Positions 1 to 40,129 of a stretch of 40,129 bases of DNA are shown here, one piece after another (the first letter of the stretch is position 1; each line of letters begins with the position of its first letter). The translations under genes were made by a program, and so were the position numbers. Source of the DNA: a virus; IMG/VR virus record IMGVR_UViG_3300027899_000028, positions 1 through 40,129 of that record. One strand, written 5' to 3'. A model generated the notes under the pieces. It ran no database searches. It worked only from the letters and a program-made list of their open reading frames with translations, and was not told the origin of the DNA.

Positions 1-71
1 CAACCGAGCATCAGCCCATTGCTATTTTCTGCTATTCTGGAAGGCCGAAGCCATGGGCTGATGCTCGGTTG
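1..71. repeat. 19-bp inverted repeat at the left contig end (likely fold-back artefact)
   Basis: Bases 1-19 are the exact reverse complement of 53-71, leaving a 33-nt loop. Bases 1-15 do not occur upstream of the matching sequence at the right end (the bases before 40004 differ), so they are not part of the circular genome. The four bases CCAT at 16-19 belong both to this arm and to the terminal repeat, as expected for a microhomology-primed fold-back chimera made during amplification or assembly. A genuine hairpin end is less likely. Confidence 0.8.
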
Positions 72-141
72 TGGAGCGGTCAGCCTCTATTGCTACGGAC
101 TGTGATTTAGAAAATGCAAGCGGAAAATGGGTTAGGCCGCC
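16..141. repeat. Terminal direct repeat, left copy (126 bp)
   Basis: Identical base for base to 40004-40129. It contains the leader of the small-terminase gene and the last codons of the gene at 132-344. The simplest reading is a circularly permuted or circular genome whose contig ends overlap. A short fixed terminal repeat of the virion DNA is the alternative, but P22-type phages package by headful, which favours an assembly overlap. On the circle, 16-131 is the only untranslated stretch between the early leftward operon and the terminase gene. Confidence 0.95.
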
Positions 142-344
142 AGCCTACGCCGCATGTTCACGCGGGCAAGCATGGAGATCATGGCCGCGCTCATCCCGCG
201 CCCAATGTGCAGGGTGGCACGGCGCCTCGTCACCGTCTCCCGGCAGAATCCAAGATGCGCGGCAATCTCGCAGTCGCTGTATCCGGCTCCTGCCATGCGC
301 TTGAGGGTAGCCGTATCGTCTGGTGTCCAGGGTCTGCCGTTCAT
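132..344 (-). CDS. Small GcrA-like helix-turn-helix protein, candidate late-gene regulator
   Basis: A 70-residue basic protein. It begins with a WTPDD segment, followed by a helix-turn-helix pattern at about residues 14-45 (a helix ending GYSDCEIAAHLG, then a recognition helix rich in Arg). This resembles the N-terminal DNA-binding part of GcrA, the alphaproteobacterial cell-cycle activator that works with RNA polymerase sigma70. ATG was chosen because GGAGG lies seven bases upstream and ATGA overlaps the stop of the preceding gene. It is the last gene before the terminase gene across the circle junction, the place where lambda carries Q, so control of late transcription is a reasonable inference. 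The family match is by eye only. Confidence 0.7.
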   Translation of the reverse strand: MNGRPWTPDDTATLKRMAGAGYSDCEIAAHLGFCRETVTRRRATLHIGRGMSAAMISMLARVNMRRRLAA

Positions 345-514
345 TGGCGGGCCTCCGTCGTGCGTGTTAAGCGCCGAATGGTGATCGTCTCGCCGGGTGT
401 TGGCTTGTAGTCGCGCCACGCCTTTACGATCCAGAACTCCGCGCATGCCTCGGCATAGGCTTCGGCGTACATGGATTCTCGAACCATTCGCAGGATGAAA
501 TCTGAACCGTTCAT
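341..514 (-). CDS. Hypothetical protein, 57 aa
   Basis: Not recognised. The reading frame has ATGA overlaps with the genes on both sides (stop of the upstream gene at 511-513, start of the downstream gene at 342-344), so it is part of a translationally coupled run. The middle is rich in Ala, Glu and Tyr (probable helix) and the end is basic, with Thr and Arg. No membrane segment or Cys motif is visible. It belongs to the cluster of small leftward early genes. Confidence 0.65.
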   Translation of the reverse strand: MNGSDFILRMVRESMYAEAYAEACAEFWIVKAWRDYKPTPGETITIRRLTRTTEARQ

Positions 515-735
515 GTGCGCCTCCCATAGCTCCAGTTGCCATCCACGCGAATCTCGGGCTGCGGCACGTCCACAACTTCCCCGGTTTCGTCCAGCACCAC
601 GACCCAGATGCGGTGCCCGTCAATTCCGCAGCGTTCCCAGGCGTAAGCCCAGCCGCGATGGCTCTTAGCCTTCACGCCTTCGGGCAACGCCTTGGCCGTG
701 ATTTCGACCGGGATAGGTGGCTCAAGCCGGTGCAT
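511..735 (-). CDS. Hypothetical protein, 74 aa
   Basis: Not recognised. A compact Trp-rich protein, with an N-terminal Pro-rich stretch and a likely beta-rich second half (HRIWVVVLDETGEVVDVP). The ATG at 735 gives a 14-bp overlap with the gene upstream. A longer frame upstream to 825 reads through the neighbouring gene and was not chosen. Its stop overlaps the start of the next gene as ATGA, supporting a real coupled gene. Confidence 0.6.
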   Translation of the reverse strand: MHRLEPPIPVEITAKALPEGVKAKSHRGWAYAWERCGIDGHRIWVVVLDETGEVVDVPQPEIRVDGNWSYGRRT

Positions 736-907
736 TGATGCGCTCTCCGATTCTGTGGACGCGGCCACGGTGGATTTCGCCTCGGTAATAGAAAAACTCC
801 CATCGCCATTCGCCCGGATACTCACGCATGGGTGCCCATCTGGCAGGTTGCCATTCCTCGCCGCTTAGGCGTTTGACCCAGTACCAGCCGGGAGGTCTGG
901 CGCTCAT
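722..907 (-). CDS. Hypothetical Trp/Arg-rich protein, 61 aa
   Basis: Not recognised. A small protein dense in Trp, Tyr, Arg and Glu, starting MSARPPGWYWVKRLSG, a style common for short phage proteins of the WYxVK type that accompany replication genes. ATG overlaps the stop of the gene at 904-1128 as ATGA. No transmembrane segment is present. Confidence 0.65.
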   Translation of the reverse strand: MSARPPGWYWVKRLSGEEWQPARWAPMREYPGEWRWEFFYYRGEIHRGRVHRIGERINAPA

Positions 908-1128
908 CGGGATGTCCTGACCTTTGCCTTGTCGGGGTTTGGGGGTGGCTCGCCTTCGGCTCGCATGGCACCGGTTCCCTTGCATGAGACGGCGGTATTG
1001 GCGGGGAACGCCCGATCAACAGCAGCGGCCCACTCGCCGTAGCTGACCGTGCCCGGTTTCCCGGCAAGCGCCTCAATCAGCGGCCGGTAAGCCGTCCGAA
1101 TGTCAGCGCGGTCACGATCTGTTACCAC
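904..1128 (-). CDS. Hypothetical protein, 74 aa, GTG start
   Basis: Not recognised. The chosen start is GTG at 1128, because GGAG lies six bases upstream and it gives only a 7-bp overlap with the preceding gene. An ATG at 1275 would extend through the preceding gene and looks like read-through. The N-terminal part is likely helical, with RTAYRPLIEALAGKPG; the C-terminal part is hydrophilic with Pro, Glu and Lys. Confidence 0.55.
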   Translation of the reverse strand: MVTDRDRADIRTAYRPLIEALAGKPGTVSYGEWAAAVDRAFPANTAVSCKGTGAMRAEGEPPPNPDKAKVRTSR

Positions 1129-1388
1129 GACACACTCCACGCCCAGCGGATGGCCTTCAGCACCGGAAGCTTCCGAAGGTGCGGCTCGGTTCCCCAGTCC
1201 GTTCTGGCTGTGCGGAAGTTGCGCCAGAGGTAGAGCCAGCGCCGGCAGCTTCCGTTCGGCCGCGCTTTCAGCCATGCGATGAAGCCGGGTCGTCGCTCCC
1301 CGACCGTCATCACGAAGAAGCCGGAGCCGTCAGACAAGCGCGTCACGCCGTCGATCACTGAGACTACCTCTTTGCCGTTGTTGCTCAT
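1122..1388 (-). CDS. Hypothetical protein, 88 aa
   Basis: Not recognised. ATG at 1388 is preceded by GGAG at a normal distance. The first 30 residues look beta-rich (VVSVIDGVTRLSDGSGFFVM); the second half is basic and carries seven Trp residues. It could be a small nucleic-acid-associated protein, but no motif proves it. Codons are strongly GC at the third position, as in neighbouring genes. Confidence 0.6.
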   Translation of the reverse strand: MSNNGKEVVSVIDGVTRLSDGSGFFVMTVGERRPGFIAWLKARPNGSCRRWLYLWRNFRTARTDWGTEPHLRKLPVLKAIRWAWSVSW

Positions 1389-1399
1389 TGGTCGCTCCT

Positions 1400-1765
1400 T
1401 CAGTTGCAGCACGAGATGGGTGCGAGCCCATCGAGGCGAGCCTGCATATCCGCTGCTCTTGCACGTAGGGCGGCGGCGGTGAGGGCACGAGCCATGGTTC
1501 GGCCTTCCAGCGTCACCACCTTGTTGGTCGGATAGCTCCGGCCGAGTTGCACCTGTGCGTGCTTGCGGTTTTCAGAGCACCCGACGGAGATAGACCACCC
1601 CTCCGGCACGAGCGTCACGGCGCTGTCCAGGCTGCGCGTGTAGCGTGGTGTTCCGCCATCGTGGCAAAAGCCAAGCGCGTCGCTAATTGCCACCTCAAGC
1701 TGCCAACTCGGCTCCTCCCTCTCAACTCGATCTGCAAGGGCGGTAAGGGCTTCAGGGGTGGTCAT
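1400..1765 (-). CDS. Hypothetical protein, 121 aa (phage ABA-sandwich-like)
   Basis: The order is an N-terminal helix (TPEALTALADRVE), a central beta stretch with Trp and Gly, and a C-terminal helix (TMARALTAAALRARAADM). This pattern resembles the small phage ABA-sandwich family found in many tailed phages, whose role is unknown. ATG overlaps the stop of the gene at 1762-2223. The assignment is tentative. Confidence 0.65.
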   Translation of the reverse strand: MTTPEALTALADRVEREEPSWQLEVAISDALGFCHDGGTPRYTRSLDSAVTLVPEGWSISVGCSENRKHAQVQLGRSYPTNKVVTLEGRTMARALTAAALRARAADMQARLDGLAPISCCN

Positions 1766-2223
1766 GGCTTCACCGCAAGAACGTGTTCGAGCGCCTTCTT
1801 GAGACGCAGGCGCCCATCCATCCGTTTGTCGCAAATCTCCTTGAGTTCCGGCCACGAGGGCGTGAACTTCGCGTCGGCGCCGCCCTCGACCCAGTATTCG
1901 CAGGCGAAGCGGACAACATCGATCGGATAGCCGGCGAGATCCTGCACCATCGTCTCGGCCAGCAAGCGGGCCTCGCCGTCGCCATGCGCGCGGCTCTTGG
2001 TGCGGACCATCAGCTTGGCGACCTCGTGCGCTACTTCGGCCTTCTTGCCCCCTCGGCAAAGCTCCGTGATCGTCCGCAGGTCGCCCAGCAGGTCGCTGCG
2101 GTGCCACCCCGGCTTGATGCCGAACGGCCCCAACTTGGTGCCGCTGAATTGCCCGTCGGCGCCCCACGCGCTGCTAGTCGTCGGGGCGACGTGCGATATC
2201 AGCGAGCTGCTGATAGAACGCAT
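1762..2223 (-). CDS. Putative replication partner protein in the lambda-P position, 153 aa
   Basis: It lies directly downstream of the O-like initiator gene and overlaps its end by 50 bp, the position of helicase-loader genes in lambdoid phages. ATG at 2223 is preceded by GAGGAAACG, a good ribosome-binding site. About residues 60-150 form a helical region with a conserved-looking GYPIDVVRFACEYW segment and a TPSWPELKEICDKR segment, which I associate with proteins found beside phage replication genes. There is no Walker motif. Helicase loading is inferred from position only. Confidence 0.6.
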   Translation of the reverse strand: MRSISSSLISHVAPTTSSAWGADGQFSGTKLGPFGIKPGWHRSDLLGDLRTITELCRGGKKAEVAHEVAKLMVRTKSRAHGDGEARLLAETMVQDLAGYPIDVVRFACEYWVEGGADAKFTPSWPELKEICDKRMDGRLRLKKALEHVLAVKP

Positions 2224-2896
2224 CGTTTCCTCGGGTAGGCTGAAAGGCCCGAGCTGCTCCTTTACCCACCGGCCGAGCGGTCTCGCGACGGCACCAGACT
2301 CGCCAAGTGCGAGCCCAGTCGGTTCGCTTTGTGGCCGCGCCCTTCCCTGTCCAGTAGTCGATAAATGCCTCTGCGGTTGCGTCCGCATCGAGTCCGAGAT
2401 CGGCGGCAAACTGTCGGCAATCCTGCGAGGGCTGCCAGTCGGCTGGTAGTCGGTGGGGTTTTGCATCTGCGTCGCCCTTAGGGTTAGATTGACGGTTCTT
2501 TGATGGTTCATTGACGGTTCGGGTCCCACCTTGGGAGGGGTCCCCTACCAATTTGGGAGGGGTGTGGTCCCACCGTGGGAGGGGTGGCGTCTCCGTTGGT
2601 AGGGGTGCCGTTTTGGCAGGGGTGCCAATTTGGGAGGGGTCAAAGTCCGCATTAAGCCGGTACATGTCGCTTTGACCCGGCCGCGCTTCCCGGCTGATTA
2701 TCCCCATCGCCTCCACCCGCTGTAGCGCACGGCGCGCGGTGTTCTCGCTGCAGCCGACGAACAAGGCGATGCGAGCCAGCGACGGCCAGCACTTCCAATC
2801 CTCGTCGGCATGGTCTGCCAGCGCGTGCAGGACGCCTTTGGCGGCCATGTCCTGAAGCGGCAAGGCAAAGGACCAGGAAAGGGCACGGACGCTCAT
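2174..2896 (-). CDS. Phage replication initiator, O-like, with winged-helix N-terminus
   Basis: A 240-residue protein. About residues 15-75 form a winged-helix domain (GVLHALADHADED followed by WPSLARIALFVGCSENTARRAL), as in lambda O and related replication proteins. It is followed by a Pro-rich linker at about 85-125 and a C-terminal helical part (about 150-225) with AFIDYWTGKG and TRTWRVWCRRE-like segments that resemble the DnaT/O C-terminus. The linker is encoded by iteron-like repeats (2489-2640), matching the lambda plan in which the origin lies inside O. ATG at 2896 overlaps the upstream stop as ATGA. It probably binds the repeats and recruits host helicase with the next gene's product. 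Confidence 0.8.
   Translation of the reverse strand: MSVRALSWSFALPLQDMAAKGVLHALADHADEDWKCWPSLARIALFVGCSENTARRALQRVEAMGIISREARPGQSDMYRLNADFDPSQIGTPAKTAPLPTETPPLPRWDHTPPKLVGDPSQGGTRTVNEPSKNRQSNPKGDADAKPHRLPADWQPSQDCRQFAADLGLDADATAEAFIDYWTGKGAATKRTDWARTWRVWCRRETARPVGKGAARAFQPTRGNDAFYQQLADIARRPDD
2489..2521. repeat. Three tandem 11-bp repeats next to the iterons
   Basis: TTGACGGTTCT (2489-2499), TTGATGGTTCA (2500-2510) and TTGACGGTTCG (2511-2521) follow one another without spacing. The 11-bp period is about one DNA turn. They are less GC-rich than the surroundings and adjoin the six iterons, so they may form the unwinding part of the origin or additional initiator sites. Confidence 0.7.
2531..2640. 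other. Candidate replication origin: six TTGGNAGGGGT-type iterons inside the O-like gene
   Basis: Copies of an 11-mer read TTGGGAGGGGT (2531-2541, 2553-2563, 2630-2640), GTGGGAGGGGT (2575-2585), TTGGTAGGGGT (2596-2606) and TTGGCAGGGGT (2613-2623). Start-to-start distances are 22, 22, 21, 17 and 17 bp. They encode the Pro-rich linker of the O-like protein on the other strand, and a low-complexity protein could in principle create such repeats. Even spacing, the adjacent 11-bp tandem repeats and the lambda precedent favour an origin. Confidence 0.65.
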
Positions 2897-3309
2897 ACTC
2901 TGGCCTCGTGTACGGCTTCCAAGGTCTTGTAGAGCGCCTGCTCCCGGCTCACGCCGCGATTGACCAGCATGGCAACGATCTTCCGCTTGCCCCTGCCCTT
3001 CGGGCGGCCGATCTTCTTCGGGGGCCAGCCCTCGCGCACCGCGAGCTTGCGCACCACGTCGCGCGTCGTCTGGTGCCGGATTGCAACCTGCCACGTCTGA
3101 AGGTTCGGATTGACGTAGTCCTTCCGCATCTGTTGGAGCCGCTTGAAGGTCCACTTAGGACGCGGGCGGATATAGTCGCGCCATTCCAGGGGGAGCATGT
3201 CGATGGCGCGCTTCTCTGGCGCTCCTACGATCTTGCAGCACGTCACCAGCGGCACGCCCGCAAGGCGTAGTCCGATGATGCCTGCAATCTGTCCGTTCGT
3301 GATTCTCAT
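2893..3309 (-). CDS. Putative DNA-binding protein with AT-hook-like motif, 138 aa
   Basis: Not assigned to a named family. About residues 1-40 have a helix-turn-helix look (NGQIAGIIGLRLAGVPLVT). A very basic centre follows, then GRPKGRGKRK at about 101-110, an AT-hook-like sequence, and a final helix (SREQALYKTLEAVHEA). It is encoded immediately before the O-like initiator with an ATGA overlap, so a role in transcription or replication is likely but unproven. Confidence 0.65.
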   Translation of the reverse strand: MRITNGQIAGIIGLRLAGVPLVTCCKIVGAPEKRAIDMLPLEWRDYIRPRPKWTFKRLQQMRKDYVNPNLQTWQVAIRHQTTRDVVRKLAVREGWPPKKIGRPKGRGKRKIVAMLVNRGVSREQALYKTLEAVHEARV

Positions 3310-3413
3310 GGACTATTCTCTGCGACAAAGCTGCGTGGACTGTCATCCATCGACAGGGGCGAACAAGGATGACGCTTGATGCGTGCGCCGTAGTTCTTGA
3401 GGCGTTCGCTCAC
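3306..3413 (-). CDS. Hypothetical peptide, 35 aa, GTG start
   Basis: A short frame fitting exactly between two genes: the GTG at 3413 overlaps the upstream TGA (GTGA) and its own TGA overlaps the downstream ATG. It has a basic start (SERLKNYGARIKRHP) and an acidic/polar end. Function unknown; the case for a gene rests on the double coupling overlap. Confidence 0.5.
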   Translation of the reverse strand: MSERLKNYGARIKRHPCSPLSMDDSPRSFVAENSP

Positions 3414-3562
3414 ATCCACGCCCAAAGCACAAAGCCAGCGAGCGGAGACACGCCAACCACAATGGCGATGATGGGAAGCCACAACGGCGGGCGATCCTGC
3501 GGAACCGGGGCGATGGAGGACGGCATAAGCGGCGGCATGTTGCGGAACCAGGAATCGCTCAT
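3410..3562 (-). CDS. Small membrane protein, 50 aa
   Basis: A single predicted membrane segment fills the C-terminal third (LWLPIIAIVVGVSPLAGFVL, about residues 28-47) after a Pro-rich N-terminus. ATGA overlap with the stop of the RusA gene. It could be an early host-modifying or exclusion peptide; nothing in the sequence decides. Confidence 0.6.
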   Translation of the reverse strand: MSDSWFRNMPPLMPSSIAPVPQDRPPLWLPIIAIVVGVSPLAGFVLWAWM

Positions 3563-3921
3563 GTGGGCTCTCCTATCGGGCTGACGGTCACGATGGCGAA
3601 TTGATGCTCGGCACGACGGCTGACGCGCAGCTCGTCCATGTGCTTGTCGTCATCAATCCGAGTGCTGGTGACGAGCGCGTCTAGGATGCCCTTCACGCGG
3701 TTGTCCATGTCGCCCTGCATCTTGCTCGGCAGGTTGATTGCCACCATGAACTTACCGCCGACGCGGCTCTGGCTGGGAACCACGCTTTTGATCGTTGCGC
3801 AGGCGTAGGCGCACCAGTTGCGGTATTCCTTGGACTTGAAGCGCCCTTTGCCCGCCTTGCTGTTCACGAAGGCATTGTTAAGGCTTGGCGGCGGGAGAAT
3901 CTGGACCGTAAAGCCGCTCAT
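3559..3921 (-). CDS. rusA: RusA-family Holliday junction endonuclease
   Basis: A 120-residue protein, the normal size of RusA (about 120 aa), which cuts Holliday junctions and branched DNA as a homodimer. The family's acidic active-site region is visible: a GDMDNRVKGILDAL segment (D71, D73, K77, D81) followed by IDDDKH (D90-D92). The N-terminal part has the usual PPSLNNAF start of the fold. It lies in the early leftward operon beside the GapR-like gene with 4-bp overlaps, and would resolve branched intermediates before packaging, as nin-region RusA does in lambdoid phages. Confidence 0.9.
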   Translation of the reverse strand: MSGFTVQILPPPSLNNAFVNSKAGKGRFKSKEYRNWCAYACATIKSVVPSQSRVGGKFMVAINLPSKMQGDMDNRVKGILDALVTSTRIDDDKHMDELRVSRRAEHQFAIVTVSPIGEPT

Positions 3922-4076
3922 GCCTTCACCCTCCAGACGCGCAAACAGGCAAGGCGAGCCGCCTCTAGCGCAGCCTTTGCCTTGTGAGAGCGCGTGCGGT
4001 CATACCGGCGCTGGGCCATATCGGCGGCAAGCTCTGCGGCTATCAGGCGGGCGGCTGGGCAGCGGCGGCTGGTCAT
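3918..4076 (-). CDS. Hypothetical basic protein, 52 aa
   Basis: Very rich in Ala and Arg, probably one or two helices. ATGA overlaps join it to the GapR-like gene upstream and the RusA gene downstream. Not recognised. The ATG at 4076 was chosen over longer starts because these run through the GapR-like gene. Confidence 0.6.
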   Translation of the reverse strand: MTSRRCPAARLIAAELAADMAQRRYDRTRSHKAKAALEAARLACLRVWRVKA

Positions 4077-4597
4077 ACGCTCGCCCTCCGCAGGAATGCA
4101 GGCTGGTCCGGCATGTCGTCTGAATGGGTGCCAGTTCCTTCCCCGCCCTGGGGAACTGGCTTTTGCGGAGAGGTTGCAGCCTCTGCCGCGTCCGGGGGAC
4201 AAGGCGACATGATACCTTGCGGGGCCGAATCTTTCGTCTCCGGGTCGCTTGTCCCATTTTCTTCGCGTGGGACAAGGCGATGCAATTTGCTTTTGCTGAT
4301 GCCGTACTGCGCGGCAACCGAGCGATAAGTGCCCATGCCAAGCGCTGCGCGGTAGACTTCCAGCAAGGTTTCCTGCTCGTCGCGGTCGGCCGCGTCCTGC
4401 GACCGTTCCTTGACAATCTGGCGCATGGTCTTAACGTCATACCCGGCGCTTTTGGCTTCGGAATAAACGTCCTTCACGTCGCCGCCGATGGCTTTGCGCT
4501 CTTCCTCTAGACGCTCAACGCGCTCGACCAAGGACTTGAGGCGCTCCGCATTCACCGGGCCTGCCTGCACCTTGCTGTTGTGGCCGGGCTTGCTCAT
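4073..4597 (-). CDS. GapR-family (DUF2312) nucleoid protein with C-terminal helix-turn-helix extension
   Basis: A 174-residue protein. Residues about 12-90 carry the GapR/DUF2312 signature: ERLKSLVERVERLEEERKAI, then DVKDVYSEAKSAGYDVKTMR and a terminal AALGMG. GapR proteins coat overtwisted DNA ahead of replication and transcription in alphaproteobacteria. Unlike the usual stand-alone protein of about 90 aa, this one continues into a helix-turn-helix (TYRSVAAQYGISKSKLHRL, about 92-111) and a Pro/Glu/Ser-rich tail. Start is ATG at 4597, overlapping the upstream TGA; GTG at 4600 is possible. It may assist phage replication or act as a regulator. Confidence 0.85.
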   Translation of the reverse strand: MSKPGHNSKVQAGPVNAERLKSLVERVERLEEERKAIGGDVKDVYSEAKSAGYDVKTMRQIVKERSQDAADRDEQETLLEVYRAALGMGTYRSVAAQYGISKSKLHRLVPREENGTSDPETKDSAPQGIMSPCPPDAAEAATSPQKPVPQGGEGTGTHSDDMPDQPAFLRRASV

Positions 4598-4710
4598 CAC
4601 CGCCCCCTACCGCCAATCAGCCGATACGCGCGCCGCCGGTCCGCTTGGAGCTTCGCGACGCGCTCCCGAATCCGGCGCTCTTCCCGCTCGCACTTGGCGA
4701 GTAGGCGCAT
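4597..4710 (-). CDS. Small coiled-coil peptide (37 aa) or out-of-frame end of the preceding gene
   Basis: The frame from ATG at 4710 encodes a charged helix (CEREERRIRERVAKLQADRR) and has strong GC preference at codon third positions. The overlapping frame of the upstream gene (4607-5008) loses that preference over the same bases. So either this is a separate overlapping gene or the upstream gene shifts frame near 4710. The stop overlaps the start of the GapR-like gene. Confidence 0.5.
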   Translation of the reverse strand: MRLLAKCEREERRIRERVAKLQADRRRAYRLIGGRGR

Positions 4711-5008
4711 TCCCAGCGTCTGCGTCGAGCGCCCGCAGGTTTTCCGCAATGCGTTGATCGAGCGCGTAAAACCGTTCTTCAATCCGGATATATTCATCGG
4801 CGGTCAGGCTCACTTTTTCATTGTTAGAAAGGATTGCCCTTACGCGGCGGGCGTTCATGTCGAGCCGCCGTGCAAGGCGGTTTCGCCAATGGTCTTTGGT
4901 GTCGGACCACGAGCGCGGGCCGCCTATCGCAATCAGCATCGGGCGGACACGTTCAAGCGCGGCAGACATTGCCGAGTTCCTGGCAGGCTTTGACGACTTC
5001 ACGGTCAT
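4607..5008 (-). CDS. Hypothetical phage regulatory-type protein, 133 aa
   Basis: Residues about 12-90 look like a well-folded helical domain: LERVRPMLIAIGGPRSW, then WRNRLARRLDMNARRVRAIL, with a helix-turn-helix feel, and a final EYIRIEERFYALDQRI helix. I recognise the style from phage regulatory proteins but cannot name it. The ATG at 5008 is preceded by GGAG six bases upstream. The last 40 or so residues are of doubtful composition; see the overlapping frame at 4597-4710. Confidence 0.65.
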   Translation of the reverse strand: MTVKSSKPARNSAMSAALERVRPMLIAIGGPRSWSDTKDHWRNRLARRLDMNARRVRAILSNNEKVSLTADEYIRIEERFYALDQRIAENLRALDADAGNAPTRQVRAGRAPDSGARREAPSGPAARVSADWR

Positions 5009-5018
5009 GGCTTGCTCC

Positions 5019-5300
5019 ATGTTCAAGGACATGAGCCAAGCCACCACCTGGAAGACTTTGGGCACCGTCACGCAGCAAATCGCCGCCAAGCTGATCGCGC
5101 TGCGTGATGGGCGGAATAAAAGAGCGGTCGCGCCGGAGATACTCGACAGCGCGACCGCAGTTGCCCCCGGCAAGGGAGGAACGCGGCACCCCAAGGGCCG
5201 CACCGGGGATACGAATAAGGGTGGCACCGTGCAGCCCAATCTTCTGCACGGTGCCAACTGGCGACTTCGGAGAGCTAATGCCGCCAGCGAGGGAAAGTGA
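5019..5300 (+). CDS. Possible plus-strand gene inside the leftward operon, 93 aa
   Basis: The minus strand has no convincing gene at 5009-5305, while this plus-strand frame has coherent composition and GC-rich third positions. It reads as a helix (SQATTWKTLGTVTQQIAAKLIAL) followed by a Gly/Lys/Arg-rich tail. No good ribosome-binding site is visible, and ATG at 5019 or 5031 could be used. It would be divergent from 4607-5008 and convergent with 5306-5515. A 13-bp perfect hairpin lies within it, so the stretch may instead be an untranslated regulatory gap. Confidence 0.35.
   Translation: MFKDMSQATTWKTLGTVTQQIAAKLIALRDGRNKRAVAPEILDSATAVAPGKGGTRHPKGRTGDTNKGGTVQPNLLHGANWRLRRANAASEGK
5222..5256. 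promoter_or_regulatory. Perfect 13-bp hairpin with 9-nt loop
   Basis: TGGCACCGTGCAG (5222-5234) pairs exactly with CTGCACGGTGCCA (5244-5256). The stem is GC-rich and flanked by no T-run on either side, so it is not a typical intrinsic terminator, though a factor-assisted stop or pause, an antitermination element or a protein-binding dyad are possible. It sits in the only wide gap of the leftward early operon, between genes at 4607-5008 and 5306-5515. Confidence 0.6.
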
Positions 5301-5305
5301 TGCGC

Positions 5306-5515
5306 TCACGGGAAAATCCGCTCGTGAGCGTCCAGGATCTGCTGCGCCGTCTGGCCGCTCCATGACACCGGCCAGCCCTGCTGATCGGCAATCTCGCGGA
5401 CGTTCGCCTCGGTGTCGCCCAGCCGCGCGGCCACGACGCCGGGATGGATACCGTCCGCAAGGTCGGCCTGCGCCCGTGCCCAGCCGTAATCCCGCGTGGT
5501 GGCCCGCCCGCTCAT
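5306..5515 (-). CDS. Hypothetical protein with HTH-like helices, 69 aa
   Basis: The middle reads as DLADGIHPGVVAARLGDTEANVREIADQQGWP, a pattern of two helices with a tight turn that resembles small sigma-like helix-turn-helix proteins. Not a named family. ATGA overlap with the stop of the gene at 5512-6150. Confidence 0.6.
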   Translation of the reverse strand: MSGRATTRDYGWARAQADLADGIHPGVVAARLGDTEANVREIADQQGWPVSWSGQTAQQILDAHERIFP

Positions 5516-6150
5516 GCTGCGGTCCTGTACTGCGGCCAGCGGGCGTAGACGGCCTGCAAGGCGACGCCATATTTCTCGGTGTATGCGGCCGAGCGCGCGA
5601 GCAGATTGCGGCCACGTCGGCGCGCGTTCTTGGCGTTCTCAAATGTCACGCCCAGCGCTTGGCCGATCATCTCCGACGACACCATGCAAAGGTCAGTCAG
5701 CACGAGCGCTACGACATACCGGCCGTAGGTGTATCGAACGCTGCTGCGTTGCCGAGCCAGATCGTCAGGCGACAGGCCCAGAGCGGCACCCGCTACAGCG
5801 GCCATTTCCTTCAAGTGCGCCGCGCCGTCCTGCGTGGCTTGGATGCGGTAGAACGGCGATGCCATGATCGCCCTCTCCTGCTCCGGCGTCGCGAACGTGC
5901 CCAGCACTCGGGCGCGGGCAACCGCCCTGGAAGCCGCCTGCTGCCGGTAGTTGACCGCGTCGCGTCGCGTTGCAAGCACAACCGGCGGCAGGGTTTCGCG
6001 CTTGGGCACGATGGGCTTGGGGAGCCGCGCCAAAGCAGCCGGGCTCGCCTTCTTCGACAGCAGCGACCGCACCCGCGCCTTCTCGGCTTGCAGGAACTCA
6101 AAGTGAGTGATGCCCTCGCGGCTGTCTGTGGCGTCGGTCCAGTCGCTCAT
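5512..6150 (-). CDS. Protein with DnaA domain-IV-like C-terminal region, 212 aa
   Basis: The N-terminal 90 residues are basic and show no motif. About residues 112-195 resemble the DnaA C-terminal DNA-binding domain: a helix ending in AGAALGLSPDDL, then RQRSSVRYTYGRYVVALVLTD, then SSEMIGQALGVTFENAKNARRR, with the helix order and spacing of the family. Host DnaA binds its boxes through this domain. With no ATPase domain, the phage protein could be a replication or transcription regulator. It lies second or third in the leftward early operon. Assignment by pattern only. Confidence 0.65.
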   Translation of the reverse strand: MSDWTDATDSREGITHFEFLQAEKARVRSLLSKKASPAALARLPKPIVPKRETLPPVVLATRRDAVNYRQQAASRAVARARVLGTFATPEQERAIMASPFYRIQATQDGAAHLKEMAAVAGAALGLSPDDLARQRSSVRYTYGRYVVALVLTDLCMVSSEMIGQALGVTFENAKNARRRGRNLLARSAAYTEKYGVALQAVYARWPQYRTAA

Positions 6151-6428
6151 GCCCGCACCTTGGCGGTGCCGGTGAGGCGGACGATGGTCCCGTCTATGTC
6201 CTTGGCATCAAGGCGCGCGTTCTCTTCGACCAGCCAGATCTCTACGGCCTCGCCGTCGCTGTCAAAGACGGCAAACGCTTCAACCTCCACTTCTTTGAAG
6301 CGCGGCAGGGTGGCGAGGTGAGCGCGGGCGGCGGCAAGCAACTCGTAGAACTGAGGTGCTGCCGGTCGGCAATCGTTGTCGTAATAGGCCACGGCGGCGG
6401 CCAGCTTATCGGGGTCAATCTCGCTCAT
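6147..6428 (-). CDS. Hypothetical acidic protein, 93 aa
   Basis: Starts with a helical half (PDKLAAAVAYYDND through LAAARAHLATLP) and ends with a beta-rich half (EVEVEAFAVFDSDGEAVEIWL). Acidic overall. ATGA overlap with the tiny membrane peptide upstream and with the DnaA-like gene downstream. Not recognised. Confidence 0.65.
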   Translation of the reverse strand: MSEIDPDKLAAAVAYYDNDCRPAAPQFYELLAAARAHLATLPRFKEVEVEAFAVFDSDGEAVEIWLVEENARLDAKDIDGTIVRLTGTAKVRA

Positions 6429-6505
6429 CGCGTCACCACTTTGACTAGAGCCCAGATCAGAGCGATGAACGCAGCCAGCACGGCGATTTCGGCTATGGCG
6501 TTCAT
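6425..6505 (-). CDS. Tiny membrane peptide, 26 aa
   Basis: Almost entirely a single hydrophobic helix (AEIAVLAAFIALIWALVKVV) with a basic end. Its ATG overlaps the stop of the Cro-like gene and its TGA overlaps the next ATG, a coupling pattern that is unlikely to be chance. Function unknown; immediate-early membrane peptides in this position sometimes act in exclusion. Confidence 0.55.
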   Translation of the reverse strand: MNAIAEIAVLAAFIALIWALVKVVTR

Positions 6506-6723
6506 GACGCCCTCCGCGCGGTGGCCTTGAAAATGTCGGGGCGAAGCTGGCGCATCGTCACCTCACCTGCGGTCAACACCTCGATCACTGCTGCATGCTC
6601 GGCAGGGATTTTGTTGTCGTCCCAGTGGTATGTGGCGGTGCGGCCTACGCCGAGCTTACTGGCCAGCTTTTCGCGGCCCCCGGCGAGGCGGATTGCGGTT
6701 TTGAGTGCGGTTGCTGGTGTCAT
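6502..6723 (-). CDS. Cro/YdaS-like helix-turn-helix regulator
   Basis: A 73-residue protein divergently transcribed from the repressor gene. The start TPATALKTAIRLAGGREKLA and the helix-turn-helix that follows (KLGVGRTATYHWDDNKIPAEH) match the YdaS/Cro style of small regulators. ATG at 6723 fits the family N-terminus. A TTG at 6735 would lie in the promoter's -10 box and was rejected. The promoter at 6735-6762 places the transcript start only a few bases upstream, so translation is probably leaderless. It is expected to repress the repressor gene and commit to lysis. Confidence 0.8.
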   Translation of the reverse strand: MTPATALKTAIRLAGGREKLASKLGVGRTATYHWDDNKIPAEHAAVIEVLTAGEVTMRQLRPDIFKATARRAS

Positions 6724-6730
6724 GATGGCT

Positions 6731-6762
6731 GACAATGTGAGCCATGCTTACACGTCTGTCAA
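6731..6762 (-). promoter_or_regulatory. Leftward early promoter with overlapping operator dyad
   Basis: On the minus strand TTGACA (6757-6762) is followed after 16 bp by TCACAT (6735-6740), a good sigma70 promoter for the leftward operon. Between and over the boxes lies an imperfect dyad, TGTAAGC-ATG-GCTCACA read on the minus strand. The same half-site, GGCTYACATT, occurs at the rightward promoter (7582-7636), so this is probably the operator for the repressor and/or the Cro-like protein. Confidence 0.65.
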
Positions 6763-6810
6763 GCGCCACGCTAACCACGACAAGAAACCTGGGATAAAGT
6801 ATTGACGCGC

Positions 6811-7518
6811 ATGGAGGCATTAGCCCGCCTGATCCGCAGAGCCCGTAAGGACAAGGGCCTTACGCTGGCAGAACTTGCCCACAGGCTTGGCGTGAGCCGC
6901 TCGGCCGTTAACCAATGGGAACTTGGCACCAGCACGCCCGACGCCAAGCGGATCAGCGACATATGCGCGGCCCTCGACCTCGATCCGCGCGACATACACA
7001 AAAATGTCAATGCGCTGGGTCAAACCCACATTGACGCACCCGTCACTCGTAGTGCAGCTTTTCCGCAGGGGAGAATATCGGGCGGCGTTCGGCAAATGCC
7101 GGGGACCTTCGGTTGGGGCGGCGCAATTCTCCCGGTGTACGGTTCAAGTGACGCGGGAGCAGGCGTAATGGCGCTGACAGAAGAACCGATTGGGCCACCG
7201 GAGCCGCGCCCGACGTTCGCTGGAGAAACGACCGGCGCAGTCGGCGTGATCGTAGAACATGACGTGATGGCCCCGGCCTACCGGCGCGGCGACCGGCTCC
7301 TACTCCTGCCCTTCAAGCCCGCCAATCCAGGCGACGACGTGGTGCTGTTTTCCGGCAAGCCCGGCGAGGCCCGCCGCGTCCGCTCGGTCGTCCGCCAGCT
7401 CGTCCAGCGCACGGATACGCACTGGATCTGTGCCCAGCACAACCCCGCCAAGCGGGAGAAATTCGCCATTTCCGACTTCCCGCTTTGCTATCGGGTCGAG
7501 TCCGTTCGCAGGCGATAA
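6811..7518 (+). CDS. CI-like phage repressor with S24-type C-terminal domain lacking the catalytic dyad
   Basis: A 235-residue protein. The N-terminal helix-turn-helix (about 1-60, with ELAHRLGVSRSAVNQWELGT) is typical of the Xre/CI type. From about 140 onward it follows the LexA/CI S24 fold, including the AVGVIVEHDVMAPAYRRGD segment. The position normally holding the catalytic Ser (GDSM) is Val152, and the usual Lys position falls in an Arg-rich RRVRSVV stretch. The domain probably serves only for dimerisation, so induction by RecA-driven self-cleavage is doubtful. ATG at 6811 was chosen; TTG at 6802 with GGGAT upstream is an alternative. It should maintain lysogeny through the flanking operators. 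Confidence 0.85.
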   Translation: MEALARLIRRARKDKGLTLAELAHRLGVSRSAVNQWELGTSTPDAKRISDICAALDLDPRDIHKNVNALGQTHIDAPVTRSAAFPQGRISGGVRQMPGTFGWGGAILPVYGSSDAGAGVMALTEEPIGPPEPRPTFAGETTGAVGVIVEHDVMAPAYRRGDRLLLLPFKPANPGDDVVLFSGKPGEARRVRSVVRQLVQRTDTHWICAQHNPAKREKFAISDFPLCYRVESVRRR

Positions 7519-7580
7519 ACCCTAGAACTGCTTGGATATTTTGCGGCCTTTACTGGCACGCCGCGCTGCCCTGTAGATAA

Positions 7581-7637
7581 AAATGTAAGCCGACCTGTCA
7601 ATCGTGTTGACAGTATCGGTCAGCACGGCTTACATTT
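7581..7637 (+). promoter_or_regulatory. Rightward early promoter nested in two inverted repeats (operator)
   Basis: TTGACA (7607-7612), 17 bp, TTACAT (7630-7635): a near-ideal sigma70 promoter feeding the genes from 7661. A perfect 12-bp dyad, AAATGTAAGCCG (7581-7592) with CGGCTTACATTT (7626-7637), covers the -10 box with its right arm. A second perfect dyad, CTGTCAA-N5-TTGACAG (7595-7613), covers the -35 box. Half-sites match those at 6731-6762. The rest of the gap 7519-7580 shows nothing further. Confidence 0.75.
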
Positions 7638-7660
7638 CCCTCACCAACAAGGAGAGGGAA

Positions 7661-7816
7661 ATGACCAACCAAGCCGAAACCATTGCCAACCTGCTCAACG
7701 CTCTCCGCCGCATCGCGGCAGCCGACCCGAACAACGCGATGTTTGCAACGCTGGTCATCGCTGAAGCGCGCGAGGCCGTTGAGGCGGCCGACGACGACGC
7801 CCGCGCCAACGCTTAA
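7661..7816 (+). CDS. Hypothetical helical protein, 51 aa
   Basis: First gene of the rightward operon, with GGAGAGGGAA directly before ATG. Ala-rich, acidic toward the end, probably two helices (ETIANLLNALRRIAA and LVIAEAREAVEAADDD). Not recognised. Confidence 0.65.
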   Translation: MTNQAETIANLLNALRRIAAADPNNAMFATLVIAEAREAVEAADDDARANA

Positions 7817-7830
7817 CCAAGGAGAGGGAA

Positions 7831-8181
7831 ATGACCGCAGCCACCAAACACAAAATGGTCGCCTACGCGCCGTTCGGGCTCGAGCCTGACGCGATTGAGG
7901 TGTTGCTCACGTTCACCTTCCTGCCGGGATCGCGCGCCACGCGCATCGACCCCGCCGATCCTGCCGAGGTCGAGTTCATCTCGGCCACCGCCACGCTGCA
8001 CACCCTCGACACGGGCATGCAGGCGATGCTGGACGACTGGGCGCGCGAGTATCTGGGCGACGCGGGTTACAGCGACGCCTGCGCCGCCGCTGAAGATGAC
8101 AACACCAGCGCCCGCGAGGATGCCGCCGACTACCGGCGCCGTGCCGCTCGAGATGACGCTCTGACAGGAGGCATCAAGTGA
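7831..8181 (+). CDS. Hypothetical acidic protein, 116 aa
   Basis: Preceded by the same GGAGAGGGAA leader as the gene before it. The first half appears beta-rich (EVLLTFTFLPGSRATRID); the second half is acidic and helical with many Asp and Ala. Not recognised. Its TGA overlaps the GTG start of the next gene. Confidence 0.65.
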   Translation: MTAATKHKMVAYAPFGLEPDAIEVLLTFTFLPGSRATRIDPADPAEVEFISATATLHTLDTGMQAMLDDWAREYLGDAGYSDACAAAEDDNTSAREDAADYRRRAARDDALTGGIK

Positions 8182-8360
8182 CCGACAAAGACGCCATCAT
8201 CCAGGCGCTGCGACCGTTCGTGGAAGCCTACGCCCGCGCCGCAGATCCCATCCCCGACAGCGAGCTGGACAATGAGCAGCCCAGGCACGTCACCGTGACC
8301 TTGGGCGACTGCCGCAGAGCTGCGAATCTGCTGGGCATCTATCCGAAAGCGAAGGTGTAA
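8178..8360 (+). CDS. Hypothetical protein, 60 aa, GTG start
   Basis: GTG at 8178 has AGGAGG six bases upstream and overlaps the preceding TGA. Composition: an N-terminal helix (DAIIQALRPFVEAYARAA), a polar loop, and a C-terminal helix (LGDCRRAANLLGIYP). Resembles short phage proteins seen near recombination genes, function unknown. Confidence 0.65.
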   Translation: MTDKDAIIQALRPFVEAYARAADPIPDSELDNEQPRHVTVTLGDCRRAANLLGIYPKAKV

Positions 8361-8362
8361 TC

Positions 8363-8722
8363 ATGCACGCATGGCTTTCCCCCGCGATCCTGAACAGCGC
8401 ACCACGCCACGCAACGCGGCTGCAGTTGGCGAGCGCTTCTAGCCGGTCGCAGAACCTCGCCATCGCCACCGCTGCCGAGCATTGCGCCGAGGCGTTTGCC
8501 GCTGCTGACGATCTGCTCCGCGCGCTTCGTCGGTTCCAGGCGCTCCGCACGGATCGCCCGCAGGAAATGCGCGACTTTCTGGCCGACACATCAGGCCACG
8601 CGCTTGACCAGCTCTCCAACGTCGAAGCCGCGATTGATAGCGACCTTGATGAGCAAGGTGCCTCACCTGTCGAGCCGCTCGACCTGTCGGAACTGCGTGC
8701 GTTTTGGGAGTCCGTAAAATGA
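8363..8722 (+). CDS. Hypothetical helical protein, 119 aa
   Basis: Mostly helical, rich in Ala, Leu, Arg and Asp, with no recognisable motif. Only a weak GAAGGTG precedes the ATG. Its TGA overlaps the next ATG. Confidence 0.6.
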   Translation: MHAWLSPAILNSAPRHATRLQLASASSRSQNLAIATAAEHCAEAFAAADDLLRALRRFQALRTDRPQEMRDFLADTSGHALDQLSNVEAAIDSDLDEQGASPVEPLDLSELRAFWESVK

Positions 8723-8895
8723 GCAACCGGATAAACGGCGCATCCCTCTGGTGGATTCGCCCCATCATCAACGGCGTGATCCGCGAGGATTTGGGCGAGC
8801 CATACGCAGGCTCTATCGTCACCGCGATGAAGCGCGCCAATGCGCTGCACGTAAAGACCGGACAGCAGCACACGGCAACGGAGGTGAAGTCATGA
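8719..8895 (+). CDS. Hypothetical protein, 58 aa
   Basis: Starts MSNRINGASLWWIRPIING; the middle (AGSIVTAMKRANAL) is a helix. The ATG at 8719 couples to the upstream stop, and its stop overlaps the start of the Lar-like gene. Not recognised. Confidence 0.6.
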   Translation: MSNRINGASLWWIRPIINGVIREDLGEPYAGSIVTAMKRANALHVKTGQQHTATEVKS

Positions 8896-9128
8896 CCGCC
8901 CGCCCTATGACCGAGGGGGAGCGCGAAAATCCTCTGCCATGCCCGTTTTGCGGGAGTAGTGCCGTCCGCCTTTCTTCGACGCTGAAGTCGCACGAATACG
9001 CGACAGGCCAATGGAGAACAAACAAAAAGGCGTCGCTCAGGTGCAGCGAGTGCCGGTGTCAGTTCCCTTGGTTCAAGAGCGATGAAGAAGCCATCGCCGC
9101 TTGGAATTGCCGACGCACCTCCAACTAA
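8892..9128 (+). CDS. Lar-like restriction-alleviation zinc-ribbon protein
   Basis: A 78-residue protein with the Lar pattern: a LPCPFCGSSAVRL zinc knuckle near residue 15, a second CSEC pair, and the terminal EEAIAAWNCR. Lar proteins of Rac and related phages lessen type I restriction by stimulating the host modification enzyme. Many Lar-like phage proteins of this size are known only by sequence, so the activity is inferred. It overlaps the gene upstream by 4 bp and lies just before the annealing-protein gene. Confidence 0.8.
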   Translation: MTARPMTEGERENPLPCPFCGSSAVRLSSTLKSHEYATGQWRTNKKASLRCSECRCQFPWFKSDEEAIAAWNCRRTSN

Positions 9129-9147
9129 CACAACAGGAGACATACAG

Positions 9148-9933
9148 ATGCCTGACACGATGATGCAACCCGAGAGCATGGCGGCTCGCCCGTCCATTGC
9201 AGACCTAGCGGCGGCGCTTTGCAAAGCGCAGGCCCAGATGGAAGGCGCCAAGAAGGACGCCAATAACCCGCACTTCAAGTCGAAGTACGCCGACCTTGCG
9301 TCCGTGTGGGATGCCATTCGCGCGCCCCTGACAAGCAATGGCCTGTCAGTCGTGCAGCTTCTCCGCTCCATCCAGGGCGGCGTCGAGGTTGAGACGATCC
9401 TGATGCACGCCAGCGGACAGCAGATCAGCGACGTGTTCGCCGTGCCCGCTACCAAGAACGACGCGCAGGGCTACGGCTCTGCGGCCACCTACGCGCGCCG
9501 GTACGCTCTGATGGCGATGGTGGGCGTGGCGCCCGAGGATGACGACGGCAACGCCGCCGTTGGGTCTGCGGGATCGGCTGGTGGCGGCACGCAGTTTCGC
9601 CCGGAGCGGCGCGGCGGCTCGGATTGGGTCGAGGAAGCGCGGCGAGACGGCAACCTCGATGAGACGCGCCCGAAGGGCAAGCTCCCCGCCGCCAAGGGGC
9701 AGGCCGCGCCGGTCAATACCCCTGCGGCGGCTGGAAGCGCCATCAAGCGCATTGAATGGGTCAAGGCGTCTGTCGCCTTCCTGAAGGACGAAAGCACAGA
9801 CGCGCAGATCGCCCGCGAATGGTGGGTGGAGAACAAGGCCCGCACCGACGTTATCGAGACGGCGCTCCCGAGCGAGTACGAGCGCCTGCTCGATGCCTAC
9901 AACGAAGCTCTTGAACGGAAGGTAGACGCCTGA
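9148..9933 (+). CDS. erf: ERF-superfamily single-strand annealing recombinase
   Basis: A 261-residue protein. The ERF core is at about 15-140: SIADLAAALCKAQAQMEGAKK, then NPHFKSKYADLASVWDAIR, a GLSVVQ stretch, and the diagnostic YGSAATYARRYALMAMVGV. P22 Erf forms rings that anneal complementary strands and help circularise the terminally redundant genome. The tail from about 165 is polar and variable, as usual. ATG at 9148 has AGGAGA seven bases upstream; the more distant ATG at 9082 lies within the Lar-like gene. It pairs with NinB and the HNH protein in this arm. Confidence 0.88.
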   Translation: MPDTMMQPESMAARPSIADLAAALCKAQAQMEGAKKDANNPHFKSKYADLASVWDAIRAPLTSNGLSVVQLLRSIQGGVEVETILMHASGQQISDVFAVPATKNDAQGYGSAATYARRYALMAMVGVAPEDDDGNAAVGSAGSAGGGTQFRPERRGGSDWVEEARRDGNLDETRPKGKLPAAKGQAAPVNTPAAAGSAIKRIEWVKASVAFLKDESTDAQIAREWWVENKARTDVIETALPSEYERLLDAYNEALERKVDA

Positions 9934-10568
9934 TGGACCGCCACCACAACGCCCCGCCGCTGGCCGAGCGGCTGGAGATCGACCACGCCAACCTCGCAGC
10001 CAAAGCAGTTGAGTGCGCCGGGCTCGTGCCGGAAACCCTCGCGCCCGTCACAACGGACGATGACGCGGGAGCCTATGCTGAGACGGCTAAGACGCTGAAG
10101 GGCTGCCTCACCGCTATCGAGACGGCGCGCAAGAAGGAGAAGGACCAGATACTGAAGGATGGCCGCGCGATTGATGGGCACTTCGCCACGATGTCGGAGC
10201 CGGTCAAGGCGGCGGCGGATCGTGTCGTCGCCGCCATCAACGCTTTCCAGACGAAGAAACTGGAGGAGCAGCGCCGCCTCAAGCGCGAGGCCGACGAGCG
10301 CGCCCGCAAGGAAGCGGAGGCGTTCGACGAGCCCCCGCCTCCGGTAGCCGCGCCCGTGATCGCCAAGGAGGCCGCCCGCGTGGTGGGCTTCAGCGGGACC
10401 AAGGCCGCCGCGTCCGTGAAGTGGATTCACGAGGTCACGGACGCCGCCCAGGTGCCGCGTGAGTTCCTGATGGTCAACGAGGCGGCGATCAAGGCGGCCA
10501 TTGCCGGAGGCCGTCGCGACATCCCCGGCGTGCGCATCTTTGAACAGGTCAGGACGGCGATCCGCTGA
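9933..10568 (+). CDS. Coiled-coil protein beside the recombinase, 211 aa
   Basis: The centre (about 45-140) is a long charged helix (LTAIETARKKEKDQILKDGR to LEEQRRLKREADERARKEAE), probably coiled coil. The C-terminal part (about 165-211) has VPREFLMVNEAAIKAAI and ends in an IPGVRIFEQ-type strand, a combination I have seen in phage proteins encoded next to recombinases. A nuclease or annealing-partner role is possible but no catalytic motif is visible. TGATG overlap with erf. Confidence 0.7.
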   Translation: MDRHHNAPPLAERLEIDHANLAAKAVECAGLVPETLAPVTTDDDAGAYAETAKTLKGCLTAIETARKKEKDQILKDGRAIDGHFATMSEPVKAAADRVVAAINAFQTKKLEEQRRLKREADERARKEAEAFDEPPPPVAAPVIAKEAARVVGFSGTKAAASVKWIHEVTDAAQVPREFLMVNEAAIKAAIAGGRRDIPGVRIFEQVRTAIR

Positions 10569-11029
10569 TGCCCACACGCTTCCTTGAAACCGACGCGGAC
10601 CGCCGGACGCTGATCCGCTTTCTGGAAGCGCAGCCGCTGCCATTGACCGTGACAGTCGGCAAGGGCGGCAAGCGGACACTGAAACAAAACAAGCTGCAGC
10701 GGCTTTGGATGAACGAGATCGCCATGCAGCTTGGCGACCACACGCCCGAGGAAGTGCGCGGCTATTGCAAGCTCACGCTCGGCGTCCCGATCCTGCGCGC
10801 TGAGAACGAGGACTTCCGGATGAAGTACGACGCCGACGTTAGGCCGCTCCCATACGAATTGAAGCTGAAGCTGATGATGGAACCGTTCGACTTTGCCGTC
10901 ACGCGGTTGATGACCACACGGCAGGCGACGGCCTATCTGGACGGCATCCACCGGCACTTCAGCGAGAAGGGCATTGCGTTGACCGATCCGGGCGACCTGC
11001 TTGCTTGCGCTCAAAGGCAGGCCGCATGA
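10568..11029 (+). CDS. ninB: NinB-family recombination protein
   Basis: A 153-residue protein, close to lambda NinB (Orf, 146 aa), which loads annealing proteins and can substitute for RecFOR. Family features seen: KRTLKQNKLQRLWMNEIA, then GDHTPEEVRGYCKLTLGVPI, and a C-terminal TRQATAYLDGIHRHF segment. The ATG overlaps the preceding stop as TGATG. Its place behind erf fits a single-strand annealing pathway. Confidence 0.88.
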   Translation: MPTRFLETDADRRTLIRFLEAQPLPLTVTVGKGGKRTLKQNKLQRLWMNEIAMQLGDHTPEEVRGYCKLTLGVPILRAENEDFRMKYDADVRPLPYELKLKLMMEPFDFAVTRLMTTRQATAYLDGIHRHFSEKGIALTDPGDLLACAQRQAA

Positions 11030-11373
11030 CCGACATCGGCACCACGCCCCGCAAGCCCATGTCCCAGATGAGACGCCTCCGGATATGGGAAGCGCACAAG
11101 GGCGTCTGCATCCTGTGCAATCGGAAGATCGACGGGGTGCGTGATGAATGGATTGTCGAGCATGTCCGCGCCCTGGTGCTGGGCGGTGCCGACTCGGACG
11201 AGAACTGCGCGCCCGCCCACGAGTCCTGTAGGCGGGTCAAAGACAAGGTGGACGTGGCATCCGGCGCGAAGGCAAAGCGCATGAAGGCCAAGCACCTGCG
11301 AATCAAGAAGCCCTCCGCATGGCGCAAGCCGCCACCAGGATACAACGCATGGACACGACGAATAGAGCGATAG
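11026..11373 (+). CDS. HNH endonuclease domain protein
   Basis: A 115-residue protein with paired Cys (CILC near residue 27 and a later HESCR), the EHVRAL His of the HNH motif at about 46, and the ENCAPAHESCR Asn/His half at about 60-70, followed by a Lys/Arg-rich tail. The zinc-ribbon HNH form is common in phage recombination or packaging regions. ATG at 11026 overlaps the ninB stop. It could be a NinG-type resolvase substitute or a homing-type nuclease; the neighbours favour recombination. Confidence 0.82.
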   Translation: MTDIGTTPRKPMSQMRRLRIWEAHKGVCILCNRKIDGVRDEWIVEHVRALVLGGADSDENCAPAHESCRRVKDKVDVASGAKAKRMKAKHLRIKKPSAWRKPPPGYNAWTRRIER

Positions 11374-11528
11374 AGCGGCCCATAGGCCACTGGAAGAACC
11401 GCAAGGAATACGACGCTTGGTGGATGCGGAACAGCATGGCGCACAACCGGCTTGCCGTCACAGATAAAGCGGAATGGGAACGGATCACGCAGGCTATCGA
11501 GAAGTTTCAGAGGGAGAATCCACGATGA
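11349..11528 (+). CDS. Hypothetical protein, 59 aa
   Basis: Charged, Trp-containing, helical (EYDAWWMRNSMAHNRLAV). ATG at 11349 has AGGA eight bases upstream inside the end of the HNH gene; an earlier ATG at 11319 is possible. The stop overlaps the next ATG. Confidence 0.6.
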   Translation: MDTTNRAIERPIGHWKNRKEYDAWWMRNSMAHNRLAVTDKAEWERITQAIEKFQRENPR

Positions 11529-11827
11529 CATCCATCGGCCGCATCATAGATGCGCTTTTCCGCGACCCCGACAGAACAGTCGCGGCTGCGCGTGTTGATC
11601 TCGCCTACACCGAGAACGAGACGATGATTGAAGTCGGGCCTCATCTTGGATTCGCCAATGGATCAATGGTCGTGGTGATGAGGCAAGGGTCTGGGGAAAA
11701 TCTGCACCATTACGAACTTGAGTTCAGCCTGACCGACGTGCGCGAGGCGCGAGCCCTTTCGGCGGCGCTCATGGCGTGGGCCGATTGGGCCGAGAGCGTA
11801 AACGCGACGAAGGAGACGGAGGGATGA
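11525..11827 (+). CDS. Hypothetical protein, 100 aa
   Basis: Probably mixed alpha/beta: a central beta stretch (GFANGSMVVVMRQGSGENL) and a C-terminal helix (VREARALSAALMAWADW). Not recognised. Coupled at both ends by ATGA overlaps. Confidence 0.6.
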   Translation: MTSIGRIIDALFRDPDRTVAAARVDLAYTENETMIEVGPHLGFANGSMVVVMRQGSGENLHHYELEFSLTDVREARALSAALMAWADWAESVNATKETEG

Positions 11828-12168
11828 GCGACCAAGACAAGATCATAGAGGTGATGGCGAGTGGCATATGCGGCCCCGGCACCCCCTGCGAGGCGTGTCG
11901 CAATAGTGCTGAACGCGCCCTCTCCACCCTCCACGCCAAAGGGCTGGCGGTAGTACCGGTGGAGGATATGCGGCACATGCGGGAGGTGTTGGATGATCTG
12001 CTTGCAGACATGCCGGACCCGCTTTGCGAGCATCTACACCACCCATTCAAGGACCGGCACACATACGACGAGGATTGCCCGGTTGTGGAGCGGCTTCTTG
12101 TGGCTATAGCCAAAGCCAAAGCCATGCTCGCCGCATCCAACTCCCCCAAGGAGGAAAGCGATGAGTGA
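11824..12168 (+). CDS. Hypothetical Cys/His-containing protein, 114 aa
   Basis: Contains a CGPGTPCEAC cluster near residue 16 and a CEHLHHPF stretch near 68, which could bind metal. The C-terminal half is helical. AAGGAG lies upstream. Not a named family. Confidence 0.6.
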   Translation: MSDQDKIIEVMASGICGPGTPCEACRNSAERALSTLHAKGLAVVPVEDMRHMREVLDDLLADMPDPLCEHLHHPFKDRHTYDEDCPVVERLLVAIAKAKAMLAASNSPKEESDE

Positions 12169-12379
12169 CGACCAGACGCTACGCATCGCCGCCCGCGCGG
12201 TGCAGCTCTACGCCGAGACGCACCCCAGGCCGACGCAGGTCACGCAAGCGCAGGTAGCCGAGATTCTTGGCGTCAGCACCAGGACCGTGCGAAACTACAT
12301 CACCGCCGGGAAGTTGCGGCTCAATGGCTGCGGGCGCGTGCCAATCGAGGCCGTGGATGCGCTGCGCTCTCCCCAATAA
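12161..12379 (+). CDS. Xis-like / MerR-type helix-turn-helix protein
   Basis: A 72-residue protein whose second half is a winged helix-turn-helix of the excisionase/MerR type: VTQAQVAEILGVSTRTVRNY followed by ITAGKLRL and the closing VPIEAVDAL. AAGGAGG is six bases upstream of ATG. It sits 226 bp before the integrase gene in the same direction, so directionality control of excision is the likely role. A transcription regulator is the alternative. Confidence 0.75.
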   Translation: MSDDQTLRIAARAVQLYAETHPRPTQVTQAQVAEILGVSTRTVRNYITAGKLRLNGCGRVPIEAVDALRSPQ

Positions 12380-12530
12380 TTACGCACGACACGGGCTAAG
12401 GCCAATGTTCACGCGCTTTTCGAGTCCGGCCGGGGGCACCAAAGGTGTTTCCGCTTTCTGCACTCAATGGGCGACGGATACCGGAAAGAAAAGGCCCGCA
12501 AGCGATTCTCGAGTGGCCGCACATTCCGCT

Positions 12531-12564
12531 TCCTGCCGCGAAAACTGGACAATCCTGCCGCGAA
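12531..12564. repeat. 12-bp direct repeat before the integrase gene
   Basis: TCCTGCCGCGAA occurs at 12531-12542 and again at 12553-12564, 22 bp apart (two DNA turns, same face). The gap 12380-12605 has no convincing gene; this repeat is the only structure seen in it. It may be a binding site for the Xis-like protein or an integrase regulator. Confidence 0.5.
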
Positions 12565-12605
12565 CTCCCCACTATCTCCCCACGCCACTACGCAGGGGAG
12601 CGCGC

Positions 12606-13592
12606 ATGGCATCGGTGGGACGGCACGGGCGCGGATACCGGGCTCAGGTCTATGTGAACGGGCGACGCGCCTCCAAGGTGTTTCGGACCCAGCGCGAGGC
12701 GAACGCATGGGCGGTTGCCAAGGAACAGGAACTCGAGACGGCCCCGGCGGGCCAGCACACCCTCGGCAAGATGCTCGAGCATTACATTGAGACGGTCATG
12801 CCCAGCAAACGGGGCGAGGCGTTTGAGGCTCGGCAAGCTCGAGCATTCCTGCGGGACTTCCCTGATCTGGCGGCGAAGAAGCTGGCCGATCTGGATACTC
12901 CGGATTTTGCCGCTTGGCGTGACGAGAGGCTGAAGACCGTAAGCGACGCCACGGTGCTGCGGAACCTGAATTGGCTGCGGCACGCCTTCCGGATCGCTCG
13001 AGAGGAATGGCGCTGGATGGAGCGCAACCCGCTCAAGGGACTGCGCATCCCCAAGAACCCGGCTCCGCGCACGCGCCGCGTTAGTCCTGCGGAGGTCCGC
13101 GCCCTGTGCCGCATTCTCGACTACCGCCCCGGCAAGGCTCCACAAACGAAGTCGCAGGAGGTCGCTTTAGCCTTCATGGTCGGGCTGCGCTCTGGCATGC
13201 GCGCGGGCGAGATCCTGAGCCTGGGGAGCGGCAATCTGGACTTGCGCCGCCGGGTGGCGAGCGTGGCGCACAAGACCCAGCACCTGACCGGAAAGCCCCG
13301 CGACGTGCCTCTGACGCGCCATGCCGCCCGGCTATTGGCCCCCGTGGCAGACCGGGAACGATGCTTCACCATATCGAGCGCCGTGCTAGACGCCCTCTTT
13401 CGCAAGGCGCGCGACCGACTAATGATTGAGGATCTACACTTTCACGATTCCCGCGCAGAGGCCCTAACCCGGCTGGCCCGCAAGGTTGATGTGATGACCC
13501 TCGCCAAAATCTCCGGCCACAAGGATCTACGCATCCTCCAAAACACCTACTACCGCGAAACCGCCGACGAAATCGCGGCAAGGCTTGGCTAG
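12606..13592 (+). CDS. int: Tyrosine recombinase (phage integrase)
   Basis: A 328-residue protein. An N-terminal arm-binding part (about 1-45, GYRAQVYVNGRRASKVF), a SAM-like core-binding domain (about 50-150) and a catalytic domain from about 155. Active-site residues visible: Arg199 in GLRSGMRAGEI, Lys223 in AHKTQ, His280/Arg283 in HFHDSR, His305 in SGHKDL, and Tyr315 or Tyr316 in QNTYYRET. ATG at 12606 follows GGGGAG; the longer upstream frame lacks family features. It catalyses integration at attP, whose likely site is the tRNA-like sequence just downstream. Confidence 0.95.
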   Translation: MASVGRHGRGYRAQVYVNGRRASKVFRTQREANAWAVAKEQELETAPAGQHTLGKMLEHYIETVMPSKRGEAFEARQARAFLRDFPDLAAKKLADLDTPDFAAWRDERLKTVSDATVLRNLNWLRHAFRIAREEWRWMERNPLKGLRIPKNPAPRTRRVSPAEVRALCRILDYRPGKAPQTKSQEVALAFMVGLRSGMRAGEILSLGSGNLDLRRRVASVAHKTQHLTGKPRDVPLTRHAARLLAPVADRERCFTISSAVLDALFRKARDRLMIEDLHFHDSRAEALTRLARKVDVMTLAKISGHKDLRILQNTYYRETADEIAARLG

Positions 13593-13597
13593 GCAAT

Positions 13598-13644
13598 ATC
13601 ATCCATAGCCCGGATCATGGCGCGCGGTAGTGCATTTATTGCCG
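13598..13644 (-). pseudogene. Repeat copy A: degenerate end of the 14094-14315 gene
   Basis: On the minus strand it reads PRAMIRAMDDIA and then a stop, matching the C-terminal PRGMIREINKIGE of the gene at 14094-14315. Its DNA matches copy B (13809-13855) closely across about 46 bp. Only this end is present. It lies against the integrase stop and just before the tRNA-like sequence. Confidence 0.65.
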
Positions 13645-13678
13645 GAGTGGGATATACTGCCGCGCTGCGGCGGCGTGA

Positions 13679-13757
13679 TGCGGAGTAGCTGACCGGTTTA
13701 GCAAGGGCGGATGGCTCCTAGCGCCTATGTATGCGGGTTCAAATCCCGCCTCCGGGT
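13679..13757 (+). other. tRNA-like sequence, candidate attP core
   Basis: The 3' half is tRNA-perfect: T-stem GCGGG (13733-13737), loop TTCAAAT, stem CCCGC (13745-13749), then acceptor CTCCGGG. The 5' part gives TGCGGAG, pairing at five positions plus one wobble with the acceptor, and a D-arm-like GCTGACCGGTTTAGC. The anticodon arm is not formed: CTCCTAG would give an Arg (CCU) anticodon loop but the stem beside it does not pair, and the total is about six bases too long. It is best read as an attachment site carrying the 3' half of a host tRNA gene. A degenerate tRNA is the alternative. CCA is not encoded. Confidence 0.55.
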
Positions 13758-13796
13758 CACGTTGATTCGCTGGGGTAGCGCCCAGCCCAAACTACT

Positions 13797-13868
13797 TCAC
13801 ACGCCGATTTCATCCATAGCTCGGATCATGCTGCGCGGTATCTGCATTGCCGCGATAAACTCGTCCGG
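13797..13868 (-). pseudogene. Repeat copy B: truncated end of the 14094-14315 gene
   Basis: The minus strand reads DEFIAAMQIPRSMIRAMDEI-GV and a stop, aligned with DECVAAMQIPRGMIREINKI-GE of the gene at 14094-14315. Bases 13822-13855 match 14119-14152 at 32 of 34 positions. The similarity stops abruptly before the DE residues and no start codon precedes it. It lies between the tRNA-like sequence and the plus-strand membrane-protein gene. Confidence 0.7.
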
Positions 13869-13883
13869 TGGGTATATAAAAAC

Positions 13884-14087
13884 ATGAGCCGTTGTTCTTT
13901 TGTGTTCTATTTAGCCGGGTTAGGTTTTCTGACGGCGGCGCTGTTGATAACCATTATAATGGTTGGTCTATTCTCCACAGCAGAAATTAGGCCCCACTCA
14001 GTTTGGATATTTGCGCCGCTTGCCTCTTCTGTCGGCTGTTTAGCTATTGCAATAGTATTTGCCGTTGTAGATTTTATCCGCACATGA
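13884..14087 (+). CDS. Small two-span membrane protein, AT-rich (candidate moron)
   Basis: A 67-residue protein with two hydrophobic helices (FYLAGLGFLTAALLITIIMV and FAPLASSVGCLAIAIVFAVV). It is clearly less GC-rich than its neighbours, pointing to separate acquisition. Just upstream is TATAAAAAC; no strong Shine-Dalgarno. It lies between copies B and C of the repeated gene end and points away from the late operon, so it could be expressed from the prophage, for example in exclusion. Confidence 0.55.
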   Translation: MSRCSFVFYLAGLGFLTAALLITIIMVGLFSTAEIRPHSVWIFAPLASSVGCLAIAIVFAVVDFIRT

Positions 14088-14093
14088 AGCGCG

Positions 14094-14315
14094 TTACTCA
14101 CCAATCTTGTTTATTTCCCGAATCATGCCGCGCGGTATCTGCATTGCCGCGACGCATTCATCGTCTGAGACGGTGGCCGCGATCATGACGTGATCCGCGT
14201 CCTCTGCGACCAGGAAGCCAACCGTAGTGCAGACTTGCGGCAACATCGGCTCGGAGTGCTTGCACCACATGGCCACGGCCAGAGCGTCCCACCACGTCAC
14301 GCGAACGATCTTCAT
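14094..14315 (-). CDS. Hypothetical protein, 73 aa; source of the repeated gene end
   Basis: Last gene of the late leftward operon, ATGA-coupled to the metallophosphoesterase gene. Starts KIVRVTWWDALAVAMWCKHS; a beta-rich middle (VGFLVAEDADHVMIAATVS) and a C-terminal basic helix (VAAMQIPRGMIREI). I recognise the type as a short conserved phage protein but not its role. Its last 25 codons recur twice between here and the integrase gene. Confidence 0.7.
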   Translation of the reverse strand: MKIVRVTWWDALAVAMWCKHSEPMLPQVCTTVGFLVAEDADHVMIAATVSDDECVAAMQIPRGMIREINKIGE

Positions 14316-15565
14316 GCTGCGGCCCTCGCTTGGAACATGCCGGGATTGACCGTGTGGCGCTCGACTTCGCCGTGTTCCCGGTGGAAAACGATAGCCTTCA
14401 TGGACTGGCGCGAACGGTAGCCGTTGGACGCGGCGTAGGCATCGGCGGGAGGCAGGACGCCCAAGGTTTCGACATGGCAGCCGGGATACTCCTTGACCGC
14501 CTCATGGTGGACGTGGCCCGTCAGCCAGACGCGGTACGACGTGCGGCCCCAGGCTTCCGCCATGTCGGTCGCCATGATCGCCGGGAGTTGCTGCGGCTTG
14601 GCCTTGTCGCCGTGGTGTGTGCCTATCAGGACGCGGCCAAACTCGAAATAATGGAAATGCTGCGGCGAGGTATCGACGCTGACGCGCGGCTCGTTTTCGT
14701 ACAGGACGCCTAGCAATACGGTCATGAACGCCGCCGTCGCCGGGTCGTGATTGCCCTTCTCAAATATGACTCTGACGTTCTGGTGCCTTGCCAGCGCCGC
14801 GCTAATCATGTGGCGAACCATGCGGACCGCCGTCCGCACCATCTTTGGGAAACGGCCGTCCGCGTCCAATAGGTTATTATGGGCCGGGGTGACGGCGGCG
14901 TAACTGTCGTAGTGCAGGAAATCCCCGAGGAAGGCTATTAGCGCCTGCTCTGACGGCGGGCACACCTCGATCAGCCGTTGCGAGGCGTCCGCTAAAAGCT
15001 GCTCACTGCGGGCCAAATCGTAGCTCTCGCCGCCGGTTTCCTCGCTCCAGGCGAGCATGCCGACGTGATGGTCCCCGACCGGGTACACCGCAAGCGTATC
15101 GGCTGACACAGCATGGCGGCCCCTGGTGACCGGCTTTGCCCGTCGCACCTCTGCCGCTACGCCAATGGCGCACTCTCTCCACAGTGCCTCGCGTGTGGCC
15201 TCGTCTGCCTTCTCTGTCACCCATTGCTGAACGACGGCGCCGGTTTGGTCGAATAGGCGCGAGGTCTTGGTTATCCTTTTCGGATCGGGCAACTGGACGG
15301 TGTCGCCTTCATTGCGCCCGGCGAGCCGCGTCTTGTCCCACCTCCCCCGCTCGTTCCCGCTGGCGTCGTAAAGAACCGACTGCCCCTTCATAACCATTGG
15401 TGGGCCGTCTGCCCGAAAGCCCCGGCGCTCGGCCTCCTGTACGCGGTGCTGGAATGTCGACCGCGACATGCCGAGGGAGTCAGCCGCCGCCCGCTGGCCA
15501 CCAAATCGGGCCACGGCGTCCACCGCCGCTTGCAAGGCTTCGTCCGAAAGAGGTGCCCCGGCCAT
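14312..15565 (-). CDS. Metallophosphoesterase with N-terminal helix-turn-helix
   Basis: A 417-residue protein. Residues about 10-46 form a Fis/Hin-like helix-turn-helix (AAADSLGMSRSTFQHRVQEA). From about 160 comes a calcineurin-type phosphoesterase with the full motif set: GDHHVG (164-169), GDFLHYD (214-220), GNHD (271-274), a HHGD segment (317-320) and GHVHH (350-354). Such enzymes hydrolyse phosphate esters, often in nucleic acids or nucleotides, with two metal ions. The HTH/phosphoesterase combination is found in other phages, where its role is unclear. It lies after lysis genes at the end of the late operon. It might act on DNA at specific sites. Confidence 0.85.
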   Translation of the reverse strand: MAGAPLSDEALQAAVDAVARFGGQRAAADSLGMSRSTFQHRVQEAERRGFRADGPPMVMKGQSVLYDASGNERGRWDKTRLAGRNEGDTVQLPDPKRITKTSRLFDQTGAVVQQWVTEKADEATREALWRECAIGVAAEVRRAKPVTRGRHAVSADTLAVYPVGDHHVGMLAWSEETGGESYDLARSEQLLADASQRLIEVCPPSEQALIAFLGDFLHYDSYAAVTPAHNNLLDADGRFPKMVRTAVRMVRHMISAALARHQNVRVIFEKGNHDPATAAFMTVLLGVLYENEPRVSVDTSPQHFHYFEFGRVLIGTHHGDKAKPQQLPAIMATDMAEAWGRTSYRVWLTGHVHHEAVKEYPGCHVETLGVLPPADAYAASNGYRSRQSMKAIVFHREHGEVERHTVNPGMFQARAAA

Positions 15566-15862
15566 TTAAATCATACCCGGCGCGGGAACAAAGCACAGGA
15601 CAGTTGCACCGATTATGCAAGCATGGCTGCGACCGTCCGGCGACGGGAATGGCAGAATTGCCTTGGGCTGTACCGCGATCCACCGGCCCTCGTGCCAGAC
15701 TTCCCAGAGGCCATCCAAGCCAGCACGCGCCCGCGTTGGGCCGCAGTCCTTATCGTTGCAACAGCTTGTCGTGGTGCCGGGAATCTTCCAGTCGTGATAG
15801 GCGTCATGGGCAATGGCCGGTGCGGCCATCAGGAGAAACACCAGGATGGCCGCGCGGTTCAC
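15566..15862 (-). CDS. Secreted Cys-containing protein, 98 aa
   Basis: A signal peptide (NRAAILVFLLMAAPAIA, cleavage after residue 18) precedes a small periplasmic domain with C34, C35, C40 and later C82 and C90, and a WKIPGT...SCCNDKDC pattern that I associate with short secreted proteins in alphaproteobacterial prophages. It is coupled to the Rz1-like gene (ATGA overlap). It may act in the periplasm during lysis or in superinfection control; no evidence decides. Confidence 0.7.
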   Translation of the reverse strand: MNRAAILVFLLMAAPAIAHDAYHDWKIPGTTTSCCNDKDCGPTRARAGLDGLWEVWHEGRWIAVQPKAILPFPSPDGRSHACIIGATVLCFVPAPGMI

Positions 15863-16119
15863 AGGTTGCCGCCTTTCACAAACTCCACAAGGCTTGCGTG
15901 GCGTGTCCTACAGGTCACGTAGGCTTGGGCGACGCGGATACGCTCGGCGGCAACCTCGTTGTCGCTGGCGTTGTCCGGTGCCAAGGTCGGATCAGCGCAC
16001 TGGAGGAGTAGGCTGGCGTCCGGCGTCCGCTCCACCAAGCGGGGTGATGATTGACCGCACGCCGTCACTAGCAGCACGCATGCTAGGGCTGGCAGCGCAT
16101 TCACGAGTGACAGGCGCAC
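15859..16119 (-). CDS. Rz1-like outer-membrane spanin lipoprotein
   Basis: An 86-residue protein with a lipoprotein signal and lipobox ending VTAC (Cys21). Its first 128 bp overlap the 3' part of the Rz-like gene in another frame, the embedded architecture of lambda Rz/Rz1. The mature part is longer and less Pro-rich than classical Rz1. It should be anchored in the outer membrane and join the Rz-like protein to fuse the membranes at lysis. Confidence 0.8.
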   Translation of the reverse strand: MRLSLVNALPALACVLLVTACGQSSPRLVERTPDASLLLQCADPTLAPDNASDNEVAAERIRVAQAYVTCRTRHASLVEFVKGGNL

Positions 16120-16360
16120 TGTAGATCCTCTCGGTTACGGTAACGACCTTGGTTTCGAGTTTGGCGAGCGCGTCGGCCTGCTTGGCAACGATGACGGCGG
16201 ACAGGCGCGCATCGGCTTCCTTTTGGGCAATGACCGCGTTAGCGGCGGCCAACTTCACCTCAAGTTTGCCGTTCTCAGCCCATGCCATTTTCAACAGGAT
16301 GCCGGAGGCCAACAGGAGGACAGCCAGCACGCCCGCGCCGATGGCGAGATACTTGGTCAC
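15992..16360 (-). CDS. Rz-like inner-membrane spanin
   Basis: A 122-residue protein beginning with a membrane anchor (YLAIGAGVLAVLLLASGILL) and continuing with a long Ala/Lys/Glu helix (KLEVKLAAANAVIAQKEADA onward), the i-spanin plan. GTG at 16360 overlaps the lysozyme stop (TAGTG). It overlaps the Rz1-like gene. Together these span the periplasm after peptidoglycan is degraded. Confidence 0.8.
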   Translation of the reverse strand: MTKYLAIGAGVLAVLLLASGILLKMAWAENGKLEVKLAAANAVIAQKEADARLSAVIVAKQADALAKLETKVVTVTERIYSAPVTRECAASPSMRAASDGVRSIITPLGGADAGRQPTPPVR

Positions 16361-16833
16361 TAGGCCGCCTCTTCCAAAAACAGGGCACGCTCGGCAGCCC
16401 GCCGGCGCACAAGGCCCGGCAGAGGCCCGGAAGCGCCCCGGTTCCATCGCGGGAACTGGTCGGCCGCGCCCACGTAGGAGCCTTGATTGAGTAGCCGCAA
16501 CAGCGTCGAGCCGCCAAACGCTCCAGCCCCGCAGTTGAATACGAAGCTCGCCAGCGCATCAAACTGGTTCTGCGATAGCACCACGTCCACCAGATGCTTG
16601 ACCGCACCCTCTGCGGCTTTCAGATCCTCCCGCAGCCATTCCGTCGCTTGTTCTTCGGTGCAGGTATCGCCCTTGCGGACGCCGCGCGTGTGGCCATAGC
16701 CGATGGTCCAAGGCTCGCCCGTGGCCGGATTGCCGGGGTCGGGATATGCCTTGGTTTCCAGTCCTTCAAACTCTTTGACGAGGGAAATCCCCCGGTTAGA
16801 CGTGACCAGCAGGCTATTGGCTGCGTTGCTCAT
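16360..16833 (-). CDS. Endolysin, GH24 lysozyme
   Basis: A 157-residue muramidase of the T4/P22 lysozyme class. The catalytic triad is visible: Glu23 in KEFEGLETKAY, Asp32 in AYPD, Thr43 in WTIGYGHT. The C-terminal half has NQFDALASFVFNCGAGAF and the basic LPGLVRRRAAERALF ending common to phage GH24 enzymes. There is no signal peptide or SAR helix, so export should need a holin; a holin-like gene lies 250 bp upstream. Coupled to both neighbours. Confidence 0.93.
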   Translation of the reverse strand: MSNAANSLLVTSNRGISLVKEFEGLETKAYPDPGNPATGEPWTIGYGHTRGVRKGDTCTEEQATEWLREDLKAAEGAVKHLVDVVLSQNQFDALASFVFNCGAGAFGGSTLLRLLNQGSYVGAADQFPRWNRGASGPLPGLVRRRAAERALFLEEAA

Positions 16834-17006
16834 GGCGTGCCCTTTTCTTGCTCGCGCATTCGGCGCATGAGAATGTCCATGCCGTCTGCGACGAGGTTGC
16901 GAAGTTCGCCCATTGAGACGGGAAACATCAGGTCCCGCTCACCGTCCCACACCTTGAGCCGCGTCGGCTGCCCGCTCTCTGAGATGATGCGCGGGTGATG
17001 GTTCAT
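16830..17006 (-). CDS. Hypothetical protein in the lysis cassette, 58 aa
   Basis: Short, with a beta-like first part (PTRLKVWDGERDLMFPVSMG) and a C-terminal helix (LVADGMDILMRRMREQ). ATGA overlaps on both sides. No membrane helix. Possibly a lysis accessory protein; not recognised. Confidence 0.6.
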   Translation of the reverse strand: MNHHPRIISESGQPTRLKVWDGERDLMFPVSMGELRNLVADGMDILMRRMREQEKGTP

Positions 17007-17092
17007 TGCGACGCGCTATTGATGAGGTAGCGCAGCCGCCAAATCACGTAGACGGACACAATCGACCAAAACAGGAGTTCAAGCGCGTTCAC
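17003..17092 (-). CDS. Tiny membrane peptide in the lysis cassette, 29 aa
   Basis: GTG at 17092 overlaps the TGA of the holin-like gene (GTGA), and its TGA overlaps the next ATG. One hydrophobic helix (LELLFWSIVSVYVIW) followed by basic residues. It might be a second holin, antiholin or pinholin-like peptide. Too short to be certain; the coupling is the main support. Confidence 0.55.
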   Translation of the reverse strand: MNALELLFWSIVSVYVIWRLRYLINSASQ

Positions 17093-17439
17093 GACTTACG
17101 CCCCCAGGGGAACAACTCTTTAAGCAACGTGATCCATCCACGCGGGTCCTCTTTGGCCTTCTGAAGAATGGCGGTGAAAAGCCCTACGATGTCATAGGCA
17201 ACAGTCGGCATGATCGCGGCCACGGCGAGCCCGCTCCAGTCCGACCAATTCCATTCGGAAATTACAATCCGGCCGCAAACCGGCCCAAGGATCAGGCAGA
17301 ACAGGCCCGCGATGCCGCGCTGCCGTCGTGTCAGCACATCGCGGCGGATGGCGTCGCCAAACACCGCGCCGACCAAAGAAAACGGCACGAATACCCAAAG
17401 CGCGTCGGCAATAAACCAGAGGTCGCGCCGCTCACTCAT
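17089..17439 (-). CDS. Holin-like membrane protein, 116 aa
   Basis: Three hydrophobic segments (about 8-28, 43-61 and 69-93) and a charged C-terminus (ending KELFPWGRKS). Size, topology and position between the tail genes and the lysozyme gene fit a class I holin, which opens the inner membrane to release the endolysin. No family signature proves it. Confidence 0.7.
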   Translation of the reverse strand: MSERRDLWFIADALWVFVPFSLVGAVFGDAIRRDVLTRRQRGIAGLFCLILGPVCGRIVISEWNWSDWSGLAVAAIMPTVAYDIVGLFTAILQKAKEDPRGWITLLKELFPWGRKS

Positions 17440-17440
17440 G

Positions 17441-17551
17441 TCAGCCCCCTACGCTTTTCGCGGTTTCCCGTTTGGCGTCTGCAGCCGCGCGGGCGAGAGC
17501 CAGCTTGAGCAGGACTTCCCGCACAAAAGTCAAAGTGGGTGTGGTAATCAT
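17441..17551 (-). CDS. Hypothetical peptide, 36 aa
   Basis: ATGA overlap with the stop of the large tail gene. One amphipathic Ala/Leu/Arg helix (FVREVLLKLALARAAADAKR). Resembles short peptides encoded before phage lysis genes; not recognised. Confidence 0.5.
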   Translation of the reverse strand: MITTPTLTFVREVLLKLALARAAADAKRETAKSVGG

Positions 17552-20253
17552 GACAGGCTCACATTCACGCAAGCGACGCCAAGACCGGAAACGGTATCTG
17601 CGTTGTATGTCACAGCCGCCGCTCCTGTGTTGTTGATCCGGTAAGCTGCCGTCGCAAAATTGGCGGGCGTCGTTCCCGACGTAACAGTCACAATGCCGTT
17701 GTCGCCCGTTGAAATCTGCGGGCTCGGGATTGTTCCGCTCTTGCTGAAGTTGCACCCGACGATGATGCACGGCGCGGTGCCAGCGCCAACTGTCTGGTTT
17801 GCAACGCCTGTGCCCGCGCCATTGACGACGGTGCGGGCGTTGAGCCGGGTCCACGTTGTCCCCTCGGTGGCGCGGAAAACAAGAAGCAGCTTAAGCGCGC
17901 CTCGCGTGCCGACCGCCATTCCCGTAATCGTCGTTTCTGTGCCGTCGAGGATTTTGATGGATTGCGCGATGCGGGTGCCGTTCGTCGCAGCACTGGTCTG
18001 CGACAGGACGTTGGTAAAGCCCGAGGGGGTCACCAAAGCCGGGGCGCTGGTCGATGTGTTCTGGCTGAAATCGACCAGCCAGGCATAGTCGCCCGCCGCG
18101 ATGTCCGCTGGCATGCTGATGGTGGCGCTGTCCGCAGATGTTGAAGTGCCCTCCAGCGAGATCGAAGCCGGTGGGTTGAGGTTGATTGTTGGCGCGGGCA
18201 GAACGCCGCCCGAAAGGGCACTAAGCGGCAGCGTGTTTATGTACGGATAGAAACTCGATTGGGTGGACGCACGCGACCAACGGCTATCGAAGCCTCCTGG
18301 AATTGCCGCAATCAAAGATGCGTCGCTAATGGACGTAACACCGGCAGATGTCCCACTACCGATGCCGACGCCACTGCCGGTGCTATCGACATCCCATCTC
18401 GTGTTTGTGAGGGTCGAGCCCGCCTGCACGTTACCAATTGCCGCGCCAACTCGGAGAAAGCCGACGCTGATGCCCGTGCAATAGCCCTGGTCGATGACGC
18501 AGCCGCTGAGGGTCTGCCCGAATAGGCCTCCGACGTTGGCGCCGGTCGTCCCGTCGAGGTTCGTCAGGCCGGTGGCGTTGCCGAAGCCCACGAAGCCGGT
18601 GATGACGGCCGAGCCGCGCACCAGTCCGCCGACGCCTCCGATGACGCCGCCGCCTGAAACGTTGCCGTAACTCTCGACATCTTCAACGATGCCGTAAGTC
18701 TGGCCGAAGATACCGCCGAGGTTGGACGCGTAATCGCCGTTCACGTCGCGTTGACTGAGAATATTGCCGAGGTTGATGCTGCGGCGAAGCGCGTTGGTGG
18801 CGATAGCGCCATATCCCAGGATGCCGCCGACGCTGTTGGCGCCCGTCATTGTGCCGTAGTTAATGCAATCTTCTGTCCGCCCGTCGCCCTGATAGCCGAT
18901 GATTCCGCCTGTATAGTTTGCGGAGTTTGTGTTGTTGGAATTGACGAGGTTTGCCCAGTTGTAGCAGTCCCGCACCAGCGCCGTTGGGCTGCTGTCCGTG
19001 GTCGGCAAGCCATTGTCGCCACAAATCCCGCCCATCCACGAGCCTGTCGTCTCGGACGTGCCGGGCGCCTTGGGAGACATGAACAGATCGCGGCTGGTGA
19101 CATCGTTTCCGGTGCTCACTGAGTAGGTGCCGACGTCTCCAGCCGAGCCCGTGAGCTGTCCCGTGACCGTCTGCCCGGAGGTGACAATGGTGCCCGGAAT
19201 GGAATTTGGGGCGTAGACATATTGCCCGGTCTGGATTGACCCGCGAGCGATACTGCTCACGGTCATCACGTTGCTGGTGATGCTGCCCGTAAAGACCGCG
19301 CCTGTGTCGTAGTAGTCGGCCAGAACCGGAGTTAGGTTGTATCCGCCCGCTGCAATGCAGACTGCGGATGACAGGGTTTGATTGTTATCAAGCAGCCCGT
19401 GATTCGATCCGACCAACGGCGAGTGATAGCAATTATATGCAAAGGAATTTAGAACAACGGTTCCGGCCGCCGTGCAGTTCTTGACCGTACCGGCACCCAA
19501 CGCGACGCCGCCCGATACATAGGCCCCGTATCCAGACGTATTGACGCCGATGCTGAAGGTGTTGGCGTCGATGACCGTGATTGTCACGGTCTGACCGTTG
19601 AGCGCGGTCATTCCTACAACGTCTTTGATGTAAAGCCGGGCGCCCGTCGACATGCCGTGGCTGGCGATGGTCATTACGCCATTAGCCGCCTGCGTGACTC
19701 CCGTAATTGTCTTGTCGGTCCATTCGAGGTTCCGGCCGACGAGCCCGGCGAACTGTCCGCCCGAGCCCGAGCCGTAGACCTTCATTTCTGTACGCACGTT
19801 GTCGATGGTGCCGCGGTTAAACGCACACAGGCCGCCAACCGTCACGCCCAAAAGGTAGCGGTTTTGCCCGTCGATGGTCGTGCGCTCCCAGGCGGTCTGC
19901 GTAATCGTTCCGCCGATAGTCAGATTGCGAACGGTGCCCTGCCCGTTGTTGTTACCGATGGAGGCGAAAATGCCGATGTCATTGCTGGGAGTGGCCGATG
20001 TGTCGAGTAGAGTAAAATTCCGGATTGCGTACCCGCTGCCGTCGAATGTGCCGGTAAATACCGTTGTTATGGGCGCGGTCGAGAATACGCCGTCATATTG
20101 GGCATTATAGTCGCCGAGCATGACCACGCTGACACTTGGCGCAGCATTGAGCATGTCCGCCAACTGCGGCAGGGTGGTCGCGAGGCCGACGCCCACGACG
20201 AGGAAGCCGGGCCCTCGCCCGGACATCAGCAGCAGGCGAACCGAAGGCTGCAT
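17548..20253 (-). CDS. Large GLUG-repeat tail protein (tailspike/fibre, receptor-binding candidate)
   Basis: A 901-residue protein, the longest in the genome. The N-terminal 60 residues contain a hydrophobic SVRLLLMSGRGPGFLVVGVG stretch. From about 60 to 680 it is Gly/Asn/Thr-rich with repeated GLUG-type units (GGIIGYQGDGRTEDCINYG, VGGILGYG, LGGIFGQTYGIVEDVESYG, VGGLFGQTLSGCVI), forming a beta-helix or beta-solenoid as in adhesins, closing with a NTRWDVDSTGSG segment. The last about 180 residues form a separate beta-rich domain. ATG at 20253 follows the upstream stop closely; a longer frame looks like read-through. It most likely binds the host surface. Confidence 0.8.
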   Translation of the reverse strand: MQPSVRLLLMSGRGPGFLVVGVGLATTLPQLADMLNAAPSVSVVMLGDYNAQYDGVFSTAPITTVFTGTFDGSGYAIRNFTLLDTSATPSNDIGIFASIGNNNGQGTVRNLTIGGTITQTAWERTTIDGQNRYLLGVTVGGLCAFNRGTIDNVRTEMKVYGSGSGGQFAGLVGRNLEWTDKTITGVTQAANGVMTIASHGMSTGARLYIKDVVGMTALNGQTVTITVIDANTFSIGVNTSGYGAYVSGGVALGAGTVKNCTAAGTVVLNSFAYNCYHSPLVGSNHGLLDNNQTLSSAVCIAAGGYNLTPVLADYYDTGAVFTGSITSNVMTVSSIARGSIQTGQYVYAPNSIPGTIVTSGQTVTGQLTGSAGDVGTYSVSTGNDVTSRDLFMSPKAPGTSETTGSWMGGICGDNGLPTTDSSPTALVRDCYNWANLVNSNNTNSANYTGGIIGYQGDGRTEDCINYGTMTGANSVGGILGYGAIATNALRRSINLGNILSQRDVNGDYASNLGGIFGQTYGIVEDVESYGNVSGGGVIGGVGGLVRGSAVITGFVGFGNATGLTNLDGTTGANVGGLFGQTLSGCVIDQGYCTGISVGFLRVGAAIGNVQAGSTLTNTRWDVDSTGSGVGIGSGTSAGVTSISDASLIAAIPGGFDSRWSRASTQSSFYPYINTLPLSALSGGVLPAPTINLNPPASISLEGTSTSADSATISMPADIAAGDYAWLVDFSQNTSTSAPALVTPSGFTNVLSQTSAATNGTRIAQSIKILDGTETTITGMAVGTRGALKLLLVFRATEGTTWTRLNARTVVNGAGTGVANQTVGAGTAPCIIVGCNFSKSGTIPSPQISTGDNGIVTVTSGTTPANFATAAYRINNTGAAAVTYNADTVSGLGVACVNVSLS

Positions 20254-20255
20254 GG

Positions 20256-20753
20256 CTAGACGCCAATCGCCTTGAGCTTGACCGAATAGACCGCCTGTGC
20301 CGTTGGCGTGAAGGCGCCGCCCGTCACAAGGTAGCCGTAGAGCGCGCCACCGGACGGGATGACGTACTGCTCGTTCAGGCCGGAAACCTTGACGTAGAGC
20401 GTCGAGCCGAGATCGGTCGGGGTTCCCAGGCTGATGGAACCGAGGTAGCTGGCGCGGTCGCCAGACGGCAAATCCCAAGTTGCAGCATCCGCCAAGGCAG
20501 ACGGCGGCGTCACGCTGTAAAGCTGCAGGGTGAAGGTTGACATGCCAGCGGGCACGGACGACACATCGATACGAAACTCAGCCTTGGTGATAAGCACATC
20601 ACCGCCATCGGACGGCCCGATGTTTTTAAATTCCAACGCAGCCACCAGCGCGCCGACCACGTCGCCCGCGTCGTAAGCCGTCGTATTGTTTTGCCGCGTA
20701 AAGCTGGCGGTTGACAAAAAGGCTGGGCTCTTAGGTTCGACAGGCGGCGGCAT
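20256..20753 (-). CDS. Tail-associated protein, 165 aa
   Basis: Beta-rich, Thr/Ser/Gly-rich, with a Pro-rich N-terminus. AGGAGAT precedes the ATG. Segments such as FTLQLYSVTPPSALADAATW and GSTLYVKVSGLNEQYV look like a phage tail-fibre or baseplate beta-sandwich. Its place between the fibre and the GLUG protein suggests a linker or chaperone-like tail component. Confidence 0.65.
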   Translation of the reverse strand: MPPPVEPKSPAFLSTASFTRQNNTTAYDAGDVVGALVAALEFKNIGPSDGGDVLITKAEFRIDVSSVPAGMSTFTLQLYSVTPPSALADAATWDLPSGDRASYLGSISLGTPTDLGSTLYVKVSGLNEQYVIPSGGALYGYLVTGGAFTPTAQAVYSVKLKAIGV

Positions 20754-20789
20754 GGCTATCTCCTTTAGTGAATGTCAGACGACAAAGGC

Positions 20790-20903
20790 TCATCGGCGGG
20801 ACCACTCAAAGCCGACCGTGACGACGGCATAGGTATCAAGTGCCGCCGTCGCCCGCGCGGCAATGGTGCCGGTGGCTGACGTGCGGATGCGTGGAGTTTT
20901 CAT
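20790..20903 (-). CDS. 37-aa peptide resembling the tail-fibre C-terminus
   Basis: The ATG overlaps the fibre stop as ATGA. Its last 34 residues align without gaps with the last 34 of the fibre at 20900-22078, with 11 identities (including RT, G, A, R, A, T and the F-x-W-x-RR ending VGFEWSRR versus ISFDWVRR). This suggests a duplicated or displaced fibre tip, translated by coupling, which might exchange with or add to the fibre trimer. Confidence 0.55.
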   Translation of the reverse strand: MKTPRIRTSATGTIAARATAALDTYAVVTVGFEWSRR

Positions 20904-22078
20904 CGCCTTACCCAGTCAAAAGAAATGACCGATGCGTAAACCGTCGTACTAGATGCGCTGACTCTCATTGCCACTCTACCGCTAATGTCTGTGCGTACTT
21001 GCAGGGCGGTCTTAATGGTGTTGGAGGAAACAGACTGAGACCCAACGGTCAGACCAATGCTGTCTCCCAAAACACCGATACCGCCTGTAAAAGCGGGAGC
21101 TATGTCGGCTTGATCTGGGCAACAAACATTAAGAGCAATGCCCGTAAGATTGGCATTAATGGTGATATTGGCTATCGTGGAAAAACCAGACGGAACACGA
21201 GAAAGAGAAACCAAAGAGCGCGTAGTGGTAACGGCTTCGGTTACGTCGGTCGCAATTGTCACCCACGCGAACTCAAGCCCGCCGCCTGAAGTCTCGTAAG
21301 TTTTGAACGGGACAATGGTGCTAGATGCCCGGCGAAACCAACCTATTAGCCGCCTGTAATTGTAGTTGGTCGGCATGGTCGGAGAGGTCGCAGACGTGGA
21401 AAAAAGCACGTCCGTCACGTCGGTATCAGAGCGGTTTATCAGCCAGATGAAATAATCAGTGTCAGAGGCCGATCCGGTATCAAGTCCACCTTGATTTGTG
21501 CCAACCGCCCAAGTCGCATCAAGCCGCTTGGTCAAAGCCGATGCCAAAACCATCATGCGGGCGCTGGTGGCGTCCATCGCGCCGCCAACTGCAATGTCTA
21601 TGTCGTTGGTCGCGTCGCTGGCGTTATTCGCGTATGTCAGCCCCTGAATCTCAAGGCGCGGGATGATGGGAGAGGCCCAATACGGGTCCGTCCCGTTGCT
21701 CGCCAGATAATAGCCGGTGGTTCCAATCGCGAGGCGCGAGTAGCCAGAGGCACCTCGCGTCAGCAGATCGCCGCGCGTGGTGAGCGTGTCGGCCGCGCCA
21801 AGCCCGCTCTGCGGGTCCACCGTCCACAGGACGTTATCGCTGGAGTCCTTCAGGATCACCTTGTAATCGCCGCTCGCAAGGTAGATCACGCCAAAGAGGC
21901 CGTTGGCATCCGCGACCACGGGATTGGCGTTGACGTGAGCCGGGTCTAGGTCCGCGTCGCTGTAGGTGTTTTTAAACGTCGTGGTGCCTGTGACGTAGAA
22001 ATACAGTTTTGCGCCCGGATACGAGGTGCCGTTGCCACTCATCGGGGCGTAGCGCGGAGGTGTGAAAAGCGCGGACAT
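20900..22078 (-). CDS. Tail fibre-type protein, 392 aa
   Basis: The N-terminal domain (about 1-95) has the phage fibre pattern YPGAKLYFYVTGTTTFKNTY, then DPAHVNANPVVADANGLFGV and DYKVILKDSSDNVLWTVDP, found in many fibre head-binding regions. The middle has GDLLTRGASGYSRLAIGTTG, a shaft-like repeat. The C-terminal part is Ser/Thr/Val-rich beta and ends ISFDWVRR. GGGAG lies upstream of ATG. It would attach to the tail and carry receptor-binding or adaptor function. Confidence 0.82.
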   Translation of the reverse strand: MSALFTPPRYAPMSGNGTSYPGAKLYFYVTGTTTFKNTYSDADLDPAHVNANPVVADANGLFGVIYLASGDYKVILKDSSDNVLWTVDPQSGLGAADTLTTRGDLLTRGASGYSRLAIGTTGYYLASNGTDPYWASPIIPRLEIQGLTYANNASDATNDIDIAVGGAMDATSARMMVLASALTKRLDATWAVGTNQGGLDTGSASDTDYFIWLINRSDTDVTDVLFSTSATSPTMPTNYNYRRLIGWFRRASSTIVPFKTYETSGGGLEFAWVTIATDVTEAVTTTRSLVSLSRVPSGFSTIANITINANLTGIALNVCCPDQADIAPAFTGGIGVLGDSIGLTVGSQSVSSNTIKTALQVRTDISGRVAMRVSASSTTVYASVISFDWVRR

Positions 22079-22094
22079 CTGTTAAGCTCCCGCT

Positions 22095-22352
22095 ATGCGA
22101 ATTGGCTGGATGGAGCTGTCACAGCTCGGCGTGTCGGTTGGCGCGGCGTTTGCGTTCGACCGATACCAAGCGGCATACGACCCGCTGCCGACCGGGCAAT
22201 CGTGGCTGCTCTGCGTGCTGTTCTTTGGCGTCGGGGCCGCGTGGGTCTGGACGTGGCTCATTGTCCGGCTCGCAGACGCAAGGCGTTCGGCTGCCGTTCG
22301 GGGCCGGTTGGGATCGCCTGCTGTGCCGCCGTCGATCCGTATAGAGCGTTGA
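22095..22352 (+). CDS. Plus-strand small membrane protein, 85 aa
   Basis: Divergent from the fibre gene and overlapping the end of the 22258-24033 gene by 95 bp. One or two hydrophobic segments, the clearest being SWLLCVLFFGVGAAWVWTWL (about 36-55), then a basic tail. Third codon positions are GC-rich as in real genes here. No good ribosome-binding site is visible. It could be a moron expressed in the prophage. Confidence 0.5.
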   Translation: MRIGWMELSQLGVSVGAAFAFDRYQAAYDPLPTGQSWLLCVLFFGVGAAWVWTWLIVRLADARRSAAVRGRLGSPAVPPSIRIER

Positions 22353-24033
22353 AGTTGGTGTTTCCTGCCAACTGGTTTGTCAGGTAGGCGCGACCGGCGG
22401 GCGAGTTGTAAAGGCGCGAGATTAACCAGGGGCTTGCCGCACCGGCTGCAGCCGCCGGAAGGCCGATGCCAGAGGCGGCGCCAGCCGTGAACAGGCCACC
22501 GCCGGTCAAGATGTTTTGCCACGCCAGCCGCTCGGGAGTGCCGGAATTGGGCACCTTGTCGGCAATGTAGTCGCCAATGCGCGCAAGTTGGTTCAGGTCG
22601 CCGCGCCCGCGCGTGTAGCCGACTCGATCACCCCCCTTGACGGCAGTCGACAGCGCATTAAACGGCACGTCACCCGCCGAGCGCCCGGCCTGCGTTCCGC
22701 CCTGCATCGCGCGGTCAATCGTCATCAGGTTGGCGTAGTTGCGGCGCGCTTCCTGCCATTCACCGCGCAAGGCACCTGACGTGCTGCGCTCCATGACATC
22801 ATCAAGGGCCTCGACAATTCCCCCCAGCGCACGGCGAAGCGGAAGATTGTTCGTCTCCCGCATGCGCGTGGTGATGTCGCTGCGCATGGTCCGGTAGACA
22901 TCACCCGCAATCTGCGGCGCGGCGCCCGGAGTGTTTGCGGCCTGAATGAGCGGCGTCAGGTCGTCAAGGTAGGACTGAAAGACCGGCGCAACGTCGGTTT
23001 CGAGGCGGCGCCCGTAGTTGGTCGCGACGCGCTGAACGGCCTGCCCAAACTGCGGATCTACATTGACGGTCGTGCGGGCGGACAGGTCATCAAAGACCTG
23101 CCCAAGTCCCGTGAAAACACGCTGCATCGTATCGGGCGAAGCATCGTCCGCCACCGCGCCCGCGCGCTGCATAACGGCACGGTTGAACTGGCCGCGCTGC
23201 GTCTCAAAGGCCCCTTGCATGGGCGTATTCGATAGCGGCATACGCGCCATCGTTTCTTCGGCGCCCCGCAGGCTACGGCTTCCGGTCAACTGAGCGGGCG
23301 TAAGCTGGATGCCTTCTTGCTGCGCCGCTGCAACTAGGCGCTGTTCCTGCGGAGATAGCCGGTTGGTCACAGGCGAGATAGCGCCGCGCACACCAGCCGC
23401 AGCCAAAGGCACCGCCAGAGCCGCCCCGAGGCCGTACAGCGGGTTATCGGTCGCGCCGGTCACACCACCACCTACCGCGCCCGCCACCGTCTGCATGACG
23501 GGCTGCGACGCCAGCACATTGGCGACGCCCTGTGTAGCCGTGCCAGCTTGCGCGCCACGCGCCACCATTCCGGCGGGAACGGCGACAGCAAGGGCGTTAC
23601 CGACGCCCTCGCCCGCCCCGTATGCCGTGCGCTCGCCTGTCGTTACGGGATCGATGCGCGAAGTGCGGTCATCAGTGAGTGGCGCGGTTGAGCCCTGCGA
23701 CACAGCGTCAGAGACGCGACCCGGCAAGGTGGCAACGTAATCAATCCCGCGCTTGATGGACTTGGAGCCGCCGAGCGGATCGTTAACCGGGATGCCCGCC
23801 TGACGTAGCCCCCAGGCAACGGCATCAACCGGAGTGCCGATAATCGTAGGCAGAAAGGCATCGTTGACGCCCTGCGCGGCCAAGCCGACCTTGCGCGCGG
23901 CCATCTGCCCGCCGCTGTAGCCGGACGGCTCCCAATCCTGCACGCCGCCGCCAGCCTGCGGTGCAAATTGCGCGTAGGGATTGCTTTCGCTTGGCGAGGT
24001 TGGCGCGGCGTACTGGGCGTATGGATTTGCCAT
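22258..24033 (-). CDS. DNA-ejection (injection) protein, 591 aa
   Basis: Starts with NPYAQ repeats (NPYAQYAAPTS, NPYAQFAPQ), a feature of phage ejection proteins of the P22 gp16/gp20 type. Residues about 130-240 are Ala/Gly/Val-rich with possible membrane-associating helices; the later part is a long helical region with many Arg and Gln. Coupled to the gene at 24033-26159. In P22 such proteins leave the capsid before the DNA and form a conduit through the envelope. The exact P22 counterpart cannot be fixed. Confidence 0.72.
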   Translation of the reverse strand: MANPYAQYAAPTSPSESNPYAQFAPQAGGGVQDWEPSGYSGGQMAARKVGLAAQGVNDAFLPTIIGTPVDAVAWGLRQAGIPVNDPLGGSKSIKRGIDYVATLPGRVSDAVSQGSTAPLTDDRTSRIDPVTTGERTAYGAGEGVGNALAVAVPAGMVARGAQAGTATQGVANVLASQPVMQTVAGAVGGGVTGATDNPLYGLGAALAVPLAAAGVRGAISPVTNRLSPQEQRLVAAAQQEGIQLTPAQLTGSRSLRGAEETMARMPLSNTPMQGAFETQRGQFNRAVMQRAGAVADDASPDTMQRVFTGLGQVFDDLSARTTVNVDPQFGQAVQRVATNYGRRLETDVAPVFQSYLDDLTPLIQAANTPGAAPQIAGDVYRTMRSDITTRMRETNNLPLRRALGGIVEALDDVMERSTSGALRGEWQEARRNYANLMTIDRAMQGGTQAGRSAGDVPFNALSTAVKGGDRVGYTRGRGDLNQLARIGDYIADKVPNSGTPERLAWQNILTGGGLFTAGAASGIGLPAAAAGAASPWLISRLYNSPAGRAYLTNQLAGNTNFNALYGSTAAQQAIPTGPERQPNALRLRAGQ

Positions 24034-26159
24034 TAACGCCCCAACACGGCTGCCGCCGCACCCTTGCCGAATATCTCATCGAATTGAGCAGCTTCGGCGG
24101 GATTGGCTTTCAATCTGTCACGGGCGGGCGCTGGAATCTTGTTCGCGTTGAACTCGTCGCGGCCCTTCTCGGCTGCGCTTTGAGGCTGGGCTGGCGTAAT
24201 ACCAAACCCTTTCTCAGTTGCAGACACGCCAGTCTTAACAAGATTCATGGCCTTATCGACGGCTCCGATAACGTCATTATCGGATGCCATAACCGACTTC
24301 CATGTTGATGGGTCGGCCAATGTCTTTTGAATAATTGTAAGGTCGGGGCCGTTTAGAACGCCCAACTTGTAAAGGGCGTCACCTTTCGCAAGGAGCGCAA
24401 AGTTATAGTATGACGAAGCCAACGGAGTTGGCGCACCGGCTAGCGTCCGCGCCCGCACCGCTGGAGTTGCGTTTTTCCATTCGGTCTTAAAATCTTCCGC
24501 CGCTGCGTTAATCTTTTCAAGTTCCACGCGGGCTGCGCGCAGGTTTGCCATTTCGGTGGCAGACGGCTGGCCCGTGGTCTTTGTGCCCGTCAACGGAATA
24601 GCGCCGGAGTTTGCGGGCGGGGGAGCCGCAGGCGCGGGAACGCCAGCAGGACCGCCAGCGGGCGCGGACGGCAACGGAGCGCCGCCTTGCGGTGCCGCCA
24701 CGCCGGGCGCAGGAGGCCCAGCAAGAGGCTGCGGCGCCTGCCCTGGGTTTTGCCCGAAGATGCCGGACGGCGTCATAAAGATCATTTGCTTAGTTTCGGG
24801 ATCGGTGACGGTCTTGCCCGCCGCCAGTTCCGCAGCTTGGCGGGCCGTCAGAACGCCGGTCGCCACCAGCATATTCAGCGCCTGCGCGTCTACAGAATTG
24901 CCAGTGAACGGGCCGGTTCCCTGCGGCTTGTCGGCTGGACCGCCCGGAATGACCTGAAGTGATCTCCCGTCCGGTGAGAACTGATAGCCAGACGGGGCCG
25001 CGCCCGGCTCCTTGACCTTGGGAACCGGCCAAAGGACAGGCGCACCGCCGCCCGGCGGCATGACCTGAATGTAACCCGGCACCGGGGAGAAGATTTTACC
25101 GCCCTGAGTGCCGATCCTATAGCCGGGCGGTAGCTGCACGCCCCTTGTCGCCTCGCGCGGGATTTCTTGGCTCTGCGGAGGGAGCGGATTGCCGCTGGCG
25201 TCGGCGCGAGGAGCGGCGTCGCCTTGGGCGAGGCCCGGAGGCTGCGCGCCGCCTGTGATCGCCTGTGCATATCGTTCCGGCGGAAGCACCTTGCCCGCGC
25301 CATGCTCGGCACCGTGTACGCCGCGCGCGAAGGCTGCCGCCGTCGCAGGGTCGTTCATGTCCAGCGGCTTGTTGGGATCGAGGCCGCCGATACTCGCGAC
25401 ATTGCGAGCCCACTGCCCCGGATCGTTTGCGCCATCGCCAGCGGGAGCCCAACGCGCGCCAATCTGCATCAGCGTCATGGGCTGGCCACCGTTGAATTTG
25501 GCCGGGTATGCCTTGACGTTGTTGACCGCAAGGCGGATGCCGTCGTCTAGGCTGGCGGGCTGCTGAAAGCCGCTATTAGGGCCGCCACCAACCGGACGCA
25601 CGTTGCCGATGTTGTACGGATTAACCCCACCACCGGCTGAGGGCTGTTCCACACCACCGCCACCCCCGGCGTCGGTGTATTGCACATTTTCGCCTTGGTT
25701 CTTCCAGTAGTCCGCAATCGGCCGCGCTTGATTGAGGATATGCTTTAGCCGACCCTCAACCGCGCGGTCGTACTGCGGTGGCATGTCGATCTTGTATCCA
25801 AGCCGCTGGCCGTCAGCCAAGGCGGCCTGATACGCTGCCGGGCGCTCGTTCTCCGGCAAGCTCAGCACGCCCATAGCGGCGCGCGTCGTCCACTCTGACG
25901 TTTCCTTAACCTTGGCGCGCTGGTTGGCATCGATGCTCTGCAGCATCGGCATCAGCTTGGTAAACGTGTCGGGATGGCGCGCGCCGATCTGGTTGAGTGC
26001 TTCCTTGTCGCCCTGCAGGGCTTTGGGGATCAGCGGCGCGATTTCCGCCTTGGCCTTGCGGTCCTCTTGCAGAAACTGGTTTTGCACACCGGCCTGTGCC
26101 GCCGACGCGCCCGCCGAAAGCGCCCCGCCGATGTCGGGAAACAACATGCCACCCGCCAT
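24033..26159 (-). CDS. DNA-ejection protein with lysozyme-like virion domain, 708 aa
   Basis: Helical N-terminal region (about 1-160). About 176-290 looks like a virion peptidoglycan-processing domain: NPYNIGNVRPVG, GFQQPASLDDGIRLAVNNV, TLMQIGARWAPAGDGANDP and QWARNVASIGG. This is the NPGNI...WAPxxENDT style of structural transglycosylase-like domains, though the usual Asn/Glu positions are altered. About 400-540 is Pro/Gly-rich linker, then a C-terminal helical part. It would make a local hole in the cell wall and help DNA transfer. Start ATG at 26159. Confidence 0.72.
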   Translation of the reverse strand: MAGGMLFPDIGGALSAGASAAQAGVQNQFLQEDRKAKAEIAPLIPKALQGDKEALNQIGARHPDTFTKLMPMLQSIDANQRAKVKETSEWTTRAAMGVLSLPENERPAAYQAALADGQRLGYKIDMPPQYDRAVEGRLKHILNQARPIADYWKNQGENVQYTDAGGGGGVEQPSAGGGVNPYNIGNVRPVGGGPNSGFQQPASLDDGIRLAVNNVKAYPAKFNGGQPMTLMQIGARWAPAGDGANDPGQWARNVASIGGLDPNKPLDMNDPATAAAFARGVHGAEHGAGKVLPPERYAQAITGGAQPPGLAQGDAAPRADASGNPLPPQSQEIPREATRGVQLPPGYRIGTQGGKIFSPVPGYIQVMPPGGGAPVLWPVPKVKEPGAAPSGYQFSPDGRSLQVIPGGPADKPQGTGPFTGNSVDAQALNMLVATGVLTARQAAELAAGKTVTDPETKQMIFMTPSGIFGQNPGQAPQPLAGPPAPGVAAPQGGAPLPSAPAGGPAGVPAPAAPPPANSGAIPLTGTKTTGQPSATEMANLRAARVELEKINAAAEDFKTEWKNATPAVRARTLAGAPTPLASSYYNFALLAKGDALYKLGVLNGPDLTIIQKTLADPSTWKSVMASDNDVIGAVDKAMNLVKTGVSATEKGFGITPAQPQSAAEKGRDEFNANKIPAPARDRLKANPAEAAQFDEIFGKGAAAAVLGR

Positions 26160-26206
26160 CAGAAGCCCCTTGCCAAAGGCAGAAACCCGGAGGATGCTGC
26201 CGGGTT

Positions 26207-26410
26207 ATGAAATACCTTGCTCTTGTTGCTCTGGTTTTGGCTGGCTGCTCCGACGAGCCGCGCCAGTACGGTGCCCCGATTCCGTTGGTTTGGAGCACGC
26301 CGACATTCAATGCCCCAACCTTCAACGCCCCTGCCTATGGCGCTGACTTTCCGCCCAGAAGGTCGGTGACGTGCCAGCGCGTGAGCCGGGACAGCGTTTC
26401 CTGCTTCTAG
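26207..26410 (+). CDS. Plus-strand small lipoprotein, 67 aa
   Basis: A clear lipoprotein signal, KYLALVALVLAGC, with lipidated Cys14. Then a TFNAP-TFNAP repeat and a basic end with two Cys. It is the only gene in the 259-bp gap between minus-strand ejection genes and lies on the opposite strand. GGAGG is 13 bases upstream. A 7-bp hairpin (AACCCGG 26184-26190 with CCGGGTT 26200-26206) partly covers it. Likely a prophage-expressed surface or exclusion moron. Confidence 0.65.
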   Translation: MKYLALVALVLAGCSDEPRQYGAPIPLVWSTPTFNAPTFNAPAYGADFPPRRSVTCQRVSRDSVSCF

Positions 26411-26418
26411 TGCGGCCA

Positions 26419-27105
26419 TCATGACCACTTGGGAAGCCCAAGCTTCCCGCCCTGCCCGCCGTAGGACAGCCCGCTAACGATATTATTGACGCCAGAACTA
26501 ATGCCGCTCGCCAACGCCTGCGCGCCTGCAGCGTAGCCCGAGCCGCGCTGGACGCCGCCTTTCGCGATATTGTCGGCGGCGTTGGACATAAGCTGCCCAG
26601 CCGTCGCGTTGCCAGACGACGCCGCCTGATTCCCCAAGCCGGAAACCGCCAGCAAGTTGCCCATGTAATTGTTATATTCTTCGGAGGCGATGCCTTGCCC
26701 GAAGGTGTTAATGGCCTTCTGTTGCGCGCCAGAACGGAGCAGCCCACGCGATGCCGCCGAGCGGTCGAGGGCCTTCATTCCCTCGTCCATGCGGAACTGA
26801 TAGCCGGGCGTGGTCTGGAAATCCGCGAAAGCCTGCGTTTGCTTTTCCTTCGCGTTCGCCGGATCGTAGCCGTAAGTGTTGTAATTGCCGCCGTTGGTCG
26901 AGATGCTGCCAAGGCCAAGCAGGTTTGTAACCTTGCCAATCGCGCCCGTGCCCGCCGCCGTCCAGGGAGACAGAGCCGCACGCGAGCGGGTCGCCTCTTC
27001 CTGCTGCATCTGCGCTGCACGGTTGGCCGCATTGGCAGCCATATTGCCGCCAGCCTGCGCCCCACCTTGGGCGATCATACCGGAGAGAGCGGAGAAAATG
27101 GCCAT
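26419..27105 (-). CDS. gp7-like DNA-transfer/ejection protein, 228 aa
   Basis: Gly/Ala/Gln-rich, helical. The pattern AQMQQEEATRSRAALSPWTAAGTGAI, DFQTTPGYQFRMDEGMKALDRSAASRGLLRSGA and YNNYMGNLLAVSGLGNQAA is very typical of P22 gp7-type ejection proteins in many phages. Coupled to the GNAT gene upstream. Confidence 0.8.
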   Translation of the reverse strand: MAIFSALSGMIAQGGAQAGGNMAANAANRAAQMQQEEATRSRAALSPWTAAGTGAIGKVTNLLGLGSISTNGGNYNTYGYDPANAKEKQTQAFADFQTTPGYQFRMDEGMKALDRSAASRGLLRSGAQQKAINTFGQGIASEEYNNYMGNLLAVSGLGNQAASSGNATAGQLMSNAADNIAKGGVQRGSGYAAGAQALASGISSGVNNIVSGLSYGGQGGKLGLPKWS

Positions 27106-27548
27106 CAGAGCGCCTTGCAGAACGTATGTTCGGCAACTGAATAACCCGCTCTTTTGTAAACCTGAGCGAGTGCTTCGTGACGGAGCCCATGCTCCGCGAC
27201 CATGCCGAAAAATTGTACGTTGCGCGCCTTGGCGGCGGATTCGAGGTGCCTAAGCAACTCAGCGCCAACACCTTTACGGTGGGCTGGTTTGCAGTATAGC
27301 CAAAGCTCCTGCCCTATGGAAATGTTTTTGTTCCAATAGGCGGGTGACGAAACTGCAGCGGCCATACCAACCGCCTCGCCGTTCTTGTCCACGACAAGCA
27401 GGATACCCCGCTCCATCAGGGCGGTTGCCGACTCGGTGAACGATTCAACGCAGAATTTCGCGCGGGCGGCCCATCCTGCCTCCGCGAAGAACGCCTCGCC
27501 CATCTCAACAATGGCGGGCATGTCTTTTGGCTCCGCAGGGCGAATCAT
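27105..27548 (-). CDS. GNAT-family acetyltransferase
   Basis: A 147-residue protein with the GNAT fold: MIRPAEPKDMPAIVEMGEAFF at the start, a central GILLVVDKNGEAVGMAAAV strand pair, the acetyl-CoA loop HRKGVGAELLRHLE (R/Q-x-x-G-x-G/A type), and a C-terminal EALAQVYKRAGYSVAE. ATG at 27548 overlaps the preceding TAA. Its place within the ejection module is conserved in several P22-like phages; target unknown. Confidence 0.88.
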   Translation of the reverse strand: MIRPAEPKDMPAIVEMGEAFFAEAGWAARAKFCVESFTESATALMERGILLVVDKNGEAVGMAAAVSSPAYWNKNISIGQELWLYCKPAHRKGVGAELLRHLESAAKARNVQFFGMVAEHGLRHEALAQVYKRAGYSVAEHTFCKAL

Positions 27549-27817
27549 TAAATCACCTTCCATGCTGTGCCGTTGCCAATAGCCTGCACGATGTTGGAGC
27601 CGCCGCCCGCAAGCGTGGTGCCTATCGTGGTGACGCTGGAGTCGGAGCAAATCACCGTATCGCCCAGCGTCGGCGTCATCGTGGCAATCACCGCGTAAGT
27701 GTAGGTCGTGCGCTTCACGACGCCGGTTCCGAGCGCCTGCAGGTAGGCAATGAGCCATTGGCTCGCCGTGCCATCCTGGTTGACGACGCGCGCCTTGGTG
27801 TTAAGCGGCGCGGTCAA
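27548..27817 (-). CDS. Hypothetical virion protein, 89 aa
   Basis: Thr/Gly/Val-rich and beta, starting APLNTKARVVNQDGTASQWL, a motif common at the start of small phage tail/neck proteins. The end GGGSNIVQAIGNGTAWKVI suggests a beta-strand tip. Overlaps the gp10-like gene by 4 bp. Possible tail needle/knob or decoration role. Confidence 0.65.
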   Translation of the reverse strand: MTAPLNTKARVVNQDGTASQWLIAYLQALGTGVVKRTTYTYAVIATMTPTLGDTVICSDSSVTTIGTTLAGGGSNIVQAIGNGTAWKVI

Positions 27818-29235
27818 CGGGACAGCCCTTTGATGTTGGTCCGCATGCCGTAGAAAGCTCGGCGTACCGGATCACTGATGGAGATTTCAACCGTGCGCTG
27901 CCGAAACGTGCCCAGCCGGTCCCACATGGCGCGGATATACCGGACGCCCTGCCGCCCAAGACTCGCGCGGCGCTCGTGGCTCCAGCTATAGCCGCCGTCG
28001 TCGCTGTAGCGCATCATGACTTCAGGATCGCTGCCCTGCCCGGTGCTGAGCCCAACGCCAAGCTCACACTCAAGCTCGAAATCGACCATCATCGCGCGCA
28101 AGGTGTCGGCAAAGAACGGCAGTCCGACGATCACGGACCGAATGGGCTCGCCAAGGTCCGTAAACGTATCAAGGTCCAACTCCGCGACCTTGCCCGCCTG
28201 CAGCCCTACCAGCGTCTTGCCAAACGCCGTGAACAGGCATTGCACATTCCAGGCGGCGGGCTCGATTGACGTGCCGGACTGCCTCTCGTGCCAGATGGGC
28301 GCTCCAGCCGCTGCGGAAGCCGCAGGATCGAAAACAAAGGTCCGGTTGAGGCTCGGCAGGGTCAGGACGTAGAAGTGATGCCCGGCCTGATAGTAGGTCA
28401 TCCCGTAGGCATCAGAGACGGTGCCGACGCGGAGGATTTCCTCAATGGCGTGGGTCGAGATACGCGCGGGCTGGTAGCCTTCGGCACGGTACACAATCCG
28501 ATCATCGCCCAGCCAGAATACGGAATTGTCCATTTTGGCGGGACTGCGACGGGCGGCGCACCCGCGCTCAAGCAAGGCACCCGGCACGCGCTCAAACGGG
28601 AACGGTGACGCGCCGGTATTGCTCCACACCTCAACCGTTTGGGAGCCGAATAGCCACACCTCGCGGTGATCGACCAGCACGCGCAACAGCCCATCCGGGC
28701 TCGATTCCGCGTTGCCCACGTCCAAGGCATCCCAGGACGTGAAGTCGAGCAGGCCGGACACATAGAACTGGCCGCTTTCATCGTTGGCCGTTCCGACCGC
28801 GTAGCCGTCGATATAGGCGATGCTGGACAGGCCCGCGCTGGGATAGCCCGCCGCCATGACTTTGGTGACGGTGGTTCCCACGATGACGAACAAGTCTGGC
28901 ACCACCAGCAAGCCAATCTGCGTGCCGTTATTGATGAGCGTCGCGTCGCCCGTGGGCGGGATCAGGTCGCCGCTACAAGCCGTCGTGGTGCCGTCAGATT
29001 CGGTTTTCCAGAGGATCGAACCGGACAGGACATAGGCCACGCCCTGCCCTTCCAGCCCGGCGCGGATCGTGTCGCCGCCGATGGTGCGCCATTCCTTTTG
29101 GCCGGGGGTGCCGTACAACACGACCTTTGTGCGCGAGCCCTCGGCGGTGCTGGCCGCGTACAGGTTCACGACGCGGGCCGCATTGACCGGGCGGGAACGC
29201 TGCTGGGCAAAACCTAGGGCGAGAGGGCCGCGCAT
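27814..29235 (-). CDS. P22 gp10-like packaged-DNA stabilisation (tail accessory) protein
   Basis: A 473-residue protein, near the size of P22 gp10 (472 aa). Features: an N-terminal ARVVNLYAASTAEGSRTKVVL segment, the repeated WD-like beta strands with YIDGYAVGTANDESGQFYVS, LVDHREVWLFGSQTVEVW, and RTFVFDPAASAAAGAPIW. In P22 gp10 forms the middle of the neck, closing the portal after packaging with gp4 and gp26. Coupled to the genes on both sides. Confidence 0.88.
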   Translation of the reverse strand: MRGPLALGFAQQRSRPVNAARVVNLYAASTAEGSRTKVVLYGTPGQKEWRTIGGDTIRAGLEGQGVAYVLSGSILWKTESDGTTTACSGDLIPPTGDATLINNGTQIGLLVVPDLFVIVGTTVTKVMAAGYPSAGLSSIAYIDGYAVGTANDESGQFYVSGLLDFTSWDALDVGNAESSPDGLLRVLVDHREVWLFGSQTVEVWSNTGASPFPFERVPGALLERGCAARRSPAKMDNSVFWLGDDRIVYRAEGYQPARISTHAIEEILRVGTVSDAYGMTYYQAGHHFYVLTLPSLNRTFVFDPAASAAAGAPIWHERQSGTSIEPAAWNVQCLFTAFGKTLVGLQAGKVAELDLDTFTDLGEPIRSVIVGLPFFADTLRAMMVDFELECELGVGLSTGQGSDPEVMMRYSDDGGYSWSHERRASLGRQGVRYIRAMWDRLGTFRQRTVEISISDPVRRAFYGMRTNIKGLSR

Positions 29236-29687
29236 CAGCCGACGCTTTTTGAAAAGCGCCAGTTATTGAACGCGCCGCGCCATTGTTCCGGCAAATAGCG
29301 CGGATCAGTCATAGGGTCGTAGGCTTCCGGCATCGTGCCGGGCGCAGGCTCCGGGCCGCCCCAGCCCTGTCCGCCCGCCTGCTGTTGCGGCATGGGCGCG
29401 GGCTGCCGTGCAACTGGCGTCGGCGCGGGAGCCGCAGGGCGCGGCTGAAAGTATCGGTCTATTGGCAGAGAGCCGCCGGGCTGCTCAAAGGGCGGCAGCG
29501 CCATGGCAGGCATAGGCCGGTAGAAATCCATTTGCGCGCCAGGCATCTGGAAAGGCGGAAGCCAAGGCGTCATGCCTCCGGTCTGCGGAGGTATGGGGGT
29601 TTGGTTGTCCGGCGGAAACCCGGCAAGCATGCGCGCTAGCGGATTTGGGCGCGCGTCCTTGTTTTTGCTGTTTAGGGGATTTGCCAT
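29235..29687 (-). CDS. Pro/Gln-rich virion protein, 150 aa
   Basis: Low-complexity Pro, Gln, Met and Gly, likely extended. The N- and C-terminal 20 residues (SKNKDARPNPLARMLAGFPP; YLPEQWRGAFNNWRFS) look structured. It lies between the gp4-like and gp10-like neck genes, so it may be a neck linker. Not a named family. Confidence 0.55.
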   Translation of the reverse strand: MANPLNSKNKDARPNPLARMLAGFPPDNQTPIPPQTGGMTPWLPPFQMPGAQMDFYRPMPAMALPPFEQPGGSLPIDRYFQPRPAAPAPTPVARQPAPMPQQQAGGQGWGGPEPAPGTMPEAYDPMTDPRYLPEQWRGAFNNWRFSKSVG

Positions 29688-29690
29688 GTC

Positions 29691-30095
29691 TTACCCCTGT
29701 GAGAAACTGAAGCGGCCAAAGCGGCGATTTCGCAAAGCCAATTCCGGCGCCGACGTGACAGGCACGTAATAGTAGGCTTGCAGCGCCATCTTAGCCTTGT
29801 GTATGGCGTCCTTGTCCTCGTCGCTCAGAGGCACGCCATAGGCCCCGGCAATCTCGCGCTGAAGCATCAATCCGACGTTGCGAAGCTGGCCGTCCGGCAC
29901 GTTCACGACGGTATCGAGCGACGCGAGGTCTGTGTGCGCGTAGCGGATGCCCTCACTTTCAAAGCCTGCAAGCATGTCGTTCAGCTTGCGGAAGCCGTAA
30001 TTGCCCTGCGCTTCGTTCAAGGCTTCCTGATCCGCCACCACGCCAAGATCCTGAAATGCGTGCGTGATGACATCGCGAGCCGTCTTGCTGCTCAT
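29691..30095 (-). CDS. P22 gp4-like tail accessory / head-completion protein
   Basis: A 134-residue helical protein with the pattern TARDVITHAFQDLGVVADQE, YGFRKLNDMLAGFESEG, and QLRNVGLMLQREIAGAYGVP, characteristic of gp4-type factors that bind under the portal and begin tail assembly. Normal size for the family is about 150. Encoded beside the gp10-like gene, as in P22. Confidence 0.85.
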   Translation of the reverse strand: MSSKTARDVITHAFQDLGVVADQEALNEAQGNYGFRKLNDMLAGFESEGIRYAHTDLASLDTVVNVPDGQLRNVGLMLQREIAGAYGVPLSDEDKDAIHKAKMALQAYYYVPVTSAPELALRNRRFGRFSFSQG

Positions 30096-30427
30096 TGGCC
30101 GCTCCTGATGCCCGGTCGGATGTGAAGGCGGCCCATCGTCACCACCAGCCCGGAGGACGTGACCGCCTGGTGCAGGAAGTCGCCCTCTAGCTGGTACGTG
30201 TCGTCATAGGTCAGGGCGACACTGAACGAGCCCGCAGAGGCGCTGATAATGGTCGCCGTCTTGGTGAGCGTCGGCGTCTCGCGGCGCGGGTCCCACGGCG
30301 GCTGTCCGACGCGCCACTGTACCGTGAGGCCGGACAGGCTCTTGACCGCGTTGTCCGAATCCCGCGCGTACATCGTCAGCGTGCGCGTCTCGCCGGACGT
30401 GATGTCGAAGTTTTGGACGTTAGGCAT
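30092..30427 (-). CDS. Virion protein with Ig/beta-sandwich fold, 111 aa
   Basis: All-beta, starting VQNFDITSGETRTLTMYARD, typical of phage proteins that supply an Ig-like or BppU-like N-terminal domain. Possibly a head-tail or decoration component. Overlaps gp4-like gene by 4 bp. Confidence 0.65.
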   Translation of the reverse strand: MPNVQNFDITSGETRTLTMYARDSDNAVKSLSGLTVQWRVGQPPWDPRRETPTLTKTATIISASAGSFSVALTYDDTYQLEGDFLHQAVTSSGLVVTMGRLHIRPGIRSGQ

Positions 30428-30430
30428 GCC

Positions 30431-30652
30431 TTATTGGTCCTCTGCCAATAAAGACGCGATGTCTTTCGCGTCGGATTTTGACAAACCGGATAGCTTCGAC
30501 AGGTGCTTGGCATGCGCGGGGTCATTCAACACCTCAACGCCCAGTATGAAGCGCCCGTCCTTTAACGCGACCGGCTCGATGGCTGCGATGGGCGTGGACA
30601 TGCCGCGCACGGCTTCGGCCTCTGCGGCGGTGAGGATGATTACGCTGCTCAT
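30431..30652 (-). CDS. Hypothetical protein, 73 aa
   Basis: Begins SSVIILTAAEAEAVRGMSTP and ends with two helices (HAKHLSKLSGLSKSDAKDI). Found-type of small protein that accompanies phage structural genes. ATGA overlap with the LamG-like gene. Confidence 0.6.
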   Translation of the reverse strand: MSSVIILTAAEAEAVRGMSTPIAAIEPVALKDGRFILGVEVLNDPAHAKHLSKLSGLSKSDAKDIASLLAEDQ

Positions 30653-31485
30653 ACCTGCGCCCCTACGGAAGTCGCCCACGCCTGCACTGCGTTGTATTGC
30701 GCGGTTTCTTGCGCTGCGGAAAGAGCCGCGCCAGTACAGGCAAAGCCGATTGAACTGGCGCGGGGGCTAAACAACGCACCAGCGTTATCGCTGCCGCCTA
30801 CGTAGAGCGCCACTATAGGTAGAGAAACGCCCAATACCGTTGGGTCTGTCGTGCGAACCAACGCAACGCCCCGCTGGTAGGCAACGCAGTCCGCTACGGT
30901 AGCCCCGTTGCGTGAGGCCGCATAAAGCCCCCGGCTGTCGGCTACTGCCAACGTGAACGTACAAGGTTGTGCGTTGATTTCGGCACTGCCGGTTGTGCCC
31001 GCAGCGGCGCGCGGCGTCACAGTCATGCGTCGGCTGGAAGTGTTGGTCGCGCCAGCCGCGAACGTCCCCGCAGCTAAATTCGTCCTCTCATAAACCCCTA
31101 GGCGGACGTTCGTGCCCGTCATTGCAACGGCGTGTGTCGCCGGGATGAACCCCGTGTTTACATATTGCGTCGTGCCGTTGAAAGCATAGCCGCGATCCGT
31201 CGTGAAGGTTGGTGAATTGGTCGCCACGGCAAGGCGGCGCTGTTTTAACGACGTAAGACCTTGAATCTGGTTCTCTCCCCACAACCCCCAATAGTCGTCC
31301 GTCAGCGCCCACGCGCCCGACGCCTTTTCGGCAGTGATGAAGGTGCCGACAATAGTTGCGCGCCCTCCCGACACGGTCCCACCGTTCGCAACGACGGCGG
31401 CGATCCAAGCCGAAAGGTCCACATCCACCCCGCTGCCCGCAATAGACGCGGTCGCCGCCGTCATCAGGATGTCCCCAAAGCGCAT
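30649..31485 (-). CDS. LamG-like virion surface protein, 278 aa
   Basis: From about residue 25 on, a concanavalin/LamG-type beta sandwich is suggested by GYAFNGTTQYVNTGFIPATH, TSSRRMTVTPRA, CTFTLAVADSRGLYAASRNG and GFACTGAALSAAQETAQYNA. Such domains decorate virions and may bind sugars. ATG at 31485 overlaps the preceding TGA as TGATG. Position between coat and neck genes suggests capsid or tail surface. Confidence 0.7.
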   Translation of the reverse strand: MRFGDILMTAATASIAGSGVDVDLSAWIAAVVANGGTVSGGRATIVGTFITAEKASGAWALTDDYWGLWGENQIQGLTSLKQRRLAVATNSPTFTTDRGYAFNGTTQYVNTGFIPATHAVAMTGTNVRLGVYERTNLAAGTFAAGATNTSSRRMTVTPRAAAGTTGSAEINAQPCTFTLAVADSRGLYAASRNGATVADCVAYQRGVALVRTTDPTVLGVSLPIVALYVGGSDNAGALFSPRASSIGFACTGAALSAAQETAQYNAVQAWATSVGAQV

Positions 31486-31934
31486 CAGGTGAATTTCCCA
31501 ACACCGACCACAGCGATGTTTGCGCCGGTTGTAATCTTCCACGCCCCGGAAACGCTGAAACAACCGATAGGAACGACTATGGGACGAAGGTCTCCCAACG
31601 TGCCGGTCGTAAACGTGTAGATGACCGTCGCGTTATCGAGAACCGTGGTCGTGCCCGCAGCCGTCGTTGCCGGTTGAAGGATGACGTGGCTGAGATAGTC
31701 GCCTGCCGCTCCGGTCGCGCCTAGCACCTGTGCCGTCTGCGACGCGGCTACAGTTTCGTACTGAAAACCAGCCGGGACAACGGAGAGGCTGGCGCCAGGT
31801 GCTTTTGCCCCTGTGCCTGTGCTTGCTGTGATGACAATTCGCCCCGCCGCATCGGTCAGAATCTGGGCGGGGCCTTCGGCGTTGGTCGGTTCTGTTGCTC
31901 GATACGTTCCGACAATTTCAACGGGGTTGGGCAT
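31485..31934 (-). CDS. Hypothetical beta-rich virion protein, 149 aa
   Basis: Thr/Ala/Gly/Val-rich, all-beta, with GAAGDYLSHVILQPATTAAG and GAWKITTGANIAVVGVGKF; a pattern common in phage tail-tip and decoration proteins. Overlaps the gene upstream by 17 bp. Confidence 0.65.
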   Translation of the reverse strand: MPNPVEIVGTYRATEPTNAEGPAQILTDAAGRIVITASTGTGAKAPGASLSVVPAGFQYETVAASQTAQVLGATGAAGDYLSHVILQPATTAAGTTTVLDNATVIYTFTTGTLGDLRPIVVPIGCFSVSGAWKITTGANIAVVGVGKFT

Positions 31935-32109
31935 TACATCTTCCGTTCTTTACGATCTTTAAACCGCGCATGTTGAGCGCCATCAGAAGCTCTACGGCAG
32001 TCGGTTGGTAAACCGGCTTGGCAGGCGACAGAACCGCGTGCAGGGCGTCGCGGATGGCGTTAAGCCGCTCCTCTGCCTCCAGCCGGTCGCGCATCGCGTC
32101 CGTGGTCAT
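31918..32109 (-). CDS. Hypothetical protein, 63 aa
   Basis: First half is a helix (MRDRLEAEERLNAIRDALHAVL); second half VYQPTAVELLMALNMRGLKIV. ATGA overlap with the upstream gene. Not recognised. Confidence 0.6.
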   Translation of the reverse strand: MTTDAMRDRLEAEERLNAIRDALHAVLSPAKPVYQPTAVELLMALNMRGLKIVKNGRCNAQPR

Positions 32110-32462
32110 GCGGCCTCCTTGCGCGGCCTTCCGGGGCGGCGCTTCTCGGCAAGGTCGGCCATCGTCTCAGCGCCCATCTCCAGAGCAACCGTCACGAAGT
32201 TGGGCGAATCCTGCCAACCTTCCGGCACGTCGTCGGCGCACAGAAATACTCGGCTCTCTCCATTTGGCCCGTAGCGATAGGCCGGCCAATCGTGGTGCAC
32301 GTAAGCGGGTGCCGGTCCCGGTGCCTTGATGGCCTCGCGGCGGCGAACGGCATCCATCGCGTTAAACACGGCGGCGACGATGGCCTGCGGGCTCTGCTTT
32401 ATGCGGTGGACGCGCTCATAGGCGGCAATCCCGGCCTCTGTCATGGCGGTAGTGACAGTCAT
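32106..32462 (-). CDS. Hypothetical protein, 118 aa
   Basis: N-terminal helix (IAAYERVHRIKQSPQAIVAAV), a middle with HHDWPAYRYGPNGESRVF, and a C-terminal basic KRRPGRPRKE stretch that resembles an AT-hook. The motif VPEGWQD is common in small phage structural-cluster proteins. Role unknown. Confidence 0.6.
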   Translation of the reverse strand: MTVTTAMTEAGIAAYERVHRIKQSPQAIVAAVFNAMDAVRRREAIKAPGPAPAYVHHDWPAYRYGPNGESRVFLCADDVPEGWQDSPNFVTVALEMGAETMADLAEKRRPGRPRKEAA

Positions 32463-33286
32463 GCGGCTAACCTCATGTAATGGCGAGCGGCCCTGTATGC
32501 GCTCACGTACACGGCGTCCGGCTCACGCTTGGGAAGTTCGGCGGCGATTTGGATGGCACCGGGGCGGCCAAGCTTGTCGCGGGCCTCCCAGGCGTCGAGG
32601 ATGGCGCGAAGGCGACCGGGCGGCAGGGTCAAGCCAAGGTCGCGCCGGATCTGCTCGGCAAGCAAGACGCGCTCGCCGCGTGTAGCAACGTAGAAATCCC
32701 ACCAGAAGCCCATGTCACGGAGGCGTGGATTGTAGCGTCCCGGCTTGCTGGCAACCGTGATTGGCAGGATGGGCAGATACTCGCCCGTCACGAAGGACCA
32801 CGTTTCCGCGTAAGCCGTATCCGCAAACCAGAACGGGAAGCGGTCGTCGATCATCTTGCCGCCGATGAGATCGATCCACTCACGCGAACCGCCCAGCACG
32901 GTAGGCTGTCCGGGGTTGGCCGTGTCGTGCAGGGCAAAGGCCAGAAGCTCGCGCGGGAACCGGCCCTCAGTCGCCACCATCGCAAGGCACTCGTCCCACA
33001 GCGGCGTGGCAATGAAGCCGTCGTCGGCCAAGGCAATCGTCAGATCGGCACCCTCGACCGGGATGCAGCGGTTCCACACCTCTGCCACGCCAGCCGGGCG
33101 CGGGCCGATGCTCAACCACACGCCGGGATAGCCGTTGAAGTGCTGGACCGTCGCCGCGTCGTCGGCGTCACAGGAGACGGTGAACGCCACCTCATGCTTG
33201 CCGCTGGCCAAAGCGCGCGCAGTCTCGACCACCGCCGCAGCCCGGCGCGGATTGCCTCGCGTGCCGATGACAAGCGCGACTTTCAT
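32459..33286 (-). CDS. Putative glycosyltransferase, 275 aa
   Basis: GT-A style N-terminus MKVALVIGTRGNPRRAA, a CDADD segment at about 40, and LTIALADDGF at about 83-91 that would be the metal-binding acidic motif. The C-terminal region has FWFADTAYAETWSF and WWDFYVATRG. AGGAGG lies upstream of the ATG. It is paired with a second glycosyltransferase-like gene. It could modify virion proteins or host surface sugar; substrates unknown. Confidence 0.72.
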   Translation of the reverse strand: MKVALVIGTRGNPRRAAAVVETARALASGKHEVAFTVSCDADDAATVQHFNGYPGVWLSIGPRPAGVAEVWNRCIPVEGADLTIALADDGFIATPLWDECLAMVATEGRFPRELLAFALHDTANPGQPTVLGGSREWIDLIGGKMIDDRFPFWFADTAYAETWSFVTGEYLPILPITVASKPGRYNPRLRDMGFWWDFYVATRGERVLLAEQIRRDLGLTLPPGRLRAILDAWEARDKLGRPGAIQIAAELPKREPDAVYVSAYRAARHYMRLAA

Positions 33287-33957
33287 GCCGCCTCCTTCAT
33301 CTGCGACCGCAGCCACTCACCCCAATTGCCGCTGTAAACACGGCCATCAGATGCGACGTGCCGGAAGTCCATCTCGGCAAAGGCCATGATGGGAATGCCA
33401 GCCTCACGCACAAGGCGGCAAAACTCGACATCTTCGCCCCAAAACACGTTGTCACGTACCGCCGTCTGGAAATACGCGCCGACCTGTCCATCAGGGCTGG
33501 TGAACTCTGGCACCTTCAGCGCGTCGAAAACCGCGCGGTTGATGCGGAGGAAGCCAGTCGGCACAACACCGCACTCGATCAGCCCGTCGCTATCAGCCCA
33601 AATCTGCTCGTGAGCGACCATCACAGGCCACTCAGGCGGAGTAACCTTCTTGGGATAGATACCCGCCACAACGGGCCGTGTGGCCTCGCACAAGCGCACT
33701 AGGCTTTCCGGCTCGAAACCAACGTCGGCGTCGATAAAGATAAAGTCGCTGGCCGTTCCCCGGAGGAAATTGCCCGCCAGGATGTTGCGCGCCAAATCCA
33801 CATAGCAGCAGCCGCGAAGCACATCGACGGCCTCAACTTTAATGCCCTTGGCATCAAGCGCGAGAATGCCAGCGGCAACCGACCGCTGGCTTTCATCGGT
33901 GAACGCGTCGTAAGCAGGCACGGCAATACGAACGCTCCGTGCCTGCTCAACGCGCAT
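33283..33957 (-). CDS. Putative glycosyltransferase, 224 aa
   Basis: GT-A-type: VRIAVPAYDAFTDE at the start, then DFIFIDADVGFEPESLV with the DxD motif at 76-78, PVVAGIYPKK, and GEDVEFCRLVREAGIPI near the C-terminus with the typical late Glu/Asp. Follows the small capsid-associated gene and is coupled to the next glycosyltransferase-like gene. Expressed late with structural genes, so virion glycosylation is a reasonable idea. Confidence 0.8.
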   Translation of the reverse strand: MRVEQARSVRIAVPAYDAFTDESQRSVAAGILALDAKGIKVEAVDVLRGCCYVDLARNILAGNFLRGTASDFIFIDADVGFEPESLVRLCEATRPVVAGIYPKKVTPPEWPVMVAHEQIWADSDGLIECGVVPTGFLRINRAVFDALKVPEFTSPDGQVGAYFQTAVRDNVFWGEDVEFCRLVREAGIPIMAFAEMDFRHVASDGRVYSGNWGEWLRSQMKEAA

Positions 33958-33958
33958 G

Positions 33959-34180
33959 TTAGGCCGAGCCCTTAATGAGCCCAAGCGAGACGAGCGCACT
34001 GCGCAACTCGTTCGCCAGCGCGCCAACCTGCGTGGTCGTGGCGCCAGTGGTGACAGCCGCCTGAGTCGTGGACGACGGCTGAACAACCGTGGTCACGCCA
34101 TAAAAGCTGAGTTTGTCCGTGATGGACTGGCCGAGAAGCTGCCCATCGGTGCGGGCATCAGAGAGTTGACGTACAGGCAT
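33959..34180 (-). CDS. Small capsid-associated protein, 73 aa
   Basis: Pattern DGQLLGQSITDKLSFYGVTT, then Thr/Val/Ala-rich, then a helix ending NELRSALVSLGLIKG. This small protein occurs next to coat genes in many phages, often with nearly the same start and end. Probable structural or decoration part; exact role unknown. Confidence 0.75.
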   Translation of the reverse strand: MPVRQLSDARTDGQLLGQSITDKLSFYGVTTVVQPSSTTQAAVTTGATTTQVGALANELRSALVSLGLIKGSA

Positions 34181-34204
34181 GGTAATTCTCCTCTATGCCG
34201 TTGC

Positions 34205-35416
34205 TCAGGTGGTGCCCGAAAGGCGCACGGCCAGATCCGGATAGATCGCCTTCGTGCCGTACAGCACGTCGAGGCGAATCTTGTCCTCGTCCATCTCGCC
34301 GTCGTAGTACTTGATGACGCGCATACTGAAACCGTTCTGGCTCTCGCGAGCCTTGAACACGGCGCCGTCAGGCATCTCAAGATCAGCCATCACGAGAGCG
34401 AAGGCGTTCTTGTGGAACACGAGATTAGACGCGTACTGCGCCGAGCCCGTGCCCATCATGGTGATCGCGGCATCGTTCGCCGGAACGCTATCGACCGTCT
34501 GGTACGGGCCGCTCGTGATGATCGCCGGGGCAATCGTCAGCGTGCAATCCGTGCCGGTGGCGGTGATGTCGCTCTGAATAACGAACTGCTGCAGAACGCC
34601 GGTCGACTGCTTCGATACCGGGTTGACCGCATACACGTCCGCGATGGTGAACACGTCACCAGCCTTGAACGTGGTCGAAGCCGTCCAGTCGTCAGTGATG
34701 AGCGTCTGAGTGTTCGTGTCCTTGCTGGTCGCATAGGTCACGTTTTGGTTTGCGCCGTTGACGAGTCCACCACCAGCAGCCGCACCGTTGGTGTGCATGC
34801 GGATGTTCTGGTCCATCGCCGTCGAGACACCGGCAACCGTGCCAATGTCGCCCGCACGATACGCACCGCGCGCAACGTCCTGCATATACAGGCTGGTCTG
34901 CGAGCCAACGAGGCCCCAGGCGTCAGCCGGAGACAGCACCGCATGGCGCATGTCCTGCGGCACCGCACCCTCGTCAAGACGACGCGGCGCTTTGGCGAAG
35001 TCAGCGAACGAGTCAACCGGGCTCGCCGGGGTTCCGACCCAATTCCAGACCTTGTTGTACAAGCCCGTCAGGTCGTAATCGATCTGGTTCGCCAGAGCGA
35101 TGGCGGCGGGCTTGATGTAGCGTTCGTTGTACTCCTCGATGGACAGGGTCAGATCCTGCGTCGAGAAAGACCACGAAACGTGCTTGCGCTTGTCCATCGC
35201 GAGGGAAAACTTGCCCTCGGTCACGTCCTGGTTAACGGCAACGGCGCCGTCCTGAGCCGTGAACTTGACCGGACGACGCACGCTGATCGTGTCGCCGACC
35301 TTCACAAATTCGCGGGAGTAGTCGCGATAGACCTTCTTGCCCATCACGAGGTTATTTTCCAACTGAGCCAGCCCCACCTTCGCGATGATGCTGGGAGTGA
35401 TGATCGTATTTGCCAT
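34205..35416 (-). CDS. Major capsid (coat) protein, P22 gp5-like
   Basis: A 403-residue protein, near P22 coat (430). Starts NTIITPSIIAKVGLAQLENN, followed by VKVGDTISVRRPVKF, LSIEEYNERYIKPAAIALAN and the DVLYGTKAIYPDLAVRLSG end, which follow the P22 coat-family pattern. An inserted Thr/Val-rich domain (about 225-300) would be the telokin-like I-domain position. It follows the scaffold gene, from which it is separated by a 52-bp gap with a hairpin. Confidence 0.9.
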   Translation of the reverse strand: MANTIITPSIIAKVGLAQLENNLVMGKKVYRDYSREFVKVGDTISVRRPVKFTAQDGAVAVNQDVTEGKFSLAMDKRKHVSWSFSTQDLTLSIEEYNERYIKPAAIALANQIDYDLTGLYNKVWNWVGTPASPVDSFADFAKAPRRLDEGAVPQDMRHAVLSPADAWGLVGSQTSLYMQDVARGAYRAGDIGTVAGVSTAMDQNIRMHTNGAAAGGGLVNGANQNVTYATSKDTNTQTLITDDWTASTTFKAGDVFTIADVYAVNPVSKQSTGVLQQFVIQSDITATGTDCTLTIAPAIITSGPYQTVDSVPANDAAITMMGTGSAQYASNLVFHKNAFALVMADLEMPDGAVFKARESQNGFSMRVIKYYDGEMDEDKIRLDVLYGTKAIYPDLAVRLSGTT

Positions 35417-35420
35417 GATG

Positions 35421-35438
35421 ACCTAACCGTTTGGTTAG
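35421..35438 (-). promoter_or_regulatory. Hairpin overlapping the coat gene's ribosome-binding site
   Basis: CCTAACC (35421-35427) and GGTTAGG (35432-35438) form a 7-bp perfect stem with a 4-base loop. In the minus-strand transcript the 3' arm ends in TTAGG, whose AGG lies five bases before the coat ATG and would act as its Shine-Dalgarno. The site is thus partly hidden in the stem. No T-run follows, so this is unlikely to be a terminator. Confidence 0.6.
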
Positions 35439-35468
35439 GCCCCTTCGGACTCTCGCCTTCGCCACCGT

Positions 35469-36329
35469 TCAGCGTCTTTGATCCAACTGGCGCACCCATT
35501 CGAGGACGCCCTTGTGATCCATACGCTCAATCGACTGCGGTGCTGCCGCGCCCCCGGACACTGTTGCCGGTGGCGGCGGGGCCGATGAAGTTTTCGGCTT
35601 GGGCTTGGCGCTGAAGCGCGCTTCCACCCGTGCCAGTTCTCTGCCAACCGCTACAGCCCCAAGGCGTGAAAGTCTGAAAGCCTCATCCTCATTGTCCGCC
35701 AGATACTTGACCAGCGCCGCCTTGTGGTCGGCGTTCAGGAGGTAATCGGCAACCGCCGGGGTCATCGGGAACTCGTCAGAGCGCACCGTTTCCAGTGCGT
35801 CGTCAAAGCCCTCGATTGCCTTGCCTTGAGCCTTTGCTTCGCGCTCGAAGGTCTTGGCGGCATCGATCCTTGCCTTCTCCTGGTCTACGGCGCTGGCCTG
35901 CTTCTGGAGGTTGCCGAGCGTGGCTTGCACCCGCTGCTCTGCTCTCCATTCGGCCCGTGCCGCAACATAGTCCTCGTATCTACTGAACTGTTCAGAACGG
36001 GGCTCGCCGCTCTGCTCTGCTTCCGGCGCGGGCTTTGTCGGCTGGCCGTTTAGGGCCTTGGACAACAGTTCGCGCAGTTGCTCGGCTTCGCGCTTCGCCT
36101 CATGCTTTTCGCGGGTTAGCTCTGAAATTCTCTTCTGGAAGCCGCCGCCCGGTTTCTTCTGCTGGGGCTGCTCGCCCTCGGCGTCAGATGGCTGCTCTTC
36201 CGCGGCTTCTTCAGCCGGGGCGGTGGTCGCTTCCGCCGTCGTTTCGACCGGTGCAGGCGCTTCCTGTGCAGGAGCGCCCGAAGTCTTTGCATCTTCCGCC
36301 ACTATAGCGGCTAAGTCAATATCTGCCAC
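35469..36329 (-). CDS. Scaffolding protein
   Basis: A 286-residue protein. Acidic Glu/Ala/Pro-rich N-terminus, then a coiled coil (LTREKHEAKREAEQLRELLS, about 65-90), and a basic, helical C-terminal region ending ERMDHKGVLEWVRQLDQRR. The absence of a fold apart from helices and its place between portal and coat genes are typical of P22 gp8-like scaffolds, which guide capsid assembly and leave before or during packaging. Confidence 0.85.
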   Translation of the reverse strand: MADIDLAAIVAEDAKTSGAPAQEAPAPVETTAEATTAPAEEAAEEQPSDAEGEQPQQKKPGGGFQKRISELTREKHEAKREAEQLRELLSKALNGQPTKPAPEAEQSGEPRSEQFSRYEDYVAARAEWRAEQRVQATLGNLQKQASAVDQEKARIDAAKTFEREAKAQGKAIEGFDDALETVRSDEFPMTPAVADYLLNADHKAALVKYLADNEDEAFRLSRLGAVAVGRELARVEARFSAKPKPKTSSAPPPPATVSGGAAAPQSIERMDHKGVLEWVRQLDQRR

Positions 36330-36343
36330 GAATCACCTCGTAG

Positions 36344-38467
36344 TTAAGCGGGCGCAACGGCCTCGCCAATCTCGATTGTCGGGGGAAGGTCGGAATCGTC
36401 GTCGCCAATCTCGATGGTCGGCGGCAAGCCGGAGTCGTCCATACCGGCCATCATCGGATCACCGGGCGGCATCTCGCCCATAGGCTGCGGCGGCATGGCT
36501 CCAGGCGGCGGCATCGGCGGTTGCCCGCCCTCGCCCTGCCCAGCCTGCGTGAGCTGCTGAAGCTGCTGCATGATCGCCGGGAGTTGCGCGGCCACAGACT
36601 GCATAGTCAGCATCATCTGTGCGTTCTGAAGGCGGATGCCCTCTGTCTCCGCTTCCATCTTGTCGGCGGCGGCGGCGTCCTTGAGTGCGCCCGCTGCGGC
36701 CTCGGGGTCAGGCGGTGGCGGTTCCTGCTGGATGGGCTTGCCGTCCTCATCCAGGCCCTTGGCTTCAAGGATGCGCGCGGCGATCTGGTCGGCACCCGGA
36801 ACGTCCATGTTCTTGATGATGAGGTCGCCCGCGATGTCGGTAAGCTGCGGGAAGCCCCGGAGCAGTTCGGTCATAAACTCAGTGGCCTCAGCCCGCTTGG
36901 TGGCGAAACTTGGGCCGGTCGTGACCGTCACGTCGTACTCGCCCGCAGACAGGTCGTTCAGGACAATCTCCATGCCCCTCTCGTCCATGTCCGGCTTGTT
37001 AATCTCGACCATCTTTGCCGAGCCATCTTCGCCCAGCGTGCGGACAATGCGGGTCGAGTCGTAAATCTTGGGTATCAAGTCCACAAGGATGCGCCCGCAA
37101 TACTGGATCGCGATGCCCAAGTTGAAAATGTAGTGATAGGTTCCGGTGTCGCCTTCCTGCTGCCGGGCCATAATTGCCCGTCCAGAGGTTTCATTGCTTG
37201 GCGCACCCAATCCCGCCTTGTAGATGCCCGTCACGCCCTCAAGGTCGCTAATGGCCAACTGTGACTGGATATCGAGGCCCTGCGACGCAAGCGGCGGCTC
37301 GCTGCGCTTGGGCGGGCCATTGGCGCGCGGGTCGCCCTTGTAGATCAAGGCGGCATCGTTGCGCGTGCCACTGTTGGCCCACTGGTCCTCGTAGCCGCTG
37401 GCCTGATCCGCCGTCAGGATGAACGGGCTCTTGGGCTGCATCGCCACGGCCTCAACCGCAGCCGTCCGCGTGTAGTTGTAGACGCGCTGCGGGTCGCGCA
37501 TGTCGTGGATCATGCCCTTGCGGGTCGCGCGTCCGTCGCTCCAGATTTCCTCGCCCGGCACAACGCAAATGGGGATGTAACGGCCCGCCCAATCCTGAAC
37601 CTTGGTGAGCATCCCGCCGCCGCTCATCAGGAAGCTGCGGACTTGGTTAACCACCACCTCGCGCTGCTGCACGACGGGCGATTCCGGCGGCGTCTCGTCG
37701 TCGCTGTAGGACACCGCGCCATCCTCGTGCATGCGCAGCATCTTTTTGACGGGCTCGCGATACCAATATTCCGCGATCTTGACCGTATCCATCGTGCGCC
37801 ACGTCATGCCCTGGTCGGCTACGTTCGTAGGCAAGCTTTCGACCGGCACGTTGGGGTAAAGCCGCTGGTATTCCTCCTTGGCCATGTCCTCGAACACGAA
37901 GCCATAGCGCATGTCCGACTTGTCCGGCTCCTGTGAGAGCGGATCTATGAGGATTTGAAACGGGTCGTTAATCCGCTTGATACGGATGTCCTGGTCGAAA
38001 CTATCGTCGCCGCTGTACTGCGTGACGACGCGCCAACCGCCGATGCCCGCCTGCGCCGCGTTCTCAGTGGCCTTCGTGTACGCCGCGCGGGCGACCGACT
38101 GCTGCTCAATGTGACGAATCAATCCGTTGAAGATTTCCGCAGCCTCGACCGTCGCGCCGTCCTTGGCAGGCAGAACCTTGATGCTGGGCGGGTTCTGCAT
38201 CACCTCGCCGGTCAACTGCCGAACAAAGCCCGGCCCCCGGTTCATGGTCAGGGCGGGGCGGTTCGCGGCCTTGCGGTCCTGTAGCGCCTGCGAATCCCAC
38301 TGAGCCTCGCCGCCGACATAGAACCGTTGGCAGTCTCGACCGCTGGAGACGTTGTCAAATTCCTGCTTCCAAGCCTCGTCGGCGTGGGCAAGAGCGCGGG
38401 CGAACGGGTCGGACCTGTTGCCAGTTTCGGAGGACGGGCCGCCGCGTGTGGGGGTTGTGTCAGCCAT
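36344..38467 (-). CDS. Portal protein, P22 gp1-like
   Basis: A 707-residue protein, matching P22 portal (725). Family pattern: DRKAANRPALTMNRGPGFVR, FNGLIRHIEQQSVARAAYTK, GGWRVVTQYSGDDSFDQDIR, IKRINDPFQILIDPLSQEPD and SGRAIMARQQEGDTGTYHYI. The C-terminal part is Gln/Met/Pro-rich with a tandem LPPTIEIG repeat (SGLPPTIEIGDDD then SDLPPTIEIGEAV). ATG at 38467 (MADTT) was taken, with 38485 as an alternative overlapping the terminase end. It forms the dodecameric DNA gate in the capsid. Confidence 0.92.
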   Translation of the reverse strand: MADTTPTRGGPSSETGNRSDPFARALAHADEAWKQEFDNVSSGRDCQRFYVGGEAQWDSQALQDRKAANRPALTMNRGPGFVRQLTGEVMQNPPSIKVLPAKDGATVEAAEIFNGLIRHIEQQSVARAAYTKATENAAQAGIGGWRVVTQYSGDDSFDQDIRIKRINDPFQILIDPLSQEPDKSDMRYGFVFEDMAKEEYQRLYPNVPVESLPTNVADQGMTWRTMDTVKIAEYWYREPVKKMLRMHEDGAVSYSDDETPPESPVVQQREVVVNQVRSFLMSGGGMLTKVQDWAGRYIPICVVPGEEIWSDGRATRKGMIHDMRDPQRVYNYTRTAAVEAVAMQPKSPFILTADQASGYEDQWANSGTRNDAALIYKGDPRANGPPKRSEPPLASQGLDIQSQLAISDLEGVTGIYKAGLGAPSNETSGRAIMARQQEGDTGTYHYIFNLGIAIQYCGRILVDLIPKIYDSTRIVRTLGEDGSAKMVEINKPDMDERGMEIVLNDLSAGEYDVTVTTGPSFATKRAEATEFMTELLRGFPQLTDIAGDLIIKNMDVPGADQIAARILEAKGLDEDGKPIQQEPPPPDPEAAAGALKDAAAADKMEAETEGIRLQNAQMMLTMQSVAAQLPAIMQQLQQLTQAGQGEGGQPPMPPPGAMPPQPMGEMPPGDPMMAGMDDSGLPPTIEIGDDDSDLPPTIEIGEAVAPA

Positions 38468-38469
38468 GT

Positions 38470-39747
38470 CTATGCCGCCATCCATCCGCCCTGCGGGCGC
38501 GCTTTGGGTCTCTTGGTCTGGGTTTCAGCCTGCCAGCCCATTGCGAGATATCGGAAGGCATCGGCTGCGTGGCTGGTCCAATCGTGGCGCGGGGTCGGCT
38601 TCAGCACCTTGCGCTCCTCGTCAAAGTCGGCGCGGTACTGTTTCAGAGCCTCGATCCCGTCCTTGCAGCGCGTGGCGTCAAACTTGACGCGGGCCAGCGT
38701 CTCGCGGGCCGCGCCGATGCCATCCATAAGGCGATGATCTGCAACAAGCTCGGGCTTCAGGCCCAGCGCTTCCATCTGCTCGATGCGGGTGCGCCCACTG
38801 CCCCATTCCTTGACCTTGGCGTCATGAGGGACGAGGCACTTGCCGATATTGTACTTGGTGGCGCGGAGCTTCTCCGCGTAGTGATCGAGGCCGACGCCCG
38901 TTGCCTCGTAATAGTCCACGACGTGAATGCCGCCAGCCAGGACCTGAAAAAACCAGATAGCGGTCGAATCGCGAACGCCTAAATCCCACGCGGTCAGGAC
39001 GGGCGCATAAGGGTCAACATCCACTCGGCAAATGCGGCCCGCTTCCTCGGCGGCGGCCATCTCGCGGCCCCAATACGCGCCCTGAATTGCGGCCTCAAAG
39101 CTGCACTCGTACTCTTGGGCGTACTGTTCCGGTGTCATCAGCTTACGGGCGCTGTCCAACTCGTCTTGCGCGACAAGGCCGGTCTGGCTGGCCTTCAGGA
39201 CTAGCGTGAACCAGTCAGGATCGTCCTTGGCGTTCAGATAGAGTTTGTGCAGGTCGTTGTGGCCCTTCGGCGTGCCGCTCACGCCCAGCGCGCCTTTGCG
39301 GTCCGACAATGCCGGGCGGATGATTTCAGGTAGAACGCTCGGACGCATGTCGGCGTATTCGTCCAGCGCGCAATCGTCGAGGTAGATGCCGCGCATGCCC
39401 TCAGGGTTGTCTGCGCCGTACAGGCGGACACGCCCCCCGTTAGGGAAATCAACGCGCAACTCGCTTTCATTGGCTACAGCGCCAGGGATCACAAGCCCGA
39501 AGCGCTTCAGGTAGGTCCAAGCCACGTCCTTGGCCTGCTTCAGTAGCGGGGCGATGTACGCAGTACGAGGCTCTGGCTTTGGGCAGGTAAGCGCGGTCCG
39601 GATCAGCCGGTTAACCGTCGCCATAGTCTTGCCGGCGCGACGATGGGCAATCACGACGGACCAGCGCTTGTTCGTCTCGTGAAACGGTACGAACGCATGG
39701 CGCGGGCTGTAGGGGATGGTGATCGCGGTCACGACGGCGGCATCCAC
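38470..39747 (-). CDS. terL: Terminase large subunit
   Basis: A 425-residue packaging motor. Walker A is VVIAHRRAGKT at about 31-41. Walker B with catalytic Glu lies at IYLDDCALDE (about 121-130), and a coupling SGTPKGHND follows. The C-terminal nuclease part has AWDLGVRDSTAIWFFQV with a catalytic Asp and a later HAADAFRYLAMGW. The pattern is that of P22/phage-type headful terminases. It overlaps the small subunit gene upstream. Confidence 0.93.
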   Translation of the reverse strand: MDAAVVTAITIPYSPRHAFVPFHETNKRWSVVIAHRRAGKTMATVNRLIRTALTCPKPEPRTAYIAPLLKQAKDVAWTYLKRFGLVIPGAVANESELRVDFPNGGRVRLYGADNPEGMRGIYLDDCALDEYADMRPSVLPEIIRPALSDRKGALGVSGTPKGHNDLHKLYLNAKDDPDWFTLVLKASQTGLVAQDELDSARKLMTPEQYAQEYECSFEAAIQGAYWGREMAAAEEAGRICRVDVDPYAPVLTAWDLGVRDSTAIWFFQVLAGGIHVVDYYEATGVGLDHYAEKLRATKYNIGKCLVPHDAKVKEWGSGRTRIEQMEALGLKPELVADHRLMDGIGAARETLARVKFDATRCKDGIEALKQYRADFDEERKVLKPTPRHDWTSHAADAFRYLAMGWQAETQTKRPKARPQGGWMAA

Positions 39748-40007
39748 GAAACAGCCAGTGCAATCGGCCCGGTTCCGCCCTCGCCGGTCTGGGGCTGCGG
39801 TGCCTTGCCGTGGCCGCGCTCGAAAATCTCTTTGATGGCGGCCACACGAGCCGCGTCGCTGTCGCTGGTCCGCATAACACCGGCAAGCGTTTCCATCGCC
39901 TCAGACGTGTAGGTCTGGGCAAGCGCCTTAATGTCGGCAGTCGCCTTGTTCAGCGAGCCCTTCTTGCGCCCGCCGCGCCGCTCGCCAGGCTTGGACCCGC
40001 GAGCCAT
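39729..40007 (-). CDS. terS: Terminase small subunit-like protein
   Basis: A 92-residue protein with a basic start MARGSKPGERRGGRKKGSLN, familiar at the beginning of small terminase subunits, followed by helices (ATADIKALAQTYTSEAMETL). It overlaps the large-subunit start by 19 bp. It lies at the end of the window, and its start codon lies just inside the terminal repeat (40005-40007), so its leader is 16-131. It would recognise the packaging site. It is short for a P22 gp3 (162 aa). Confidence 0.82.
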   Translation of the reverse strand: MARGSKPGERRGGRKKGSLNKATADIKALAQTYTSEAMETLAGVMRTSDSDAARVAAIKEIFERGHGKAPQPQTGEGGTGPIALAVSWMPPS

Positions 40008-40129
40008 TGCTATTTTCTGCTATTCTGGAAGGCCGAAGCCATGGGCTGATGCTCGGTTGTGGAGCGGTCAGCCTCTATTGCTACGGACTGTGATTTAGAA
40101 AATGCAAGCGGAAAATGGGTTAGGCCGCC
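40004..40129. repeat. Terminal direct repeat, right copy (126 bp)
   Basis: Identical to 16-141. It joins the terminase gene to the early leftward operon on the circle. On the circle, the leader of the terminase gene contains a short direct repeat (TTGCTATT at 40007-40014 and CTGCTATT at 40018-40025) and a weak promoter-like TTGCAT on the minus strand, but no clear terminator. Confidence 0.95.

Follow-up and report, generated by a model that had tools for sequence, protein, structure and literature searches.

Why does a virus genome carry the 3' end of one gene three times directly behind its integrase gene, and how did the DNA between the copies come to lie there? The stretch analyzed here, called the window, comprises 40,129 nt of the IMG/VR record IMGVR_UViG_3300027899_000028. 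The earlier note, made from the letters of the window, described three gene ends that separate two inserts around the attachment site, and proposed that insertion or recombination had recurred at one short sequence and had each time left a duplicated gene end behind, almost like a cassette array. The features of the junction are as follows.

12606-13592, plus strand: int, a tyrosine integrase of 328 aa (Pfam PF00589, 6.4e-18; PHROG 1, 2.8e-46; 82-88% in relatives)
13589-13643, minus strand: copy A, a stranded gene C end whose stop codon overlaps the int stop (repeat search and comparison with relatives)
13672-13762, plus strand: tRNA-like segment with an extended acceptor stem and an anticodon loop expanded to 12 nt (Rfam tRNA match and predicted fold)
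13797-13864, minus strand: copy B, a stranded gene C end, nearest to the type of the related contig L010 (86% over 64 nt)
13884-14087, plus strand: AT-rich ORF of 67 aa with hydrophobic stretches and without found relatives (ORF list, composition and homology searches)
14094-14315, minus strand: gene C, full length, 73 aa, with copy C at its 3' end (14094-14152); relatives have 71-86% identity
14312-15565, minus strand: metallophosphoesterase-type DNA repair exonuclease, the gene adjoining gene C (PHROG 704, 1.3e-109)

A repeat search over positions 12500-15500 finds a direct-repeat family of three copies (13588-13644, 13799-13855, and 14096-14152, with spacings of 211 and 297), in which the terminal 40-70 bases of gene C recur as copies A and B. 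All three share one orientation and are in frame with the end of gene C, reading on the minus strand PRAMIRAMDDIA (copy A), PRSMIRAMDEIGV (copy B), and PRGMIREINKIGE (copy C), each closed by a stop codon. The search of the window with a gene C profile returns C with an E value of 5.5e-50, B with 4.5e-9, and A with 0.006, copy A being the weakest match to C. The local alignment scores are 62 for C-B, 57 for A-B, and 41 for C-A, whereas 500 dinucleotide shuffles reach 39 at most. The 32 of 34 identical bases described for B and C (13822-13855 versus 14119-14152) are reproduced, with the identity being high inside this block and dropping to either side. The repeat search, the gene C profile, and the shuffle comparison thus uphold the three gene ends in the same orientation.

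We read the region, with a probability of about two in three, as a recombination scar of two layers where int and gene C converge. The ancestor would have had int (plus strand) running into gene C (minus strand), the arrangement kept in L010. Two rounds of homeologous recombination between diverged relatives, inside the 3' end of gene C, would have gained foreign DNA, the tRNA-like segment in one round and the small AT-rich ORF in the other. The incoming side would have brought an intact gene C in each round, so that the older gene C would have been trimmed to its last 40-70 bases, leaving copy A as a stump beside int and copy B as a stump in the middle of the region. The likely enzymes would be the exonuclease and the annealing protein of the Erf type that the phage itself encodes. 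How many events there were and in what order, who the donors were, the part of Erf, and any use of the payloads are inferred.

The stumps resemble gene ends of different lineages. Over 36 shared bases, copy A agrees with the L002 type at 32 and with C at 25, and copy B agrees with L010 at 31 and with C at 24. The informative sites favor the foreign allele by 9:2 for A and 8:1 for B (sign-test P of 0.02-0.03, uncorrected), and copy A aligns to the L002-type gene end with 89% identity over 45 nt (E = 4.5e-8). On these sites the nearest lineage is the L002 type for A and L010 for B, and the local gene C appears more distant from either copy than these foreign ends are, which, as the informative sites are few, is support for the scar and not proof of it. 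The same comparison disfavors, on equally few sites, the simple duplication that had been named as an alternative, in which the gene C end was duplicated in tandem in one lineage and diverged in place, with the payloads entering later. Three close copies in the same orientation are what such a duplication would leave, and C, with a tail that stands apart from all other alleles, could have changed fastest. As A and B each find their nearest gene end in another lineage, and neither in C nor in the source of the other copy, the payloads sit between the copies without slack, and the relatives are single copy, we regard this history as unlikely.

The tail of C has a GC content of 29%, resembling the neighboring ORF (45%) more than int (65%) or the window as a whole (62%), which points to a joint arrival of the ORF and today's gene C tail, with the join inside the conserved 34-bp block. 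C also agrees with L010 at 30 of 34 bases in this block, and the likeness could merely reflect the conserved codons AAMQIPR.

In related phages, the junction is found uninterrupted. Among 14 fetched loci with gene C homologues, 10 have a single gene C end directly beside int, and these represent two lineages, namely, nine near-identical contigs of the L002 type and L010. Since the nine contigs form one lineage, the independent junctions are few. In L010, int and gene C overlap by their stop codons, and 63 nt lie between int and the gene C end in the L002 type; neither holds the tRNA-like sequence, the membrane-protein ORF, or any trace of a payload. Their integrases are 82-87% identical to that of the window, and relatives otherwise keep the order xis, attP, int, gene C, exonuclease. 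The stop codon of copy A overlaps the int stop just as that of gene C does in L010, which places copy A in the ancestral position of gene C. Among the relatives, none with just one payload was found, and the order of insertion and later loss does not follow with certainty. An ancestor with several copies, collapsed to one copy in the relatives through recombination between the repeats, would account for their single ends, since direct repeats combined with an Erf system should lose the intervening DNA and the products would resemble L010. This history still requires an origin for the array, and L010 and the L002 type show no payload traces; we give it little credence.

The searches of related contigs yielded no further window-like genome with repeated gene C ends. 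A 20-base pattern used for orphan gene ends elsewhere matched only the known gene C loci and the contig L131, where the match is a chance hit in unrelated DNA. Gene C has no match in bacterial genomes, in the annotated phage collection, or in 76 genomes of the order to which the host of the contig L107 belongs, the last being a search without a positive control. The contig is apparently metagenomic and the phage family is diverse in the collection, so an assembly that joined several related phages at the repeats has to be considered; the longest exact repeat between B and C is only about 23 bases, and A and B are identical to no fetched phage and have small indels of their own, which renders a chimera highly improbable.

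Both intervals hold what the earlier note had placed there. Between A and B, the tRNA-like segment reaches 27.9 bits in Rfam, though this is slightly below the cut-off of 29; ARAGORN calls no tRNA in it, and its predicted fold is a cloverleaf with a z-score of -1.46 only. Its matches in bacterial genomes are either short and due to chance or fall on the T-arm of an apparently ordinary tRNA, and an exact search with its 28-base 3' end finds nothing in viral contigs. The 67-aa ORF between B and C has the foreign base composition that characterizes morons (GC of 45% versus 62% for the window), and homology searches, including the annotated phage collection, found no relative. A consensus scan, which misses unusual promoters, recognized no promoter or terminator belonging to the insert, and the two inserts have no promoter or other motif in common at a significant level. 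A promoter-like CCGG(A)GTGGG-TATA after A and B proved to be at chance level, with 298 of 5,000 random window segments scoring as high. Given that neither an interchangeable family of cassettes with these ends nor a significantly shared insert motif was found, the term cassette array is overstated.

Spots between convergent genes are where phages usually take small inserts, and the DNA after int fits such a tolerant, variable spot when the related loci are compared. The sister contigs L002 and L003 are near identical over kilobases except for a patch of ~500 bp (about 6880-7430) reaching from inside int to the attP region, which is a fresh recombination event and indicates that such exchange does happen beside this junction. 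Other genes lie between int and a distant gene C in L057, unrelated DNA lies downstream of int in L055, L056, and L062, and L049 and L054 have an mmgR/suhB-type small RNA there. Relatives thus hold different DNA at the junction, but none was found with other cassettes between these repeats. This phage family varies in the DNA immediately behind int, where small payloads are gained and lost; in relatives these include structured RNAs.

Some of these neighboring sequences can be described further. The mmgR/suhB RNA (RF00519) lies directly 3' of the integrase at L054:6157-6238 (minus strand, 49.3 bits) and L049:6110-6188 (minus strand, 45.6 bits), above the Rfam cut-off of 41; these two related phages carry their own copy of a regulatory RNA of alphaproteobacteria. 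Downstream of related integrases, stretches were seen by eye that start with GCTGCGGC and end with GCCGCAGC or similar ~60-110 nt on (plus strand; L107:11149-11260, L041 about 6500, and L110 about 1600), and these are possibly structured RNAs. About 700 bp downstream of int in L055 and L108, a degenerate-tRNA-like sequence was likewise noticed by eye on the minus strand, for which ARAGORN makes no call and Rfam, searched for L055 only, gives no match.

The attachment site lies on the other side of int.

12161-12379, plus strand: small HTH protein, excisionase-like (Pfam HTH_17; PHROGs excisionase/regulator families; syntenic in relatives)
12419-12442, plus strand: attP core of 24 bp, identical to the 3' end of tRNA-Leu(UAA) (match to the L107 tRNA-Leu; conserved in relatives)

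The sequence of the core is TTCGAGTCCGGCCGGGGGCACCAA, and the core or near variants of it occupy the same position upstream of int in close integrase relatives. In L107, a MAG contig assigned to the Rhodospirillaceae with an integrase 87% identical to that of the window, the core ends a complete tRNA-Leu(UAA) directly 5' of int, and this junction is an attL. More distant integrases in Burkholderia, Caballeronia, Candidimonas, Rhizobacter, and a Chromatiaceae genome also lie beside a tRNA-Leu. The window thus has what defines a temperate phage integrating into a tRNA gene, that is, a tyrosine integrase and, next to it, an attP core that repeats the 3' end of a host tRNA, and its host is probably an alphaproteobacterium. 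As the attP is matched by the L107 tRNA-Leu, the attachment site is not the tRNA-like segment lying between A and B, and since the attP lies ~1.15 kb off and upstream of int, the copies are not grouped around it. A role of the copies as arm sites for the integrase or as repeats connected with attachment, which their flanking of a tRNA-like sequence soon after int might suggest, can practically be dismissed, since the attP has its tRNA-Leu attL partner in L107, integrases 82-87% identical lie beside a single gene end in L010 and the L002 type, and the 3' end of the tRNA-like segment matches no host tRNA in the 76 genomes of the L107 host's order. Of the proposal of repeated recombination at one short sequence, the repeated recombination stands, carried by the payload-free relatives with single ends, the likeness of A and B to other lineages, and the other DNA found at the junction in relatives, and the site-specific part falls.

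For the two-layer scar, candidate enzymes are encoded about 2.5-4.5 kb from the junction, and their presence suggests that they acted there.

9082-9933, plus strand: Erf-like ssDNA annealing protein (PHROGs, 2.7e-41)
9933-10568, plus strand: exonuclease (PHROGs, 6e-10)
10568-11029, plus strand: NinB/Orf recombination mediator (PHROGs, 8e-30)

It is conceivable, though very improbable, that the stranded ends are retained as functional homology blocks for the annealing recombinase, forming a homology-driven loading dock without a site-specific recombinase. If true, such a dock beside int would let the phage gain, drop, or swap small payloads, some of them structured RNAs, and also replace the tail of gene C.

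The arrangement shares features with several known systems. As in integron-type cassette arrays, payloads and short, similar repeats follow each other in turn next to the gene of a tyrosine recombinase, but the repeats here are coding gene ends, the integrase is of the tRNA-Leu phage type with its predicted attP elsewhere and not on the repeats, and no second genome with repeated ends holds other cassettes between them. Lambdoid phages have boundary or linker sequences at the joints of modules, and here, too, a short conserved sequence lies at a joint where variable DNA is exchanged; it differs in being the coding end of a gene and in that old copies are kept. Morons are small independent inserts between phage genes, which the foreign-looking ORF with its odd base composition between two conserved genes resembles, although the consensus scan recognizes neither promoter nor terminator and the ORF is accompanied by a gene-end stump. 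Phage mosaicism is usually inferred from genome comparison; here, one genome keeps the remains of apparently two successive exchanges side by side, so that the joins can be read directly. Phage genomes are usually without repeats; on DNA of 78% identity, the Erf/Exo pair of phage D3 has about the efficiency of lambda Red, and Red-beta needs at least 30 bp (De Paepe et al. 2014, PMC3945230). The locus looks like ordinary mosaic recombination repeated at one spot, a variant of the relaxed homologous mosaicism with Rad52-like recombinases described there (PMC3945230), in which diverged phages exchange at short homologies, with a recombinase of the Erf group nearby in our case; unlike in that mosaicism, the joins here have twice, at the same junction of a single genome, left stranded, repeated gene ends.
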